Below, piece by piece: positions 1 to 59,728 of a stretch of 59,728 bases of DNA. This stretch comes from a virus, in the IMG/VR virus record IMGVR_UViG_3300018421_000026, positions 1 through 59,728 of that record; one strand, 5' to 3'. The position numbers and the translations under genes are program-made. Under the pieces are notes generated by a model. That model saw only the letters and a program-made list of their open reading frames with translations, searched no databases and was not told the origin of the DNA. Position 1 is the first letter of the stretch, and the number at the start of each line of letters is the position of its first letter.

Positions 1-5
1 ATGAA

Positions 6-236
6 ATGGATAATCCGAAGTATCTACACGTAGAAACTGGCGGCATCAAGTTCTGGACAACTGGTGAACTTCTTGCCCTTGCACAAGACCTTGAAAAAAT
101 GTTTGAGCGAAAAGACCTAGCGGTAAATATAAACTTCTATGGTGAGAATACACTTGCTGCTCAAGTCTTTGACCAATCATATTACAATCAAGAGTTCCAA
201 ACCTTTGAGGAATTTATGAATGACAGGACAGCTTAA
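6..236 (+). CDS. Hypothetical protein, 76 aa
   Basis: Unrecognised small acidic protein. Its last 17 bases overlap the start of the small terminase gene, so the two are probably translated as a pair. The frame is open to the window edge, so an upstream start cannot be excluded; the ATG at position 6 is the first one visible. No signal peptide, membrane segment or known motif is seen. Confidence 0.6.
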   Translation: MDNPKYLHVETGGIKFWTTGELLALAQDLEKMFERKDLAVNINFYGENTLAAQVFDQSYYNQEFQTFEEFMNDRTA

Positions 237-675
237 AGAGCGTCAAGAAAAATTCTGTCAAGCATATCTTATAAACAAGAATGCTACACAGTCTGCTATC
301 TCTGCTGGCTACAGTGAAAAGTCTGCTCACAACCAGGGCTATAGACTGCTACAAGAGCCTGCTATTCAGCGTAGATTAGAAGAGCTTGAGGAAGAATACA
401 GCACAGATGTAGATGTAGTATCAGAACTTGAGAAGCAATACGAGCAGGCCAAAGCAAATGGCAATGGTCAGACCGCACTCAAAGCCCTTGAGTTGCTGTC
501 CCGTGTACGTGGCAACAATGCAGAAGACGAAGGACCGCAGGACGTAGCAGGTCTTGAGGGTAAGATATGTGCATCAATGAAAATTATAGGCAAAGAAAAA
601 ATGTATGAACTGTTTATGTCTACATGGCCTGAAGACTTTGAGGAAGAAGAAGATGAAGCTACCCCCGATGAATAA
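220..675 (+). CDS. terS: Terminase small subunit
   Basis: Probable DNA-recognition subunit of the packaging motor. The N-terminus has the Terminase_2 (xtmA-like) signature: a conserved KFCQAYL, then NATQSAISAGYS (about residues 11-32), which forms the helix-turn-helix DNA-binding region in this family. A long acidic helical part follows, then a very acidic C-terminus. The 151 aa length fits the family. The start has GAGGAA just upstream. It is oddly placed: the large subunit (35294-36850) is on the other strand, and this gene sits between a small unknown gene and a sugar-nucleotide enzyme at the end of the plus arm. Confidence 0.88.
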   Translation: MTGQLKERQEKFCQAYLINKNATQSAISAGYSEKSAHNQGYRLLQEPAIQRRLEELEEEYSTDVDVVSELEKQYEQAKANGNGQTALKALELLSRVRGNNAEDEGPQDVAGLEGKICASMKIIGKEKMYELFMSTWPEDFEEEEDEATPDE

Positions 676-1696
676 GTTCACAGAAAAAACTGCGCTTGTT
701 ACTGGTGTAACAGGACAGGACGGTGGCTATCTTGCGGAGCTTCTGCTTGACAAGGGATACATTGTACATGGCCTGCAGCGGCGTGTATCCTCAGAGCCAT
801 CTAAGCGCATTGCCCATCTGATTGGTCGGCCTAACTTTCACCTACACTACGGTGATTTGACCGATACAGGTAGCCTTATGCAGCTGTTTGATACCCATTT
901 ATTTGACGAAGTTTACAACCTTGCAGCCCAGTCTCACGTGCGTGTCTCATTTGATGTCCCAGAATACACTGCTAACGTGGACGCTATGGGGGTTTTAAGG
1001 CTCTTAGAGTGCATTCGTACACTTGGTTTGACTGAACACACCAAATTTTATCAAGCGTCCACCTCAGAGCTATATGGGAAGGTTTTAGAAACACCCCAAT
1101 CTGAGACTACACCTTTCTATCCACGCAGCCCATACGGTGTGTCTAAGCAGTTTGCATTTTGGACGGTAAAAAACTACCGTGAGGCATACGATATGCACGC
1201 TTCCAACGGTATTCTATTCAATCACGAGTCTCCCTGGAGGGGTAAAGAGTTTGTTACGCAGAAGATTGTACAGGGTGTAGCCGATATTGCACGTGGCAAC
1301 TTGTCGCACATAGAGCTAGGCAACCTAGATGCAGAGCGAGACTGGGGACATGCAGAAGATTACGTTGAAGGTATGTATCTTATGATGCAGCAGCCCAAAG
1401 GCGATGACTATGTACTTGCCACGGGTGAACTACATTCTGTGCGTGAGCTTGTTGAAAAGTGTTTTGCTGCAGTAGATATGCGAATCAGGTGGGTAGGCGA
1501 TGTCGGCCTAAATGAGACTGCCATAGATGAGAATGACAACACGGTGGTAACTATTAACCCACAGTTCTATCGCCCCGCAGAGGTAGACCTACTGCTTGGT
1601 GATGCATCCAAAGCCCGTGAGGTTCTGGGTTGGAAGCCTAAATATACGTTTGATTCTATGATTGACCAGATGATGCAGGAAGCTATTGCTTCTTAG
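668..1696 (+). CDS. gmd: GDP-mannose 4,6-dehydratase
   Basis: Short-chain dehydrogenase/reductase-type enzyme predicted to convert GDP-mannose to GDP-4-keto-6-deoxymannose, the precursor of deoxyhexoses such as fucose, rhamnose and perosamine. The Rossmann motif GVTGQDGGYLAE is near the N-terminus, STSELYGK supplies the catalytic Ser/Thr-Glu region, and YGVSK is the YxxxK pair. About 342 aa is normal length. The ATG at 668 overlaps the small terminase stop; an in-frame ATG at 653 is an alternative with a purine-rich stretch before it. No following reductase/epimerase was seen, so the host or another phage enzyme would have to complete the sugar. It fits the glycosyltransferases at 56944-59728 and the mannose-isomerase-like cupin at 56008. 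The gene's 3' end overlaps the convergent minus-strand gene by 14 bp. Confidence 0.92.
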   Translation: MNKFTEKTALVTGVTGQDGGYLAELLLDKGYIVHGLQRRVSSEPSKRIAHLIGRPNFHLHYGDLTDTGSLMQLFDTHLFDEVYNLAAQSHVRVSFDVPEYTANVDAMGVLRLLECIRTLGLTEHTKFYQASTSELYGKVLETPQSETTPFYPRSPYGVSKQFAFWTVKNYREAYDMHASNGILFNHESPWRGKEFVTQKIVQGVADIARGNLSHIELGNLDAERDWGHAEDYVEGMYLMMQQPKGDDYVLATGELHSVRELVEKCFAAVDMRIRWVGDVGLNETAIDENDNTVVTINPQFYRPAEVDLLLGDASKAREVLGWKPKYTFDSMIDQMMQEAIAS

Positions 1697-1895
1697 CAAA
1701 GCCAAAGTATGCAGCAACCACTGCAGACAGTGAGCCATACATCATCATCAGGATAGCTTCGGCAGACTCAAAGCGTGCGGGTGAAGCCAGCACAGCAACA
1801 GTGCTAATTACCATCATACCAAGACAAGTCCACGCCATATAGCGGCGGTTCTTTTGATATGCTTGCTTGTCTACAATATTATTATCTTCTGACAT
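1683..1895 (-). CDS. Small membrane protein, 70 aa
   Basis: Two hydrophobic segments (about residues 20-38 and 46-66) separated by a short polar loop, with a charged N-terminus and a KK tail. It is the last gene of the late arm and could be a holin-type or lysis-accessory protein, but no family is recognised. Its 3' end overlaps the end of the convergent gmd gene by 14 bp. Confidence 0.75.
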   Translation of the reverse strand: MSEDNNIVDKQAYQKNRRYMAWTCLGMMVISTVAVLASPARFESAEAILMMMYGSLSAVVAAYFGFAKKQ

Positions 1896-1904
1896 TTGAT
1901 TCTC

Positions 1905-2300
1905 CTATTGAAGCGGGTTAGCCAGTGCGTCCATGCCACGCCATAAGTCCTCAATCTCTTTTTGCACCTTACCAATGTTTTCTGCTTTTTCTGCTGCCTG
2001 ATTTACCTTCAGCACAGACTCTGCCATAGTGGTTTCCATTTCGGCAACCTTATCACGAAGGTCAAGCAGCTGCTCTTGGTTCTTCATAATGCTTTCAAGA
2101 TTAGCACCCAACTCAATCAGCTTATCTGACGCATCAGGCAGCGCTTGTACAGCCGACTCTACCTTTTCTATGCGGCCATAAAACTCTGCTACTGCCCAGA
2201 TGCCGCCTGCCAAAGTCGTAGCAATCGACACAACAATAGCAATCCATACACCCTTGAGATTTACACCGCCTATTTTTAGTTCTGTATCTTCTAGTGACAT
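1905..2300 (-). CDS. Membrane-anchored coiled-coil protein, 131 aa
   Basis: One transmembrane helix (about residues 17-40, rich in Ile, Val and Ala) followed by a long heptad-rich helical domain ending in acidic and amphipathic residues. This topology is seen in some phage lysis-accessory (spanin-like) or membrane-fusion proteins, but no motif decides its role. Its start codon overlaps the stop of the exported protein upstream, so the genes form one translational string at the end of the late operon. Confidence 0.75.
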   Translation of the reverse strand: MSLEDTELKIGGVNLKGVWIAIVVSIATTLAGGIWAVAEFYGRIEKVESAVQALPDASDKLIELGANLESIMKNQEQLLDLRDKVAEMETTMAESVLKVNQAAEKAENIGKVQKEIEDLWRGMDALANPLQ

Positions 2301-3088
2301 TAGTTTAAAGTTCCTTGTTCGTCATAAATTGTTTGTCCCATACCCATAACTTCTTCCACACTAACTGTTGCATTATTGTATGTAAAAAAGTTGTAGAAAG
2401 TGTGTGTGAAACCAGTGGTTGACCAAGCAAATTTTATGGCTTCATTTGCAGAATCATATGTAGCAATAGCATCAGACATATTTATATTAAATTGCTGGGC
2501 ATCATCGTCAACAGACCCAGTGATAGTTTCTATTCGTGACGCAGCAAGAAAAGCAGCAGCGTCTTGAGCCAAATCTTCTACATCTCCTAGTGCATCATTG
2601 TATACATTAACATCTTGTTGGTCTAAGGTCACATCGTTTTGTTGTATAAAATCTTGAAGCTGTTCTTGTTCAGCTACGTTGTTTTGGTCGGTAGTCTCTG
2701 CCTTATCGGCTACCTCTACAGCTACAGCAATAACCGCAGTTGCATCCACAAACGTATCAATAGCAGTTTCTAACTGCACCATAGTTTCTTCATACTGATT
2801 CTCAAGCATCATCTGCGTGTTGTAATAAATGCGAAGAGACACATCATCAACAGAGTCATTGTATGCTTGCACATCTGCAGGCGTAATAAAAGCAGGCAAC
2901 ACAGTACCATCAGGCGCAACCTTACCGTCTACTGCATAGTATGCTAGACCACCAACAGCATTACGCCCTTGCTGTATCTTGTCAGCAATAATCTTACTGG
3001 CCGCAACCAGTCTATCTATCTCAGTCTCTGCGTGTGCTTGTCCTAAAGCGCTCACTAATAGACAAGCCGCTATCAGTATCTTCTTCAT
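2300..3088 (-). CDS. Exported protein of unknown function, 262 aa
   Basis: Starts with a clear Sec signal peptide: MKK, a hydrophobic core, then an AHA site with cleavage near residue 20-21. The mature protein is acidic, Asp/Ala/Gln-rich and mostly helical. Its 5' end overlaps the previous exported protein (3021-3677) by 68 bp in another frame. Export during late infection suggests a periplasmic role in lysis or envelope change, or a virion-associated role; this is inference. No family recognised. Confidence 0.72.
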   Translation of the reverse strand: MKKILIAACLLVSALGQAHAETEIDRLVAASKIIADKIQQGRNAVGGLAYYAVDGKVAPDGTVLPAFITPADVQAYNDSVDDVSLRIYYNTQMMLENQYEETMVQLETAIDTFVDATAVIAVAVEVADKAETTDQNNVAEQEQLQDFIQQNDVTLDQQDVNVYNDALGDVEDLAQDAAAFLAASRIETITGSVDDDAQQFNINMSDAIATYDSANEAIKFAWSTTGFTHTFYNFFTYNNATVSVEEVMGMGQTIYDEQGTLN

Positions 3089-3677
3089 CTGACTCCTCTC
3101 CCCCTATATTAAGAATGCTGTCGTAATGTTTCTTGCGTTTCTTGTAATCAGGTATAAATTTTTCTGGATTCCGTTTCATTGTCATGTAGGCACTTCTTCC
3201 TACTATTAGCTTGCCATTGATAGTTAGTGGACATGGCGTGCCAGATTCAAACATAGAAATCCAGATGGCTTTTTTCTGACACATCAAAGCTACAGCAGCA
3301 ATGTTCATGTTAAGGTCTTTTAGTACCTTTGCATCACGCCGCCTATTACATTCTTCATCTTGCTTATAACCGCCAAAGGACAGACCAAGAACATTTACTT
3401 GCACACCTGCGCTACGACCCGCAAGGCAAGTGTCCTGCCCATTAGACATATATGTAGGGGCAATAGCAGAAGGCGGCGGTGTTTCTCGTGAGGCAGCACC
3501 TGCGCCATTGTAGTTATTGGTTGTTGACGGATTGTTACTACTAACTGTGCTGTTAGTGTTTACTGTGCTGGTGTTTAGGTCGCCCGTCTGGTCATTTGTT
3601 TGTGCATGAGCAAGACCTGGCATAAATGCCAAGACAAAAAGAACTAGTGCTGTTGCTCTCGCATTACTTTGAAACAC
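3021..3677 (-). CDS. Exported Cys-containing protein, 218 aa
   Basis: Signal peptide at residues 1-25 (hydrophobic core, then AHAQ). A Ser/Thr/Asn-rich low-complexity linker follows (about 26-60), then a folded region with Cys residues and a lysine-rich C-terminus. The gene overlaps the holin upstream by 14 bp and the next exported protein by 68 bp. A periplasmic or outer-envelope role late in infection is likely from location; function unknown. Confidence 0.72.
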   Translation of the reverse strand: MFQSNARATALVLFVLAFMPGLAHAQTNDQTGDLNTSTVNTNSTVSSNNPSTTNNYNGAGAASRETPPPSAIAPTYMSNGQDTCLAGRSAGVQVNVLGLSFGGYKQDEECNRRRDAKVLKDLNMNIAAVALMCQKKAIWISMFESGTPCPLTINGKLIVGRSAYMTMKRNPEKFIPDYKKRKKHYDSILNIGGEESDEEDTDSGLSISERFRTSTRRD

Positions 3678-4071
3678 CTTTAAACTTCTCGTATGTTCTC
3701 ATACCGCCCAAGCCTAACATACCAAGCAAGACTGTCATCAAGCTTTCCATATCAAACTGGGGCAATTCTGGTATGTCTGCCCCAATCCATGCCGCCACAA
3801 ATAATGTGATAGGCACACCCACAAAATGCCAAGCCATAGCGACACCACATGTCCACCCAATAAAGGGTCGCCAGCCTGCAACAAATATACTTCTATGTCC
3901 TGCCTCTACCTTATTAATCTCTAGCTGTGCTAGGTTAGCCTTGGTAGCGGCCTTAATCATCTCTGCCTCTAGTTCTTGCTTTGCCTTTGCTGCAGCATTC
4001 TTGTCAGGCACAAGGCGGTCAATCACCTTACCTGCCGATGGCAACAATGCACTTACAATACCACTAATCAT
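3664..4071 (-). CDS. Holin of the 3-TM gene-transfer-agent type
   Basis: 135 aa with a short amphipathic start, a Lys/Glu/Ala-rich coiled part containing NKVEAGH, then GWRPFIGW and membrane segments (about residues 65-85, 88-98 and 110-126). The order 'coiled part, EAGHRS-F-AGWRPFIGW, hydrophobic repeats' matches the GTA_holin_3TM family, which is common in alphaproteobacterial phages and gene transfer agents. It probably forms the inner-membrane lesion that releases or activates the M15 endolysin two genes upstream. ATG overlaps the stop of the preceding gene. Confidence 0.85.
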   Translation of the reverse strand: MISGIVSALLPSAGKVIDRLVPDKNAAAKAKQELEAEMIKAATKANLAQLEINKVEAGHRSIFVAGWRPFIGWTCGVAMAWHFVGVPITLFVAAWIGADIPELPQFDMESLMTVLLGMLGLGGMRTYEKFKGVSK

Positions 4072-4802
4072 GTCTGACTCTCATTCTTAATTAACAACAA
4101 ATCAAACATAGCAGATGCTTGCTGCACCTGTGAGCTTGCCTGCGCAGTTACCTCAATGTCAGTCTTCTCTTCAAACTTTAGTGGAAACTCCATAACTTCT
4201 TCAAAAGTTTGAGCAGCCGTAGTATACTTAGCCTGCGTTCTAAAAACACCTCCAGGAACTCTAGCTCTCAATCGAACAGTCATAAACTTATTTGCAACCT
4301 CTGCTGCGCCGCCGAATACCAGCTGATACAGGTAAGCAGTATAGCCAGCAGGAACAGTATATGTAGCCATCAAAGTTTGATTTTCTTCGGCACTAATAAT
4401 AGCAACGGTATCACCTGAATGTCTAATAGTTACATCACCAGCAGGCTCATTGTCATCGCTCACAAACGCACGATATGAACGAATATATGATGCGCTAGTT
4501 GTAACAGTTGTAGTTCCGTTAAGTGTAACAATATTAGACACTTCATTATAGTCAGCATCTAATCCTTCTACAGTAATCTGTGAGTTATCTGTGGTAGATG
4601 TACCAACTACGCCAAGCTGTGCAGCAGATGTTGGATACGTATAGTCGCCGCCACCATTCCATATAAGAGTGGCAGAGGTAGTTACAGAGGTGTTAAAGCC
4701 AAACTTGTGTACATGCTCATGCCCCTGCACATAACCACGCTTTACATGCAGACCAAATGGTTCATGCTTACCTGTTCTTGTTATACTTGAATACTGTCCC
4801 AT
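4068..4802 (-). CDS. Beta-rich virion or accessory protein, 244 aa
   Basis: Mostly beta-strand sequence rich in Thr, Val, Ala and Tyr, with a His-containing N-terminus (GHEHVHKFG). No signal peptide. The start at 4802 is chosen because it lies two bases after the endolysin stop (4804) with a purine-rich site upstream; longer in-frame starts run into the endolysin gene. Probably a small particle or fibre-related protein, but no family is recognised. Confidence 0.68.
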   Translation of the reverse strand: MGQYSSITRTGKHEPFGLHVKRGYVQGHEHVHKFGFNTSVTTSATLIWNGGGDYTYPTSAAQLGVVGTSTTDNSQITVEGLDADYNEVSNIVTLNGTTTVTTSASYIRSYRAFVSDDNEPAGDVTIRHSGDTVAIISAEENQTLMATYTVPAGYTAYLYQLVFGGAAEVANKFMTVRLRARVPGGVFRTQAKYTTAAQTFEEVMEFPLKFEEKTDIEVTAQASSQVQQASAMFDLLLIKNESQT

Positions 4803-4803
4803 T

Positions 4804-5247
4804 TTACAATCCCTTTGTGTAGTTCTTGCCATCATAGCGAAGCACAGAACCACGTTTTTTATTCGAATAACTGCAGTGAATCCACCCTGACGTAGGCTCA
4901 CCGTCTTTATAAAACTCTAGTATCAGCTGGTCAAAGTCCAGATTGTCTCTAATCCATTCTGCCACAACCTTATTGTCTACACCCAGTACCTCAAAGTCTG
5001 CTGCCTCGCCCTTTGCGTGCTGACTGTTTTTGCTGCTGCCAATAGCTACACACAACTCAGGTGAACGATAGCCACTGTTGATAGTAACAGGACGCTCAAA
5101 GTATTCACGCACTGGCTGCAGTATATTATCGCACAACATGTGTAGGTTATACAAGTCCTCTGGGTGCGGTTCGTTAAAAATATCTAGACGCAATGCAGTC
5201 TGACTCTTGGTCATTTCAGACAATGAAAAGTTTTTACTTATTTGCAT
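4804..5247 (-). CDS. Peptidase M15 endolysin (D-Ala-D-Ala carboxypeptidase-like)
   Basis: 147 aa zinc peptidase of the M15_3 type. Visible signatures are FSLSEMTKS near the N-terminus, INSGYRSPELCVAIG, SQHAKGEAADFEV (His and Asp zinc ligands) and a late WIHCSY (third zinc His). It should cut peptide cross-links in peptidoglycan. No signal peptide, so it probably relies on a holin; a 3-TM holin gene lies two genes downstream. Start at 5247 is preferred over an upstream in-frame ATG because it follows the previous stop (5249) and has AAGGT upstream. Confidence 0.9.
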   Translation of the reverse strand: MQISKNFSLSEMTKSQTALRLDIFNEPHPEDLYNLHMLCDNILQPVREYFERPVTINSGYRSPELCVAIGSSKNSQHAKGEAADFEVLGVDNKVVAEWIRDNLDFDQLILEFYKDGEPTSGWIHCSYSNKKRGSVLRYDGKNYTKGL

Positions 5248-5248
5248 G

Positions 5249-8200
5249 TTACCTTGTTCTTTCTGGACGCAGTGGTTGGCCTTCATATTCTTCTGCAATT
5301 TTATTTAAATTATCTATAACTCTTTCACCAAATTTTCTTTCTTCAATTATGTTTCTTACTGTTTTCTCATCTGCAATAAAATCAGACTGAAAAACACCAC
5401 GGCCATCTTTTCCTTCAACTGCAGAGCGAATTAAAGATTCTGATGTTCTGTATTTAGCATCAGAGGTAGCACCCATAATTATATCGTCCATAGTAATATT
5501 TCTTTTGTTCCCATCTTTACCAACAACTTCCATCTGACGAAACACATCAATCTTATCTGCCAATCTAGCCATACGGTCTTTTTTAATTTCTTGCATACGT
5601 CTAAACTCATTGTAAATATCTTGCTCTTCTTGTGGCGTAAGAATTTTATCTGGTATTTGTTTTACAAAAGCTTTAAATGCTTCTTCAGGAACACCAAGTT
5701 CGCTTGTATCTTCGTATATACTGCTGCCCATAGCCTTAGTAAAGTCTACTGTATTGTGCCGTATACCTCTAGTAAAGAAATCTACTTGGTCTTCCATACG
5801 CATTGGGAATCCTGCGGCAGTTTGACCTTCACCAACACCTCGCAACATTTCAGATTGAGCAGCCCGTAATACTTTTTGCCCAGCCTTTATAGAACCAGGT
5901 GTCATAACCTTAACAAGGTTTACGCTTGTATCTCTAATATCATCTCCTAAAGAAAGACCACGGCGAATAGGGCGACCTTCAGCGTCCATACCAGTATAAG
6001 TTTCTACAAGTGCTTGGGTTAAAAACTTTTCAGATATAAATGGGCTATACACTTCTCTAAATGCGTCTTTAAATATATCATCTAACTCTCTTTGAGTTAC
6101 CTCTTCGCCTGCCATTACTCTTCCTATAATAGCACGTATTGGACCTTTAACATATTGAGCAGCATCAATAGCACCAGAGTCTACAAATTTGGTCATAATA
6201 TGACCGTTTTTATCTACATAAAAAGGTTCTTCCATAATCTTTAAAGTATTCTTTTGATACTCTGGAGCAACCAAATTTAAACCACGTATATCTGCAGGTG
6301 TCACACCAAGCTCTTGGTTGTTTTGGTCAATAGCATATCCAATACCTGCTGTTGTTGCTCCAAGTGCTGACAATCTACGCAAGCCTGTTGCTGCTAAATT
6401 TGCATTACCAGTAGCAGTCCCTTGTGCAATATCTTTTAAACCAATCTTAATAATATTATATTGTGTCCTAAGAACTTCTGCAGGGAATGTTGCATATGTA
6501 CCAAAAGGTAAGCGGGACAAAGCACGCACAGCAGGAACAGCCGTAGTATATGAAGGCATTGTATTTCTAACAACATCTGCAGCATAGTCAAATACTTCGT
6601 CATCTGTTGCATTTGGAAATGCTTTACGATATGCCTGCATTTCTGATTGGTGTGCAATGACTTTACCAAAATCATCAATGCCACCATACAGTGCAGATGC
6701 ACCACGGAAAGGAGCTTTTATAGCCTTTGACATTGCGCCTTCTGCACCTTCACCAAATCTGTCAAGATTTCTTTTTACAGTTTCGGCGACAACGCTTGAG
6801 TCCAAAACACCTCTTTCTTTTAATCGAGCTAAATAAGCCAAAGCTTCTGGGTCATTATCGGTAGCTCTTTGATACAAAGAATACATAGATTTTTGAGCAT
6901 TTTTAAACACGTTAGGGCGTAATAAATTACCGTTCATTGTAAGCTGCTGTAACATACCATATATATTAACAGCGTGAGCAGTATGGTCAAATACAGTTTC
7001 CATTGCCTGCCCTACACCTGCAGGTTTAGCAAAAATATTTAGCCATCCTTTACCAACAGGATTATCAAAACCAAAAGTATCAATACCACGCTCTAGCATT
7101 GTGTACATTTCATCTGTTGTAAATACTTTGTTAAGACCAACAGGCGCACCAGTACCACCAAGTCTGCCAAGCTCTTGAGCAGCTAACTCACCTACATTTT
7201 TTGTTATGTCTCTGCCACCAATACGCTCACCTTGTCTCAAAAAAGTAGCTGTATCTGATGGTAAGAATGGAAACAAACCTGGAGTTTTAATTTCTTTACC
7301 CAGATTGCGTTCAGCAAAAGCCTTAACATCTTTTAAATAGTTAGCCTTTGCAATAAGCTTGTTTTGATTTCTCATTGTTTCTGTAAAGTTACGAACAGGG
7401 TCTTTAACTTCACCCATAAGTTCAAGAATAGGCTTGTCAATATCTTTTCTACCACGTAGAACTTTAACAGCTTTTTCTCCTGTGCCTCCACTAAGAAGAC
7501 TGGTTATCAAATCAAACTGACCACCCTTACTTCTATCAACAATATCACTAATGATACCATCAACTTGAGCAGGCGTTAGCTCTGGATATTGTTTTTGTAA
7601 ATGCTGTCGTGCATTATATACAACTTCATATACATCTGCAGTGTGTCCCGACTTGCCTGCTGCAAGCTTGGCCTTAGACGAAAGCTTTTCTGGCTTCATA
7701 TCCAAAGCTTTCTTAATATCTTTAGACCATTTAGGATTTGTAAATGTTTGAAAGGTTCTGGTCAGATATGCACCACCATCTTCACCTAATTTAATTTGTA
7801 TATCATCGTCAGCAGTAAGTTTAAGAGCATCTTTAACAGCTACCTCATTTAAGTTAATAGCTTCCCTCATTTTTATAACTTGCTCAAGAACTTCTTCTGG
7901 TAAATCATATGAGCCTCCCTCCATAGCCAATGCACGGTTAACGGCAACTCTGTCTACACCAGTTTTTTTAATAAGTTTTTCTAATTTTTTAGCTTCAGCT
8001 TGAATAAGCATATCTTGACCCGCTACAAAGCCACGACTTTTTAAGTAAGACTCAAACATTTCTTTGGGCATTCCTGCTTGAGTAGTAAATGCCCTGCCAA
8101 CACCAGTATTCCATTTTCCAAGAGTTTGTATAATTTTACCACGCTGCCTGTATTCATTAGGAGCAATCTCTACAACCTCTGCTTCAAGTGGTGTCTTGTC

Positions 8201-9013
8201 TACTGTTTCTTCAATAGGTTCTGTAACCTTATCTTTTTTAATTGCCTTGGCTTTACTTGCAACCTTACCTGCAGCTAATCCTATACCCTTAATAAAAGCA
8301 GAGGCTACACCCGCACCCAATGTAGCATCAGCAACCTGCTTCAATCTTTTTTCTGCAACAGTATCATTAGGGTCAATTGCCAATTTAGCAGCCAACTCCT
8401 CACCTTCTGGTCCAAGCGCAGCAATAACCTCTGGCAAAAACACTTCGTCCTCTTGTCGTGTAAGCACATCAGCAGCCACACCAATAGCACCTGCCTTTGC
8501 TACTGCCCCTGCTTTTGTTGTGGTTTTTAATCCTGCAGTTGCCGCAGTCAAACCTTTTGTTGCCACGCCAAATGGAACAAAGTATGAGCCAATCTCTTCG
8601 GCAGTAGACATCTCAGGGTCAAACGTTTCTTTCAAGGCATAGCTAACCGCTTTGCCAACCTTTGTCTTTTTAAGGTTGTCATCAATGTTATCACCAAGTT
8701 CTGAGAATACATTAGAAACTTTTTCACGAGTTTCTTTACCTGCGGCTACTTCAATAGCTTGACCGCCAAGTGTTGCGATAGCACTACCCAGGCGACCAAT
8801 ACCGCCTGTAACCATCTTACCAGCACTAAAGCTAGTGTCGGGTCTTAATGCACCGCTTTCTGCTTTTGCAACAAAATCTTCCGTAACTTCTTGAAACTCT
8901 TTTGGGTCAACACCCTTGTCTCTTAGAAATTTAATTCTGTCTTTTTCTGATTCAATTTCTTGAACTTGACCAAGCAGTGTTTGGAACTCTTGTGTTTGTG
9001 GGGCTAACGCCAT
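5249..9013 (-). CDS. Large internal virion / ejection-type protein, 1254 aa
   Basis: One of the largest genes of the window and the last large structural one. The sequence is mostly helical, with Ala/Gly-rich hydrophobic stretches (about residues 60-90, 145-185 and 225-250) and long charged helices, as in internal core proteins of short-tailed phages that enter the cell with the DNA. No transglycosylase or protease motif was found, so enzymatic activity is not claimed. It follows the 645-aa and 205-aa proteins and precedes the lysis genes, the same position ejection proteins hold in T7- and P22-like genomes. Function inferred from size, composition and place. Confidence 0.75.
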   Translation of the reverse strand: MALAPQTQEFQTLLGQVQEIESEKDRIKFLRDKGVDPKEFQEVTEDFVAKAESGALRPDTSFSAGKMVTGGIGRLGSAIATLGGQAIEVAAGKETREKVSNVFSELGDNIDDNLKKTKVGKAVSYALKETFDPEMSTAEEIGSYFVPFGVATKGLTAATAGLKTTTKAGAVAKAGAIGVAADVLTRQEDEVFLPEVIAALGPEGEELAAKLAIDPNDTVAEKRLKQVADATLGAGVASAFIKGIGLAAGKVASKAKAIKKDKVTEPIEETVDKTPLEAEVVEIAPNEYRQRGKIIQTLGKWNTGVGRAFTTQAGMPKEMFESYLKSRGFVAGQDMLIQAEAKKLEKLIKKTGVDRVAVNRALAMEGGSYDLPEEVLEQVIKMREAINLNEVAVKDALKLTADDDIQIKLGEDGGAYLTRTFQTFTNPKWSKDIKKALDMKPEKLSSKAKLAAGKSGHTADVYEVVYNARQHLQKQYPELTPAQVDGIISDIVDRSKGGQFDLITSLLSGGTGEKAVKVLRGRKDIDKPILELMGEVKDPVRNFTETMRNQNKLIAKANYLKDVKAFAERNLGKEIKTPGLFPFLPSDTATFLRQGERIGGRDITKNVGELAAQELGRLGGTGAPVGLNKVFTTDEMYTMLERGIDTFGFDNPVGKGWLNIFAKPAGVGQAMETVFDHTAHAVNIYGMLQQLTMNGNLLRPNVFKNAQKSMYSLYQRATDNDPEALAYLARLKERGVLDSSVVAETVKRNLDRFGEGAEGAMSKAIKAPFRGASALYGGIDDFGKVIAHQSEMQAYRKAFPNATDDEVFDYAADVVRNTMPSYTTAVPAVRALSRLPFGTYATFPAEVLRTQYNIIKIGLKDIAQGTATGNANLAATGLRRLSALGATTAGIGYAIDQNNQELGVTPADIRGLNLVAPEYQKNTLKIMEEPFYVDKNGHIMTKFVDSGAIDAAQYVKGPIRAIIGRVMAGEEVTQRELDDIFKDAFREVYSPFISEKFLTQALVETYTGMDAEGRPIRRGLSLGDDIRDTSVNLVKVMTPGSIKAGQKVLRAAQSEMLRGVGEGQTAAGFPMRMEDQVDFFTRGIRHNTVDFTKAMGSSIYEDTSELGVPEEAFKAFVKQIPDKILTPQEEQDIYNEFRRMQEIKKDRMARLADKIDVFRQMEVVGKDGNKRNITMDDIIMGATSDAKYRTSESLIRSAVEGKDGRGVFQSDFIADEKTVRNIIEERKFGERVIDNLNKIAEEYEGQPLRPERTR

Positions 9014-9026
9014 CTAGTTCTCCTGC

Positions 9027-10964
9027 TTATAAACCTTGAATAATATCAATCGCTGATGCAATGTCACCTTGTGTCTTTTTATATTGCTGAACTCCAGCAT
9101 TAAATATTTCAAATGCTCTTTGTGCATCTGCTTCTTTATATGTTCCACCACCAACTTTTCTAATGCGGCCATCGTCAGAAATAAAGTATCCAGTTTTTAC
9201 TCCAGTGGCTGACCGTATTGCATTAATATCTGAAGCCTTCTGCTCAAAAGGTTCTGGTTGTGCAGCTAACTCATCAGCTGCTTTCTTTCTTGCAAGCTCT
9301 GCTGCAACACCACGGCGTTCTTCTTCAGCAGCAACCGCAGGCACAGCACCACGGAACACAGTAGCAAGACCTGATTCACCTAACTGAGGTGTTGTTGCAA
9401 GAATAGACATACCAATACGCCGCCGTTCTTCATCACTGTATCCACGGAACGGGTCAAGTTTTTCTTTATAAAAACCAAAGCCTGCCTGAATACCTGAACC
9501 AAGGCTTCTAAGACCACTACCAACTCCTGACATAATTCTATCAATAGCACTTGGCGGCGGTGTCGGTTGCGTAGCCATGGGCATTGCTCTCATTTCCTGC
9601 CTAACTCTTTGCAACGGCGTAGGACTAGGAGTTGTTGGGCTAGGCATAGGTTTAGGTACTGGCTTTTGATTTGCCTGTTGTAACTCATCACGCAAAACAT
9701 TAAATGCTTTTTGTTCTTTGTCGGTAAGCCCTCTATTAATCTTAGGAACAAACTTCTCAATATCTTTTTTAATTTCATCAACAGTGCGACCACCTGTTGC
9801 CAACGCAGAAATACCACCACCTGATTTTAAGCCTGTCATTTGAGCAAGAGCCTGCATAGCTGCTAGTTGTTGAGGTGAGTTTACCGTACCTGTTCTTCCT
9901 AGATTTGTTGAACCCATGGCTTCGGCAAGACCACCAGCTTTTTCTCTCGGCTCTCTAGGTGGTTTGTCTATTTTAGCATTCAGTTCATCAGCTTCGTCAA
10001 TGTCCATTTCCATTTGTTCAAAGTCAGCCTCACTCATACCTGCTGCTTTAGCCATGTCGGCAAGAGAAGCTTGTGGCATACCGCCTACGTTTCTATTTAC
10101 ATGACCACCCTCTTTAAACAATGAAGCAATACCCATAACCTCTTGGAAGGTTGACGGGTCTTGAGTTCGTGTAGTTTCCTGTGTAGGAGCAGCATAAATT
10201 GTTTGCAAGTATTGTTGTGCAAACTTAAATGGGTCATCCTCTTTAAATTCTTGCATCTCAGCCATGATACGTTGTTGCTCCAATGCACGCTGTTCTCTAC
10301 CAACATCTGCACCCAAACCAATTCTTTGTAGCTGTTCGCCAAAGCCTTGCCTGCCAATACCAAGCTGTTGCCCTGTTAGTCGTGCTAATCCAGCTGCACC
10401 TGATGCTTGTCTGGCACGGTCTGCTTCAGCTTGTCGAAGTGCCTGTTGCTGCAGCTGTCCTTCAATACCTGCCATGCCAACAGCAAACTCACCTGCTGCA
10501 CCACCACGAAGAATATCTGCTCTAGCACCTGTTAATGCACCAACACCTGCGCCACCTGCACCAGCACCAATATCCCTCAAAGCACCCTCAAATGCTTGAC
10601 GCTGCGCTAGACGCTGGGCTTCTCCCATAGGTTCAAGAAGCTGTCTTTGGGCAGCAATATCTTCAGAAGTAATACCTGCAGCTGCCTCACGCTGCATTCC
10701 CATTGCTTCTTCAATACCACCTAAAGCAGTCTTATAATAATCTGGTTGTGCAGTTGACAAAGCAAGCAAGGAGGTTTGTGCAGCAAGCTGCGGGTCTGTA
10801 AAGCCTGCAACTCGCTCCCCCCTAAATACTCGTGGTCCTGCCTGAAACTGCTCTTGAAGCGCTCCCAATCCTTCTTCAGCATAAGGTTTAATGGCCTTGT
10901 CAAATCCGCCACCATATTCTCTAACCTTACCTGGTCCACCTAATAAATCTGAAAAGAATCCCAT
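9027..10964 (-). CDS. Virion protein, probable internal/ejection component, 645 aa
   Basis: Begins MGFFSDLLGG. Residues 60-260 are rich in Gln, Ala, Arg and Gly and strongly helical, suggesting a long coiled bundle. The middle has short Gly-rich patches (KEGGHVNRNVGG and KSGGGISALATGG), and the C-terminal third has a Pro/Thr/Met-rich linker and an amphipathic helical end. Placed with the 1254-aa protein, it is probably a second DNA-ejection or internal core protein. No catalytic motif seen. Confidence 0.7.
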   Translation of the reverse strand: MGFFSDLLGGPGKVREYGGGFDKAIKPYAEEGLGALQEQFQAGPRVFRGERVAGFTDPQLAAQTSLLALSTAQPDYYKTALGGIEEAMGMQREAAAGITSEDIAAQRQLLEPMGEAQRLAQRQAFEGALRDIGAGAGGAGVGALTGARADILRGGAAGEFAVGMAGIEGQLQQQALRQAEADRARQASGAAGLARLTGQQLGIGRQGFGEQLQRIGLGADVGREQRALEQQRIMAEMQEFKEDDPFKFAQQYLQTIYAAPTQETTRTQDPSTFQEVMGIASLFKEGGHVNRNVGGMPQASLADMAKAAGMSEADFEQMEMDIDEADELNAKIDKPPREPREKAGGLAEAMGSTNLGRTGTVNSPQQLAAMQALAQMTGLKSGGGISALATGGRTVDEIKKDIEKFVPKINRGLTDKEQKAFNVLRDELQQANQKPVPKPMPSPTTPSPTPLQRVRQEMRAMPMATQPTPPPSAIDRIMSGVGSGLRSLGSGIQAGFGFYKEKLDPFRGYSDEERRRIGMSILATTPQLGESGLATVFRGAVPAVAAEEERRGVAAELARKKAADELAAQPEPFEQKASDINAIRSATGVKTGYFISDDGRIRKVGGGTYKEADAQRAFEIFNAGVQQYKKTQGDIASAIDIIQGL

Positions 10965-10966
10965 AG

Positions 10967-11584
10967 CTATACTTCCTTCATAAATTCACGCAATGTTTTT
11001 ACGGCACTAATTTCTTTGGGCTGTTCTTTAGTTCCGTATGCTTGTTGTCTTATTTCTTCTCTAAGTTTATCGAGGCGTGCTGCACCTTCATCTGCATCAC
11101 CACCCCCAATTTCTCTAACTTGATTTGCGTCTACAATATATTCATCTTGACTAATCCGTGCCTCTGTAATGTCACCGCCATTAGCCACATCATATGAAAC
11201 ATTGTCAGACATTCCGTCACCAATTTCTTCCTGAACCATACCAGTTTTACTTCCATCAGTATTTTCTACTTGAGGCAAAGACTGGTCAAGAAGTTTACCA
11301 CCCGCATCCGATGACCCGTTGCCAAGAGCAGACACAGTGTAGGCATCAATTACATAATCATCACCATCTACCTTGCCGCCATCTACCAGACCGCCTTCTT
11401 CTCTATATACAGGAGCAGACATTTGCGGTGGCATAGGAGCAGGTCGCATAGCTTGTTTAGGCATAGCTTGAGCAGCAACCACAGGAATCATATCAGCCAA
11501 ACGAAAGGCACGCTGAAAGCCTGTGGCATCCTCTGTCATGCCCATTCCCTTTAGCTGTAATATGTTTGCAAGACCCTCATACAT
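10967..11584 (-). CDS. Virion-associated protein with duplicated motif, 205 aa
   Basis: Acidic, Met/Pro-rich N-terminal third, then two copies of a motif of the form (D/E)Y(V/I)(I/V)DA..V..(L/I)G.G: DDYVIDAYTVSALGNG near residue 75 and DEYIVDANQVREIGGG near residue 148. The duplication suggests two repeats of a small binding domain. It starts just downstream of a minus-strand promoter-like site (11591-11619). Function unknown; genome position points to the internal core or portal vertex. Confidence 0.7.
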   Translation of the reverse strand: MYEGLANILQLKGMGMTEDATGFQRAFRLADMIPVVAAQAMPKQAMRPAPMPPQMSAPVYREEGGLVDGGKVDGDDYVIDAYTVSALGNGSSDAGGKLLDQSLPQVENTDGSKTGMVQEEIGDGMSDNVSYDVANGGDITEARISQDEYIVDANQVREIGGGDADEGAARLDKLREEIRQQAYGTKEQPKEISAVKTLREFMKEV

Positions 11585-11590
11585 TGTAAT

Positions 11591-11619
11591 ATTATACCCT
11601 ATTTATATCAAATATACCA
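11591..11619 (-). promoter_or_regulatory. Sigma70-like promoter for 10967-11584 and downstream
   Basis: On the minus strand: -10 TATAAT (11591-11596) preceded by GGG, a 17-bp spacer and a weaker -35 TGGTAT (11614-11619). It lies in the only real gap between the hub genes and the internal-protein genes, just before the 205-aa gene start at 11584. One of seven alike sites in the late arm. Confidence 0.6.
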
Positions 11620-11624
11620 GCTAC

Positions 11625-11891
11625 CTAGTGGAAATCCACCCATCCACCAGCAGTAGTTGTGTATCCTTTAAACTTAGCCGCACTAATTGCATAGGCTACA
11701 TCGCCCTGCTGCGGTCTACCAATATCAGTAATTGTAACTACTGTATATATCTTTGTTGACGGTGCGCTATCCTGCCGCAAGCTTTCGGTGTCTAGTTCAC
11801 GTGTAAGCTCATTAGCCCAGCGAGTTAAATCTGAGTGTAGCTCATCAGCAGAGGCTGGCTTATTTACAGGATACTTTGGATAATTAGCCAT
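11625..11891 (-). CDS. Small protein, 88 aa
   Basis: N-terminal helical half (ELHSDLTRWANELTREL) followed by a beta-rich C-terminal half with Gly/Thr/Asp. Start codon overlaps the stop of the 613-aa tail protein. Probably a particle component by location; no family recognised. Confidence 0.72.
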   Translation of the reverse strand: MANYPKYPVNKPASADELHSDLTRWANELTRELDTESLRQDSAPSTKIYTVVTITDIGRPQQGDVAYAISAAKFKGYTTTAGGWVDFH

Positions 11892-13732
11892 TATCTTTCA
11901 CCGTCAGGCTGCATAGCCAATCTTACGCTACCCCAGCGCCACTGACCAGCAGCATCTGCAGACACACGAACAACAGACTGTCTACCTCTGGCACGCATAT
12001 TTACCTTTTGTGTGTCAGCATTAATTGTAAACGGACCTTTTTCTTGGAAATCATCTGATGGATACCTGCGTGTCTTAATAGAAAATTTAATTTGCTCGCC
12101 TGTGCTAAATGTATAATCAGGAATAAGTTTATCTGCAAACATTAACTGTTTGCCCTCATCAAGGTCAAATTCTGCAGACTCAATAAATGAAGAGAGGGTT
12201 TGCCCGTCACCAGTATAAATGTCATCAGGCTCGTTGTTCCATACAAGCATGTCGCCTGTTGCAGATGTGCGACCAGTTAAAACAGTAGTGTCAAACACAC
12301 CACGGTCTGCAAACGTAGTAGTAATACCATTTTCAAATAAACTTCCATATACCCATGTTTGTTCTTCGTAGTTATAAATTACATAGGCATTAGGCTCTAG
12401 ACTTTCATCACGTGGATACAGCCAAATAATTTCTTTAAACTCACTGTTAATTCCTGCATACACTTTATCTTTTTGAACCATATTAAAACTTTCAAAAAGA
12501 TGTCGGCGTATCGTACAGGGCATAGTATTAACACGACCATCATACATATAGAAATTATTATCACCCATCCAATAGGACACGCCATCAATGTCTACGGCTG
12601 CATGTGGTGAAATCATACCACAGTTGGAGCCAACCTGTGTAAACCTAAATATAAACGGAGTTCCTACAAACTCCTGAATATACATAGCCTTGTCAGTCCA
12701 AATGTTAATAGTGTTACGTGAACGTATTGCTCCAACAATGCGAGAACCTTCGGTCAAGTTAACAGAGCCTGCAGTATTTGTAGCTGTTGGCTCCCATACT
12801 CTAAAGTTATTTTGGTCAGACCAAGCAACTCTTAATGGTACAATAGTAGTATCATTTGCGCTTACAGAAGCGCCATAGCAAACAACATGTCCATCATTAG
12901 GTGATACAATAAAACTATTTGCATATGGTGCAGTGCCTACAATGCTTGCACGAGCAATAGTATAGTTATTTTCTGAAACATCTAGATATGCAATTTTACT
13001 TTTACGGCGCAAGGCTAGTAGGTCTTCACCATATGTATCAAGTTTCCACTGTGCGCCTTGGAAGACAATATCAGAAGAAGACGCAGGAAAGTTCCAAGCT
13101 TGTTGACCACTCCACACACCTGCGCTATATCCCAAGCCTTGAATATCATTAGACTCTTCATTTGGTATTAAAAGATTTATACTACCATTAGTGCCGCCTA
13201 CATTAGTGGCATTAGCCGTAGCGGTAGCATTTGCAGTAATATAAAAGGCATCCTGTGCGCTTACTAAAGTAATTCCAAACGTTCCGTTAACACTTGTCCC
13301 AGAAAAATTATCTACGCCAACAAATTCAATTCTGTCTCCAACACTAACATTCTGACTAGGGGTATATCCCAAGTTAATTTTAACACTAGCCTTTCCTGCT
13401 GATGTAACAAAATTATTAGATACGCTTGTTGTAGTGGCAATTGGTGTAGAATCTGTTCTGTCTTCGTTTTGGACTACATATAATTGTGTATTAGTGCCAT
13501 ATGCTAAATACTTACGTGTATTATTATCAGTCCATGTAAGAGCATCACGAGCAAAGCCAGATATAGTATCGGTAGAAAACTTTGTGTAACCACGTAAGTT
13601 TTCTGGTTTACCTTCACGAAAGCGCACACGGTTTCCATCAAACCACTTACCCTCTTCGGCATACTTGGTTGACTCCCTATGAAATCCAGGAATAAACTTT
13701 AAATTAAAAAACTGTGTGTCTGTAGAAGCCAT
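11891..13732 (-). CDS. Tail hub / packaged-DNA stabilisation protein, 613 aa
   Basis: Begins with a short tag and the block KWFDGNRVRFREGKPENLRGY, split here as KWFDGNRVRFREG then KPENLRGY. This is characteristic of a family of short-tailed phage proteins related in place and size to P22 gp10 and T7 gp12 (tail tube B). The rest is beta-propeller-like: regularly spaced Trp, Tyr and Gly (for example YWMGDNNFYMYDG and VYAGINSEFKEIIWLYP). It should close the portal channel below the gp4-like adaptors. No enzyme motif. Assignment to the P22 gp10/T7 gp12 role is by architecture and location. Confidence 0.75.
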   Translation of the reverse strand: MASTDTQFFNLKFIPGFHRESTKYAEEGKWFDGNRVRFREGKPENLRGYTKFSTDTISGFARDALTWTDNNTRKYLAYGTNTQLYVVQNEDRTDSTPIATTTSVSNNFVTSAGKASVKINLGYTPSQNVSVGDRIEFVGVDNFSGTSVNGTFGITLVSAQDAFYITANATATANATNVGGTNGSINLLIPNEESNDIQGLGYSAGVWSGQQAWNFPASSSDIVFQGAQWKLDTYGEDLLALRRKSKIAYLDVSENNYTIARASIVGTAPYANSFIVSPNDGHVVCYGASVSANDTTIVPLRVAWSDQNNFRVWEPTATNTAGSVNLTEGSRIVGAIRSRNTINIWTDKAMYIQEFVGTPFIFRFTQVGSNCGMISPHAAVDIDGVSYWMGDNNFYMYDGRVNTMPCTIRRHLFESFNMVQKDKVYAGINSEFKEIIWLYPRDESLEPNAYVIYNYEEQTWVYGSLFENGITTTFADRGVFDTTVLTGRTSATGDMLVWNNEPDDIYTGDGQTLSSFIESAEFDLDEGKQLMFADKLIPDYTFSTGEQIKFSIKTRRYPSDDFQEKGPFTINADTQKVNMRARGRQSVVRVSADAAGQWRWGSVRLAMQPDGER

Positions 13733-13734
13733 GT

Positions 13735-14025
13735 CTATTCAATAAGTTTTGTTTCTATATCACCCTGCTTTGCCAGCTGTAACAACTCATCTTGCTGCTC
13801 AACCATTCTGTTTCTAAATGATTCAACCGCACCTTGAGTACCTCTGGCAGCATTTGTTTGGGCAACTAAAAGAAGCGGCATCATGGTTACTGCGCAACCC
13901 CACTCCTCTACTTCCTTACCCCCTTGGGGATTTTTGCCTGCTAGTTTTGTAAACCAAGCGCAGTCTAATTGTTTACACGGTTCAAAGTTATGTAACGGAC
14001 ATCCGTTCTTAACATTTAATTCCAT
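13735..14025 (-). CDS. Conserved Cys-rich small protein, 96 aa
   Basis: N-terminal CPLHNFEPCKQLDCAWF and a later EWGC give four cysteines, suggesting a metal site or disulfides. A helical tail contains AVESFRNRM. I recognise this pattern from many marine phage genomes, where it has no assigned function. It lies between the fibre array and the tail hub, so a tail-associated role is possible. Confidence 0.78.
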   Translation of the reverse strand: MELNVKNGCPLHNFEPCKQLDCAWFTKLAGKNPQGGKEVEEWGCAVTMMPLLLVAQTNAARGTQGAVESFRNRMVEQQDELLQLAKQGDIETKLIE

Positions 14026-14028
14026 TCA

Positions 14029-15006
14029 TTAATCCTTTTCGCATACAATAAAGTTAACATATTTAACATCCAGATTAAATGAATCTGTGATGGTTACTGT
14101 GTGCGAGTGAGAGCCTAATCCTGAAAGACTGTGAGTATGGCCGCTGGCCGTATTTATTTGAGTTCCGCTTGACTGCATTGTCTTAGTAATATCTACACCT
14201 GCACGACCCATAGTATTTGTATTATTATTTGTGTGACCACCATTTTCGTGATAAATAGTGTCAGGTGCGTAAGTATTCGAACCAGGCCAAGTATATTGAC
14301 CGCCAGCCACTCTGTAATATGCAAAACCTTCGTGTTGGTGGGCGGGTATTTGTGCAGTAGTAATAGCAGTTGAACCAGTGCTTCCTGAAAGGGTTGCTGC
14401 TTCTGTGCTTCCTTGAATAGATACAACAATAGCTGTATTAAACACAGTGGTAAATTCATTGCTACCACCTACCTGTGCGCCGCTGGTTGCGGCATTAACA
14501 ATACGAAGAGCAGCGCCAGCATGAGAGGCAGAGGTAATAACTGTCCAACCTTGCGGTGCAGTATTCTGATTAAATGCTAATCTTGTTCCTGATTCAAAGT
14601 CTCTAATGGCATAGCTGTTAGACCCTTCGGTAGCAATCAATGCTGCGCCATTACCAACAGTAACCTTTGTGCTACCATTGTCCATGATAACATTGTAGCC
14701 GCCTGCAGTTTCATTGTTAACAAAGTAAATTTTTTCTGGTCTGGCAGAATAGCTAACAGTAACATCGGCGGCAAGAGTACCAGTCATTCTAAGGCCAAGA
14801 CTTCTTGCTTGGTCAGGTGAGCCATCATTTGCAGTAAGCGTTACTCCAGTTCCACCAGCACCATCTACATCAACTGCAGTTACACCTGCAACTGCTGCAT
14901 CCACAAGGTCAATCACATTTGTGTTTAATCTATCGCCCCAAGTGTTAGCATTTTCACCAGAGCCTTGTTTCTCTAATTTAATTCTTGAGCTATATGAAGA
15001 AGCCAT
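14029..15006 (-). CDS. Tail fibre / receptor-binding-like protein, 325 aa
   Basis: N-terminal domain (residues 1-110, with GSGENANTWGDRLN) resembles a shared particle-attachment domain of marine phage fibres. The C-terminal part contains WTVITSASHAGAALRI and a collar-like His-rich end (HTHSLSGLGSHSHTVT), as in phage tail-collar proteins, where His clusters can bind metal in a trimer. It is the last fibre gene of the array. A holin-like gene precedes it. Confidence 0.78.
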   Translation of the reverse strand: MASSYSSRIKLEKQGSGENANTWGDRLNTNVIDLVDAAVAGVTAVDVDGAGGTGVTLTANDGSPDQARSLGLRMTGTLAADVTVSYSARPEKIYFVNNETAGGYNVIMDNGSTKVTVGNGAALIATEGSNSYAIRDFESGTRLAFNQNTAPQGWTVITSASHAGAALRIVNAATSGAQVGGSNEFTTVFNTAIVVSIQGSTEAATLSGSTGSTAITTAQIPAHQHEGFAYYRVAGGQYTWPGSNTYAPDTIYHENGGHTNNNTNTMGRAGVDITKTMQSSGTQINTASGHTHSLSGLGSHSHTVTITDSFNLDVKYVNFIVCEKD

Positions 15007-15016
15007 ATCTTAATTC

Positions 15017-15181
15017 CTATTGTTTACCCAACAGTTTCTTTACTGTTTCTGTTTCATAAATTCTGATGCAGACCCACACCAAAGAAGCCAGCGCCGTAAT
15101 GCTAGGCAATATTTGAAAGAAAGCGCCTGCGGTTACACCAAGCGCTCCAAAGTCTAGCACAAGCTTATCTGGTTCATTCAT
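15017..15181 (-). CDS. Small holin-like membrane protein, 54 aa
   Basis: Short gene starting with ATG at 15181 after a strong AAGGAG site. The protein begins MNEPDKLVLDFGALG, has one membrane segment (about residues 14-38) and a basic end (KKLLGKQ). The LDFGAL, membrane helix, IRIYET pattern recalls small holins of marine phages. A promoter-like site lies about 35 bp upstream, so it may be expressed apart from the fibre genes. Alternative: a non-lytic small membrane protein. Confidence 0.68.
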   Translation of the reverse strand: MNEPDKLVLDFGALGVTAGAFFQILPSITALASLVWVCIRIYETETVKKLLGKQ

Positions 15182-15214
15182 TATTTTTCTCCTTGAAAAG
15201 TCTGCAGATTCTAT

Positions 15215-15243
15215 ATTATACCTTATAAACGGCCAGTAAGCAA
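15215..15243 (-). promoter_or_regulatory. Sigma70-like promoter before the 54-aa holin gene
   Basis: Minus strand: -35 TTGCTT (15238-15243), exact 17-bp spacer, -10 TATAAT (15215-15220) preceded by GG. It fills the 62-bp gap between the 61-aa gene's stop and the holin start. Confidence 0.7.
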
Positions 15244-15429
15244 CTAGTCTGCGTCTGCAATTGTAAGTGTTCCTGCTTCTACTTGGCGCATAATTTCGTC
15301 ATAGTGACGGTTGCCAGCAGCGATGGGGACAACATATCTTTTGCCATCTATTTGACACTCAATGCACTGACCGCCACCGCTATCTTCGGAGGCAACATAC
15401 TGTGCTGATGTAATAATCATTTCATCCAT
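15244..15429 (-). CDS. Fibre-associated small protein, copy 1, 61 aa
   Basis: Paralogue of the gene at 17846-18031. Both begin MDE, end in a nearly identical AAGNRHYDEI-(M/I)-RQVEAGTLTI block, and each follows a fibre gene with the same C-terminal core. The fixed fibre plus small-gene pairing suggests a fibre assembly factor or a co-assembled subunit. A pair of cysteines (CIEC) is present here but not in copy 2. Confidence 0.8.
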   Translation of the reverse strand: MDEMIITSAQYVASEDSGGGQCIECQIDGKRYVVPIAAGNRHYDEIMRQVEAGTLTIADAD

Positions 15430-15432
15430 AAC

Positions 15433-16542
15433 TTATAACTCCGCATCAAAGGCCACATAGGCTGTTGTTGATAGGTAAACTTGAACATAACCAGCTTTGC
15501 CGCCGCTATTATTGTCTGTTAATCCTGTCTGCCCTACAAGCATTCTATGTGTCGTGTTCCAATTTGCATAAGGTAATGTGAGAGAGCTTGCAAGCTGAGT
15601 AGTAGAAGAGCTAGTTGCGCCGTGAACAAACCTATATGCGTTGGTAACTGTGGGACTATCAAGACTTGGAACAGCCCTCATTGTAACGGGAAAATCAATA
15701 ATAAATCTGCTTGATGTATCCGAATGACCATAGGACAACCCTAATCCTGATTCAGAGGCAACTCTGCCATCCGCAGTCATATAATAATACCTCTGACACA
15801 ACGCCAACTCCTCACCAAAGCTGCGATGCTCAAACTCAGATGCAGCACTACCAACTTCAAGTTGAACGCCTGTGATATAAAACTCGTTGCTTGTGCTATC
15901 AAGAAGATTAACCTGACCAGTTACAGACCTAAATGAAGCATCGGCTGTCCAGTCACGATTACCTGAAATAATATCATCTGGGCCAGTAGAAAGATGCCAA
16001 ATAATCCTTGCGCCAACCAAATTATTATCGGCAAAAGCTGCTCCTGCTGTATCGGGATTTATTGTAATTGTTTTCTTTTCCCAAGTATTAGAAGAGTTGA
16101 TTGTGTAAGAATTAGTAAAATTTCTACTGTTACTGTCGAGTTTAAATTGACAACCATATGTTCCCGTTTTATTAGACTTTACCCAAAAAGATAAAACTAC
16201 ATATTTACCAGAAGAAGACCCGTAATTTAAATGTGTTAAATCTTGACCTTCTATAGAGTATTCAAGAGTAGCATTTTCACTCCCAGATGGTGTTGCTGTT
16301 GCTTGCACATCTATTTTAAGTGAGTTTACAAAGTCAGCAGGCGCATCAGAACTCTGGCTTACGTCAACATCAAAGTTATAAGAAGACCCTCTGCCAATCT
16401 TAAATCTATCTAATGTATATCCTGTTCCATTTGTAATAGATATTGTTCCGCCACGCTGATGAACATCCATAGCACCATTAATAATCAGGTTCTTTCGACC
16501 CGATTGATTAGTTCTTTGTGCTAGTTGTCTTGCTTTACTCAT
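15433..16542 (-). CDS. Tail fibre, paralogue A, 369 aa
   Basis: N-terminus KARQLAQRTNQSGRKNLIING followed by a beta-rich, carbohydrate-binding-like domain (residues 60-210) and a conserved block EFEHRSFGEELALCQRYY near residue 240. The C-terminal 120 residues differ strongly from paralogue B (18035-19126), while the flanks and the last residues (DAEL) match. This is typical of a receptor-binding tip that is exchanged. Followed by its own 61-aa partner gene. Confidence 0.82.
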   Translation of the reverse strand: MSKARQLAQRTNQSGRKNLIINGAMDVHQRGGTISITNGTGYTLDRFKIGRGSSYNFDVDVSQSSDAPADFVNSLKIDVQATATPSGSENATLEYSIEGQDLTHLNYGSSSGKYVVLSFWVKSNKTGTYGCQFKLDSNSRNFTNSYTINSSNTWEKKTITINPDTAGAAFADNNLVGARIIWHLSTGPDDIISGNRDWTADASFRSVTGQVNLLDSTSNEFYITGVQLEVGSAASEFEHRSFGEELALCQRYYYMTADGRVASESGLGLSYGHSDTSSRFIIDFPVTMRAVPSLDSPTVTNAYRFVHGATSSSTTQLASSLTLPYANWNTTHRMLVGQTGLTDNNSGGKAGYVQVYLSTTAYVAFDAEL

Positions 16543-16553
16543 TTCTATCTCCG

Positions 16554-17846
16554 CTATACTCTATACGTAAAACTTAATTGAACTGGTCTAGAATGAACAA
16601 TAGAGCTACCAGAATTAGCTAGAGCAGTAATTTGAGCTACGATTACTGATTGCCCTGCCAAAGGAATTAATACACCACTAGCATTCGTGCCACTCCCAAC
16701 AGCTGAATAAACCATTATCGTTCCTGCTAGTTGTTTATGAATTGTTGAGTTTAATGGAGCAAAAGGAAGGCTTGATAATGTAAAAGAAAAATTATCATCT
16801 CCAACAAGGTTTCCAGAGCCTCCTGTTAATACTACTTCAGCGATACAATAAACTAAATCACCTATTTTAGTATATGTTCCAGTTGAAGATGTAAAACCAG
16901 TTGCAGTGTTATATGCACCCTCTAAAAAGGTATTACTAAAAGCAGGTGTCCAAGTGCCTTTCTCATAATCATCTAGTGCATTAGCCGCAGCAGTATCGCC
17001 ATTAAATGTTAAACCACCACCAGCAAGAACACGCATACGTTCTGTGGTATTTGTATAAAATCCTATTGTTCCTGCAGAGTTATTTGATTTTATAGCTATT
17101 TGATTGTCAAAACTACCACCACTATTTCCTGGACCATAGGCAATAATAAATTTATCATCATCAGTGGTTTCTGTAGTAAATCTATGAATAACAAAATCAT
17201 TCTCTGTAGAATGGTGAAGCTTATGTTTTAAGCTTCCAGAATTAGTTGTTATACCACCATCTACACCAATACTGTCGCCAAATGTACCGCCAGATTTTTT
17301 ACTTACTACATCACCTAAAATAAATTCTTCATATACTACAATGCTTACAATATCACTTGCATCAAGAGCAGACAAACCACCCACAGTATTAGCAGTAGTT
17401 GTGTTGTAGTCATCGCCCTGAACCAAGGCAACACCATTGAGATATACTTCAATCTCTGCATTAGCAGCAAAGGTAATTGTCAGACCGTTATCATCTGACC
17501 CACTAATAGAAGTCTCACCGCCTGAAGCAGTTTTATAGTAACGTCTACGCAAAGCTTCTGTATTTGCTTTGCCAAGGCTAAATATATCATATGCAACAAT
17601 CTCTACAATGTTACCTGCAGACAAAGCATCAAGACCACTAATAGTATTGGCAGTGCCTGTACCATAGTCAGTGCCTGCCACAAGCAGAACACCATTCAAG
17701 TATACATCAACATACTCGCCATCTGTAAACTGTAGCACACGGCCATTATCATCTGCACCAGACAAACTAGTCTCACCGCCTGTGGCAGTGTAGTAGTATC
17801 TAGCACGAACTCCAAGTCCTGCGGGTGATTTACCAATATATGCCAT
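16554..17846 (-). CDS. Tail fibre with tandem N-terminal repeats, 430 aa
   Basis: After MAYIGKSPAG the protein holds two tandem copies of a domain of about 80 residues (about 16-92 and 101-175), each with GGETS(L/I)SG-DDNG, VYLNGV and a TAN(T)-GL-AL-A block. A stem (TTERMRVLAGGGLTFNG) and DDYEKGTWTP follow, then a beta-rich tip. The stem block recurs in the fibre at 19478-20563, with closely similar DNA. Start overlaps the 61-aa gene's stop. Confidence 0.82.
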   Translation of the reverse strand: MAYIGKSPAGLGVRARYYYTATGGETSLSGADDNGRVLQFTDGEYVDVYLNGVLLVAGTDYGTGTANTISGLDALSAGNIVEIVAYDIFSLGKANTEALRRRYYKTASGGETSISGSDDNGLTITFAANAEIEVYLNGVALVQGDDYNTTTANTVGGLSALDASDIVSIVVYEEFILGDVVSKKSGGTFGDSIGVDGGITTNSGSLKHKLHHSTENDFVIHRFTTETTDDDKFIIAYGPGNSGGSFDNQIAIKSNNSAGTIGFYTNTTERMRVLAGGGLTFNGDTAAANALDDYEKGTWTPAFSNTFLEGAYNTATGFTSSTGTYTKIGDLVYCIAEVVLTGGSGNLVGDDNFSFTLSSLPFAPLNSTIHKQLAGTIMVYSAVGSGTNASGVLIPLAGQSVIVAQITALANSGSSIVHSRPVQLSFTYRV

Positions 17847-18031
17847 TAGTCTGCTTCCTGTATAGTTAGAGTTCCTGCTTCTACTTGGCGTATAATTTCG
17901 TCATAGTGGCGGTTGCCAGCAGCGAGAGGTACAAACATTTCAACGCCATCAATAATTGCCTTAATGTTCGTAGCTTCATTAGAAACACTGTCAACTTGAT
18001 ATTGCGCTTCAGTAATATTTATCTCGTCCAT
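17846..18031 (-). CDS. Fibre-associated small protein, copy 2, 61 aa
   Basis: Paralogue of 15244-15429, sharing its length, MDE start and C-terminal AAGNRHYDEI block. It lies directly after fibre paralogue B. Probably a fibre-specific assembly factor or co-subunit (inference). Confidence 0.8.
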   Translation of the reverse strand: MDEINITEAQYQVDSVSNEATNIKAIIDGVEMFVPLAAGNRHYDEIIRQVEAGTLTIQEAD

Positions 18032-18034
18032 AAT

Positions 18035-19126
18035 TTATAACTCCGCATCAATAAGAAAAGCACTTTCATATGTATCAGTGCTATCATAAAGACAAGCTGC
18101 TCTACCGCCTGTTAAGCTGCCACTAGTTACATTAATATCAAATTCAATTTTATCTGCCTTTAAATATGAAGCATTAAAGGAGGAATATATAGCTGTAACA
18201 CTTCCGTCATATACCCTAAAATGAGATAAAGCACCTGTTTGTTGAAGTGTTAAAGAAGGATTAGCCCTCATCACAACGGGTAATACCATAGCCATCCTGT
18301 ATGCTGAAGTTGTGCTTGCGACAACACCTCGAAGGGGCGGGTTTTTATAATATTGAAAATACCTCTGACACAAAGCCAACTCTTCACCAAAGCTACGATG
18401 CTCAAACTCAGTGGCTACTGAGCCGACTTCGAGTTGAACGCCTGTGATGTAGAACTGGTCATCATCCGCTAGAGAAGAAGGAACACCTACTGCTCTATTT
18501 GCGCTAGTTGCGTTTTCCCAAGCACCCGAAAGCGACCCACTTGTAAAAGTTGTGCCACCCGACATCCACCAGAAAAGAGTTGCACCAATTCCATTATCGT
18601 CATCAAAAGAAGTTCCTGCACCCGTGTCACCTGTCCAAGTAATTATCTTTTTTTCCCAAGTGTTTGCGGCATTAATGGTGTAGCTTTGCGACCACTTTCT
18701 ACTTTTTGCAGCATTAGAAAACTCTACAACATATGTTCCTGTTTTATTTGATTTAATCCAAAAAGAAAGCGTAACTGTTTTTGCATTGGATGTTCCATAA
18801 TCAAGAAAAACAATGTCTTGAGATTCAATGCGCTGCTCAAATGGAATAAAATACTGACTTGCTGATGGGGTAAATGCTCCATTAAGAGTTGCCTTCAAAG
18901 ATTTTTTAAAACCGTTAGGAGCATCTGTAACTTGAGCAAAATCAACAGAACTAGGTCCACTAGCCTCGTAAATAAATCTATCGACTGTATGATACTGATT
19001 ATTACTAGCGAAATTAGTTACGCTCGTCCCACGCTGCGCCACGTTCATAGCACCATTGATAATCAGGTTACGGCGACCTGGCGGTGCTATAGACTTATCT
19101 GCTAGTTGTCGTGCCTGTGAAGCCAT
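18035..19126 (-). CDS. Tail fibre, paralogue B, 363 aa
   Basis: Same layout as paralogue A: GRRNLIINGAMNVAQRG at the N-terminus, SFWIKSNKTGTY in the middle, then FYITGVQLEVGS and EFEHRSFGEELALCQRY, a divergent tip and the ending IDAEL. The conserved block is about 90% identical at DNA level to paralogue A over about 100 bp by eye (18360-18462 against 15790-15890), so recent duplication or recombination is likely. Confidence 0.82.
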   Translation of the reverse strand: MASQARQLADKSIAPPGRRNLIINGAMNVAQRGTSVTNFASNNQYHTVDRFIYEASGPSSVDFAQVTDAPNGFKKSLKATLNGAFTPSASQYFIPFEQRIESQDIVFLDYGTSNAKTVTLSFWIKSNKTGTYVVEFSNAAKSRKWSQSYTINAANTWEKKIITWTGDTGAGTSFDDDNGIGATLFWWMSGGTTFTSGSLSGAWENATSANRAVGVPSSLADDDQFYITGVQLEVGSVATEFEHRSFGEELALCQRYFQYYKNPPLRGVVASTTSAYRMAMVLPVVMRANPSLTLQQTGALSHFRVYDGSVTAIYSSFNASYLKADKIEFDINVTSGSLTGGRAACLYDSTDTYESAFLIDAEL

Positions 19127-19135
19127 TGGTTATCC

Positions 19136-19414
19136 TTATAGGTCTGTTGCTGAATCCATTGCAGTTTCGTAAGCTGACTTGACTGCATCTGTCCATACTG
19201 CATTGCACACAGCCTGGATTGCTGCGTCCTCACCACTGATGTCTGTGTCGCCCCAAGTGTCATCTGTCTTAGTACGGCAGTGCAGAACATGGCGATGGTA
19301 AGTGCGACTGATTTCCTCACCGTCATCTTTTACGATAGTTGCTGTGCGAACTTGGACGTTCTTGTGTTCGCCCCTTACTTCGCAGTCATATTCAAATTCT
19401 TTAGTTAATGCCAT
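19136..19414 (-). CDS. Small fibre-array protein, 92 aa
   Basis: Compact alpha/beta protein with VRTATIVKDDGEEISRTYHRH and an acidic C-terminal helix. It lies between two fibre genes with AAGGAG before the start and is probably a tail-fibre accessory. No family recognised. The 63-bp gap before it holds a short GC hairpin (GTGGC/GCCAC) with no T run. Confidence 0.7.
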   Translation of the reverse strand: MALTKEFEYDCEVRGEHKNVQVRTATIVKDDGEEISRTYHRHVLHCRTKTDDTWGDTDISGEDAAIQAVCNAVWTDAVKSAYETAMDSATDL

Positions 19415-19477
19415 TTGTTTTCTCCTTCTATTTATCGTGGCGGAATTGCCACCTGTCCGACCCGACTTCCAGACGGG

Positions 19478-20563
19478 TTATGTTGTGCGGTATGCTATCG
19501 AGCAACCGAGTATTCTGTTTCTATTTGAGCCAGATGATGTGTTTAGATTTGATGTCGTTATATCAGAGTAACCAGCACCGTTTGTGCGCCGCAAGAATGC
19601 GTAAGATGCACCATCTGTCAAGTTTGCATATTCAGGGGCGTTTGTTATCCAGCTTGATTGTGCGCCGCATTGCCCAGTGAATTGCGTTCCACTAGCGGCA
19701 AACGGAAAGCCAGAAATGTACACTGAGCCAGACGCAGTTCCCATCGACAAGGCTGACGTTCTAATATCAAAGCTAACCACAACCATTCGCCCAACTTTGA
19801 CATAAACGCCGTTTTGCTCTTGATACGTCACAGATGAAAATGAGCCGCTGCTAGTGGTAAAAATGGGCGTCCAAGTGCCTTCCTCATAATCGTCCAGCGC
19901 ATTGGCCGCAGCAGTGTCGCCGTTGAATGTGATGCCGCCGCTATTGATGATTCTCATTCGTTCTGTTTCGTTTACGCCAAAAATTATATCTCTTGAAGAA
20001 GAGTTGGTATAAATATTCATTCCCTCTGTGTTAAGCGCAATTGCACCAGCATAACCAGAACCATCAAGACGCAACTGACCATCGGCAGTACTGTTCATGT
20101 CAATATCTTCATTTGCGTCATTAAGATATATTCTTGCGCCTGCGCCTCTTACATCGAGTTTTTGAGAAGGCGAAACAGTCGCCACCCCGACCCGATTATT
20201 TGTGCTGTCAACAAACAGCGTATCAGTGTCAACAGTCAGGTCGCCAGTAAATGTTCCGTTAGTTGCCTCAAGAGCTTGCCCTGAAGGGTGTGTAGCAGAT
20301 AACTCTGCAGGACCACGGTTAACTACATAAATATTGTTAGTACCTGTGCTGGGTGCAGCAGTAAAAACCAGTGACGTTCCATTGCCCTCAATGTTATATG
20401 CTACCCCTGGCTCTTGCCTAACATTGTTTACAAAAACATCTACATTGTTTTCAGTGCCACGCTGCGACAAGGTAAAGGTAGTCGTAGACCCGTTACCGCT
20501 AAACGTATCTTTAGCGTTGGTCGTAGTAAAGTTACCTTCTGCTCCTTGTCCTAAGTAAGCCAT
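19478..20563 (-). CDS. Tail fibre, 361 aa
   Basis: N-terminal domain with DTFSGNGSTTTFTLSQ and VFVNNVRQEPG (residues 18-60), common in marine phage fibres. It is followed by GDLTVDTDTLFVDSTNNRVG stem repeats, ETERMRIINSGGITFNG and DDYEEGTWTP, and a variable C-terminal tip. No self-cleaving S74 domain at its end, unlike the neighbour at 20563-21921. Start and stop overlap neighbouring genes by one base. Confidence 0.8.
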   Translation of the reverse strand: MAYLGQGAEGNFTTTNAKDTFSGNGSTTTFTLSQRGTENNVDVFVNNVRQEPGVAYNIEGNGTSLVFTAAPSTGTNNIYVVNRGPAELSATHPSGQALEATNGTFTGDLTVDTDTLFVDSTNNRVGVATVSPSQKLDVRGAGARIYLNDANEDIDMNSTADGQLRLDGSGYAGAIALNTEGMNIYTNSSSRDIIFGVNETERMRIINSGGITFNGDTAAANALDDYEEGTWTPIFTTSSGSFSSVTYQEQNGVYVKVGRMVVVSFDIRTSALSMGTASGSVYISGFPFAASGTQFTGQCGAQSSWITNAPEYANLTDGASYAFLRRTNGAGYSDITTSNLNTSSGSNRNRILGCSIAYRTT

Positions 20564-21921
20564 TAGTTAGCCTCCAGTGCGGTCAAGCGTGTTTCAATAT
20601 CTGCCAAACGCTGTTCGGTAGCTGCGCCAATAAAGGCCAACAGTTCAGGATAGCGAATACCAAGACGGGTGCGTTCTGTTGCACCCTCTGGTGCTTCGTC
20701 GGCTGTCTCATAAGTATCTGTGCGGGTGTATGCGTCAGCAGCCTCAATGTCATTTTCTTCGTCAGCTTCAACGGCTGGCACTTCAGTCTGGGTTTCCCAC
20801 CAAGTTGTAGAGATGAAGAAGGCATAGTCACCAGCGTCCAAGCCAGCGTCAGTCATTGCTTGCTGGACGTCTTGTGCGATTATACCAGTGTGCGTTCTGG
20901 CGGCATCGCCTTTAGCTTCAACCTTGTCATTCCATTTGAATGTCTTAAACAATTTGCTAATTGCTTTGGCGGCAGTAATCTCTGCGTCAGTCAGGCTGGC
21001 AATCTGTTGCTTTTCGTTTTGGTCTGATGTTTGGATAGTGCCGTTGGTGGCATAGATGTCATCAAAACGATTGCCAGACGAGCCTAAATCAATAGCGTTA
21101 TCACGCCCGCTACCTGTCGTTGTGCAGGGTGCAATAAACGCACTATCAAATCTTAAACCAGAGTCACTACCGTATGCTGTTGCAATATAAGGTCTGCTGC
21201 TAATTACGCCAATCTGCCCGATTAGCGAGCTATCTTTTGCCATCTCAATGATAGTGCCATCGTTGGTCAGTCGGTTGAAAAAAGCTGGCTGGTCACTGTC
21301 CCGTGTAGCAAACAACCGCCCATCAGACCTTGCACTAACACCAGCTGTAGTATTGTCTGCGCTTGCTTGCCCCACCAGCAGATTCCCGCTGCTGTCGATG
21401 CGCATGCGTTCTGTGGCGTTAGTCCAAAAAGCCATACTGTTGTTGCTGTGGTCATACCTCAAAAGACCTCGATAGCTATCTGCCCCCGTTGTTCCATCAG
21501 CAAATTGAATATCGCCTAAACTGGATGCTCCTGTATGAATTGTTAAACCAGCACCAGTAGTTCCAGAACCAATTTGAAGGTTAGAGCCATTGCCACCACC
21601 CAGCGTGGCTGTTGTTCGTCCAATAAGAACCCGCCCGCTGCTGTCGATGCGCATGCGTTCTGTGGCGTTAGTTTCAAACTGCATACTGTTTGTTGAGTGG
21701 TCATACAATATACTGCCAACAGAAGAAGCGCTATCATCACCAAAATGGATAACGCTGTCGTCTGTTGCCGCATTTGTTTGAATGTATAAAGCACTATCCG
21801 TTCCAGATGGCGACTGCATATGAAGTAAACCATTTGGAGAGGTGCGGTTTATACCGACATTGCCCGAAGCATCAATAGTCACAGCAGTAATGCCGTCATT
21901 AATAATCTTACTGATTGCCAT
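20563..21921 (-). CDS. Tail fibre with S74 self-cleaving chaperone, 452 aa
   Basis: N-terminal stem of near-repeat blocks (NATERMRIDSSG occurs twice, with YDHS-NSM before each), coded by a perfect 39-bp direct repeat (21385-21423 and 21634-21672) spaced 249 bp, an in-frame 83 residues. The C-terminal ~150 residues form a Peptidase_S74 intramolecular chaperone: TSDQNEKQQI carries the expected Ser and Lys of the self-cleavage dyad, and the end has LGIRYPELLAFIG and a coiled coil. In this family the domain trimerises the fibre and is then cut off. Confidence 0.87.
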   Translation of the reverse strand: MAISKIINDGITAVTIDASGNVGINRTSPNGLLHMQSPSGTDSALYIQTNAATDDSVIHFGDDSASSVGSILYDHSTNSMQFETNATERMRIDSSGRVLIGRTTATLGGGNGSNLQIGSGTTGAGLTIHTGASSLGDIQFADGTTGADSYRGLLRYDHSNNSMAFWTNATERMRIDSSGNLLVGQASADNTTAGVSARSDGRLFATRDSDQPAFFNRLTNDGTIIEMAKDSSLIGQIGVISSRPYIATAYGSDSGLRFDSAFIAPCTTTGSGRDNAIDLGSSGNRFDDIYATNGTIQTSDQNEKQQIASLTDAEITAAKAISKLFKTFKWNDKVEAKGDAARTHTGIIAQDVQQAMTDAGLDAGDYAFFISTTWWETQTEVPAVEADEENDIEAADAYTRTDTYETADEAPEGATERTRLGIRYPELLAFIGAATEQRLADIETRLTALEAN

Positions 21922-22250
21922 TAGGTAATCTCCAGGTAGCTCATTGTTACATCACTTGATACTGAAGTATCTGATTCAACAATTACAACATCAGTAGGCT
22001 CAAGGACAACCTTTTGGTCGCCGCCCACCACTACCAATGTACCACCTGCAGGCACTGGGGCATTCTTAACCAAGTGAATCTTGGAAGAGCCGCCATCATT
22101 AATCTTTACGTTTACAGCAATCTGTGAGTTAATAATGTTAGCAACCGTCAAGCCAATGATAGTAGTTGAAGTAGCTGCTGGACATTCATACACAGACACT
22201 TCAGCTGTGCCTACAGAAGATGCGGTAGATAATTTAAAAGAGTTAGCCAT
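21921..22250 (-). CDS. Small beta-rich structural protein, 109 aa
   Basis: Begins MANSFKLSTASSVG and is almost wholly beta-strand (many Val/Thr/Ile alternations), like small fibre or decoration proteins. A promoter-like site with exact 17-bp spacing ends seven bases before its start, so it begins a transcription unit covering the following fibre genes. Confidence 0.75.
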   Translation of the reverse strand: MANSFKLSTASSVGTAEVSVYECPAATSTTIIGLTVANIINSQIAVNVKINDGGSSKIHLVKNAPVPAGGTLVVVGGDQKVVLEPTDVVIVESDTSVSSDVTMSYLEIT

Positions 22251-22256
22251 GTCAAT

Positions 22257-22285
22257 ATTATACCCTAAAAGTTAGCCCAATGCAA
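22257..22285 (-). promoter_or_regulatory. Sigma70-like promoter inside the fibre array
   Basis: Minus strand: -35 TTGCAT (22280-22285), 17-bp spacer, -10 TATAAT (22257-22262) preceded by GGG. The -35 lies inside the end of the 719-aa fibre gene; the -10 is in the short gap before the 109-aa gene. Confidence 0.72.
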
Positions 22286-24431
22286 TGGCAAAGGCCACGG
22301 CAGCGGCGGCTGCGGTTGCGATAGAGGTAGCCAAAGTTGCAGAGGTTGTAGCAAAGGTAGATGACACCCCTGCTATTCGTGTTTCTAATGTAGCTGATGT
22401 TGTTGCGCTTGCTTTTGTTTCTGCAAGAACAGATACTGCATTGATGCGTGTTTCTAAGTTAACAGATGTAGAAGCGCTAGCTTTAGTTTCCGCAAGAACA
22501 GACACTGCATTAATACGTGTTTCAAGATTAGCAGAGGTGGCAGCACTTGCTTTTGTTTCTGCAAGGACTGACACTGCATTTATGCGAGTATTAACAGATG
22601 TAATAGCTGCGACATTAGCAGTAGCAATATTGTTAACAGAGGTAATAGCTGCCATGTTAATAGCAACAGTAGAGGCGTTAGCAGCAATTGAAGTATTAGC
22701 CAAAGCAATTGCCTGTGCATTAGCAGCAATAGCAGAAGCATTAACATCATTAACAATAGAACTAAGTGCGCTAACCACATTATTAATAGATGTAATAGCA
22801 TTAATATTTGTTGTTATTTTTGTTTGTAGTGTAGCCGAAGTTCCTGCACTAGCAACTCCAGTAAGATTACTACCACCACCATAAAATTCTGTTGCAGTAA
22901 CATTACCATCTACAAAAATACCTGTGTTGGTAGTTTCCATTTTTTTATTATTATTATAATACAGATTTACTGCCTCACCTGCACTACAAACTACATACTT
23001 TGCAGCTATAGCAGACTCAAGCTGTAGAGTATCAGACCCTCTAATAATCATATTGCCTGCGCCGACATCTCTCATATGAAAATTAGAGCCAGTATGTAAA
23101 AGCTCAACTCTATTAGAGCCACTTCCAAACTGTATTTTAACATTATCTGGAATGCTTACAGTTCCAGTGATTTCTCCACCTGCTTTAGGTAGGGCAGCAA
23201 CTGCGATAGTATTTACAGAAGCGATGGCAGAATTGCTATTGCTAATACTTGTTGCCATTGTAGAAGATACTGTAGCAATTCTTGTTTCTAATGTAGCCGA
23301 AGTTCCTACACTTGCAGCTACAATATCTGTAAGATTACTACCGTCACCATAAAAAGCTGTGGCAGTTACATTGGCAGTAAAGTTAGCATTACCTGTTGAG
23401 TGGTCAATTTCAAAACGAGGAGTAAAACTACCAAAGCTATTATTTGCTGTTCCAAGTTGAAATTTACCACCATTACTAATTAAAGATGAATTTAAATCTG
23501 TTGTATCTGTTTCTGAAAAATTAACATAAGGATATGAAGATGATACTTTAACTCCGTTTGCAGTATGCACTTGACCAGCAACAGAGATAGCAGTATCAAA
23601 AGCCACATTACCAGTAAACGTTCCTCCAGATTTAGGCATTTGATTGCCAATGCTTGTTGCCATTGTTGAGGATACTGTCGCAATGCGACTTTCAAGTGTA
23701 GCTGATGTCGTAGCAAAAGTGCTAGATACCCCTGCAATGCGACTTTCAAGAGCAGCTGACACATTGGCAATGCTTGTTGCCATTGTACTAGAAACATTTG
23801 CAATAGATGTTTGTAATGCTACATTAGTACTTGACAAAGTAGCCGAAACCGTGTTAATATGACTTTCCAAAGTCGCAGAGGTTGAAGCAAAGGTAGAGCT
23901 TACTCCTGCAATACGAGTCTCTAATGCTGCCGATACATTAGCAATACTAGTAGCCATAGTTGAACTAACTGTTGCTAATCCTGCTGATGTAGCTACTGGC
24001 TCACCTGCCAATGTAATATTGGTAGCAGCAATAGTGGTTGCGCTTACCGTGCCTGCACTAACAGTCGTAGCAAATAAATCACCAGTGCGTAGGCTGCTAA
24101 CACTTACATCTTGAAATACAAGTGTCGTAGCATTCAGCGTGCTAGTTGTAATACTTGTTGCATTGATTCTTGTTGCAGAAACATCTACAGCATTCAAAGC
24201 AGAAACAGTAAGTCCCTGCATATTAATTGTTGCAGCAGAAACATTACCAGTAACAGTTAAGTCACCATGTACCTTTGCTTCGCTTTGTGAAAGAGAGATT
24301 GCAGAGTTCTTACCGCTACCATCTTGGACACGGCGTAGCGTACCGTCCAGGCCATCATTAGATGCACTAGAGTTAACCTGAAGTAGGTCTTTATAGGTAT
24401 TTGCAATCTTTTTACCTGTTAAGTCTGCCAT
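22272..24431 (-). CDS. Long repetitive tail fibre shaft, 719 aa
   Basis: Attachment-like N-terminus (KKIANTYKDLLQVNSS), then a long Ala/Ser/Thr/Val-rich shaft. Two repeat types dominate: ETRIAGVSSTFATTSATL and VSSTMATSIANVSAAL in the first half, and ETRINAVSVLAETKAS (three near-perfect copies) near the C-terminus. A globular beta segment (about 280-470) separates them. The heptad-like repeats suit a trimeric coiled coil. The last residues (AAAAAVAFAIALG) are hydrophobic. First gene of the fibre array in transcription order. Confidence 0.8.
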   Translation of the reverse strand: MADLTGKKIANTYKDLLQVNSSASNDGLDGTLRRVQDGSGKNSAISLSQSEAKVHGDLTVTGNVSAATINMQGLTVSALNAVDVSATRINATSITTSTLNATTLVFQDVSVSSLRTGDLFATTVSAGTVSATTIAATNITLAGEPVATSAGLATVSSTMATSIANVSAALETRIAGVSSTFASTSATLESHINTVSATLSSTNVALQTSIANVSSTMATSIANVSAALESRIAGVSSTFATTSATLESRIATVSSTMATSIGNQMPKSGGTFTGNVAFDTAISVAGQVHTANGVKVSSSYPYVNFSETDTTDLNSSLISNGGKFQLGTANNSFGSFTPRFEIDHSTGNANFTANVTATAFYGDGSNLTDIVAASVGTSATLETRIATVSSTMATSISNSNSAIASVNTIAVAALPKAGGEITGTVSIPDNVKIQFGSGSNRVELLHTGSNFHMRDVGAGNMIIRGSDTLQLESAIAAKYVVCSAGEAVNLYYNNNKKMETTNTGIFVDGNVTATEFYGGGSNLTGVASAGTSATLQTKITTNINAITSINNVVSALSSIVNDVNASAIAANAQAIALANTSIAANASTVAINMAAITSVNNIATANVAAITSVNTRINAVSVLAETKASAATSANLETRINAVSVLAETKASASTSVNLETRINAVSVLAETKASATTSATLETRIAGVSSTFATTSATLATSIATAAAAAVAFAIALG

Positions 24432-24731
24432 CTATACTGTATTCCAATTCTTATCTAATAGTTCCCACTGATAAATAATCGTGTGTCGTTCAGTGGCATC
24501 TTCCCAGTTTATGTTCCTGTCAATATTAGGGTCAGGCCGTGCATTCATTACGAAGTTACTTCTGTCCCGCATATCGGGTGTTCTATTCTGTGGGTGGTCT
24601 ACTCTGTTGTATGGCCCATCCCAGTCATCGGGACAAACCCACAAGTTATAGCTGTTCTTTCGAAGCCTGCTGCGAGGATAAGAAAAACCACATACATCAC
24701 ATTCTGCTTTAACATGCTTGCCTCGTGCCAT
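24432..24731 (-). CDS. Zinc-finger-like protein, copy 1, 99 aa
   Basis: CDVCGF at residues 10-15, a basic stretch with LRKNSYNLWVC, then a HPQNR block give a CxxC...C...H pattern fit for a metal site. Shares layout and motifs with the next gene (24732-24980), so the pair arose by tandem duplication. Such proteins are common in marine phage structural modules; role unknown. Confidence 0.8.
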   Translation of the reverse strand: MARGKHVKAECDVCGFSYPRSRLRKNSYNLWVCPDDWDGPYNRVDHPQNRTPDMRDRSNFVMNARPDPNIDRNINWEDATERHTIIYQWELLDKNWNTV

Positions 24732-24980
24732 TTACAAATTTGGTAGCCACGCCGACACCGCTACTGCAGAAACAAGAGAGGGTCGTTGTGGTCTAGCATC
24801 CCTAATGTTTTCATCATCGGTTACTCTGGCTATTCTGTTTTGTGGATGGTTGTGGCGGTCATACTTTCCTTCGTAATCCATGTTGCAAACCATCATACCA
24901 TAGCTATTCTTTTTTAACTCCCGCAGGGGATACCGAAAGCCACAGATGTCACAAAGTCCTAATGATTTAGTTGCTCCCAT
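24732..24980 (-). CDS. Zinc-finger-like protein, copy 2, 82 aa
   Basis: CDICGFRYP, ELKKNSYGMMVC and NHPQNRI line up with the tandem neighbour. The C-terminal ~35 residues differ between copies, so only the metal-binding head is conserved. Its start abuts the adaptor 2 stop. Confidence 0.8.
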   Translation of the reverse strand: MGATKSLGLCDICGFRYPLRELKKNSYGMMVCNMDYEGKYDRHNHPQNRIARVTDDENIRDARPQRPSLVSAVAVSAWLPNL

Positions 24981-25651
24981 TACTTATAGTTCAGGCGGGG
25001 CGTAAGATATAAGCTTGCACGTTCTTTATCTTCCTCTTGCGCTCGCACCAGCCTTTCTTCGTACTCCGTTTTTAACATTTGGATTCTCCCCATATCGACA
25101 CCTGGTCGCTTCATGGACATAAAGTATGCCGTACCTGCAGTAAGGCAGGGATAGAAACGGCGAGAGATGTCTGCAGTTTGTGAAGACCTTGAAACATCCT
25201 GAAAATATTTTACAGTTTCAAACTTAACTTTATCTGTATTGTTTTCGGGTACAGGCCACAAATACACAACAGGATTGTCACGCTCTCTGCGTACTGCGTA
25301 TTGTGTCGGGCGACCCGTTTGCCCTTTGCGTGGAATCTTGAGATACTCTTCCATGCTAATGCGTTCTAGCTGCAGGTCAGTGTTATCTCTATTGACCACT
25401 GCCTCAACTACATCAATATTGTGTGCGTCTAGACTATAGGCTGTGACACTTGTTGCCACGGTCACCGCCGTAGTATTAATTGTCCAAAGTTGGATACCAC
25501 GGTTTTGCCAATCTTGCAGGAGCAGGTTTATAGAACGGCGTGCAGAGCGAGGCTCTTCGCCTAGTGTCGGCTCACCGCCAATCATTTCCATTGCTTCTTG
25601 GATTACCTCATCAATATCCATTGAGAAGCTATATGTTCCTGATGTTGCCAT
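24980..25651 (-). CDS. Head-tail adaptor, P22 gp4-like, 223 aa
   Basis: Helical N-terminus DIDEVIQEAMEMIGGEP, then RSARRSINLLLQDWQNRG, LWTINTT and later MKRPGVDMGRIQMLKTEYEERL. The head (helix, ARRSLN-L--DW-NRGI-LW) is typical of the gp4-like 'phage adaptor' family that forms the ring below the portal in short-tailed phages. Start overlaps the stop of the basic protein upstream by one base. A second adaptor-type protein is at 27681-28331. Confidence 0.82.
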   Translation of the reverse strand: MATSGTYSFSMDIDEVIQEAMEMIGGEPTLGEEPRSARRSINLLLQDWQNRGIQLWTINTTAVTVATSVTAYSLDAHNIDVVEAVVNRDNTDLQLERISMEEYLKIPRKGQTGRPTQYAVRRERDNPVVYLWPVPENNTDKVKFETVKYFQDVSRSSQTADISRRFYPCLTAGTAYFMSMKRPGVDMGRIQMLKTEYEERLVRAQEEDKERASLYLTPRLNYK

Positions 25652-25815
25652 TATGCTTTTCTCCTACGTTTGGTGCGACCAGCACAGTGAGCCTTTTGAC
25701 TGAAGCCTCTTGGACTTTTACAGTTGATAGACTTTTTGCGCTTTGCAGACCACCTCCTTTTCTTAGAACCAGGCTTACTTACCTGCTGGCTGGTCGCTGA
25801 CCTACTTATCGCCAT
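25651..25815 (-). CDS. Very basic small protein, 54 aa
   Basis: Short gene ending TAATG on the adaptor 2 start. The protein is over one third Lys/Arg with KSPRGFSQKAHCAGR and the tail RTKRRRKA. I recognise the SP-GF-QKAHCAGR block from marine phage genomes. Probably binds nucleic acid and may be packaged, as its neighbours are of similar type; function unproven. Confidence 0.78.
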   Translation of the reverse strand: MAISRSATSQQVSKPGSKKRRWSAKRKKSINCKSPRGFSQKAHCAGRTKRRRKA

Positions 25816-25820
25816 TGTCT

Positions 25821-26177
25821 TTAAGTTTGTCTTCTGTTCTTGCGACCAAGACCGAAAGTCTGTTTTTGACTTTTAGGAGGGCGTTTTTTACTGCCTCTTG
25901 AACCTGCCCAAAAAACTTTATCAGCCCAGTAAGCAGCTGAACATTTGCCTCTAGCAATGTTCTTCGAATGCCTTGCTTTAAAGTTTCTACGAGCTTCTGG
26001 ACTGTAATTGTGACCCATTCCTTGAGCGCCGAACCTAATTGTTTTAATTTTTCCATTATCACACCTTACTGCAACTACTGCTTTTTTAGTTGGATGTTTA
26101 GGAGTCATCTTAGGTTTATTTAAACCTTTGAGTCCTAATTTTTTTAGTTTAGCTTTTTCTGCGTTTGTTAATGCCAT
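25821..26177 (-). CDS. Basic protein with GHNYS-RRNFKARH motif, 118 aa
   Basis: Basic N-terminal tail, then KTIRFGAQGMGHNYS, EARRNFKARHSK and YWADKVFWAG. The FGA-G-GHNYS...R--F-ARH...YWA---W-G pattern is that of a small family found in many marine phages and, from memory, related in style to DUF5754-type proteins of large algal viruses. Probably a nucleic-acid-binding virion protein. Confidence 0.78.
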   Translation of the reverse strand: MALTNAEKAKLKKLGLKGLNKPKMTPKHPTKKAVVAVRCDNGKIKTIRFGAQGMGHNYSPEARRNFKARHSKNIARGKCSAAYWADKVFWAGSRGSKKRPPKSQKQTFGLGRKNRRQT

Positions 26178-26404
26178 TAGTATAACCTATTATGTCCTGA
26201 AATCTTACCACCCTTACTTTTAGAAACGGTGTCAGTTGCAAAAGGTTCTTTATCTTTATTTGTTTTATAATACTCGGTTACAAAAGAGCCATCCGAATCT
26301 TTACGTGTTTTTACTCTTGCCACATTACCATAAGGCTGCTTTGCCATAGCCTCATCGTTTATCTGCTTTGCTCTTTGAGCATCTGTAAGTTTTTTCTTTG
26401 CCAT
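26177..26404 (-). CDS. Basic protein with SGHNRLY tail, 75 aa
   Basis: Lys-rich, with TDAQRAKQINDEAMAK, then VARVKTRKDSDGSFVTEYY and the end GGKISGHNRLY. The same SGHNRLY end closes the next protein (26404-26715). Start and stop overlap neighbours by one base. Unknown role. Confidence 0.75.
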   Translation of the reverse strand: MAKKKLTDAQRAKQINDEAMAKQPYGNVARVKTRKDSDGSFVTEYYKTNKDKEPFATDTVSKSKGGKISGHNRLY

Positions 26405-26715
26405 TAGTATAACCTGTTATGTCCTGATTGAGTTTTTTGTTTAATCTTGCCGCCCTTTTTAGCTGTACGATATTTAGCTGTTTTTTTTGCTATAGCTTTA
26501 GGTTGCGGAACATGCTGCTTTCTTTTTTTGATTCCTTCTCTTTTTGCTCTCGTAGTTGCCGCATACTCTGCTTTTGTGAGTGCATCCCTCGCCTTTTTAG
26601 GTAAGTACCTCTCACCTGTAGCTTTTTTACCCTGTGTGCTTGGGTTACCACTTGCTGTACCCCAGTCTTCTTTTTCCCATTTGTCTAAAGACTTTTGTGA
26701 TTTTGCTTTTGCCAT
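26404..26715 (-). CDS. Basic protein with SGHNRLY tail, 103 aa
   Basis: Very Lys/Arg-rich, KWEKEDWGTASGNPST near the N-terminus and KKARDALTKAEYAATTRAKR in the middle, ending QSGHNRLY, identical to the neighbour's end. Otherwise dissimilar to it, so the tag looks shared by function (such as particle targeting) rather than only by gene duplication. No family recognised. Confidence 0.75.
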   Translation of the reverse strand: MAKAKSQKSLDKWEKEDWGTASGNPSTQGKKATGERYLPKKARDALTKAEYAATTRAKREGIKKRKQHVPQPKAIAKKTAKYRTAKKGGKIKQKTQSGHNRLY

Positions 26716-26723
26716 TTAACATA

Positions 26724-27029
26724 CTACGATGTGTAGCTCCCACCTCTAGCTTTATATTCTTTAGCAACCATTTGAGCTTTTCTTGCTGACCACTGACCAG
26801 GTTTACCGCCTTTGCCTCCAGCCCTAATACGCTCAACTATTTTTTTTCTCATACCAGGTTTTGTGTAGTTGCCTGCTTCATTGACACGGCTACCTTTCTT
26901 TTTAGAAACAGAACGACCTGCCTCACTCATAGCAATAGCTACCGCTTGGCTTTGACCATAACCCTCATCCATTAGCTTACTAATGTTCTTGCTAATAGTC
27001 TTATCACTTGTTCCTTTATACAAAGGCAT
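26724..27029 (-). CDS. Basic protein with GQWSARKAQ motif, 101 aa
   Basis: N-terminal helical part [18 protein letters not shown], then [16 protein letters not shown] and [19 protein letters not shown], ending GGSYTS. The GQWSARKAQ...A-EY---GG-Y block resembles DUF5872-type proteins of giant and marine viruses (recalled, unchecked). Probably a packaged DNA-binding protein. Confidence 0.78.
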
Positions 27030-27214
27030 TAGCGCTTCCTTGCCTTACCAAAACCTTGACCAGTTGCACGAGCGCAAACTCCACCACCATGTTTTTTCTT
27101 AGTCATGGTTGAGCCACCTGTTCGGTCTGCATTAATAATTTTAAAGTCCTTGTCATCAATAACACCATCTTTATTCATGTCAATCTTTTTTTGCTTTTCG
27201 GTTAACTTAGCCAT
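27029..27214 (-). CDS. Basic protein with EF-hand-like loop, 61 aa
   Basis: [13 protein letters not shown] (about residues 10-22) fits an EF-hand/dockerin-type calcium loop (D-N-D-G-I...D). The C-terminal half is basic and ends [15 protein letters not shown], echoed by the end of the next gene upstream. The ATG at 27214 is preferred; longer in-frame starts lie inside the upstream gene. Confidence 0.75.
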
Positions 27215-27681
27215 TACTTCATTGCCTTTCCGTAACCACGTGTAGCGCAACCTACACCTTTAGGAGTGCCACCCTTTTTAAGAACCTTTGGACCTAAATC
27301 TTTTGCGGCTTGTACACGGCGTTTTTTCCTACCTTCAAGAGCTTGCATAGCTGCAGCAGCTGCACCGCCAGCAGACTTCTTAGTCATCTTGCCGCCATAA
27401 CCTTTTTCTACTTTAATGCCTTTTCTTTCTTTAAGCATATCTGCATATTTGCTTTGTTTACCAGCACGAACATTACCAATGATTGCACGTTGAGCAGTAG
27501 GCTTTAAACCATCAAACTCAAACTCAAGACGGTCTACTTTAGACATACCTTCAACAGGTTTTTTACCTGACTGGTTTGTTCCTACAGCACGCTTTTGTTT
27601 AGCTGCTGCTTTCTTAACCTGTTTAGCAGCGGCTGGTAGTTTTGCTAAAGCACCACCTGCTAATTTTTTTGTAATAGCCAT
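27214..27681 (-). CDS. Lys/Ala-rich basic protein, 155 aa
   Basis: Ala/Lys-rich start (KQVKKAAAKQKRAVG) that resembles histone-tail or HU-like low complexity, a short acidic helical centre (DRLEFEFDGLKPTAQRAIIG), and the end GVGCATRGYGKAMK shared in style with the 61-aa neighbour. Probably binds DNA in the particle; unknown family. Confidence 0.75.
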   Translation of the reverse strand: MAITKKLAGGALAKLPAAAKQVKKAAAKQKRAVGTNQSGKKPVEGMSKVDRLEFEFDGLKPTAQRAIIGNVRAGKQSKYADMLKERKGIKVEKGYGGKMTKKSAGGAAAAAMQALEGRKKRRVQAAKDLGPKVLKKGGTPKGVGCATRGYGKAMK

Positions 27682-28331
27682 TATTGTCTTCCTCCAATTG
27701 TGTTTTCTCCCGCCATAGAAGCAGGTGCTTCCATATCGTCACGCCGTGTTCTGCGTGCTTGGTTTCTTAATGCTTCAACAGCAAGTTGATAACGCTGTTC
27801 GTAATAACTGCTTACTGAAAAGTTTTTCATAAAATCTCCTGCCTCTACCATGCAGCCATAAAACAAAGCGTCATAGCAAAAGTCAGAGAAGTAGTTAGTT
27901 TGATTTACACTAGTCAGTGTAGTCGGTCTAGCGACATATACAAGTTCCCCGCTGTAAGTAGCGCTTGCAGTAGGAGCAACGATAACATCGGTGTTTGTTT
28001 TCTTTGCATAATACTTTGGAGTTCCCGTACTTGCGCTGACAGGCCAGTAGTCATAAATAAACTCATCTGTTCTCTGCAGCAGATTAATTTTAGTTCCACT
28101 ATCTTCAATGCGAAGATTCTTTACATATCGTGTTCCCGAAGGAAGTGTAAGGCTGTTCTTGCCTGCTGATAATGTAACTGTTGTAGTTGTTACCAAACCA
28201 TAATCGTCCAATGTTTTAGTTAGCCGTTCTTCTACACGGTTAACCATTTTGGGAATAGCCGAAACAAATTCGCTGCCATCATTCTCAGTGGCTTCAATAA
28301 TGTCGGTAACAAGATAAGTATAATTAGCCAT
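27681..28331 (-). CDS. Head-tail adaptor / tail-tube-A-like protein, 216 aa
   Basis: Starts ANYTYLVTDIIEATENDG, then IPKMVNRVEERLTKTLDDYG, YWPVSASTGTPKYYA and YYEQRYQLAVEALRNQARR. The helix-rich start, beta core and C-terminal helical hairpin are those of T7 gp11/P22 gp4-like adaptors. ATG at 28331 chosen; a longer reading begins inside the 96-aa gene. The genome thus has two adaptor-type proteins, as expected for a short tail. Confidence 0.8.
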   Translation of the reverse strand: MANYTYLVTDIIEATENDGSEFVSAIPKMVNRVEERLTKTLDDYGLVTTTTVTLSAGKNSLTLPSGTRYVKNLRIEDSGTKINLLQRTDEFIYDYWPVSASTGTPKYYAKKTNTDVIVAPTASATYSGELVYVARPTTLTSVNQTNYFSDFCYDALFYGCMVEAGDFMKNFSVSSYYEQRYQLAVEALRNQARRTRRDDMEAPASMAGENTIGGRQ

Positions 28332-28614
28332 AGTAAATAGTCGTAGAAATAGTTGCTGCTGCAGATACGATAACCTTACCTGCCATGCGAATACCATTGT
28401 CTGCGAAGTCCTGATAAGTGTCGCCGTTTACTTGGAACTTAATGCGACCACCGTTGGTATTACCAAATGGGTCAACAGACGTACCAGTGATAACTACAAT
28501 GCCTGTGCCTACACAGTTAACACCACGAACACGGGTGTCGGTAACAGTCACACTAGTAAGCGAATCTACAAAAGTACCAGTCCCAGAAACAAATGCGCTT
28601 CTAATATTAGTCAT
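28324..28614 (-). CDS. Small beta-rich virion protein, 96 aa
   Basis: Mostly beta-strand with many Thr/Val/Gly and no hydrophobic helix, similar in style to capsid stabilising or head-completion proteins. It is the first gene after the capsid terminator and starts about 30 bp after a strong promoter-like site, with GGAG upstream of the start. Confidence 0.72.
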   Translation of the reverse strand: MTNIRSAFVSGTGTFVDSLTSVTVTDTRVRGVNCVGTGIVVITGTSVDPFGNTNGGRIKFQVNGDTYQDFADNGIRMAGKVIVSAAATISTTIYYG

Positions 28615-28646
28615 TGATTGCTCCTATAAAAAATGTCAATAGCTAT

Positions 28647-28675
28647 ATTATACTAAAAAAGGGGGTGAGATACAA
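28647..28675 (-). promoter_or_regulatory. Sigma70-like promoter overlapping the capsid terminator
   Basis: Minus strand: -35 TTGTAT (28670-28675), 17-bp spacer, -10 TATAAT (28647-28652). The -35 lies in the loop of the terminator hairpin, so one stretch both ends capsid transcripts and restarts transcription for the adaptor and basic-protein genes. Confidence 0.72.
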
Positions 28676-28686
28676 GTCCCACCCCC
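28655..28686 (-). terminator. Rho-independent terminator after the major capsid gene
   Basis: Minus strand: perfect 7-bp GC stem (GGGGGTG with CACCCCC), 12-nt loop, followed by six Ts. It lies about 28 bp after the capsid stop. Confidence 0.85.
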
Positions 28687-28714
28687 TTCAAAGGTCAGCT
28701 AATAGGTGTTTTAA

Positions 28715-29635
28715 TTAAGCACCTTGGCTTCCGTAGAAACCACGCCAGTCACTGAAACCAAACGCATAACGCTCACGAGCTTTAAAGCGCAGGTTGCCAG
28801 TGTCGAAGTCAGGCTCCATTTTAGTCTGAAGCGGTGAACGGACGAACATTTTCGCACCATTCGGCACATCAGTCTTAATGAAGTAACCATTCGTGTCCGT
28901 GAAACGGCGGTTCACATAGAAGCCATTCGGGACAAGACCTTGATTGCGAATGCTGTTAATGTCGTTGACATTGGTAGCAGAGTTAGCAATCGTGGTTGAC
29001 AGCGGCGAGTTCAAAATCTGGTCTGCAGTGAAGGCCAGGTCTGACGGGATGTGCAGGCTTTCAGCTTGCGCACCAATCAGGATGCCACGGTCATCTTTAG
29101 TTTTAGAAATAGCAATCAATGCAGTTTCCAAAGCGGCTTCCGAAAGGTCAGAAGCAGCCAAGGCGTTGCTTTGGTCGCCAGCGCCAATGGTCGGGTGTGA
29201 AGCGGAGAAGAAAGCTTGTCCGTCACCACCTGCAAAGGCAGAGTTAAAGCCATTGTTGAAAACATCGGCAGCTTTAACTTGTTTCGTGTTCGCCATAGCA
29301 CGAGCCAAACCTTTGGCACGCAGTTTAGCGAATGTGTCATAGAGGTTGTCCTCCATAGCTTCTTCCGTAACAGCGAAGCCAAGAGCGATTGTCTCATGCG
29401 TATAGCGTGAGGTGTAGCTTTCTTGGGCATCGTCGTAAGATACGGCAGCGCCTTCACCTTTAACAGGTGCAGTGCCGAAGCCAGTGAAGAGAACTTCTTC
29501 CTCAAATGCACGGTCTGAGTTTTCAACGTCAAACAGCGGTGCATGTTCGTCAGCAACTTCCCCATACTCAAGGCCGAATACGGCGTTAAGACCAGGGAGT
29601 AGCTCTTTTGCAATACTTGCTCTATTAATAGCCAT
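28715..29635 (-). CDS. Major capsid protein (Mu gpT-like)
   Basis: 306-aa capsid subunit. The block ETIALGFAVTEEAMEDNLYD, the central FFSASHPTIG and late FYVNRRFTDTNGYFIKTDVPNG agree with Mu gpT-type HK97-fold capsids of podovirus-like marine phages. No N-terminal scaffolding extension; a separate scaffold gene exists (30799-31833). GGGAG lies before the start, and a strong terminator follows the gene, as expected for the most abundant protein. Confidence 0.9.
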   Translation of the reverse strand: MAINRASIAKELLPGLNAVFGLEYGEVADEHAPLFDVENSDRAFEEEVLFTGFGTAPVKGEGAAVSYDDAQESYTSRYTHETIALGFAVTEEAMEDNLYDTFAKLRAKGLARAMANTKQVKAADVFNNGFNSAFAGGDGQAFFSASHPTIGAGDQSNALAASDLSEAALETALIAISKTKDDRGILIGAQAESLHIPSDLAFTADQILNSPLSTTIANSATNVNDINSIRNQGLVPNGFYVNRRFTDTNGYFIKTDVPNGAKMFVRSPLQTKMEPDFDTGNLRFKARERYAFGFSDWRGFYGSQGA

Positions 29636-29650
29636 TATTATTTATCTCCC

Positions 29651-30244
29651 TTAGTTACCAGCCGTAGCTGTAGTCGGAGCAGTTACATAAACTTGACGGA
29701 AGTTATCCTCGTGCAAGTTAAGTGCTACTTCGATTTTGGTGAAGGCATCGCCTACTGCATTGCCTGGTTCGTCAACAACACCAATAACTTTCAGGTCTTG
29801 TACGCCCGTGCCTACAGTAGAGGCATCAGCGCCAGCGCCTGATTTACCAGTGAAAGTTGAGCCAGCAGCTACAGAAGCAAGTGCCAGTGTTTGACCTACA
29901 ACACCTGCAGTTACCGAAGCGTCTGCTTGAATGATGTAAGTTTGTGCGGGATTGTCAGTGACAAGTCCTACGGCGTTAGTGGCAGAAGTGCCACCAGGCC
30001 AATATGATTTAAACTTTTGCTCCCCGTCTTCTACATAACGACAGCCTTGGAATACACCAACAGTAGCTTGACCAGCGGAAATAATCGCAGTGATATTACC
30101 AGCGGTCACACGGACAGGTTGTCCTGTGTAGATAGAGTTCGAGTCGCCCGAAGCAATTGAGTACTCATTAGTACCATTGCTGTTCGGAGCAGCACCACGA
30201 ATGCGGGAAGGAGTCAAACCATTAGGTGCATAAGTTGCAGTCAT
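29651..30244 (-). CDS. Probable capsid decoration protein, 197 aa
   Basis: Ala/Gly/Thr/Val-rich beta protein directly upstream of the capsid gene. IYTGQPVRVTAGN, TVGVFQGCRYVE and the end suggest a compact beta-barrel of the head-decoration type. The ribosome site AGGAGAAAATACTATG is the same as that of the scaffold gene (31833). Role inferred from place and composition. Confidence 0.72.
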   Translation of the reverse strand: MTATYAPNGLTPSRIRGAAPNSNGTNEYSIASGDSNSIYTGQPVRVTAGNITAIISAGQATVGVFQGCRYVEDGEQKFKSYWPGGTSATNAVGLVTDNPAQTYIIQADASVTAGVVGQTLALASVAAGSTFTGKSGAGADASTVGTGVQDLKVIGVVDEPGNAVGDAFTKIEVALNLHEDNFRQVYVTAPTTATAGN

Positions 30245-30289
30245 AGTATTTTCTCCTATAAATTAGTAACCAAGACTGTCGCTTATAGT

Positions 30290-30778
30290 TTAATCGAAAC
30301 TAGGTGTGCGACCCTTAGTTACATTAGTTCTACTTTGGTTTTGAATCGGCATTCTGCGGTCTGATGAGTTTTCAAGCTGTGCATTGACAGCATCAACCAT
30401 CTCTGCAGATGCGTTTTCAAAGTGTCTTTGTCGAGCTTCTGCACGTTTGATTGGCAACTTAGCAAGCGCCAAATCCCCTCGACATACAGTGCCTTTGTAA
30501 CGACCTTCCTCTCTAATTGCAGAGGTGTGCGCTAGTTCAGGTACTTCTTCAAGAGAAACAAACTCCCAGCCTTCGGCCATTCGTTTACCAACATTTGTAT
30601 AATCGTCACCACCTTTTAGGGTTGTACGTATCCAACGGAGTTTCATTCCTTGGTCTTCAAACCTTGCGGTTACTGATTCGGGAATATCCAAAAGATTCGG
30701 TTCACGATATTCAAAGTCTTCGGCTTCTCTTGTTTCCAGTTCACGACTCTGGGTGCTACGTGTGGTATTTCGTGCCAT
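30290..30778 (-). CDS. Conserved head-module protein, 162 aa
   Basis: Charged Arg/Glu-rich protein: ESVTARFEDQGMKLRWIRTTL, GWEFVSLEEVPE, then RRGDLAL-like and a helical part (KRAEARQRHFENASAEMVDA). No membrane segment. Lies between scaffold and decoration genes, so a head-assembly role is likely; unknown family. Confidence 0.72.
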   Translation of the reverse strand: MARNTTRSTQSRELETREAEDFEYREPNLLDIPESVTARFEDQGMKLRWIRTTLKGGDDYTNVGKRMAEGWEFVSLEEVPELAHTSAIREEGRYKGTVCRGDLALAKLPIKRAEARQRHFENASAEMVDAVNAQLENSSDRRMPIQNQSRTNVTKGRTPSFD

Positions 30779-30798
30779 AAGTGTATATCCTTTCGCAA

Positions 30799-31833
30799 CT
30801 ATCGGTTAATGGTAGTATACTCGCCTTCGCCTGCCTTTTCGACTTTTAGCTTTTCGGCTGCATACTGTTCAAGTGATATGCCCCATTTTTCTGCAAGGCG
30901 TACATCTTCTTGTGAGAGTTTTACCTTCTTACTTGATGAGGGTGCTGGAGTGTGCGAAGCTCCTGCAACCACTTGAGCAGGTGTTGACGTTTCCTGCGCT
31001 ACGGGGGTTTCGGCTGCTACTTCTTTGGTAGCTTTTCCAAACTTGCTTGGGAATTGCTCTGCCATGCGGCGGTCAATTTCCTGATAATAGTCATCGTCAG
31101 CTGGGTCAAACCCTTCTTCTTGAACTGCATTATCAATCTCAAGAGCAACTGCAGTTAACACACGGTCATTGTTAAACCAATCATTTGCTGCTGCCCAGTT
31201 AGTTGCCTTACGTTGTGCCTCTGACACATTGGCAGTCTGGGCTTGTTGTTGTTGCTCCTCAAATGTTTGAGGTTCAAAAGAGTCGGCCTGCTGGCGAAAC
31301 TCTGTCAGCCTATAGTTATCTTGCTGGGCAGTATTAAGAGATTCTTGTGCCTTCAAGATATTATCGGCATCGCCGCTTTCTACGGCCTGACGGTACGCAG
31401 CACGAGCAAGCTCTAAACGTTCCGTCACTTGACGCTCGTTAGATTCAACATTATTATTTAAGAGATTCTTGTATTCTTCTTCTCTCTGTTGAAGCTTGGT
31501 TTGCATTTCCTTCTGTTGTGCCAAAAGGTTTTCAATTTCAGCTTCACGTTCTTTTTTCTGTTTTACCAGTTGTCGAATGCGTTTTTGAGCGCCAGATGTT
31601 TCTACACCCTTTGTTTCTTTTTCTTGCTCTTCTTCAATTGTAGGGGTAGTTTCTTCTTGGGGTGCTTCGGCTTCCACTTTTGCTTCAGGCTGTTGCTCTT
31701 CGGCTTTAGTTTCCACTTCAGCTTGAGGTGCGTCTGCTTCTTCGGCATCTTGTTCACCTTCAATTTCAAATTCCACCTTTTCTTGTTCAGGGGGTGAGCC
31801 TGGTTCGATGGTAGACCATTCAGTCTCTGCCAT
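30799..31833 (-). CDS. Scaffolding protein, 344 aa
   Basis: Extremely acidic Glu-rich N-terminal third, a long charged coiled coil (about residues 85-200) and a short basic C-terminal helix (GISLEQYAAEKLKVEKAG). Acidic helical body with a basic capsid-binding end is typical of phage scaffolds. Placed between portal/GroES and capsid genes. Ribosome site AGGAGAAAATACTATG. Expected to fill the procapsid and leave on maturation. Confidence 0.8.
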   Translation of the reverse strand: MAETEWSTIEPGSPPEQEKVEFEIEGEQDAEEADAPQAEVETKAEEQQPEAKVEAEAPQEETTPTIEEEQEKETKGVETSGAQKRIRQLVKQKKEREAEIENLLAQQKEMQTKLQQREEEYKNLLNNNVESNERQVTERLELARAAYRQAVESGDADNILKAQESLNTAQQDNYRLTEFRQQADSFEPQTFEEQQQQAQTANVSEAQRKATNWAAANDWFNNDRVLTAVALEIDNAVQEEGFDPADDDYYQEIDRRMAEQFPSKFGKATKEVAAETPVAQETSTPAQVVAGASHTPAPSSSKKVKLSQEDVRLAEKWGISLEQYAAEKLKVEKAGEGEYTTINR

Positions 31834-31891
31834 AGTATTTTCTCCTGTTTAACGTCTGCGGCGAAATAGACGAATAACGCCGATACATAAT

Positions 31892-31920
31892 ATTATATAG
31901 TATGATTGTTTAATTCACAA
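31892..31920 (-). promoter_or_regulatory. Sigma70-like promoter before the scaffold gene
   Basis: Minus strand: -35 TTGTGA (31915-31920), 17-bp spacer, -10 TATAAT (31892-31897). The -35 forms part of a hairpin arm (31912-31935). Confidence 0.68.
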
Positions 31921-31940
31921 GAGTGACTGTGAATTTTTTT
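31912..31940 (+). terminator. Hairpin with T run facing the plus strand
   Basis: Perfect 8-bp stem AATTCACA/TGTGAATT, 8-nt loop, and on the plus strand a following run of Ts. It could end antisense (plus-strand) transcripts, or act as a dyad operator over the scaffold promoter, whose -35 is in one arm. On the minus strand it lacks a T run. Confidence 0.5.
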
Positions 31941-32346
31941 AATTGCTTAGATTAAATGTAGGGTCTAAGTCTTTTGCATCTTCGACTACCATCTTGATGT
32001 CATCATCAAACAATAGCAAAAGATTTACGCCCTTGTAAAAAAATTTGCTTCCTGTATGTTTTCCATAACACACAAAGTCACCTTCTTTACACCAAGGACC
32101 ATTGGCAAACTTCTCGTCTTTATAAGCTAGGTCGCCAACTTTTAGAACACGGCCAACTGTTGTAAGGTAAGCCATGTCCGATTTGGTTGAGTCAGGCAAA
32201 AGGATACCACCCTTAGTTGCTGACTTAACTGATACTGGACGAACAAGGATATGGTATCCAGGAATTTCTGGAAGCGGATTTGGGTCTGCAATATCCTCGT
32301 CTGTAATCCATTCATCGTTTTTCAAAGCACTAGATGCAGCTTGCAT
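31939..32346 (-). CDS. GroES-like co-chaperonin (Cpn10 family)
   Basis: 135 aa. Core Cpn10 pattern: GYHILVRPVSV, TKGGILLPDSTK (mobile-loop region), TVGRVLKVG, then GDFVCYGKHTGSKFFYKG and LLLLFDDDIKMVV. A 25-residue N-terminal and a 12-residue C-terminal extension are added. It should form a heptameric lid for the host GroEL, as gp31 of T4 does for its capsid protein. Its place between portal and scaffold suggests a role in folding the capsid protein. Confidence 0.85.
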   Translation of the reverse strand: MQAASSALKNDEWITDEDIADPNPLPEIPGYHILVRPVSVKSATKGGILLPDSTKSDMAYLTTVGRVLKVGDLAYKDEKFANGPWCKEGDFVCYGKHTGSKFFYKGVNLLLLFDDDIKMVVEDAKDLDPTFNLSN

Positions 32347-32348
32347 AT

Positions 32349-32531
32349 TTACTCCTCTTCGATATATTTATTCAGATAATCTTTGATAAGACCTACGGCC
32401 TTTTCTAAACCAGCGATTGTTCCCACTGATTCACAGTATCTAGAATAATCCGAAGCGGCTCCATACGCAAGCGAATTTTTTATAGACTCAATTTCTTTTT
32501 GTATTTCTTTTACTAACTCTTCGTATAACAC
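32349..32531 (-). CDS. Small helical protein, 60 aa
   Basis: Wholly helical, charged: ELVKEIQKEIESIKNSLA and GLEKAVGLIKDYLNKYIEEE. Start overlaps the portal stop. No family recognised; the head-module position suggests an assembly factor. Confidence 0.7.
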   Translation of the reverse strand: MLYEELVKEIQKEIESIKNSLAYGAASDYSRYCESVGTIAGLEKAVGLIKDYLNKYIEEE

Positions 32532-35032
32532 TACTCAATGCCTTGTTGCTTGATTACGTCTGCCAATAGTTTAGCAGAAACTTTAGCTTCTTCCAAGTCA
32601 TTATTTTCTTGGGCTTTCAGCAAGTCGGCCAGTACGTCCATAGCTTTCAATGCACGCTTGGCATCTCTGTCCTCTTGCTTCTGGTAAGCTTTCATTTGTT
32701 CCTGCGCTCCTTTGGCTTGCGTATCGAGAACAATCTTCTGTTCTTTTAAGTCAAGGTCACGATTTTTAAGTGCTGCATCTGCCTGTGCTTTAGCAATCTG
32801 TGCAGCAGTTTTATTCTGTTCTACCTGAAGTTTCTGTGCTTCAATCGCCAGCATTTGTTGTTCAGGTGTAGCTGGTCCTTGAGCAGCTGCGGCATTAGCC
32901 TGCAGAATTTGCTGGGCAGCTTGTGCCTGTACCTGCTCAATGGCTGACGGGTCAAGTGCGATTTGACCAAGTGTTTCTGGATTTTGCAATGCAGCATTGT
33001 ACAGACCCATCATTTGCTCTTTATATTTAAGCATCATGTGTTCTGTAATATTATCTTGAAGAACTGCCGCAATCATTTTAAACGCAGGGTTGCGTTGCTG
33101 ATTCATTGGGTCTTGCAAGAAGGCAGTCTTAACTGCTACATGTGCATCATGGTTTTGTCCTTCAAATGCTTTGATGGGCTTGCCTTCTGAAGCAATCATA
33201 ATATCTGTCATTGCGTCATGCGGTTGTGCCTCTTCTTTAATAGGCATAAGTTTGTCTACATCAGGAACATTGGCAGTAGTCAGCAGCATTCTATTGATTG
33301 CTTCCATGTCGAACATTCCTGGCGCAGACTGCTGTGCAACCTGTTGTACCATTTGAATAAGCATCATACGCTGTGCATTAGACGGAATGTTCGGGTCAGA
33401 TACTGGGATAATATCTACACGGCCATCAAAGTCTGCTTTAAATACTTTTTCGCTTATACCTGGAAGGTCATAAGGATATTCTCCAGGCAATGACTCGTGG
33501 TTAACACGTGCCAATACTTTAAACTCATCACCCTGCGCTTTGTGCAGCCGCTTGTGAATAGCAGAGAAGAACTTGCTTGAGGCTTCGAGCAATGCCATTG
33601 TTGTGCCAACTGGACCATAGCCACCGCTGTCTGCAATGACTTGCTCTGTGCTATCGGCAAATTTCTGACCTGCTCCTGTCACAAAGGACAGCATGTTGAA
33701 CAAAGTCTGTGAAGGTTCTTTAAACGGCAACGGAATAATAGACTTAGACAAGTCCATGCCTGTTGCTTCTACTTCTTTAAATTCCCCAGGCGCAATAGGG
33801 TCGTTGTCACCCACCATACGCACGCCTTTAGCTTTGAAGCCACCAGGGAGGTTAGCGAACTGACCAGCATCAAGCAGGCTGCGCATAGCAGCGGTAGCAG
33901 ACATAGTAAGGTTACCAAGGAAGTGAATAAGACCCAGACCATAGAAACCGAAGCCTGGTACATAGCGGTAATGAGTGAAGTGCATTTTCTTAACATACTT
34001 GTCATCTCCTTCTGACCAGTTGCGGCGAATCGAAAGCACCTGACCCGACTGCTGTTCTACAGTTACAATATATGGACAGGCAGTCTTGCCTTTGTGCATC
34101 TTGTCTTCTTCAAGTTCTAGATAGCAGTGCTGTTCTAGCAACACATACTGCGGGTCATTATCTCCTGCAGGTGACAGACCAAGAACTGTGTCCATCTTTT
34201 CTGCCATGCCTGACAAAGTAGGAACACCTGCTTCAGGAAGTTCCATATCGGCATACATGCCTGCTTCTATCTGGCGAGATAAATCGACAGGGCTGCGGTA
34301 AATAACATGAGTGTAACGGTCTGCTCTGCGAAGGTCAGACGCATAGTAAGACACATAAAACTGGTCAATAGGTACGAACTCACTAACGGGTCGGTCAAGA
34401 CTTGAATCATAATAAATCTTCTTAACAGCAGAACCAATCAGCGGCAGATGAAACAGCATACGCTCAAACTCATCGAAGTATTCAGGCATCTGAGTAGTTA
34501 CCTGATAGTTCATAAAGTTCTGTACACGATTGGCTTGCTGTTGCCTTTCTAATGTTGCATCACCAAGAACCTGTGCTTTGACTGGTCCTTTGGCAGGAAA
34601 CAATTCTTGTGAAGCTTTGGATTGGAACTTAACTGCCGACTCAATCAACAGTGGATGAACAGCCGTGGCTGCACCTTCAAATGGTTCAGTCGTATCTTCC
34701 AGCTTCAGACCAAGCAGGTCAAAGCCACGCTCAAACATTGATTCCCATTCTGCACGAGAATCTTTGTCTGCTTCAAACTTGTCAATAACTGTGTTGCCAA
34801 TCTCTTCAAGCTTATCTTCGTCCAAGATGTCTACAAGGTTCTCATAGAATCCTGAGTTCATATTAACTTCTACTTCGATTGACTCTGCTGACCCTTCAAG
34901 GTCTACAGTAATCTCGCCTGTCTCTGGGTCTAACTCGAAGGTTGCTTCCGTTTCGGAGGGCTGCTGCATTTCCATGCGAATAACATTATCACCCTCTGGG
35001 CGTTGCTCATAAGGATTTCTCTCTGTTGCCAT
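32531..35032 (-). CDS. Portal protein, 833 aa
   Basis: P22/T7-class portal of short-tailed phages. Acidic disordered N-terminus, then helical EWESMFERGFDLLGLK, a central region with FVPIDQFYVSYYASDLRRADR (written here as FVPIDQFYVSYY and SDLRRADR), and a long Gln/Ala/Lys-rich C-terminal coiled tail (from about residue 700) which would form the barrel. It is large for a portal, mainly from the N- and C-terminal extensions. Located after terminase, as usual. Confidence 0.9.
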   Translation of the reverse strand: MATERNPYEQRPEGDNVIRMEMQQPSETEATFELDPETGEITVDLEGSAESIEVEVNMNSGFYENLVDILDEDKLEEIGNTVIDKFEADKDSRAEWESMFERGFDLLGLKLEDTTEPFEGAATAVHPLLIESAVKFQSKASQELFPAKGPVKAQVLGDATLERQQQANRVQNFMNYQVTTQMPEYFDEFERMLFHLPLIGSAVKKIYYDSSLDRPVSEFVPIDQFYVSYYASDLRRADRYTHVIYRSPVDLSRQIEAGMYADMELPEAGVPTLSGMAEKMDTVLGLSPAGDNDPQYVLLEQHCYLELEEDKMHKGKTACPYIVTVEQQSGQVLSIRRNWSEGDDKYVKKMHFTHYRYVPGFGFYGLGLIHFLGNLTMSATAAMRSLLDAGQFANLPGGFKAKGVRMVGDNDPIAPGEFKEVEATGMDLSKSIIPLPFKEPSQTLFNMLSFVTGAGQKFADSTEQVIADSGGYGPVGTTMALLEASSKFFSAIHKRLHKAQGDEFKVLARVNHESLPGEYPYDLPGISEKVFKADFDGRVDIIPVSDPNIPSNAQRMMLIQMVQQVAQQSAPGMFDMEAINRMLLTTANVPDVDKLMPIKEEAQPHDAMTDIMIASEGKPIKAFEGQNHDAHVAVKTAFLQDPMNQQRNPAFKMIAAVLQDNITEHMMLKYKEQMMGLYNAALQNPETLGQIALDPSAIEQVQAQAAQQILQANAAAAQGPATPEQQMLAIEAQKLQVEQNKTAAQIAKAQADAALKNRDLDLKEQKIVLDTQAKGAQEQMKAYQKQEDRDAKRALKAMDVLADLLKAQENNDLEEAKVSAKLLADVIKQQGIE

Positions 35033-35040
35033 TTGTATTC

Positions 35041-35277
35041 CTATTTATTAGTTAGAATAAATTCGTCATATCGCTGTTCTACACAGCGTGTGTATTGTGT
35101 CGTTCCTTCGGTGTGTCCAAACTTTGTACACAGCTTTAGGGCATTGCTTAATGCTATCTGTTGTAGGTCTAACTCTCTTTTCATTTTGGCAGCTGCAAAC
35201 ATTGGTGTGCAGGCCGATAAAAACAGAACTGTTAGTATGACCAAAAGAACCACTAAAGTCTTAGTTCTAATATCCAT
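35041..35277 (-). CDS. Small lipoprotein, 78 aa
   Basis: Starts MDIRTKTLVVLL, a hydrophobic segment, then the lipobox LSAC at residues 19-22, so it should be lipidated on Cys22 and placed in the membrane. The mature part is helical with two Cys (CTKFG and RCVEQR). The size and lipobox recall outer-membrane spanin subunits (Rz1-like), but Rz1 is usually Pro-rich and this is not, and it sits far from the lysis genes. ATG at 35277 is the start that gives a proper signal. Confidence 0.72.
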   Translation of the reverse strand: MDIRTKTLVVLLVILTVLFLSACTPMFAAAKMKRELDLQQIALSNALKLCTKFGHTEGTTQYTRCVEQRYDEFILTNK

Positions 35278-35284
35278 ACGGCAT

Positions 35285-35313
35285 ATTATACCACTAAGTT
35301 CTCCAGTATCCAA
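35285..35313 (-). promoter_or_regulatory. Sigma70-like promoter before lipoprotein and portal
   Basis: Minus strand: -35 TTGGAT (35308-35313), 17-bp spacer, extended -10 TGGTATAAT (TATAAT 35285-35290). It overlaps the end of the terminase gene. The start codon at 35277 lies close, at about +2 to +4 of the expected transcript start, so it would serve portal and later genes mainly. Confidence 0.65.
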
Positions 35314-36850
35314 CCCTCTTTGTTCTACGAGGGTTATAATCGTCTTCCCAGCTAGGGTCTTCATTGTGTGACACATGCCAGCTGTCCCGCATATAATGGA
35401 TAGCCATAGTCATTGCGTCCACCTGGTCATCGTGTGCGCCATTGGGAAATGCTAGACATTCATCGAATAAATCCTTTGCCCACTCTTTGCCCTTCGGGAT
35501 GTAGACACGACCCGACTCCATAAGAGGCGTAGCGGCATAGACACGTGAAACCTTGTCCCTGTCAGGAAGGTAGTCCAAAACAGGTAGTCCAGCGAGGCGC
35601 ATATCCTGAAGCAACGATTGACCAGAAGCCTTCTTCTCAATGATACACACATCTGGTCTGTGCTTTTGGTAAAGATGTTGCGCCGTTCTGCGAAGGTCAG
35701 GATATTCGAAGCGCTCTTTAACATTGCCGAGAAGGATGAGATTGGGAACGACATATTCACCGCCGTACTCGTCCTGCTCGACTTGGTGAAAGATACCCCA
35801 GGTTTGGATGACACTATAGTCTGCCGTTTTCTTAGTAGAGAAGGCCGTGTCATACGTTTGAATGATAAACTCGCAGTGCGGCGGGTCTTCGTACTCCCAC
35901 CACTGAAACCAATTCTTTTTGATAATCCCACCTTCGTCTGGCGATGGGTTTTGCATGTATAGCGCATCCCAGTATCTACTCCCGTTACTTGCTCGTATCT
36001 CTTGTTCGTCTAGCTTCAATACTTCATCTGGCTTCCACTCTGGAAAGTATGATGTACCTTCGGGCAAACCCAATAAGTCTGCTGCAGTTTCGTCCAGCCA
36101 TGCAGGAATGCTGATTACTTCCCACGGCTCTGTGGTAAACTCTGACTCCTGCTTGAGCAACCAGCCACACAGGTCATCAAAGTGATAGCGTGTGTTAATA
36201 ATAATAATGCTACCATTCGGCATCAGGCGGGTACGCAGACCAGAAGGCCACCACTCCTTGATATATCTACGGCCTGAGTCGCTGAAGCTGTCTTCTTCTG
36301 ACATAACGTCATCTAGCAAGGCCAAATGCGCACCCCGACCTGCAATCTGTGACCGCACACCTGCAGCATAGTACGAGCCATTGTGGTTTGTTTTCCATTT
36401 GCCTGCTGCCTTAACGTCTGACCGCAGGGACACACCCTTGAACACACGCTGGAAGTCCTCCGTATTTACAATGTCACGGACAGAACGGCCAAAGTCACTG
36501 GCAAGCTGGTCACTGTGGGACACAGACATAATCTCATGGTTCGGCTCACGGCCAATATACCACGCAGGAAAGATTTTACTAGTAATAAGCGACTTGCTTG
36601 AGCGTGGTGGCAGGAAGACCATCAGTCTTTTTATCTCACCATCGGCTACTTTCTGCAATCTGTCGCACAATAGCTCGATATGCCGCCCCATTTTGAAGTC
36701 AGTTACTAGGGTCGGGGCTACTCTGCGTACAAATGTAAGCAAATCTTCCTTTGATTTTTCTTGAATATATTTATCTAGTGCTTTATCTAGTGTCTGGTAG
36801 TCTAGATAACCACCAGATTCTACCACATCTTGTATTTCTTCTAATTCCAT
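35294..36850 (-). CDS. terL: Terminase large subunit
   Basis: 518 aa packaging ATPase/nuclease. Variant Walker A FLPPRSSKSL near residue 85, Walker B AHLALLDDVMSEED near residue 175, and the RNase H-like nuclease start IQTYDTAFSTKKTADYS near residue 335, with late NGAHDDQVDAMTMA giving another acidic residue. First gene of the late arm. Normal length. Partner TerS is at 220-675 on the other strand. Confidence 0.93.
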   Translation of the reverse strand: MELEEIQDVVESGGYLDYQTLDKALDKYIQEKSKEDLLTFVRRVAPTLVTDFKMGRHIELLCDRLQKVADGEIKRLMVFLPPRSSKSLITSKIFPAWYIGREPNHEIMSVSHSDQLASDFGRSVRDIVNTEDFQRVFKGVSLRSDVKAAGKWKTNHNGSYYAAGVRSQIAGRGAHLALLDDVMSEEDSFSDSGRRYIKEWWPSGLRTRLMPNGSIIIINTRYHFDDLCGWLLKQESEFTTEPWEVISIPAWLDETAADLLGLPEGTSYFPEWKPDEVLKLDEQEIRASNGSRYWDALYMQNPSPDEGGIIKKNWFQWWEYEDPPHCEFIIQTYDTAFSTKKTADYSVIQTWGIFHQVEQDEYGGEYVVPNLILLGNVKERFEYPDLRRTAQHLYQKHRPDVCIIEKKASGQSLLQDMRLAGLPVLDYLPDRDKVSRVYAATPLMESGRVYIPKGKEWAKDLFDECLAFPNGAHDDQVDAMTMAIHYMRDSWHVSHNEDPSWEDDYNPRRTKRVGYWRT

Positions 36851-36887
36851 ATTGCTTTTCTGCAGTCAGTGTTGCATATTTGCACTA

Positions 36888-36916
36888 TTGCAAACTGTTT
36901 GAATCCATGCTATACT
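36888..36916 (+). promoter_or_regulatory. Plus-strand promoter of predicted small RNA
   Basis: -35 TTGCAA (36888-36893), 17-bp spacer, extended -10 TGCTATACT (TATACT 36911-36916). Expected start near 36923. No start codon follows before the terminator at 37103. Confidence 0.65.
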
Positions 36917-37009
36917 ATCTTTACTTTAAAGTTCGGAGGTAAATATATAGGAGGATAGTCTATATAGATTTGTGCAGCCCCCGCTAGGTAGTTCTGGACA
37001 ACTACAGCT

Positions 37010-37038
37010 ATTATACTTCGGACACAACTACTACACAA
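37010..37038 (-). promoter_or_regulatory. Late promoter for terL
   Basis: Minus strand: -35 TTGTGT (37033-37038), 17-bp spacer, -10 TATAAT (37010-37015). Expected start near 37003 gives a leader of about 150 nt before terL. Convergent with the plus-strand promoter at 36888-36916, which would be transcribed across it. Confidence 0.68.
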
Positions 37039-37076
37039 GCACAATAACTACACCACAAAACAACTGCCAACTCCAG

Positions 37077-37103
37077 AAGCCCCCGCCCGTGGGGGTTTTT
37101 TTT
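37077..37103 (+). terminator. Intrinsic terminator, plus strand
   Basis: CCCCC/GGGGG stem, extendable by AAG/TTT pairs, a 6-nt loop (GCCCGT) and eight Ts. It ends the predicted small RNA and isolates it from the early genes. Confidence 0.85.
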
Positions 37104-37431
37104 GTGTCTGATGAAGTATCCTGGTAATTTTGGTCAGTATATTCCAGGGGTATATTATATATATGTATGCAGGCACGTTTTGTGGGTGGGGGTGCGTGCG
37201 AGACTTCCCTAGATTTCAGCCGATTCTGCCAAAGAATCCTTTCCTGTGGCAAATTTACCACATATTCTATGTGTTTTTATGAAGAACTCACCAGATTTCA
37301 CACGAAGTGTGTCTAATATGCCACACCAGAGGGCTTCCCATGCCCTTGCGAGATAGACTACCCCCGCCCCTAAGTGTATGACATACTTGCGGAAATAACT
37401 ACCCGTGTGTATTACACATATGTGTTTACGT
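37104..37431 (+). other. Non-coding control region
   Basis: No convincing gene on either strand. It holds a weak plus-strand promoter-like site (TTGGTC 37130-37135, 17 bp, TATTAT 37153-37158) within an AT-rich stretch, an imperfect GCACG/CGTGC hairpin with a G-rich loop near 37170-37200, and a CACATATGTG palindrome near 37415. It could contain early promoters or a replication origin; nothing here proves either. Confidence 0.4.
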
Positions 37432-37475
37432 GTTTTAATATTCCCCCTGAAAGGGTGAAGGAATATATAAAACAC
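37432..37475 (+). repeat. Covarying hairpin element, copy 1
   Basis: 44-nt element: GTTTTAATATTCC arm, 18-nt middle, GGAATATATAAAACAC arm. The arms pair with one bulge. Copy 2 at 39021-39063 keeps the ends (GTTTTAATA and TATATAAAACAC) but has ACC/GGT where this has TTCC/GGAA, so pairing is preserved by matched changes. It lies 28 nt before the 59-aa membrane protein gene. Confidence 0.7.
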
Positions 37476-37503
37476 TTAACACATTTGATGAAAGGTTTGA
37501 TGA

Positions 37504-37683
37504 ATGTTTTGGAATGGTTTGATTAACTCGCTCTTAGGCTTTAGCCTAGCTATCTTCGCCGTGATTATCGTAGTGGCGCAGATAGACTTCCCGCCACTCG
37601 CTACGCTGCTCTTGCCAGTGCTTGCATTGGGCTTGTGCATTAGCGGAATGGTGATGATGACTGTAGGTAATCCTACGGATTAA
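37504..37683 (+). CDS. Small two-helix membrane protein, 59 aa
   Basis: First gene of the early arm. Two membrane segments (about residues 7-25 and 31-52) joined by QIDFPP, ending in a short polar tail. AAAGG lies upstream of the ATG. It follows hairpin element copy 1 directly. Small early membrane proteins often act on host envelope or superinfection; unproven here. Confidence 0.7.
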   Translation: MFWNGLINSLLGFSLAIFAVIIVVAQIDFPPLATLLLPVLALGLCISGMVMMTVGNPTD

Positions 37684-37720
37684 AAAAAGTGTTGACAGGC
37701 TGATTTTGGCCTGTTACAAA
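37682..37720 (+). promoter_or_regulatory. Early promoter with A-tract
   Basis: Seven As (37682-37688), GTG, then a perfect -35 TTGACA (37692-37697), 17-bp spacer and a -10 of TACAAA (37715-37720). The first 16 bases, A-tract through -35, recur exactly at 49890-49905. The A-tract resembles an UP element. It reads into the small early genes. Confidence 0.68.
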
Positions 37721-37751
37721 GTAATTGATTTTGCAACCAATGGAGTTTGAT

Positions 37752-37901
37752 ATGAGCAAGATTTACGTAGTAACCGACCTGTCTGATGTCTATGGCGAAG
37801 CAGCCTATGGCGTTGAGCATATCCATGAGGGCATTGTGTCTGTGTGGACAGACTATGAGACTGCTACAGATGTAGCAGAAGAACTTGAATGGATGGCCTA
37901 A
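37752..37901 (+). CDS. Small acidic protein, 49 aa
   Basis: Starts MSKIYVVTDLSDVYG and is rich in Asp/Glu/Val with a helical end (ATDVAEELEWMA). GGAG at proper spacing. First gene after the early promoter at 37682. No family recognised. Confidence 0.68.
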   Translation: MSKIYVVTDLSDVYGEAAYGVEHIHEGIVSVWTDYETATDVAEELEWMA

Positions 37902-37926
37902 AGGCCAAGCAAGAAAGGATATTGCT

Positions 37927-38133
37927 ATGAATTTTCAATTCAAAAAACTAGCCAAAGGCTTCCGTATCATCACACACAAAGGCAAGCCTATCGGCACGCT
38001 AGAGTTTACCAAAGGTAAATGGCTAGCATTGTCAGGCGTAAATCCTGAGTATCGGAGATACTTCACCACTGTATCGCAAGCCAAAGTGTGCTGCAATGCT
38101 GACCCAAAGTTTTACTTTGGAATTGGTGCTTGA
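37927..38133 (+). CDS. Small basic protein, 68 aa
   Basis: MNFQFKKLAKGFRIITHKGK start with repeated beta-strand-like stretches (GTLEFTKGKWLAL) and two adjacent Cys near residue 53. AAGGAT lies upstream of this ATG, which is preferred to an in-frame start at 37885 inside the previous gene. Role unknown. Confidence 0.7.
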   Translation: MNFQFKKLAKGFRIITHKGKPIGTLEFTKGKWLALSGVNPEYRRYFTTVSQAKVCCNADPKFYFGIGA

Positions 38134-38135
38134 CA

Positions 38136-38294
38136 ATGGCAAGGCCGTATGCAATCATCTGGGCGAAGTGTCGAGACACTGGCCTGATTATCGAAGATAA
38201 ATGCCACAATGACGCTGACGTTGCCGATTGGATTGGTGACTATGACTATGAAATAGTCAAACTGAAATACACAAATGAGGTTGAAAATGTCTAA
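38136..38294 (+). CDS. Small protein, 52 aa
   Basis: MARPYAIIWAKCRDTG start, acidic middle (HNDADVADWIGDYDYE). Two bases after the previous stop; overlaps the next gene by 8 bp. A TTGACA at 38131 lies at its start with no good -10. No family recognised. Confidence 0.62.
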   Translation: MARPYAIIWAKCRDTGLIIEDKCHNDADVADWIGDYDYEIVKLKYTNEVENV

Positions 38295-39003
38295 TTACAA
38301 ACTGCTTTCCATAGGAAACAATGCCAAGACTGTCAAGGGCGATGGCTCAGAATATCTAACAGCTATTCTGTATCTTGCGCCAGCCGATAACCTGCAAGGC
38401 GTGAATGTCTGTGCTATGGCCGAAGTGGCTGGCTGCAAAGCAGCTTGCCTATACACTGCTGGCCGTGGCCGTATGAGCAATGTGCAAGCTGGCCGTATTC
38501 GCAAGACTATGCTATGGCGAGACAATCGTGTTGCATTTTTGCAACAGCTTCGAGAAGATATTGCAAAGTTTGCTCGCTATTGCGAAAAGCGTGGTATTCA
38601 GCCAGTCGTAAGACTGAACGGCACTAGCGATATCATGTGGGAAAAATACATTGATATGGAAACAGAGTTTCCGCAAGTGCAATTCTATGACTACAGCAAG
38701 CTGTATCTTCGGGCTTACAAGGATTTGCCTAGCAATTATCACCTTACCTTGTCATATAGCGAAGCTAATGCTGACTATGCCGAAGCTATCCTGAACGCTC
38801 ACAAGCTGACGGGTGTAAGCGTAGCCGTGGTCTTCCGTGACAAAAACACTATCCCTACCAGCTTCGCTGGCTCTGCAGTGATTGATGGCGACAAAGACGA
38901 CTTGCGCTTCCTAGACACGCCACGCAGCATTGTGGCATTGTATGCCAAAGGTGATGCCAAGAAAGATGCCACTGGTTTTGTGGTTGACACTGTGGCAGCA
39001 TAA
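38287..39003 (+). CDS. Gp88-family protein, 238 aa
   Basis: Pattern of the phage 'gene product 88' family: LAPADNLQGVNVCAMAEVAGC, written in parts as LAPADNLQGVNVC and AGCKAACLYTAGRG, then NVQAGRIRKT, a helical stretch and VRLNGTSDIMWE. The three grouped cysteines in GVNVC...GCKAAC suggest a metal or Fe-S site. Function unknown in the family. Start at 38287 has GAGG nearby; the longer frame starting at 38275 lacks one. Confidence 0.82.
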   Translation: MSNYKLLSIGNNAKTVKGDGSEYLTAILYLAPADNLQGVNVCAMAEVAGCKAACLYTAGRGRMSNVQAGRIRKTMLWRDNRVAFLQQLREDIAKFARYCEKRGIQPVVRLNGTSDIMWEKYIDMETEFPQVQFYDYSKLYLRAYKDLPSNYHLTLSYSEANADYAEAILNAHKLTGVSVAVVFRDKNTIPTSFAGSAVIDGDKDDLRFLDTPRSIVALYAKGDAKKDATGFVVDTVAA

Positions 39004-39020
39004 CACTAATATGTAGATGA

Positions 39021-39063
39021 GTTTTAATAACCTTGAGCTTTAGTGAAAGGTTATATAAAACAC
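39021..39063 (+). repeat. Covarying hairpin element, copy 2
   Basis: 43-nt partner of 37432-37475, with conserved ends GTTTTAATA and TATATAAAACAC and a shared GTGAA(A)GG before the 3' arm. The ACC/GGT inner pairs replace TTCC/GGAA. It lies in the 134-bp leader of the 67-aa gene at 39138. Confidence 0.7.
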
Positions 39064-39137
39064 ACTACAGATTAGATAAGACTTGGGTTTGTCTCAAAAC
39101 AGCCCAAACTGTAACGCAAACTTATGAGGTATATACT

Positions 39138-39341
39138 ATGCGTATCAACACACTTAATGACAACACCAATGGCTTTCGTTTCAACATTGCAGGATTGCAG
39201 GGCTTGTATCGTAAGCGTCAAGTTATCCGCCGCTATGGTATCAAACGTGGCGACAGTATGACTGGTTTTCATTTCGGCAAACGTAGCCTGTATCTTGAGG
39301 GCGGCAACTATCGCCGTGCCTTACACAATCTCGCTGGCTAG
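39138..39341 (+). CDS. Small basic protein, 67 aa
   Basis: MRINTLNDNTNGFRFNIAG start, Arg/Tyr/Gly-rich (YRKRQVIRRYGIKRGD). GAGG 9-12 nt upstream of this ATG. Its long leader holds hairpin copy 2 and a TTGGG/CCCAA stem, pointing to post-transcriptional control. No family recognised. Confidence 0.68.
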   Translation: MRINTLNDNTNGFRFNIAGLQGLYRKRQVIRRYGIKRGDSMTGFHFGKRSLYLEGGNYRRALHNLAG

Positions 39342-39343
39342 GC

Positions 39344-39372
39344 TTGACAAACACCTAGGCATGTGTTAAAAC
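39344..39372 (+). promoter_or_regulatory. Promoter-like site before 39404
   Basis: Perfect -35 TTGACA (39344-39349) with a poor -10 (TAAAAC at 17 bp or GTTAAA at 16 bp). Lies in the only gap in this run of genes. Confidence 0.5.
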
Positions 39373-39403
39373 TGCCTAACAGTTTTTGATAATGGAGTAT
39401 GAC

Positions 39404-39673
39404 ATGGATATTGCAAGCAACGTAAAGCTACGCTTAGATGACCAATACACTTTCTCAATCTCGCAAGAGGTAGACAGGAAAGGCTTCGCAGAAGTAGCAC
39501 TGCTCTACAAGCGTGATGGCGTGGACAAGGGCTTCGTCCATTGTGGCGAGTGGTGTGTCAACTGGGTAGGCGAAGAATACGATGACGAAGTGGTTCGATT
39601 CCTAGATGCACACGATGTTCTCGAATTGTTGCACTTCGCTAAAGAGTATGTTTACATAAAGGATAACCGATAA
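39404..39673 (+). CDS. Acidic early protein, 89 aa
   Basis: MDIASNVKLRLDDQYTFSI start, acidic, with CGEWCVNWVGEEYDDE in the middle and a helical end (DAHDVLELLHFAKEY). GGAG before this ATG. No family recognised. Stop overlaps the next ATG (TAATG). Confidence 0.7.
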   Translation: MDIASNVKLRLDDQYTFSISQEVDRKGFAEVALLYKRDGVDKGFVHCGEWCVNWVGEEYDDEVVRFLDAHDVLELLHFAKEYVYIKDNR

Positions 39674-39963
39674 TGTATCACCATAACGAAGAAGATGTGC
39701 ATGATGTATTCGATGCACTGATTGAAGTAACAGGCTATGACAGCTTTGCTGAAAGTAACCTAGAAGTTTACTATGGCGATGACTACGAGCAGCATGTAAC
39801 CGATGCGATGGTCACAGAAGTATCAGACCAAACAGGTCTGGCGGTGTGGTATGTCCGTAACATACTGATAGATGATATACCCGAAGTGCGTGAGATGCAC
39901 GGCAAGTGGTGTATGACAACCCCGTATGGCATGAAGGAGTTTGCCGATGTTAAAGAAGTTTGA
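39673..39963 (+). CDS. Acidic early protein, 96 aa
   Basis: His/Glu/Asp-rich N-terminus, EVSDQTGLAVWYVRNIL helix, and CMTTPYGMKEFADVK end. Net charge strongly negative, a feature shared by many proteins of this early run; acidic early proteins often mimic DNA or bind host factors, but nothing specific is seen. Overlaps the next gene by 17 bp. Confidence 0.7.
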   Translation: MYHHNEEDVHDVFDALIEVTGYDSFAESNLEVYYGDDYEQHVTDAMVTEVSDQTGLAVWYVRNILIDDIPEVREMHGKWCMTTPYGMKEFADVKEV

Positions 39964-40261
39964 AATTGTAGATGGACTAGCCACAGGCTATGCCCAAGCA
40001 ACGCTTGATATATCTTTCGATATACCCTTGTATGAATTGTCCCGTATTGAAGGCGAAGCCGAAGATATGGACGAGTTTATCGAAGATATGAAATACGAAA
40101 TCGAAGAAGCTGTTCAATTTTATATTGAAGCAACGCTGGATAATATGGGCTATCATTGCAGCGATGAGGTGCGTATTGATAGCTGTAACCAAGCGACACT
40201 AAATCAAATAGATTTAGAAGACGTAGAAGCAGAAGAATTGGAGACTGAAGATGTCGAATAA
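39947..40261 (+). CDS. Very acidic early protein, 104 aa
   Basis: Beta-type start (FEIVDGLATGYAQATLDIS), then Glu/Asp-rich helices (DMDEFIEDMKYEIEEAV) and a tail of Glu/Asp (EDVEAEELETEDVE). AAGGAG at proper spacing selects this ATG. Possible DNA mimic by charge (inference). Confidence 0.7.
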   Translation: MLKKFEIVDGLATGYAQATLDISFDIPLYELSRIEGEAEDMDEFIEDMKYEIEEAVQFYIEATLDNMGYHCSDEVRIDSCNQATLNQIDLEDVEAEELETEDVE

Positions 40262-40427
40262 CCAAACCCGTGTTGAAACCGCAACTGTTGCCCGTCTGAA
40301 GGAAGGCGTGACCAACTTCACACAAGAGGACGCACGCTTTTATATGCGTCTTCATGGCACAGAGGCACTCATTCTACATGACCCAACAATCAACGATTGG
40401 GTCTGGTATCAGGAGGCAAAGAAATGA
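40251..40427 (+). CDS. Small protein, 58 aa
   Basis: MSNNQTRVETATVARLKEG start, later FYMRLHGTEALILHDPTI. Overlaps the previous gene by 11 bp and the next by ATGA. Unknown. Confidence 0.62.
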   Translation: MSNNQTRVETATVARLKEGVTNFTQEDARFYMRLHGTEALILHDPTINDWVWYQEAKK

Positions 40428-40603
40428 GCGAGAAACAAATGGTGATGGTGTCTTGCGAGGCACTCATGGATTTACACTTGGCTGCATATGAGCATGACCA
40501 TGTGAAGTATCCGCATAGCGGTGCAGACATTCTGAAGGCACAGCAGGAAGCCCGTGAGGCTTTGTATGCCTGTGGCTGGTGGCAACAGGGTGACGAAGAC
40601 TAA
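40424..40603 (+). CDS. Small protein, 59 aa
   Basis: ATG of an ATGA overlap after GGAGG. MSEKQMVMVSCEALMDLHLA, then His-rich EHDHVKYPHSG and a helical end with GWWQQGDED. Unknown. Confidence 0.65.
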   Translation: MSEKQMVMVSCEALMDLHLAAYEHDHVKYPHSGADILKAQQEAREALYACGWWQQGDED

Positions 40604-40764
40604 TGTTTACAATCATTGCCACCATATTGGGCATCTTATTTCTTGTGTTTCTCGCTATGACTATGTGGGAAGTAATCATGCAAGGCTTTATGTTCCTGAT
40701 GTTAAACCCTGTAACACTATTGACACTGCTAGTGGTGTCAGTTATACTGGCAATTATATTTTGA
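40603..40764 (+). CDS. Small membrane protein, 53 aa
   Basis: Two hydrophobic segments (about residues 3-21 and 36-53) with no soluble domain; ends abruptly in AIIF. Coupled to the previous gene by TAATG. Confidence 0.6.
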   Translation: MFTIIATILGILFLVFLAMTMWEVIMQGFMFLMLNPVTLLTLLVVSVILAIIF

Positions 40765-40785
40765 AGGCAGCAAAGGAGATAACCA

Positions 40786-41349
40786 ATGCCTAATCATTGC
40801 AACAATACCCTGACTATCAAGTCAGATGACACGGGCTTTCTGCAAAGCCTGATGAACGAATTGAAGATGGACGATAGCGACAGCCCAAAGTTTCTTGAGA
40901 AACTTGTGCCGTTCACTGCCGACATCAACTATGGCTGGGACTACAACTGGTGCGTAGAAAACTGGGGAACGAAGTGGGACATCTTCGATGTAACCTATGC
41001 GTCCCTCGATGGCGACACGCTAGAGGTGTCGTTTACGACTGCATGGTCGCCACCCATTGAGGCACTGGTGACAGGCATGCTACAGCATGGCTATACCTTT
41101 GACCTGTATTACGAAGAAGGTGGCGTAGGCTTTATTGGACACACCGAAGGTGATGGCGAGTCTCACATTGACCGATGCTGGGAAACCTACACCGATGATG
41201 ACCCGTCCAAATACATACCACATGATGTGCTTGATGCCTTCCCGTGGGTCGAGAGCGACTGGCACGATTGGAAGCGTGAGATGGCAGAGGAAGAAGAAGC
41301 AGAAGCCGCCGCCGAACATCATGCAGAAATGCTAAACGAAGGAGCGTGA
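40786..41349 (+). CDS. YubB ferredoxin-like (Api92-like) protein, 187 aa
   Basis: MPNHCNNTLTI start, WGTKWDIFDV in the middle and SFTTAWSPPIEAL are the hallmarks of the YubB/Api92-like ferredoxin-fold family found in phages and plasmids. The C-terminal third is acidic and helical (EEEEAEAAAEHHAEM). Function unknown in the family; often encoded with early genes. GGAG upstream of the ATG. Confidence 0.82.
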   Translation: MPNHCNNTLTIKSDDTGFLQSLMNELKMDDSDSPKFLEKLVPFTADINYGWDYNWCVENWGTKWDIFDVTYASLDGDTLEVSFTTAWSPPIEALVTGMLQHGYTFDLYYEEGGVGFIGHTEGDGESHIDRCWETYTDDDPSKYIPHDVLDAFPWVESDWHDWKREMAEEEEAEAAAEHHAEMLNEGA

Positions 41350-41350
41350 G

Positions 41351-41497
41351 ATGCGTAATTTCATGGTAAAAATGACCATTGAACAGTGGGTGGAAGCCCA
41401 AGACGAAGACGATGCAGTGGAGATTGCAAAGTTAAACTTTGAGTATAGTGATTTACACTATGCAGAATTAGACGTAGAGGAATTGCAAGATGTCTAA
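41351..41497 (+). CDS. Small acidic protein, 48 aa
   Basis: MRNFMVKMTIEQWVEAQDED start and a beta-alpha pattern. Similar in style to the next gene (beta strand, EV-A-D---A--IA helix), so the two may be distant paralogues. Overlaps it by 8 bp. Confidence 0.62.
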   Translation: MRNFMVKMTIEQWVEAQDEDDAVEIAKLNFEYSDLHYAELDVEELQDV

Positions 41498-41681
41498 GAA
41501 AACATATCGAGTAGTCGTGTGCTACGAAGAAGGTTTCGTAATGGAAGTCGAGGCAGACAGCGCAGCGCAAGCTGAACAGATAGCCTACGACAAGGTAGAT
41601 TACTGGGGTAATAGTGCCGCAGACAAGTGTGTCCACAGGGATTTCTGGGTGGACGCAGTAGAGGAGCAGGAGAATGCGTAA
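41490..41681 (+). CDS. Small protein, 63 aa
   Basis: KKTYRVVVCYEEGFVMEVEA strand, then SAAQAEQIAYDKVDYWG helix. Compact beta-alpha protein of unknown role. Confidence 0.65.
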   Translation: MSKKTYRVVVCYEEGFVMEVEADSAAQAEQIAYDKVDYWGNSAADKCVHRDFWVDAVEEQENA

Positions 41682-41871
41682 GAAACGATACACAGCACTA
41701 GCCGAAATGAGTTTGGCTTATGAGGTTGAGTTTGACGAAGACGAAATCCCCGCAGGTATGGACGAGTGGGAGTATGCCCACCACCTTGCCGAACAGGGTG
41801 CTTACACAGAGCAGCCTAACGGCGGAGACTTCAAGATATATGACGTTGTGCATGATGGAGATGACAAATGA
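41674..41871 (+). CDS. Small acidic protein, 65 aa
   Basis: RKKRYTALAEMSLAYEVEFD start, then acidic helix; resembles the previous gene in outline. Overlaps the next by 4 bp (ATGA type). Unknown. Confidence 0.65.
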   Translation: MRKKRYTALAEMSLAYEVEFDEDEIPAGMDEWEYAHHLAEQGAYTEQPNGGDFKIYDVVHDGDDK

Positions 41872-42263
41872 TGCAAGCAATACTTATTGACCCGTTCACC
41901 GAAACCATTGAGGTGGTGGACTATTCAGGAGACTGGCGGGACATCTCAACCTTACTAGGTTGCGAACTGTTCACGACTGTCTACATTGATGACGAGGATA
42001 CACTCTACATAGATGACGAAGGTTTGTATGTAGAAGACCAGCGATACTTCAAGTGGGAAGGATACCCGCAGCCCCTGGCTGGGCGTGGCCTTGTGCTTGG
42101 CTGCACACCTGATGGCGACTCTACCGATAGTAGTAAGACTGTATCAGAGATACAAGATATGGTAAAGTGGTGTCCCGAAGGGCTGACTGTCGAACCTCGC
42201 TTCGAGGTGTATGGTTATGATAGCGCAGAGGAACTGCTTGAAGCATTAGGAATTGATGACTAA
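41868..42263 (+). CDS. DUF3846-like phage protein, 131 aa
   Basis: AILIDPFTETIEVVDYSG, LGCELFTTVYIDDEDTLYI (as parts LGCELFTTV and DDTLYIDDEG-like) and QPLAGRGLVLG give the pattern of DUF3846, common in actinophages and marine phages. Function unknown. The match is by eye and moderate. Confidence 0.68.
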   Translation: MMQAILIDPFTETIEVVDYSGDWRDISTLLGCELFTTVYIDDEDTLYIDDEGLYVEDQRYFKWEGYPQPLAGRGLVLGCTPDGDSTDSSKTVSEIQDMVKWCPEGLTVEPRFEVYGYDSAEELLEALGIDD

Positions 42264-42621
42264 TCGCTACTACTTCTTTACTTCGGAGCATGACCCGAAG
42301 GGCAAGTATAATGAGGTTCACCCCTGCCGCATCGTGAGAACACGTTGGCGTGAGCAGGGCTGGTATCTCAACTCGTTCTATCGTGTGTCCCGCTTCGCTG
42401 GCATCAAGCTGGGTAGAGTATCGCTTGGCTTGGTGACAGGCTACAGGCGGTATCGCATACCTTATGTGGCATACCATTGGGAAGGTGGCTTCACCCTGCC
42501 CGTTGTTCTTGTGTCTTGGATAACAGGCAGCAAGCTGAAGTATATTCGCTGCACCTATGGTGACAGGAAACTAAAGACATCATTGAAAATGATTTGGAGA
42601 AAGTGGATAAAAGATGCTTGA
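42256..42621 (+). CDS. Basic hypothetical protein, 121 aa
   Basis: MTNRYYFFTSEHDPKG start, Arg/Tyr/Trp-rich with one weak hydrophobic stretch (FTLPVVLVSWITG) and a basic C-terminus (KMIWRKWIKDA). May be membrane-associated. Overlaps neighbours at both ends. Confidence 0.65.
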   Translation: MTNRYYFFTSEHDPKGKYNEVHPCRIVRTRWREQGWYLNSFYRVSRFAGIKLGRVSLGLVTGYRRYRIPYVAYHWEGGFTLPVVLVSWITGSKLKYIRCTYGDRKLKTSLKMIWRKWIKDA

Positions 42622-42715
42622 CTTACCCCTATCAATATCGTATATTGAAATTGCAATCATGGTTGGCGTGTGGCTTAACACCTCAATCAATGTGTATAAT
42701 TTTATGAAAGGATAG
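42614..42715 (+). CDS. Possible micro-protein, 33 aa
   Basis: One hydrophobic helix (SYIEIAIMVGVWL) with short ends, fitted exactly between two genes. Too short to be sure; the tight packing argues for translation. Confidence 0.4.
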   Translation: MLDLPLSISYIEIAIMVGVWLNTSINVYNFMKG

Positions 42716-42718
42716 CCT

Positions 42719-43009
42719 ATGGCTAGATATGAAGTTTCGTTTGTGATTGACACAGACGTTGAAGATGCAGGACAGCAGCCGTGGTGGCTCATGCTGGGCG
42801 AGAAGCCTATGCCTATCGAGTGGCTTGAGTATGTCATGGTGCGTGACCTGCAGGTGGACGAACAGGTATTGGATGTTGAGTTCATGCCTGATACAATCAA
42901 TGTGATTGACATGGTGCATAGACCAGAGCCACCGAAGCCAACCCTACAACTAGTGGTGAACAACGATGACAACGATACTGAACATACCGAAGTTCCTGAA
43001 AAGGAATAA
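42719..43009 (+). CDS. Acidic early protein, 96 aa
   Basis: MARYEVSFVIDTDVED start, WWLMLGEKPMPIEWLEYV in the middle, then a Pro/Asp/Asn/Glu-rich tail. Its last 44 bases also code for the start of the ArfA-like gene in another frame. Unknown. Confidence 0.7.
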   Translation: MARYEVSFVIDTDVEDAGQQPWWLMLGEKPMPIEWLEYVMVRDLQVDEQVLDVEFMPDTINVIDMVHRPEPPKPTLQLVVNNDDNDTEHTEVPEKE

Positions 43010-43112
43010 GGCAGCAAAAGCCCTGTCCGAAGGACAGAACAAACCCCAAGTAATCCCTGCCAAGAAAGGCAAGGGCAGCTATAAACGAAAAGGAAAACAT
43101 CGTGCCGAATAA
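42966..43112 (+). CDS. arfA: ArfA-like ribosome-rescue factor, 48 aa
   Basis: The C-terminal KKGKGSYKRKGKH (residues 33-45) matches the KKGKGSYMRKGKH of E. coli ArfA at all but one position. The spacing to an upstream AL helix also agrees with ArfA proteins without gaps by eye. In ArfA this basic segment enters the empty mRNA channel of a stalled ribosome, and the part before it recruits release factor RF2 to free the chain. Here the RF2-contact region (usual LF/FR residues) is altered to GQNKPQV. The protein stops three residues after the motif with a normal stop codon, close to the length of the processed, active form of host ArfA. ATG at 42966 is the only start after the in-frame stop at 42957; no strong ribosome site, so coupling to the upstream gene is likely. 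Confidence 0.68.
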   Translation: MTTILNIPKFLKRNKAAKALSEGQNKPQVIPAKKGKGSYKRKGKHRAE

Positions 43113-43281
43113 ACACACGAAAATGTTCCGCCCGTGGTATGAGGACAACATTCTCAGCCCGTGGCGGAAGGTAAAAACTGGTGACAAATCATACACTTAC
43201 GAGAAGGTGAAGCACATACGTTCACACAAGGACGATAGGCTTGGCCGTGAGTGGGAACACGAAAGGATTTGGAATGATTGA
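43102..43281 (+). CDS. Basic small protein, 59 aa
   Basis: GTG start with AAGGA eight bases before it, preferred over the later in-frame ATG (43123). Lys/Arg/Trp-rich: MPNKHTKMFRPWYEDN and HKDDRLGREWEHERIW. Overlaps the ArfA-like and SleB genes. Unknown. Confidence 0.62.
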   Translation: MPNKHTKMFRPWYEDNILSPWRKVKTGDKSYTYEKVKHIRSHKDDRLGREWEHERIWND

Positions 43282-43711
43282 AACATTCTTCGCTAATGCA
43301 CTGATGTGCATGGCAATCAACATCTATCACGAAGCACGCAACGAGTCTATCATTGGACAGATTGCAGTCGGGCAGGTGGTGATGAATCGTGTTGCAGATG
43401 AACGCTTCCCGAACACAGTATGTGAAGTGGTCACTCAAGGTAAACATTACATGACCAAAGATGGCATCCGCTATCCTGTCAAAGACCGTTGCCATTTCAG
43501 TTGGTATTGTGACGGGCTAGGTGATGCACCACGCAACAGCAAAGCCTTCACGCAATCGCAAGAGGTTGCAGCGATGGTGCTGGAAGGGTGGACAGGCACG
43601 TTCCTCGAAGGTGCTACACACTACCATGCTGACTATGTGTTTCCTACATGGGCAGCACACCACACGAAGATTGTCAAGATTGACAGCCATATTTTTTACA
43701 GGTGGGACTGA
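43274..43711 (+). CDS. SleB-type cell wall hydrolase, 145 aa
   Basis: Hydrolase_2 (SleB) family: NIYHEARNES (catalytic Glu region), QIAVGQVVMNRV, CHFSWYCDG and THYHADYVFPTWA. These enzymes cut the peptidoglycan glycan chain, probably as lytic transglycosylases. The preferred ATG (43274, AGGA upstream) gives a weak hydrophobic N-terminus (FFANALMCMAI), which might be a signal anchor. It is in the early arm, unlike the M15 endolysin in the late arm. Confidence 0.85.
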   Translation: MIETFFANALMCMAINIYHEARNESIIGQIAVGQVVMNRVADERFPNTVCEVVTQGKHYMTKDGIRYPVKDRCHFSWYCDGLGDAPRNSKAFTQSQEVAAMVLEGWTGTFLEGATHYHADYVFPTWAAHHTKIVKIDSHIFYRWD

Positions 43712-44193
43712 TGAATATATTTGTATTACACGAAGATGCTATCGAAGCAGCCGACATGTATTGCGACAAGCACGTGCCTAAGATGGTGCTTGAGTTGGCA
43801 CAGATGCTGACCACGGCACACCATGCACATGGCGTAGCCAGGGACGGGATGTATAAGGTAGCACACCTGAACCACCCCTGCTCAAAGTGGGTGCGTGAGA
43901 CTGGCGGCAACTATCGCTGGGCTTATCACCACTTTGTGCGGCTGGCCTTCAACTATTGGTGGCGCTTCGGCAAGATGCACAAGTCATACGCTGACCACAG
44001 CATCAGGCTCATCCGACCACCTGAACCTATCGTCAGCGACACAAGCATGACGGACTTTGCACAGGCTATGCCTGATGAATACAAGGACGAGGACGCAGTG
44101 ACTGCATACCGCACCTACTACATCAACGACAAGCAACGCTTTGCCAAGTGGGAGAAGGGTGTGCCGACACCAGATTGGTGGCCTAATGATTGA
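43711..44193 (+). CDS. Conserved phage protein, possible pyrimidine-dimer glycosylase-like fold, 160 aa
   Basis: MNIFVLHEDAIEAADMYCDK, KMVLELAQMLTTAHH, NHPCSKWVRE, then AMPDEYKDEDAVTAYRTYY and PDWW. I recognise this family from T4-like and marine phages. It has been loosely linked to pyrimidine-dimer (EndoV) type folds, but I am not sure of that. Its conserved His, Cys and acidic residues suggest an enzyme. Confidence 0.7.
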   Translation: MNIFVLHEDAIEAADMYCDKHVPKMVLELAQMLTTAHHAHGVARDGMYKVAHLNHPCSKWVRETGGNYRWAYHHFVRLAFNYWWRFGKMHKSYADHSIRLIRPPEPIVSDTSMTDFAQAMPDEYKDEDAVTAYRTYYINDKQRFAKWEKGVPTPDWWPND

Positions 44194-44470
44194 TAAATCA
44201 AAAGCCGTTCTTGTTCACTGCTCAGACAAGCGTGAGTCACCCACACGTGAGGTGGCCGAAGGCTTCATCGGTGGCGAGTGCCGCATGGTGCAGCTTGAAG
44301 ATGGCCGACAGCTTGTGATTGAAAAGAAACAAGACATGAACAAACCTATCAACGAGGAAGTGTTCGTTATGTATAACGAGGATGACACGTGGCCTATGGC
44401 ACTGTCGTTCTTTGGCAATGCTTTCTTGTTGACAGGCGAAGCGAGGTGGAAAAACAATGAAACTAATTAG
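44186..44470 (+). CDS. Hypothetical protein, 94 aa
   Basis: MIDKSKAVLVHCSDKRESP start, IEKKQDMNKPINEE in the middle; alpha/beta composition with no known motif. Start overlaps the previous stop by 8 bp. Unknown. Confidence 0.66.
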   Translation: MIDKSKAVLVHCSDKRESPTREVAEGFIGGECRMVQLEDGRQLVIEKKQDMNKPINEEVFVMYNEDDTWPMALSFFGNAFLLTGEARWKNNETN

Positions 44471-44681
44471 ACGCTCGATATACTCTGGCAACATGCACGA
44501 GATGGACTTACCCCTGACCTATGCACAGATACGCAGATGGCAGGACGGGTGGTCAATTGACCGTGCCTTCCCTGACTTGACACAGGAAGAGATTGCCTTT
44601 ATATTAAATGGAACGCTTCCCGAAGAGGAAGTGGAGATAGCAATGATGGAGAAAACTTTTAGCGATGTCACATTACACTAA
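44457..44681 (+). CDS. Hypothetical protein, 74 aa
   Basis: MKLIRRSIYSGNMHEMDL start, then ITYAQIRRWQDG-like helix (TYAQIRRWQDGWSID) and FPDLTQEEIAFILNG, a pattern seen in small phage proteins of unknown function. Overlaps both neighbours. Confidence 0.7.
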   Translation: MKLIRRSIYSGNMHEMDLPLTYAQIRRWQDGWSIDRAFPDLTQEEIAFILNGTLPEEEVEIAMMEKTFSDVTLH

Positions 44682-44856
44682 CAACCTATGGGAAAAAGAC
44701 CGCAAGCAACTCTTTCGAGAGTTGTATCACCAATACATTGAAGAAGGCTACAGCCAGAAAGAAGCCAAGCGATTGGCACGAGAGGAAGCCACTGAGATAT
44801 ACTCAGACAGCGTGGACTTCGCAATGGACGCAGCCGACATGGAGTTTGACCAGTGA
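44665..44856 (+). CDS. Small helical protein, 63 aa
   Basis: Mostly helical: DRKQLFRELYHQYIEEGY and KEAKRLAREEATEIY, acidic end. Overlaps the next gene by 4 bp (GTGA). Unknown. Confidence 0.66.
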   Translation: MSHYTNNLWEKDRKQLFRELYHQYIEEGYSQKEAKRLAREEATEIYSDSVDFAMDAADMEFDQ

Positions 44857-45056
44857 AGGCAGTGCCGATACGCAAACTGAAGAAGATGCAGGACTTTCAT
44901 GGTCGGCTCTTCCATGACGAAGGCGATGCCTATGACTGGCTTGAGCGTATCCAACGCAAGATGGGTATGGGCTACACCTATGGACATCAGCCGTGGAAGG
45001 CAGAGGATAACACTCACCTTACCCTGGCCTACTTACACAAAGGAGAACACGCATGA
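44853..45056 (+). CDS. Basic small protein, 67 aa
   Basis: GTG start overlapping the previous TGA. KAVPIRKLKKMQDFHG, YDWLERIQRKMG and YGHQPWKAEDNT; resembles no known family. Confidence 0.62.
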   Translation: MKAVPIRKLKKMQDFHGRLFHDEGDAYDWLERIQRKMGMGYTYGHQPWKAEDNTHLTLAYLHKGEHA

Positions 45057-45646
45057 TGGACTTTATTGAACAATGGGACAACCTGTTTTCAGAGGATGAG
45101 TGCAATCAAATCATTGAATACTTCAAGTCCTGTGAGGAGTTGGGCATCTGCTATGACCGAAAACAATTTGAGAACGCTGACCCGCTTATGAAAAAGGACT
45201 TGGCTGTAGGTGTTCCGCAGATACAAAGTCTTGGTCGTGGGCATGAAGTCTATGCCAGCTTCAACTGGATAGCAGGTATGATAAATGAAAGGCTCATGGG
45301 CAGATGCTTGCCTGAATATTGTGCGAAGTATTCTGTCAAGGAGCGACTATATAATGATGCCTACAAGATACAGAAGACCGAACCGACAGGCGGCTACCAC
45401 ATGTGGCATTACGAGCAGAGCAACCAAGCGAATGAAGCGACTCGTAGAATGGCATACATGATGTATCTGAATGACGTTGAGCATGGCGGTGAGACAGAGT
45501 TCTTGCACCAGAGTAAACGCATCCTACCCCGCCGTGGCACAATGCTTATGTGGCCTGCAGGGTTTACGCATCAACACAGAGGAAACCCACCGCTGTCAGG
45601 TACGAAGTATATTGTGACTGGCTGGATTAAAAGCATAGTGGAGTAG
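45053..45646 (+). CDS. 2-oxoglutarate/Fe(II)-dependent oxygenase, 197 aa
   Basis: Prolyl-4-hydroxylase-like fold: GGYHMWHYEQSN gives the first His and an acidic residue of the iron site, GGETEFLHQSKRILPRRG and MWPAGFTHQHRG carry the distal His, and GTKYIVTGWI the 2-oxoglutarate-binding Lys. Such enzymes hydroxylate proteins, nucleobases or small molecules and are frequent in marine phages. Target not visible. Confidence 0.85.
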   Translation: MMDFIEQWDNLFSEDECNQIIEYFKSCEELGICYDRKQFENADPLMKKDLAVGVPQIQSLGRGHEVYASFNWIAGMINERLMGRCLPEYCAKYSVKERLYNDAYKIQKTEPTGGYHMWHYEQSNQANEATRRMAYMMYLNDVEHGGETEFLHQSKRILPRRGTMLMWPAGFTHQHRGNPPLSGTKYIVTGWIKSIVE

Positions 45647-45649
45647 ACA

Positions 45650-45808
45650 ATGAATGAGAAACAACTGAAGCGTCACCGTGACTTGGTTCGCCGCCGCAAG
45701 CAAGAGAAACGGCAGACACCAGAGTGGCATGAAAAAAAGCGCTTGACATTTGCGAGAGCATGGAGTAGATTTCACCCAATGGAATTGACACGGAAGGACG
45801 ACCAATGA
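45650..45808 (+). CDS. Very basic small protein, 52 aa
   Basis: QLKRHRDLVRRRKQEKRQTP start and FARAWSRFHPMELTRKDD end; about one third Lys/Arg/His. Contains a TTGACA (45742) after an A-tract resembling the promoters at 37682 and 49890, so it may hold an internal promoter. ATG overlap with the next gene. Confidence 0.62.
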   Translation: MNEKQLKRHRDLVRRRKQEKRQTPEWHEKKRLTFARAWSRFHPMELTRKDDQ

Positions 45809-45945
45809 AACAACCAAAGAGAACACCCAAGCAAGAACTGAAAGCACTGCGGCGCAAGGCTATCAGGTTTCAGAACAACAGTAGCCGCAAACTTACAATG
45901 GCCGAAGCAATGAGAGAGGTTCAGAATGTATCGGATGATGTATAA
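45805..45945 (+). CDS. Basic small protein, 46 aa
   Basis: MKQPKRTPKQELKALRRKAI start and helical end EAMREVQNVSDDV. Overlaps both neighbours. Unknown. Confidence 0.58.
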   Translation: MKQPKRTPKQELKALRRKAIRFQNNSSRKLTMAEAMREVQNVSDDV

Positions 45946-46123
45946 AACACAGGGCTGCGGTGCAGCCTTCATGGAAAATGTGAAAGACAAAGAAGAGTTC
46001 TTTCGCCACCGTGAATTACTTGCCACAGGCATGGGCTTCACTACAGAACTGGTGAACGACAAGTTATACTTGTATAACAAGGGCAAAGAGTTTGGTATCT
46101 ACTACGTAGAGGAAGACAAATAG
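45926..46123 (+). CDS. Small protein, 65 aa
   Basis: MYRMMYKTQGCGAAFME start, then KEEFFRHRELLATGMGF and strand-rich LYLYNKGKEFGIYYV. Overlaps the previous gene by 20 bp and abuts the primase. Unknown. Confidence 0.65.
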   Translation: MYRMMYKTQGCGAAFMENVKDKEEFFRHRELLATGMGFTTELVNDKLYLYNKGKEFGIYYVEEDK

Positions 46124-47764
46124 ATGAACACTGAAAGAGCAAATGTAGTCAGCCGTGGTGAGTGCGGCAAGTGTGGTTCGTCCGATGGCAATGTGCTATA
46201 CGACAACGGGTCACGCTATTGCTTTGTGTGTGAGACATACACGGCAGCAGAAGGCTCTGACAATCTTGTCAGCGTCACAGAACGAAAGGTTCATACAATG
46301 AATACACCATTGAGTCGAGGGCAGTTCGCTGCCATTGAAGACCGTGGTATCACTATTGATACTGCCAAAGCTTATGGCATTACTGTCACAGGTGACAAAC
46401 AGATATACCCATATCACGATGTGAATGGTCAGCATGTTGCGAACAAGGTTCGACATGTATCCACCAAAGACTTCCATGCCGAAGGCCGACTGCCACAGGC
46501 AGGGTTGTTTGGTCAGCATTTGTTTCGTGATGGTGGCAAGTATATCACAATCACCGAAGGTGAGTTGGATGCTGTGTCTGCTTATCAGATGATGGGCAGC
46601 AAGTGGCCTGTCGTGTCCGTCCGTAATGGCGCACAGTCTGCAGTCAAGGATGTGAAGGCACAGTTCGAGTGGCTCAACAAGTTCGACAACATCGTTGTGT
46701 GCTTCGACAATGACGAGCATGGCAATGCAGCAGCCGCAAAGGTTGCGTCCATCTTCGAGCCTAACAAGTGCCGCATCGTGAAGCTGAAGGCAAAGGATGC
46801 CAACGAGTATCTCAAGCACGGTAAGACCGAAGAGTTTATCAAGCGGTGGTGGGACGCAGCGCCTTACACACCTGCAGGTATCGTGAACCTCAAGGACTTC
46901 GAGGGCTTGTATGATGACGAGGACAGGCAGTCCGTTGACTACCCATACAAGGGCATGAACGAGTTGCTCTATGGTATGCGTACTGGTGAGCTTATCACCT
47001 TCACAGCAGGCACTGGTGCAGGTAAGTCCAGCATCATGCGTGAGCTTGAGCATCACCTACTCAACAACACCGACAGCAACATTGGCATCATCAGCCTTGA
47101 AGAGAACGTCAAGCAGACCATCTTCCACCTGATGTCTGTCGAGGCAAGCAAGCGACTCTACATCAAGGAGATTCGTGAGCAAGTTCCGCAGGAACAGCTA
47201 ACACAATACGAGCAAGCCACTGTAGGCACAGGCCGTGTGTTTGCCTTCGACCACTTCGGTTCGATACAGACAGACGAAATCCTGGCACGTGTACGCTACA
47301 TGGTCAAGGCACTTGACTGTCGCTACATCATCATTGACCACCTCTCGATACTTGTATCGGGCTTGGAAGGTGAGGACGAGCGCCGCAACATTGACAAGAT
47401 GATGACGCAGCTACGCTCACTGGTCGAGGAGACACAGTGCTGTATGCTTCTGGTGTCACACTTGCGCCGTGCATCAGGTGACAAGGGACAGGAGCAGGGT
47501 GTGCAGATTAGTCTGTCCATGCTACGTGGCTCACACAGCATCGCACAAATCAGTGACGCAGTGATTGCAATGGAGCGTGACCAGCAGGCATCCGACCCTG
47601 TGGTTGCGAACACCACGACCATTCGTGTTCTCAAAAACCGCTATGCAGGTGAGACAGGCATCGCTACCTACCTGTTGTATGACCGTGAGACTGGTCGTAT
47701 GCAGGAGATTGATGACCCTAACGCCGAAGACTTTGACACAGTAGAAGCAGGAGACTACCTATGA
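46124..47764 (+). CDS. Primase-helicase (T7 gp4-like), 546 aa
   Basis: Bifunctional replication protein. N-terminal zinc ribbon CGKCG...CFVC (residues 15-40), TOPRIM-type primase core ITEGELDAVSAY and VVCFDNDEHG, then a RecA/DnaB-type helicase with Walker A AGTGAGKSS near residue 300, Walker B YIIIDHLSIL near residue 410 and HLRRASG. It should unwind DNA 5'-3' and make primers for the family A polymerase two genes on. Slightly shorter than T7 gp4. Confidence 0.93.
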   Translation: MNTERANVVSRGECGKCGSSDGNVLYDNGSRYCFVCETYTAAEGSDNLVSVTERKVHTMNTPLSRGQFAAIEDRGITIDTAKAYGITVTGDKQIYPYHDVNGQHVANKVRHVSTKDFHAEGRLPQAGLFGQHLFRDGGKYITITEGELDAVSAYQMMGSKWPVVSVRNGAQSAVKDVKAQFEWLNKFDNIVVCFDNDEHGNAAAAKVASIFEPNKCRIVKLKAKDANEYLKHGKTEEFIKRWWDAAPYTPAGIVNLKDFEGLYDDEDRQSVDYPYKGMNELLYGMRTGELITFTAGTGAGKSSIMRELEHHLLNNTDSNIGIISLEENVKQTIFHLMSVEASKRLYIKEIREQVPQEQLTQYEQATVGTGRVFAFDHFGSIQTDEILARVRYMVKALDCRYIIIDHLSILVSGLEGEDERRNIDKMMTQLRSLVEETQCCMLLVSHLRRASGDKGQEQGVQISLSMLRGSHSIAQISDAVIAMERDQQASDPVVANTTTIRVLKNRYAGETGIATYLLYDRETGRMQEIDDPNAEDFDTVEAGDYL

Positions 47765-48225
47765 AACTCAAACCAATACAAGGCGCAGTGAACATCCCGT
47801 TCAGTCGCCAGCGTTACGAAACATCTGACGCACCAGCGAAGGACATCGTGATGGATTACCTACAGCGTAATGGTCACGAGATTCTTGACAGCAAAGAAGA
47901 TTTTTCTGTTGACATTAAGTCAAAGAAAGGCGATAATACATACTTCAGCGAAGTGGAAATCAAGTATGGGTGGAAGGGTGACTGGAATCCCAGCTGGAAA
48001 GAGATACGCATTCCGTATCGTAAGCACAAGCTGATTAACAAAGTGGCCGATGCCGATGGCTTCTTCAACTTCTACATCCTACGCTCTGACCGCAAGGCAG
48101 CATGGCGCATCAAGGACAACGTAGTTGCAGAGTCAGAGGTGCGTGAGGCACAAGGACGCAACATTGTGAAGGGCGAACACTTCTTCCACATACCATACGA
48201 GAAAGCAGAGTTGATTGAACTATGA
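47761..48225 (+). CDS. Possible PD-(D/E)XK nuclease, 154 aa
   Basis: SVDIKSKKGDNTYFSEVEIK (Asp, then E-x-K) resembles a PD-(D/E)XK catalytic core, with aromatic and basic residues after it. Sits between primase-helicase and polymerase with 4-bp overlaps, so a replication or recombination role is likely. Family not firmly recognised. Confidence 0.6.
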   Translation: MKLKPIQGAVNIPFSRQRYETSDAPAKDIVMDYLQRNGHEILDSKEDFSVDIKSKKGDNTYFSEVEIKYGWKGDWNPSWKEIRIPYRKHKLINKVADADGFFNFYILRSDRKAAWRIKDNVVAESEVREAQGRNIVKGEHFFHIPYEKAELIEL

Positions 48226-49889
48226 AGAGATTAGCAGTAGACATTGAAACAGATGGCCTTGATGCCAAAGAAATCTACTGCGTAGTAGCACGAGACTTAG
48301 ATGAAAAGAGAACCTATACATTTACACCCAAGACTATTGAGAATTGCAAGCAACTCTTGGAGTCGGCTGACATTCTGGTGTTTCATAATGGCGTGTCTTT
48401 TGATGCTCCCGTTCTGAAACGTCTACTAAATATCAACATACCTCTAGACAAGATACGTGATACGCTTATCCTGTCGCAGATGGCTAACCCTGTGCGTGAA
48501 GGCGGTCACTCGCTTGAAGCATGGGGTAAGTCTCTAGGGTATAACAAGATAGAGTTTGACGATTGGTCAGAGTATTCAGACGAGATGTTGAAGTATTGCA
48601 TACGTGACGTAGAGATTACGGAGCGTGTGTATAACATCCTCGTACCAGAGATGAAGCGGTTCTCGCCACGCAGCATACGCCTTGAGCATCAGGTGCGTGC
48701 AATCATAGACCAGCAAGAGCGTAACGGCTTTGCACTCAATGTGCCTGCTGCTATGCAGCTGATGGCTAGGCTGTCGGACGAAGCATCACAAATCAAGGAA
48801 CAGCTACAGCATAAGTTCCCACCGATTGTTGAGATTCGTATATCCGAAAAGACTGGCAAGCGATTGAAGGACAAGGTGACTGTGTTCAACCCCGCATCAC
48901 GCAAGCAGATTGCAGAGCGTCTGTCGGAGTTGGGCTGGAAGCCTCATGCCTACACAGAAAAAGGTCAGGCCATTGTATCAGAGGATGTGCTGTCGAAGGT
49001 TGACATACCAGAGGCACAGATGGTCGCACGCTTTCTTCTCTTGGAGAAACGTGTCTCACAAATTAAATCTTGGATAGAAGCAGTCGGTGATGATGGGCGT
49101 GTGCATGGTAAAGTGTGGACGCTGGGTACAATCACTGGTCGTATGACACACACTTCGCCCAACATGGCGCAGATACCTGCTGTCTACTCACCATATGGAA
49201 AGGAATGTAGAGATGTCTGGACTACTAGAACCCACGCTGATAGCATTGGTAATAGTGTACTTCTGGGTTGTGATGCGTCAGGACTAGAGCTTCGTATGCT
49301 GGCACATTACATGAACGACAGGGACTTCACACGTGAGGTTGTTGACGGTGATGTGCATACCGCAAACCAGAACGCAGCAGGATTACCAACACGAGACAAC
49401 GCCAAGACATTCATCTATGCCTTCCTGTATGGTGCAGGTGCGGCTAAGATTGGTAAGATTGTAGATGGTACAGCTAAAGATGGTAAGAAATTAATTGATA
49501 AGTTTTTATCCAACATGCCTGCACTCAAGGCGCTACGCAGCAAGGTAGACAAGCTTGCATCACGTGGCTATGTGCTAGGTATTGATGGGCGTGTGTTGCA
49601 GATACGTTCTGCACATGCAGCACTCAACTCCCTACTCCAGGGGGCAGGTGCAATCGTCTGTAAGGAATGGCTCAAGCACATTATCATACAGGCAACCAAG
49701 CGCAACCTTGACTTCAAACTCGTTGCGAGTATTCACGATGAGTACCAGTTCGAGGTTCGCAAAGACCACGCTGAAGAACTTGGCGAGGTTACAAAGCTGG
49801 CAATGAAACTGACAGAGCAATCGCTCAAGGTTCGTTGTCCTCTCGACAGTGAATACAAGGTCGGGAATACGTGGGCAGAAACCCACTAG
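48222..49889 (+). CDS. DNA polymerase, family A (T7-like), 555 aa
   Basis: N-terminal 3'-5' exonuclease: AVDIETDGLD, FHNGVSFDAPVL and YCIRDVEITE. Polymerase motif A LLGCDASGLELRMLAHY, motif B RDNAKTFIYAFLYGAG and motif C VASIHDEYQFEV are complete. The motif B residue equal to E. coli Phe762 is Tyr, as in T7. No 5'-3' exonuclease domain. Works with the gp4-like helicase upstream and the SSB downstream. Shorter than T7 polymerase by about 150 residues. Confidence 0.94.
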   Translation: MKRLAVDIETDGLDAKEIYCVVARDLDEKRTYTFTPKTIENCKQLLESADILVFHNGVSFDAPVLKRLLNINIPLDKIRDTLILSQMANPVREGGHSLEAWGKSLGYNKIEFDDWSEYSDEMLKYCIRDVEITERVYNILVPEMKRFSPRSIRLEHQVRAIIDQQERNGFALNVPAAMQLMARLSDEASQIKEQLQHKFPPIVEIRISEKTGKRLKDKVTVFNPASRKQIAERLSELGWKPHAYTEKGQAIVSEDVLSKVDIPEAQMVARFLLLEKRVSQIKSWIEAVGDDGRVHGKVWTLGTITGRMTHTSPNMAQIPAVYSPYGKECRDVWTTRTHADSIGNSVLLGCDASGLELRMLAHYMNDRDFTREVVDGDVHTANQNAAGLPTRDNAKTFIYAFLYGAGAAKIGKIVDGTAKDGKKLIDKFLSNMPALKALRSKVDKLASRGYVLGIDGRVLQIRSAHAALNSLLQGAGAIVCKEWLKHIIIQATKRNLDFKLVASIHDEYQFEVRKDHAEELGEVTKLAMKLTEQSLKVRCPLDSEYKVGNTWAETH

Positions 49890-49934
49890 AAAAAAAGTGT
49901 TGACATTTGATTCGAGATGTGGCACTATATAGTG
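49890..49934 (+). promoter_or_regulatory. Promoter-like site with palindrome before the SSB gene
   Basis: A-tract and -35 TTGACA (49890-49905) identical to 37682-37697 over 16 bases, followed by a perfect 12-bp palindrome CACTATATAGTG (49923-49934) that covers the -10 area. The spacing to a clear -10 is not ideal (18-20 bp). The palindrome could be an operator. Confidence 0.6.
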
Positions 49935-49986
49935 GTCGTTGGCAATACCGCCACGACATGACAACCAAAACGAAAGGTAAAACGAA

Positions 49987-50454
49987 ATGACCGTAGTAAA
50001 AGGTAAAGCCTATTGGGCATCAGTACAACAACCAAACACCACTTACGAACCTGAGTGGGCAATCGACATTCTTGTTGATGACAACAATCGTGCAGCATTC
50101 GAAGCGGATGGTGTTCCGATTAAGAACAAAGATGACGAGCGTGGTGACTTCGTTCACATCCGTCAGCGTGTAGCACGCCGTGATGGTACGCAGAATGAAG
50201 CGCCTTCAGTTGTGGATGCACAGAAGCAACCGTTCACTGGCCTTATCGGTAACGGAAGCGTTGTGAATGTAATGTACACACCGTTTGCGTGGGAAATGAA
50301 TGGCAAGTCAGGTGTCTCGCCATTGCTCAAGAAAGTTCAAGTCGTTGACTTGGTTGAGTACAAAGCAGGGGAAGACTTCGATGTCGAAGATGGCTTTACT
50401 GCGACAGAAGCACCGTCAGCTAATGAAGAACTGAATGACGAAGTTCCGTTCTAG
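49987..50454 (+). CDS. Single-stranded DNA-binding protein, 155 aa
   Basis: OB-fold-like beta-rich body (GKAYWASVQQPNT, EWAIDILVDD, VNVMYTPFAW) and an acidic C-terminal tail ending NDEVPF, like the acidic tip by which SSBs recruit partner proteins. The gene follows the polymerase and has its own promoter. The fold family is not pinned down (T7 gp2.5-like or Enc34-like). Confidence 0.82.
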   Translation: MTVVKGKAYWASVQQPNTTYEPEWAIDILVDDNNRAAFEADGVPIKNKDDERGDFVHIRQRVARRDGTQNEAPSVVDAQKQPFTGLIGNGSVVNVMYTPFAWEMNGKSGVSPLLKKVQVVDLVEYKAGEDFDVEDGFTATEAPSANEELNDEVPF

Positions 50455-50544
50455 GTAGTTGATATGCACGGGGGCGACATTTGGATTTGGTCGCTGGAGA
50501 TAGCTGCGAGGGTGGGAACGCTATCACTTACATAGGAGATTGAC

Positions 50545-50748
50545 ATGACAGACCTACCAGTACAATTGGTATTATTTTATTTTCTAATCGCAGGCTTCTT
50601 TGTCGGGTGGGTTATGCCCCGTGGCAAATATCTAAAAGCCTTTCAATTGCGGCTACTTAAAGGCTTGCACAACTTCTTCGCAGACGAGGAAGAGTATATT
50701 GCACACAAAGTAGAGCGCATTCGCAAGCATACACGCCGTAAGAAGTAG
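50545..50748 (+). CDS. Small membrane protein, 67 aa
   Basis: One membrane helix (LVLFYFLIAGFFVGWV, residues 8-24), then a basic helical tail (KVERIRKHTRRKK). GGAG before the ATG. Its TAG stop shares its last base with the first base of the tRNA. Confidence 0.72.
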   Translation: MTDLPVQLVLFYFLIAGFFVGWVMPRGKYLKAFQLRLLKGLHNFFADEEEYIAHKVERIRKHTRRKK

Positions 50749-50824
50749 GACACGTAGCTCAACTGGATAGAGCAGCAGACTTCTAATCTGCAGGTTGCAG
50801 GTTCAAGTCCTGCCGTGTTCACCA
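50748..50824 (+). tRNA. tRNA-Arg (anticodon TCT), CCA encoded
   Basis: Full cloverleaf: 7-bp acceptor GGACACG/CGTGTTC with one G-T pair, 4-bp D stem GCTC/GAGC, 5-bp anticodon stem GCAGA/TCTGC with loop CTTCTAA (anticodon TCT), 5-nt variable loop and 5-bp T stem GCAGG/CCTGC, then ACCA. Reads AGA and AGG codons. Confidence 0.95.
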
Positions 50825-50839
50825 ACATAGGAGAAGCAA

Positions 50840-51367
50840 ATGTATTTACCCAAGCGATTGCCAAGCGTAGTGTTTCAGACACGAGTGCGTGACGAAAGCA
50901 TAGGCGGGGATAACCCGTATCGCTGGCAAGAAGTAACAACCGAAGACCTGTTCGAGGGCAAGGAATGTATTCTGTTTGCTCTCCCAGGTGCATTCACACC
51001 TACGTGTTCAACGTATCAGCTGCCATATTTCGAGAAGATGTATGGCGAGTTCAAGGAGCAGGGCATTGACGAAATCTACTGCCTGTCTGTGAACGATTCA
51101 TTTGTAATGAACAAGTGGGCAAAAGACCAGAACCTTGAGAACGTCAAGGTAATCCCTGATGGGTCAGCCAAGTTCACCAACGGCATGAATATGCTGGTGT
51201 TCAAAGACAATCTAGGATTCGGCGCACGTTCATGGCGTTACGCTGTGCATACAAAAGGTATGGACATTGTACGCAGCTGGGTTGAAGACGGATGGGGGCA
51301 TAACGTAGAGGATGACCCATATGTTGAGTCAGCCCCGCAAAACATTCTCGCAGACTTGAAAGGATAA
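50840..51367 (+). CDS. Peroxiredoxin (Prx5/redoxin type), 175 aa
   Basis: FALPGAFTPTCST holds the peroxidatic Cys in the P-x3-T-x2-C motif of Prx5-type redoxins; later FGARSWRYAV supplies the conserved Arg. It should reduce hydrogen peroxide and alkyl peroxides, with glutaredoxin (55781-56011) or host thiol systems as possible electron source. Cys count suggests a 1-Cys type mechanism. Confidence 0.9.
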   Translation: MYLPKRLPSVVFQTRVRDESIGGDNPYRWQEVTTEDLFEGKECILFALPGAFTPTCSTYQLPYFEKMYGEFKEQGIDEIYCLSVNDSFVMNKWAKDQNLENVKVIPDGSAKFTNGMNMLVFKDNLGFGARSWRYAVHTKGMDIVRSWVEDGWGHNVEDDPYVESAPQNILADLKG

Positions 51368-51369
51368 CC

Positions 51370-52227
51370 ATGACTAAGACACTCGACACACTCGTACAGG
51401 ATATATACACGACACTTGAACAGGGTGTCGATGTCTCACAGCCATCAGTGCAAGAAGCACTGGATGAAGTCGGCAGCTTGGTGCGAGAGGCTGCTGAAAC
51501 TGTGCTTCGTGAGGGAGAGCGTACAGGTGCATCTAACCTACGACTCTCTCAAATCGGAAAGCCAGACCGTCAAATCTGGTACGGAGTACAGGGAGAAGAA
51601 GGAGAGCCTCTCAGTGGACAGACCCGTATTAAGTTCCTGATGGGTCATGTTCTTGAGGCTCTCCTGATTTGCCTGACCAAAGTGTCTGGGCATACAGTCG
51701 AAGAGGCGCAGGATACTGTAGAGGTAGAGGGCGTGGTCGGACATCAGGACTGCGTGATTGATGGTGTGCTAACAGACATCAAGTCTGCGTCTGCCTTTGG
51801 CTTCAAGAAGTTCAAGGACAACAGGCTGTCAGACGATGACCCGTTTGGGTACATTGCACAGATTAGTGCATACGCAACCAAGAACAACCGCAATGAGGCA
51901 GCGTTCCTTGCCATTGACAAGAACAGTGGTGAGCTTGCAGTGACCCGTGTGCATGAGCTTGAGATGATTGATGCTCCTGCTCGTGTCCGTCACCTCAAGG
52001 GCATGGTCACAAGTGAGCAGCCACCTGCCCGTTGCTACAACGATACAAAGGATGGAGAGTCAGGCAACCGCAAGCTGGCGATTGGCTGTGTGTTCTGTCC
52101 ATACAAGAAGAAATGCTGGGCTGATGCCAATGGTGGTGCTGGTCTTCGTGCATTCAAATATTCTAATGGCGTGAGGTATCTGACGCAGGTAGCCAAGACA
52201 CCGAATGTCGAAGAACTGGAGTTATGA
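51370..52227 (+). CDS. RecB/Cas4-like PD-(D/E)XK exonuclease, 285 aa
   Basis: GHVLEALLICLTKVSGH, then VVGHQDCVIDGVLTDIKSAS gives the E...D...(D/E)xK core (DGVLTDIK). A late CVFCPYKKKCW provides clustered cysteines, as in Fe-S-containing RecB/Cas4-like nucleases. Likely a phage exonuclease for host DNA breakdown or recombination; it takes the place of T7 gp6. Confidence 0.82.
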   Translation: MTKTLDTLVQDIYTTLEQGVDVSQPSVQEALDEVGSLVREAAETVLREGERTGASNLRLSQIGKPDRQIWYGVQGEEGEPLSGQTRIKFLMGHVLEALLICLTKVSGHTVEEAQDTVEVEGVVGHQDCVIDGVLTDIKSASAFGFKKFKDNRLSDDDPFGYIAQISAYATKNNRNEAAFLAIDKNSGELAVTRVHELEMIDAPARVRHLKGMVTSEQPPARCYNDTKDGESGNRKLAIGCVFCPYKKKCWADANGGAGLRAFKYSNGVRYLTQVAKTPNVEELEL

Positions 52228-52622
52228 AAAGAAAAAAATATAAACACGAATACAAATCCAATTCAGAATACGAGGCAGCACAGCAGCTTCACAAACTAAA
52301 GATAGCCTTCGAGTACGAGAGGGACACACTACCATACGAGTGGCGTGAGGATAAGAAGTACACCCCAGACTTCTTCCTACCCAATGGTGTCGTGCTAGAA
52401 GTAAAGGGTAGGTTCATGGCAGAGGACAGGAAGAAACACCTGTTCATCAAGAGCCAATACCCAGACATAGACATACGCTTTGTGTTTGATAATCCATACC
52501 GCAAGCTATACAAGGGCGGCAAGATGACCTACGCAGACTGGTGCAACAAGTATGGCTACCAATTCTGTAAATTAAATGAGGGCATTCCGCAAGAATGGCT
52601 TGACAAAGCAAATGTCAAATAG
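52224..52622 (+). CDS. Endonuclease I (T7 gp3-like Holliday junction resolvase)
   Basis: 132 aa. SEYEAAQQLHKLKIAFEYE, YTPDFFLPNGVVLEVKGRF (as YTPDFFL and VLEVKGR), IRFVFDNPYRKLYKGG and YADWCNKYGYQF match the endonuclease I family, with catalytic Glu, Asp and E-x-K in place. It should cut branched DNA before packaging. Start overlaps the exonuclease stop. Confidence 0.92.
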   Translation: MKRKKYKHEYKSNSEYEAAQQLHKLKIAFEYERDTLPYEWREDKKYTPDFFLPNGVVLEVKGRFMAEDRKKHLFIKSQYPDIDIRFVFDNPYRKLYKGGKMTYADWCNKYGYQFCKLNEGIPQEWLDKANVK

Positions 52623-52628
52623 TAAAAT
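52600..52628 (+). promoter_or_regulatory. Sigma70-like promoter inside the 52.6-kb gene overlap
   Basis: -35 TTGACA (52600-52605), 17-bp spacer, -10 TAAAAT (52623-52628). It could drive the DUF3310-ThyX-NrdJ genes. Being inside coding sequence, chance cannot be excluded. Confidence 0.45.
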
Positions 52629-52944
52629 AACAATTCATCTGGACGAGTTTAGACCAGACCCATCATCGCCTGAACAGACGCTGTTTCTATGTGTCATACT
52701 TCAGGCACTACTCGATGCGACCAAGCAACCATACAAGGGTGAGCCATCAGAAGCACGCATTGAAAGGGACAGGGCAACGGCGTGGTTCTTTGCTTCAATA
52801 GGAACTACGGCACAAGACTTTGAAGAAGTCTGTACCAATGCAGGTGTTGACCCGAACTACATGAGAGACTTCGCCTATAAGGTGTTGCACACAGGAGAAA
52901 TTGAGTATGTCAGAAAACGAATCAACGCAATCCTTGGACACTAA
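52612..52944 (+). CDS. Hypothetical protein, 110 aa
   Basis: MSNSKITIHLDEFRPDPSSP start, helical centre TLFLCVILQALLDATKQ, RATAWFFASIGTTAQDFEEVC and DPNYMRDFAYKVL. The pattern RDRATAWF...DF--VC--AGVDP--MR recalls a small family common in phages beside replication genes. ATG overlaps the resolvase stop. Confidence 0.68.
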   Translation: MSNSKITIHLDEFRPDPSSPEQTLFLCVILQALLDATKQPYKGEPSEARIERDRATAWFFASIGTTAQDFEEVCTNAGVDPNYMRDFAYKVLHTGEIEYVRKRINAILGH

Positions 52945-53188
52945 GTTCAAGCACTTTGAAGAGCCAAGCGATGACCCAGTAAACAGCCCCGCACATTACA
53001 ACCGCAAGGGTGTGGAGGCAATCCAGGCCATCGAGGCAAGCATGTCACCCGAAGAATACCGTGGCTACCTGAAGGGTAACTGCATGAAATACATGTGGCG
53101 CTACCAATACAAGGGCAAGCCTGTGGAAGATTTGAAAAAATGTCAGTGGTATTTGGATAGGCTTATTGCCTCGCTGGAACAAGTGTAG
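52907..53188 (+). CDS. DUF3310 protein (T7 gp1.7-like nucleotide kinase family)
   Basis: 93 aa. PVNSPAHYNRKGVEAIQAIE, GYLKGNCMKYMWRYQYKGK and DLKKCQWYLDRLI are typical of DUF3310. T7 gp1.7 of this family phosphorylates dGMP and dTMP, so the gene fits the nucleotide module with ThyX and NrdJ. Overlaps the previous gene by 38 bp. Confidence 0.85.
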   Translation: MSENESTQSLDTKFKHFEEPSDDPVNSPAHYNRKGVEAIQAIEASMSPEEYRGYLKGNCMKYMWRYQYKGKPVEDLKKCQWYLDRLIASLEQV

Positions 53189-53194
53189 TATAAT
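53166..53194 (+). promoter_or_regulatory. Sigma70-like promoter before thyX
   Basis: -35 TTGCCT (53166-53171), 17-bp spacer, -10 TATAAT (53189-53194). The ribosome site GGAG (53196-53199) falls before the expected +1 (about 53201), so transcripts from here would have a leader of only about 10 nt; read-through transcripts would include it. Confidence 0.6.
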
Positions 53195-53209
53195 TGGAGT
53201 CTTCGACTA

Positions 53210-53887
53210 ATGAAAGTATCATTGATTGATTTTATGGGCAGCGACCTTACTGTGGTAAACGCTGCCCGTGTTTCCTTCAACAAGGAATCAGAGCGTGTCA
53301 AGGTGGGCAACCATCTCGACCTAACAGAGAAAGACCAGAAGCTTATCAAGTACTTAGCTGAACACGCACACTGGTCGCCGTTCTCACATTGCTTCTTGCA
53401 GTTTCGTATTGAAGCACCCCTATTTGTAGCACGACAGCTAGTCAAACACCAAGTGGGGTTGGCTTGGAATGAAGTCAGCCGCCGCTATGTTGACTATGAA
53501 CCTAAATTCTACACACCTAAGATGTGGCGGAAGCGTGCAGACAATGTAAAACAGGGCAGTGCAGACGATAAAGTTCCGTATGACATACGCCCCTTCATGC
53601 AAGAGGCTTTGGAAACATACGACAACATGCTGAAAGATGGCGTAGCACCAGAGCTTGCACGTATGGTGTTGCCGCAGAACATGTACACAGAATGGTATTG
53701 GTCTGGCTCTCTGTATGCCTTTGCCCGTGTGGTCAACCAACGCCTACACGATACGGCTCAGAAAGAGACACGTGAGATTGCAGATATGATTAGTCAGGAA
53801 GCCGCAAGATTTGATTTTAAACACAGCTGGAAAGCACTAACAGGAGAGGAGCTACGCACCGATGACAAGCAATATGACTATGACTAA
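53210..53887 (+). CDS. thyX: Flavin-dependent thymidylate synthase ThyX
   Basis: 225 aa. Makes dTMP from dUMP using FAD, NADPH and methylene-tetrahydrofolate. Signature region KHQVGLAWNEVSRRY matches the ThyX motif RHR-x7-S with KHQ in place of RHR but the NE-S-RY part complete. Further conserved regions: HWSPFSHCFLQFRIEAPLFV (as HWSPFSHC and RIEAPLFVARQ) and late VVNQRL. Its C-terminus overlaps the NrdJ start by 26 bp. Confidence 0.93.
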   Translation: MKVSLIDFMGSDLTVVNAARVSFNKESERVKVGNHLDLTEKDQKLIKYLAEHAHWSPFSHCFLQFRIEAPLFVARQLVKHQVGLAWNEVSRRYVDYEPKFYTPKMWRKRADNVKQGSADDKVPYDIRPFMQEALETYDNMLKDGVAPELARMVLPQNMYTEWYWSGSLYAFARVVNQRLHDTAQKETREIADMISQEAARFDFKHSWKALTGEELRTDDKQYDYD

Positions 53888-55781
53888 CCACCTACCCACC
53901 GACTATCAAACCTTTATCGCCACATCACGATATGCCAGATGGTTGGAAGACGAGAACCGAAGAGAGACATGGCCTGAGACAGTAGGTAGATTTATAGACA
54001 ACATCGTGCGACCCTCTGGAATTGATACCAAAACAATAGACGAGATTGAGGAAGCCATCCTGAACCTAGAGGTTATGCCTTCCATGCGTGCCTTGATGAC
54101 AGCAGGCCAAGCAGCTGACCGTGACAACACATGCGTATACAACTGTAGCTATCTACCTGTTGACCACCCCCGTGCCTTTGACGAAGCAATGTTTATCCTT
54201 CTGTGTGGCACAGGTGTCGGCTTCTCTGTCGAGCGTCAGGCAATCCAGAAGCTGCCACAAGTACCCGAAGACCTTGCAGAGGTAGAAGATATTATCGTGG
54301 TGCAGGACAGCAAAGAAGGCTGGGCAAAAGGATTGCGTAAGCTTATCTCTCTGCTCTATGTAGGTGACATCCCGTCATGGGACTTGTCTAAGATTCGCCC
54401 AGCTGGCGCACGCCTCAAGACATTCGGTGGCCGTGCCTCTGGACCAGAGCCTCTCAATGACCTGTTTAAGTTTGTCGTTGGTAAGTTTAAGGGTGCAGCA
54501 GGACGTAAGCTCAACAGCGTTGAGTGCCACGACATCATGTGCAAGATTGGCGAGGTTGTGGTTGTCGGTGGTGTACGCCGCAGTGCAATGATTAGCCTAT
54601 CCAATCTGTCCGATGACCGTATGCGTCATGCTAAGTCAGGCCAGTGGTGGGAGAACGAGGGGCAGCGTGCTTTGGCTAACAACTCTGTTGCCTACACTGA
54701 GAAGCCCGACATGGAAACATTCCTGCGTGAGTGGACAGCCCTGGTTGAGTCTAAGTCTGGTGAGCGTGGCATCTTCAGCCGTGACGCAGCAGACAAGCAC
54801 GTAGCACGTAATGGTCGCCGTGAGATTGGCAAGGACTGGGGAACAAACCCCTGCAGTGAGATTATCCTGCGTCCTTACCAGTTCTGTAATCTGACAGAGG
54901 TTGTGATTCGACCAACCGACTCAGAAAAATCCTTGACACGTAAGGTAAAGCTTGCTACAATCTTAGGTACAATTCAATCTACGTACACCCACATGCCGTA
55001 TCTACGACCTGTGTGGCGGCGTAACACTGAAGAAGAAAGGCTGTTGGGTGTGAGCCTGACAGGTATTATGGACAATGAAATTACTAACAAACCGACTTCA
55101 AAGCTTCTTAACAAGCTTCGTGACACTGCTGTACAAACAAACAACGATGTTGCACAGCAACTTGGAATTAGTGCATCTGCGGCCATCACTTGCGTCAAAC
55201 CTTCGGGTACTGTATCGCAGCTTGTTGATTCTGCCTCTGGCATTCACGCTCGTCATAGCGAGTATTATATCCGCACTGTACGGGGCGATAACAAAGACCC
55301 GCTAACGCAGTTCATGCAGGACGCAGGCATCCCATCAGAAGCCTGTGTGATGAAGCCTGAAAGCACGACAGTATTTAGCTTTCCTGTCAAGTCACCTACT
55401 GGTGCAGTTACACGCAATGATATGTCTGCCATTGAGCAGCTTGAGTTGTGGAAGATGTATGCCCTTGAGTGGTGTGAACACAAGCCATCAGTAACCATCA
55501 CAGTGCGTGACGAAGAATGGCTCAAGGTAGGCGCATGGGTGTATGACAACTTTGACATCTGCTCTGGCGTATCCTTCTTGCCGCACAGTGACCACACCTA
55601 TGCACAAGCACCCTATCAGGACTGTGACAAGAAGGTGTACACTGATGCACTGAAGGCCATGCCAAAGTCAATCGACTGGTCAAAGCTTTCTGATTACGAG
55701 AAGGAAGACAACACTGCAGGAACACAGACGCTGGCTTGCTCTGGCGACAGCTGTGAAGTTGTTGACTTGACTGCGGCATAA
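53862..55781 (+). CDS. nrdJ: Class II (adenosylcobalamin-dependent) ribonucleotide reductase
   Basis: 639 aa, monomeric NrdJ/RTPR type, shorter than the 739-aa Lactobacillus enzyme. Reduces ribonucleotides using B12 and no second subunit. Seen: NTCVYNCSYLPV with the N-terminal active Cys, NPCSEI (radical Cys and catalytic Glu), NLTEVV after it, and C-terminal LACSGDSCEVVD with the redox Cys pair. Start at 53862 has a GGAGAGGAG stretch upstream; two later in-frame ATGs (53874, 53880) are alternatives. Depends on host or environmental cobalamin. Confidence 0.93.
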   Translation: MTSNMTMTNHLPTDYQTFIATSRYARWLEDENRRETWPETVGRFIDNIVRPSGIDTKTIDEIEEAILNLEVMPSMRALMTAGQAADRDNTCVYNCSYLPVDHPRAFDEAMFILLCGTGVGFSVERQAIQKLPQVPEDLAEVEDIIVVQDSKEGWAKGLRKLISLLYVGDIPSWDLSKIRPAGARLKTFGGRASGPEPLNDLFKFVVGKFKGAAGRKLNSVECHDIMCKIGEVVVVGGVRRSAMISLSNLSDDRMRHAKSGQWWENEGQRALANNSVAYTEKPDMETFLREWTALVESKSGERGIFSRDAADKHVARNGRREIGKDWGTNPCSEIILRPYQFCNLTEVVIRPTDSEKSLTRKVKLATILGTIQSTYTHMPYLRPVWRRNTEEERLLGVSLTGIMDNEITNKPTSKLLNKLRDTAVQTNNDVAQQLGISASAAITCVKPSGTVSQLVDSASGIHARHSEYYIRTVRGDNKDPLTQFMQDAGIPSEACVMKPESTTVFSFPVKSPTGAVTRNDMSAIEQLELWKMYALEWCEHKPSVTITVRDEEWLKVGAWVYDNFDICSGVSFLPHSDHTYAQAPYQDCDKKVYTDALKAMPKSIDWSKLSDYEKEDNTAGTQTLACSGDSCEVVDLTAA

Positions 55782-56011
55782 TGGCAGACAAGATTGAAAT
55801 ATATGGACAGGAAGGCTGCGGCTTCTGCGACAAGGCAAAGGCTTTGTGTGAGAAGCGTGGTCTTCCTTACACCTATTACGAGATAGGCACTGATATAGAT
55901 GTGTCAGATTTTGCCCGACTGTTTCCCCACAAAAAGACAGTGCCACAAATTATGATTAATGGCACACACATTGGCGGCTTTGCCGAACTCAATGCGGAGT
56001 TGACACTGTGA
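55781..56011 (+). CDS. Glutaredoxin, 76 aa
   Basis: Classic glutaredoxin: GQEGCGFCDKAK with the CGFC active site, KTVPQIMINGTHIGG with the cis-Pro and glutathione site. Probably re-reduces NrdJ encoded just upstream (start overlaps its stop), and perhaps the peroxiredoxin. Confidence 0.95.
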   Translation: MADKIEIYGQEGCGFCDKAKALCEKRGLPYTYYEIGTDIDVSDFARLFPHKKTVPQIMINGTHIGGFAELNAELTL

Positions 56012-56340
56012 GGGTTGACAGAGACTGGGGATACTACATTGTTCTACTGGAGGGCAACGGCTATCTGGTAAAAGAGCTTACCATAAAACCAGGAAAATAT
56101 CTATCCAATCAACGACACCAACACAGGAAAGAAGAGTGGCTTGTAGTGTCGGGCAGCATCAATGTTGTGCTGCAAACAGACCGTGCGCTACAACGTAGCC
56201 TTGTATACCACAAGGGTGACAAGCTCACGATACCAAAAAAGATGTGGCATCATGTTGGCAATATCGGTGACGAAGATGCCAAGATAATTGAGGTATGGAT
56301 AGGTGACATCTTAGATGAAGCAGATATTGAACGGAGATAA
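56008..56340 (+). CDS. Cupin, mannose-6-phosphate isomerase type II-like, 110 aa
   Basis: GTG start overlapping the glutaredoxin TGA. DRDWGYYIVLLEGNGYLVKE, then IKPGKYLSNQRHQHRKEEW and VVSGSINVVL resemble the C-terminal cupin of ManC/PMI type II (RPWG...PG--LS-Q-H--R-E-W-V--G). The QRHQH cluster is a metal site. It may interconvert mannose and fructose phosphates for GDP-mannose supply (gmd at 668); activity unproven. Confidence 0.82.
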   Translation: MRVDRDWGYYIVLLEGNGYLVKELTIKPGKYLSNQRHQHRKEEWLVVSGSINVVLQTDRALQRSLVYHKGDKLTIPKKMWHHVGNIGDEDAKIIEVWIGDILDEADIERR

Positions 56341-56341
56341 T

Positions 56342-56857
56342 ATGACAAAAGTTATTTTAAACGAGCTAGAAAAAAAGATTGCCCTCTTTGTAGCAAAAAG
56401 TAGGTATGCCAGCAATAGAAGTAACGGCGTAAATCAATTACCATATGGTAAAAATTTATCTGAACTAGAGCCAGATATTATGGGTGCAGAATCAGAAATG
56501 GCTGCTTGTAAAATGCTTAACGCTTACCCTGGAGACTTGTTTACCCTTGGAACAAAGGGCGTTAGGTCTGGTCTAGAAATGGGAGACATAAATTATAACG
56601 GTCTTCGCATTGATGTTAAGACTACACAATGGCAAAGTGGATGCCTTTTGTCAAATCAAAAAAATAAAAATATAGATGTTTTTCTGTTAATGGTAGGGTC
56701 AAATGGTAAGTATGAATGCCGTGGTGCAGTTCAAGCAGATACATTATACAAAGACTCAAACTTTGGCAACAATGGTGGCAGATTTAAACACTCTTGTTGG
56801 TATTTAAAACAAACAGAATTAGAGGACTATAAAAAAGTCCTTGACTTAGCTGCATAA
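56342..56857 (+). CDS. PD-(D/E)XK nuclease-like protein, 171 aa
   Basis: DIMGAESEMAACKML (Glu), GDINYNGLRIDVKTTQW (Asp and D-x-K) gives a restriction-endonuclease-type active-site pattern. Lys/Asn-rich and visibly more AT-rich than its neighbours, suggesting later acquisition. Ends just before a strong promoter. Target unknown; could be a defence or modification-related enzyme. Confidence 0.68.
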   Translation: MTKVILNELEKKIALFVAKSRYASNRSNGVNQLPYGKNLSELEPDIMGAESEMAACKMLNAYPGDLFTLGTKGVRSGLEMGDINYNGLRIDVKTTQWQSGCLLSNQKNKNIDVFLLMVGSNGKYECRGAVQADTLYKDSNFGNNGGRFKHSCWYLKQTELEDYKKVLDLAA

Positions 56858-56869
56858 TTTTCATATAAT
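56841..56869 (+). promoter_or_regulatory. Strong sigma70-like promoter for the glycan cassette
   Basis: -35 TTGACT (56841-56846), 17-bp spacer, perfect -10 TATAAT (56864-56869). Expected start about 56876, at the foot of a hairpin. Confidence 0.8.
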
Positions 56870-56878
56870 ATAAGACAA

Positions 56879-56923
56879 GCGGTGGGCAGAGTTCTTCAGT
56901 CCTTTCTCTCTCCTGTCCACCGC
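56879..56923 (+). other. 5' leader stem-loop before glycosyltransferase gene
   Basis: GCGGTGGGC pairs with GTCCACCGC (9 bp, one G-T) and an inner AGAG/CTCT can pair inside the loop. No T run follows, so not a terminator. It begins within a few bases of the predicted transcript start and would cap the mRNA 5' end, a position where hairpins protect mRNA from decay. Confidence 0.6.
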
Positions 56924-56943
56924 ACCCTTATATTGGAGCAGTT

Positions 56944-57708
56944 ATGAAAAGAAGACCAGTTATTTATGTAGGATATGACGAGCGTGACCATCGAGCCTAT
57001 GAGGTTCTGGAACACTCCATCCGCAAATACAACAAAACATATGACATTATCCCCCTGCTTGAGCCAGAGCTTCGGCGCATTGGTTTGTATCGCAGGGCTT
57101 CACGTGTGTTTGAACACGACCCAAAGCAACGCTATGATGTCTTCGACAACAAACCATTCAGCACAGACTTTACGTTTACTCGTTTCCTTGTTCCCGCATT
57201 GAACCAGTATCAAGGGTTGGCATTGTTTATGGATGCCGATATGTTTGTGCGTGGTGACATCGAAGGCATATTCGGTGTGTATGGCAAGAGGACAGAGTTT
57301 GCCGTTCAATGTGTCAAGCACAAATATGAGCCGCCCGAAGGAGCAAAGATGGACGGGGTTGCCCAAACCCGCTATCGCAGAAAGAACTGGTCTAGCTTTA
57401 TGTTATTCAACTGCTCCCACCCCAGCAACAAAAAGCTTACCGTTGATGCAGTGAATCTGCAATCAGGTTCTTGGCTGCACTCTTTTGGGTGGCTTAACGA
57501 TGACGAGATTGGAGATATACATGAAGAATGGAACTGGCTTGACGGACATTCAAGCGAACATGTTGAGGCAAAGAATGCTCACTTTACAACGGGTGGTCCG
57601 TGGTTTAAGGGATGGCAACCCAAGCGGCCTATTGATGAGGCGTATGCAGAAGAGTGGCAAGCCGCTGAAAAAGAAATAACAACGCAGCTTATATTGGAGA
57701 ACATGTAA
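56944..57708 (+). CDS. Glycosyltransferase (GT8-like, DxD), 254 aa
   Basis: MKRRPVIYVGYDERDHRAYEV, written as YVGYDERDHRAYE, start of a GT-A fold; FSTDFTFTRFLVP and LFMDADMFVRGDIEGIF give the DxD metal/nucleotide-sugar site; later HFTTGGPWF. The type fits a retaining GT8-like or related enzyme. First gene of the glycan transcription unit; stop overlaps the next ATG. Acceptor may be a phage protein or host surface polysaccharide. Confidence 0.82.
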   Translation: MKRRPVIYVGYDERDHRAYEVLEHSIRKYNKTYDIIPLLEPELRRIGLYRRASRVFEHDPKQRYDVFDNKPFSTDFTFTRFLVPALNQYQGLALFMDADMFVRGDIEGIFGVYGKRTEFAVQCVKHKYEPPEGAKMDGVAQTRYRRKNWSSFMLFNCSHPSNKKLTVDAVNLQSGSWLHSFGWLNDDEIGDIHEEWNWLDGHSSEHVEAKNAHFTTGGPWFKGWQPKRPIDEAYAEEWQAAEKEITTQLILENM

Positions 57709-59728
57709 TGTATACTTTTGTAACCAGCTTTCCAAAACAATTTGAAAAAGAATACGGACTGCCAATGCTGGAGTCTGTTGTTAATAAATGGAAGCCAACA
57801 GATTTTAAACTATACGTATACCTAGAGGGATATAGTGGAAAGACAGATAGCCTACCACAGGTAAGCTTTATTACCTATCGACACATCGAAGATGTTCAGG
57901 CACGTAACGATTTTATTGAGCGTAACGCAGACAAGAACGGACGCTTTGCAGAAGCTCCCTATAACTATAGGCTGGACGCTGTTCGTTTCTGCAATAAAGT
58001 ATATGCGTATTCTGACCTTGCCTTTGAGCTTATTGACCAAGAGTATAAAGGCTGGTTGGCATGGCTTGATGCTGACACTATTACAAAGAAAAGATTCACC
58101 GCAGAAGATGCAGCCAAGATTATGCTTGACGAAGTAGATATGGTACACCTTGGTCGCATCGACATTGACTACAGCGAGACAGGCTTTACCGCTTGGAACA
58201 TGGCATATCATAACGCTTGCTCACACATTGTAGATATTCGTGGTGCATACGATACTGACGAAGTGTTTGGCTATCGTGAGTGGACTGATTCGTTTGTATA
58301 CACACGACTGTTAAAAGTATATGAAGCACATGGCGCTAAAGTACGCAATCTATCAGAGGGCGTGCGTGGCCTAGAGGTGTTTGAAAACTGTATGTTGAAC
58401 GAACACTTTACACATAACAAAGGCAATCGTAAGTGGCAGAGCAAACAAGAAGTATCCCCCGATGTTATTGGTCCAAAGCGTTACAAGCAGCTTGCCGACA
58501 TGGTTCGCTTCTATGCAGAAGGCCGTGATACATTTACTATTGTCGAAACAGGCACATGGAATGGTGGCCGTGCTATTGAGATGGCTCTTGCTGCTTTTGA
58601 AAAAGTAGATACGGTACACTATCGTGGCTTTGATTTGTTTGAAGAAGCAACAGAAGAAACTGACAAGCTAGAACTAAACATCAAGGCACATAATGCCACT
58701 GAAGCCGTAGGCCGAAGGCTTGCAGAGTTCACAGTTAAGATGAAAGAGCAGGGTAAAAACTTTACGCACACCCTGCACTGCGGTAATACAAAAGAAACAA
58801 TGAAGGGTAAGCACTTTGACGATGTAGACCTTGCATATATTGATGGTGGTCACTCATACGACACAGTTAAAAGCGACTACACGTTTTTAAAAGATGTTCC
58901 TGTTGTGGTATTTGACGATTATTATTCTCACGAAGACGAAGAGTTTTTAAACAATCCTGATTACAACGGCATAATCAGAACATTCCAGGAAATTAAAGAC
59001 ACTAACAAATATGTCTTGCCATCAGATGACCCAACTGCCTTTGGAGGTAAGGTGCATCTTGGTGTAGTCGTATCTAAAAAAGAAAAAGATTTACCGCAAG
59101 AGTTTATGCGTGTCCCGATTATTGTAAAGCCCAAAGACTCAATGCCACAGGATGACATCCATAAAAATATTATTTACAATGTAGAAAAGATTGGCGACTT
59201 TGATTGGGTCAAGCAATATAAAACAAATAATAAGCACGCCATCATTGCATCAGGCGGTCAGCTTGATATGGATAAAATTAAAGAAGTTCAAGAAAAATAC
59301 GATGCCGAAGTGTGGTGTGTTAAGCACTCATATCCTCGCCTTCTTGAAGCAGGTATCAAGCCTACAGCCTGTGTTATCCTTGACCCACGGCCTGTCGATG
59401 GTGTAAGCACACACGGTGTAAAGCGTAAAGACCTGTTTAAAAAGGTTGACCCTAGCACCCTGTTTGTAATTGCCAGTATGACTGACATATCTGCAGTAGA
59501 TTACATCATGTCAAAAACAGATAATATCAAAGGCTTCCATGCCTTTACAGATGCTGTGCGTGATACAGAAAGAGATGACAAGTTTGTTGTTAATCCCAAG
59601 TTGCCCATCCCTGGTGGTACAGTATTTATTTCTGGTGGCACAGCTTCAGCAACACGAACTGTTGGCCTGTTAGAAACACTTGGCTATCGTAACCTACACC
59701 TATTTGGATTTGATTGCAGCGTAACAGA
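57708..59728 (+). CDS. Three-domain glycosyltransferase-methyltransferase-DUF115 protein (partial at window end)
   Basis: At least 673 aa, open at the window end. Domain 1 (about 1-230): glycosyltransferase-like, LAWLDADTITKKRF with DxD near residue 120. Domain 2 (about 255-470): class I methyltransferase like the Methyltransf_24/cephalosporin-hydroxylase group, IVETGTWNGGRAIEMA near 280, AYIDGGHSYDTVKSDY near 376 and VVFDDYYS near 400. Domain 3 (about 490-673): MptE-like/DUF115, the fold of Maf flagellin glycosyltransferases, HAIIASGGQLD, CVILDPRPVDGV and ISGGTASATRTVG...LFGFDCS. ATG overlaps the previous stop (TAATG). If the window is circular, joining end to start gives GAA then TGA, a stop two codons past the visible end. 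Confidence 0.78.
   Translation, partial: MYTFVTSFPKQFEKEYGLPMLESVVNKWKPTDFKLYVYLEGYSGKTDSLPQVSFITYRHIEDVQARNDFIERNADKNGRFAEAPYNYRLDAVRFCNKVYAYSDLAFELIDQEYKGWLAWLDADTITKKRFTAEDAAKIMLDEVDMVHLGRIDIDYSETGFTAWNMAYHNACSHIVDIRGAYDTDEVFGYREWTDSFVYTRLLKVYEAHGAKVRNLSEGVRGLEVFENCMLNEHFTHNKGNRKWQSKQEVSPDVIGPKRYKQLADMVRFYAEGRDTFTIVETGTWNGGRAIEMALAAFEKVDTVHYRGFDLFEEATEETDKLELNIKAHNATEAVGRRLAEFTVKMKEQGKNFTHTLHCGNTKETMKGKHFDDVDLAYIDGGHSYDTVKSDYTFLKDVPVVVFDDYYSHEDEEFLNNPDYNGIIRTFQEIKDTNKYVLPSDDPTAFGGKVHLGVVVSKKEKDLPQEFMRVPIIVKPKDSMPQDDIHKNIIYNVEKIGDFDWVKQYKTNNKHAIIASGGQLDMDKIKEVQEKYDAEVWCVKHSYPRLLEAGIKPTACVILDPRPVDGVSTHGVKRKDLFKKVDPSTLFVIASMTDISAVDYIMSKTDNIKGFHAFTDAVRDTERDDKFVVNPKLPIPGGTVFISGGTASATRTVGLLETLGYRNLHLFGFDCSVT

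Follow-up and report, generated by a model that had tools for sequence, protein, structure and literature searches.

In the Pseudomonas phage PAK_P3, early antisense RNAs are directed mostly against the structural region, the small ones measuring 176 ± 30 nt, and these early antisense RNAs have been proposed to shut down the late genes early (PMC4933390). The locus described here presents a comparable arrangement, with a virulent type of phage and a small antisense RNA of similar size over the late structural block. However, the antisense RNAs of PAK_P3 were detected by RNA-seq and lie mostly inside genes, whereas the present RNA is predicted, overlaps the leader of an operon and is conserved across a whole group. 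The OOP and aQ RNAs of phage lambda are likewise short phage antisense RNAs with their own promoter, and OOP causes the cII mRNA to be degraded by RNase III (PMC12197685). Their targets, cII and Q, belong to a temperate phage, whereas no lysogeny module was identified in our phage, in which the RNA would target the terminase/structural operon.

In coliphage 186, the promoters pR and pL face each other and overlap, a few tens of bp apart, and the firing of one suppresses the other, which underlies a lysis/lysogeny switch. The predicted promoters of our locus are also convergent and overlapping, but they stand at the junction of a small RNA and the late genes. Finally, the RepG RNA of Helicobacter pylori recognizes a G-repeat in an mRNA leader (PMC8295292). 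Several relatives of our phage similarly display a C-rich motif in a terminator loop, but the motif of our phage lies in a stem, no G-rich target above shuffled sequences was found among phage starts and the two RNAs have no sequence relation. Although antisense RNAs of this kind are known from phages, the present RNA is undescribed and its conservation is unusually strong.

Genomic Context and Relatives

The window, i.e., the whole stretch of DNA that was analyzed, is a 59.7-kb uncultivated phage contig that suggests a lytic-looking, marine phage. Its large terminase (TerL) is ~40% identical to TerL of the Pelagibacter phages HTVC023P and HTVC027P. Leftward from terL and on the same strand lies the structural block (portal, capsid and tail genes), and the rightward block contains primase/helicase, DNA polymerase, ribonucleotide reductase and thymidylate synthase genes. 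The region of interest (36888–37103) is located inside the ~650-nt non-coding gap that separates terL from the rightward genes. The cumulative GC skew reaches its minimum at ~37000, where gene orientation switches, and may reflect either an origin or coding-strand bias. The sole tRNA gene of the window is a tRNA-Arg (TCT) at 50748–50824. No end overlap was found in the window; the 56.4-kb record of one relative (G004, the record of L016) presents 141-base identical ends. A TerL search of bacterial and archaeal genomes for the host returned no match, and the junction DNA gave only short chance matches to named phages.

Relatives were gathered by four TerL-based scans of IMG/VR, which identified many of them. 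We collected 227 regions upstream of terL, of which 104 were non-redundant. The close set comprises 42 non-redundant relatives with a TerL at least 83% identical to that of the window, and these represent 11 RNA types (single linkage at 80%). A conservation profile built from 23 relatives, leaving out the window's own clade, revealed short near-invariant islands set in freely diverged sequence (table 1). A pattern search upstream of terL in HTVC023P, HTVC027P and DSL-LC04 found no such unit; in these phages, terL does not head its block.

Table 1. Coordinates of the features predicted at the terL junction of the window.
Feature	Position	Strand	Details
terL, large terminase	35294..36850	-	first gene of the leftward operon; its leader overlaps the predicted RNA
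P_s, sigma70-like promoter of the small RNA	36888..36916	+	TTGCAA-17-TATACT, extended -10 TG
Invariant start region	36919..36934	+	CTTTACTTTAAAGTTC; conservation profile
Predicted non-coding RNA, ~180 nt	36923..37103	+	promoter, terminator, no conserved ORF, islands; ends inferred
Overlap of the predicted 5' ends of both transcripts	36923..37003		81 nt in the window; from predicted starts
5' hairpin	36935..36970	+	arms in relatives: GGAGGT/ACCTCC, GGGGT/ACCCC, AGGGT/ACCCT, GGGTG/CACCC
C-rich motif 1	36976..36985	+	AGCCCCCGC; C-rich motif in 38/38 relatives tested; core positions 0.91-1.00 conserved
P_L, promoter of the terL (late, structural) operon	37010..37038	-	TTGTGT (37038-37033)-17-TATAAT (37015-37010); faces P_s; start near 37003
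Intrinsic terminator including C-rich motif 2	37071..37102	+	AGAAGCCCCCGCCCGTGGGGGTTTTTTTT at 37075-37102; z -2.7
Conservation islands		+	TATTG (P_s -35); TG.TA (-10); TTACTTTAAA (start); GG.GG; 23-relative profile
Conservation islands	36980-36984; 37011-37016; 37035-37038; 37079-37083		CCCCG; TTATAC; ACAA; GCCCC; 23-relative profile

Two Facing Promoters with Overlapping Predicted 5' Ends

The initial annotation of this region had proposed a small RNA bracketed by a promoter and a strong terminator and running against a terL promoter. Both promoters and the terminator are present where they had been placed, and the −10 box of P_s is preceded by TG. A consensus scan alone is no better than chance (11 promoter-like sites for 10.7 expected and 5 terminators for 4.3 expected); it is conservation in relatives that sets the unit apart from chance. 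The pattern TTG-N17-TG[CT]TA...T is kept at the same place in 42/42 relatives and arises in 0.6% of shuffled sequences. The TTATAC and ACAA islands correspond to the two boxes of the opposite-strand promoter P_L: TTGTRT-17-TATAAT was found inside the RNA in all 40 relatives where it was testable (TTGNNN-17-TATAAT occurs in 0.3% of shuffles), and some more distant relatives present a perfect TTGACA-17-TATAAT at this site. The predicted start sites are spaced by 38–112 nt in relatives and the overlap of the 5' ends is always kept. Because both promoters are retained at these distances, we consider the facing promoters with overlapping 5' ends to be the conserved core of the locus.

The locus presents three features of a cis-antisense RNA: a promoter of its own opposite the target (P_s in 42/42 and P_L in 40/40 relatives), a predicted overlap and a non-coding sequence. 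The proposal of an antisense RNA against the terL leader holds for the facing promoters and for the ~80 nt of predicted overlap, but this overlap stops short of the terL start. Since the pairing does not reach this start (36851–36870), a simple masking of the ribosome-binding site is excluded or unlikely. The ATG of terL is without a clear Shine-Dalgarno sequence upstream (36851–36870). In L079, L104, L204 and other distant relatives, an apparent small leftward gene, read by eye, lies between P_s and terL; the window's clade is without it.

The region around the predicted start of P_s is also strongly conserved. The first transcribed bases, TTACTTT, are 100% conserved in the relatives compared. 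A dyad (AACYTT-ACTTT-AARGTT) spans this start at 36919–36935, and one relative (L183) carries a paired change in it (CCTT/AAGG). No clear second copy of the dyad was found in the window. From its sequence and position, this dyad is a possible candidate operator.

Coding Potential and Structure of the Predicted RNA

We found no ATG within 36917–37103, in agreement with the claim that the region lacks a start codon. A conserved protein, which would speak against an RNA gene, was also looked for, and no reading frame is conserved among relatives. Open reading frames of 44, 51 and 63 amino acids were considered and rejected, as they are interrupted by stops or frameshifts in close relatives. Neither the window region nor 11 relatives yielded a match in Rfam at gathering or permissive thresholds. 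The stability of the whole-RNA fold is ordinary (z −0.67), and only local hairpins are unusually stable. Together with the promoter, terminator and islands, the lack of a conserved frame and of an Rfam match indicates that a selected non-coding unit of ~180 nt very probably exists, and we infer that it is transcribed.

A hairpin near the 5' end is found in most RNA types and is absent or very weak in L232. It is degenerate in the window and its clade (AGGU/AUUU plus UAUAUAG/CUAUAUA in the window). With arms that were chosen by hand, 81% of the cells are paired relative to at most 78% in 1000 shuffles, and the covariation supports this hairpin moderately. The GGAGG motifs had been suggested to pair with 16S rRNA. 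A decoy of this type (anti-anti-SD) would be expected to expose a conserved GGAGG, which we did not observe: beyond the window, the second copy (36950) is shared by its nearest relatives alone, whereas the first belongs to a hairpin arm that reads GGGG or AGGG elsewhere. Nor does the suggested competing fold, in which the first copy of AGCCCCCGC pairs with the terminator arm, appear plausible, as it reaches −24.1 kcal/mol versus −39.5 kcal/mol (15 worse; probability about 0).

Terminator and C-rich Motifs

The terminator of the window has a predicted energy of −15.3 kcal/mol and is followed by 8 U; its z-score (−2.7) compares with −3.0 to −5.0 for the terminators of relatives. It encloses motif 2 in the window's own RNA type and in five others, and these six types all combine a G+C-rich hairpin, a T run and compensatory changes. 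The stems (AACUCCA/UGGGGUU, AACUUCGGC/GCCGGAGUU, AACUACGGC/GCCGUGGUU and AACCUAGGC/GCCUGGGUU) vary in sequence while pairing is always kept. This conservation of pairing despite sequence change, together with the T run, suggests selection at the RNA level. The CCCC of motif 2 is located in the terminator loop of most terminated relatives and in the stem in the best fold of the window.

The terminator is absent from the well-populated sister type (L022–L027/L231) and from most of the more distant group. In L023, no terminator-like site was found within ~700 nt downstream. Relatives without terminator retain both promoters and both C-rich motifs, which indicates that the locus has features more conserved than termination. 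The two motifs (CCCC/CCCCCG) are retained in 38/38 relatives tested and the linker between them is free to vary. In L064 and L204, which belong to the more distant group, the terminator precedes motif 2. Motif 2 is therefore not always contained in the terminated RNA, and since it is kept where the terminator is missing, it may act at the DNA level or in read-through transcripts.

A unique, strongly conserved element (GATGAAG.ACCCTGG ... CAGGGGTATATTATATATAT ... GGGTGGGGG) with an inverted repeat (ACCCT/AGGGGT) follows the small RNA at 37111–37200. Judging from its sequence, it may be a rightward promoter (distant relatives have TTGAAA-16-TATTAT), an origin or both. On the minus strand of L023 (3780–4100), successive small early genes are preceded by a leader unit (TTGACA...TTAGTAGTATCACTAT...hairpin...GATGATACACTTAAC) that occurs twice.

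Possible Functions of the Unit

Our preferred explanation, to which we give a probability of about one half, is that the RNA unit restrains the terL/structural operon by promoter collision and antisense pairing. Host RNA polymerase would start at P_s (36923), make the ~180-nt RNA and halt at the C-rich terminator. P_s would fire head-on into P_L, which starts on the opposite strand ~80 nt downstream, so that polymerases would collide with P_L or occlude it while P_s is active. In addition, the RNA would form a duplex with the leading ~80 nt of any terL-operon mRNA, leading to RNase III exposure or early termination. The late genes would be held back until P_s is shut off, perhaps via the dyad over its start. 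The proposal in the initial annotation that late expression is delayed while early genes run is thus plausible. The unit would sit at the point where early and late genes diverge; its timing and the restraint itself are what we infer from the arrangement. P_s and P_L face each other in all testable close relatives despite diverged spacers, and terL heads the leftward structural block with the replication genes lying rightward, which both favor this explanation. On the other hand, overlapping facing promoters can be the passive outcome of a compact junction, and several relatives lack the terminator. Moreover, collision or pairing alone does not explain the invariant C-rich motifs and start region, because either would work with any sequence.

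The C-rich motifs could instead belong to a trans-acting small RNA of the RepG kind, which would pair with G-rich ribosome-binding sites or leaders in phage or host mRNAs, the terL overlap being secondary. The conservation of both motifs around a free, unstructured and G-poor linker would fit such a role, as would the CCCC that mostly stays in the loop while the terminator stem is rewritten among types. However, phage translation starts pair with the C-rich motifs no better than shuffled starts. Complements of GCCCCCG are few in the window and none is at a start; the one at 50469 (CGGGGGC) is found after a stop codon and ahead of the start that follows. Motif 2 is retained just as well in the L022–L027 type without terminator, falls past the terminator in L064 and L204, and is folded into a stem in the best fold of the window. 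We regard this role as less likely than the restraint of the late operon. An RNA acting both ways in an early-to-late switch of this widespread uncultured marine phage group, with a cis block of the structural operon and a trans action of the twin C-rich motifs (one displayed in the terminator loop) on phage or host mRNAs, appears rather improbable.

We hold a similarly low expectation that the unit is the leader or attenuator of the rightward early operon, with P_s as the early promoter and the hairpin, C-rich motifs and terminator governing read-through. P_s is directed at the early genes, and transcription could continue in the L023 type, but the terminator of the window is strong, the early genes of L023 have their own TTGACA promoter and a distinct element beyond the terminator, at 37131–37158, is promoter-like and strongly conserved. 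The invariant start dyad and the retention of motif 2 where the RNA would not include it could also mean that there is no RNA gene and that phage regulators of P_L and of the early promoter recognize the islands as DNA. This we regard as very improbable, as P_s retains its promoter spacing in 42/42 relatives and the terminator points to selection on RNA. It is hardly more credible that the islands are sites of a replication origin in which transcription from P_s opens or primes a downstream AT-rich element. The GC skew minimum and the neighboring unique element with CAGGGGTATATTATATATAT (at 37145) would agree with an origin, but the skew also tracks gene strand, in several lineages the terminator lies between P_s and the AT-rich element, and the precise spacing of P_L would be unexpected.

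How late genes are timed in lytic phages that lack their own RNA polymerase is poorly known beyond a few models. As a restraint on the late operon, a non-coding unit with opposing promoters in dozens of uncultured marine phages would represent a specific and testable switch. The unit also offers a conserved marker by which the early/late junction can be annotated in this phage group.
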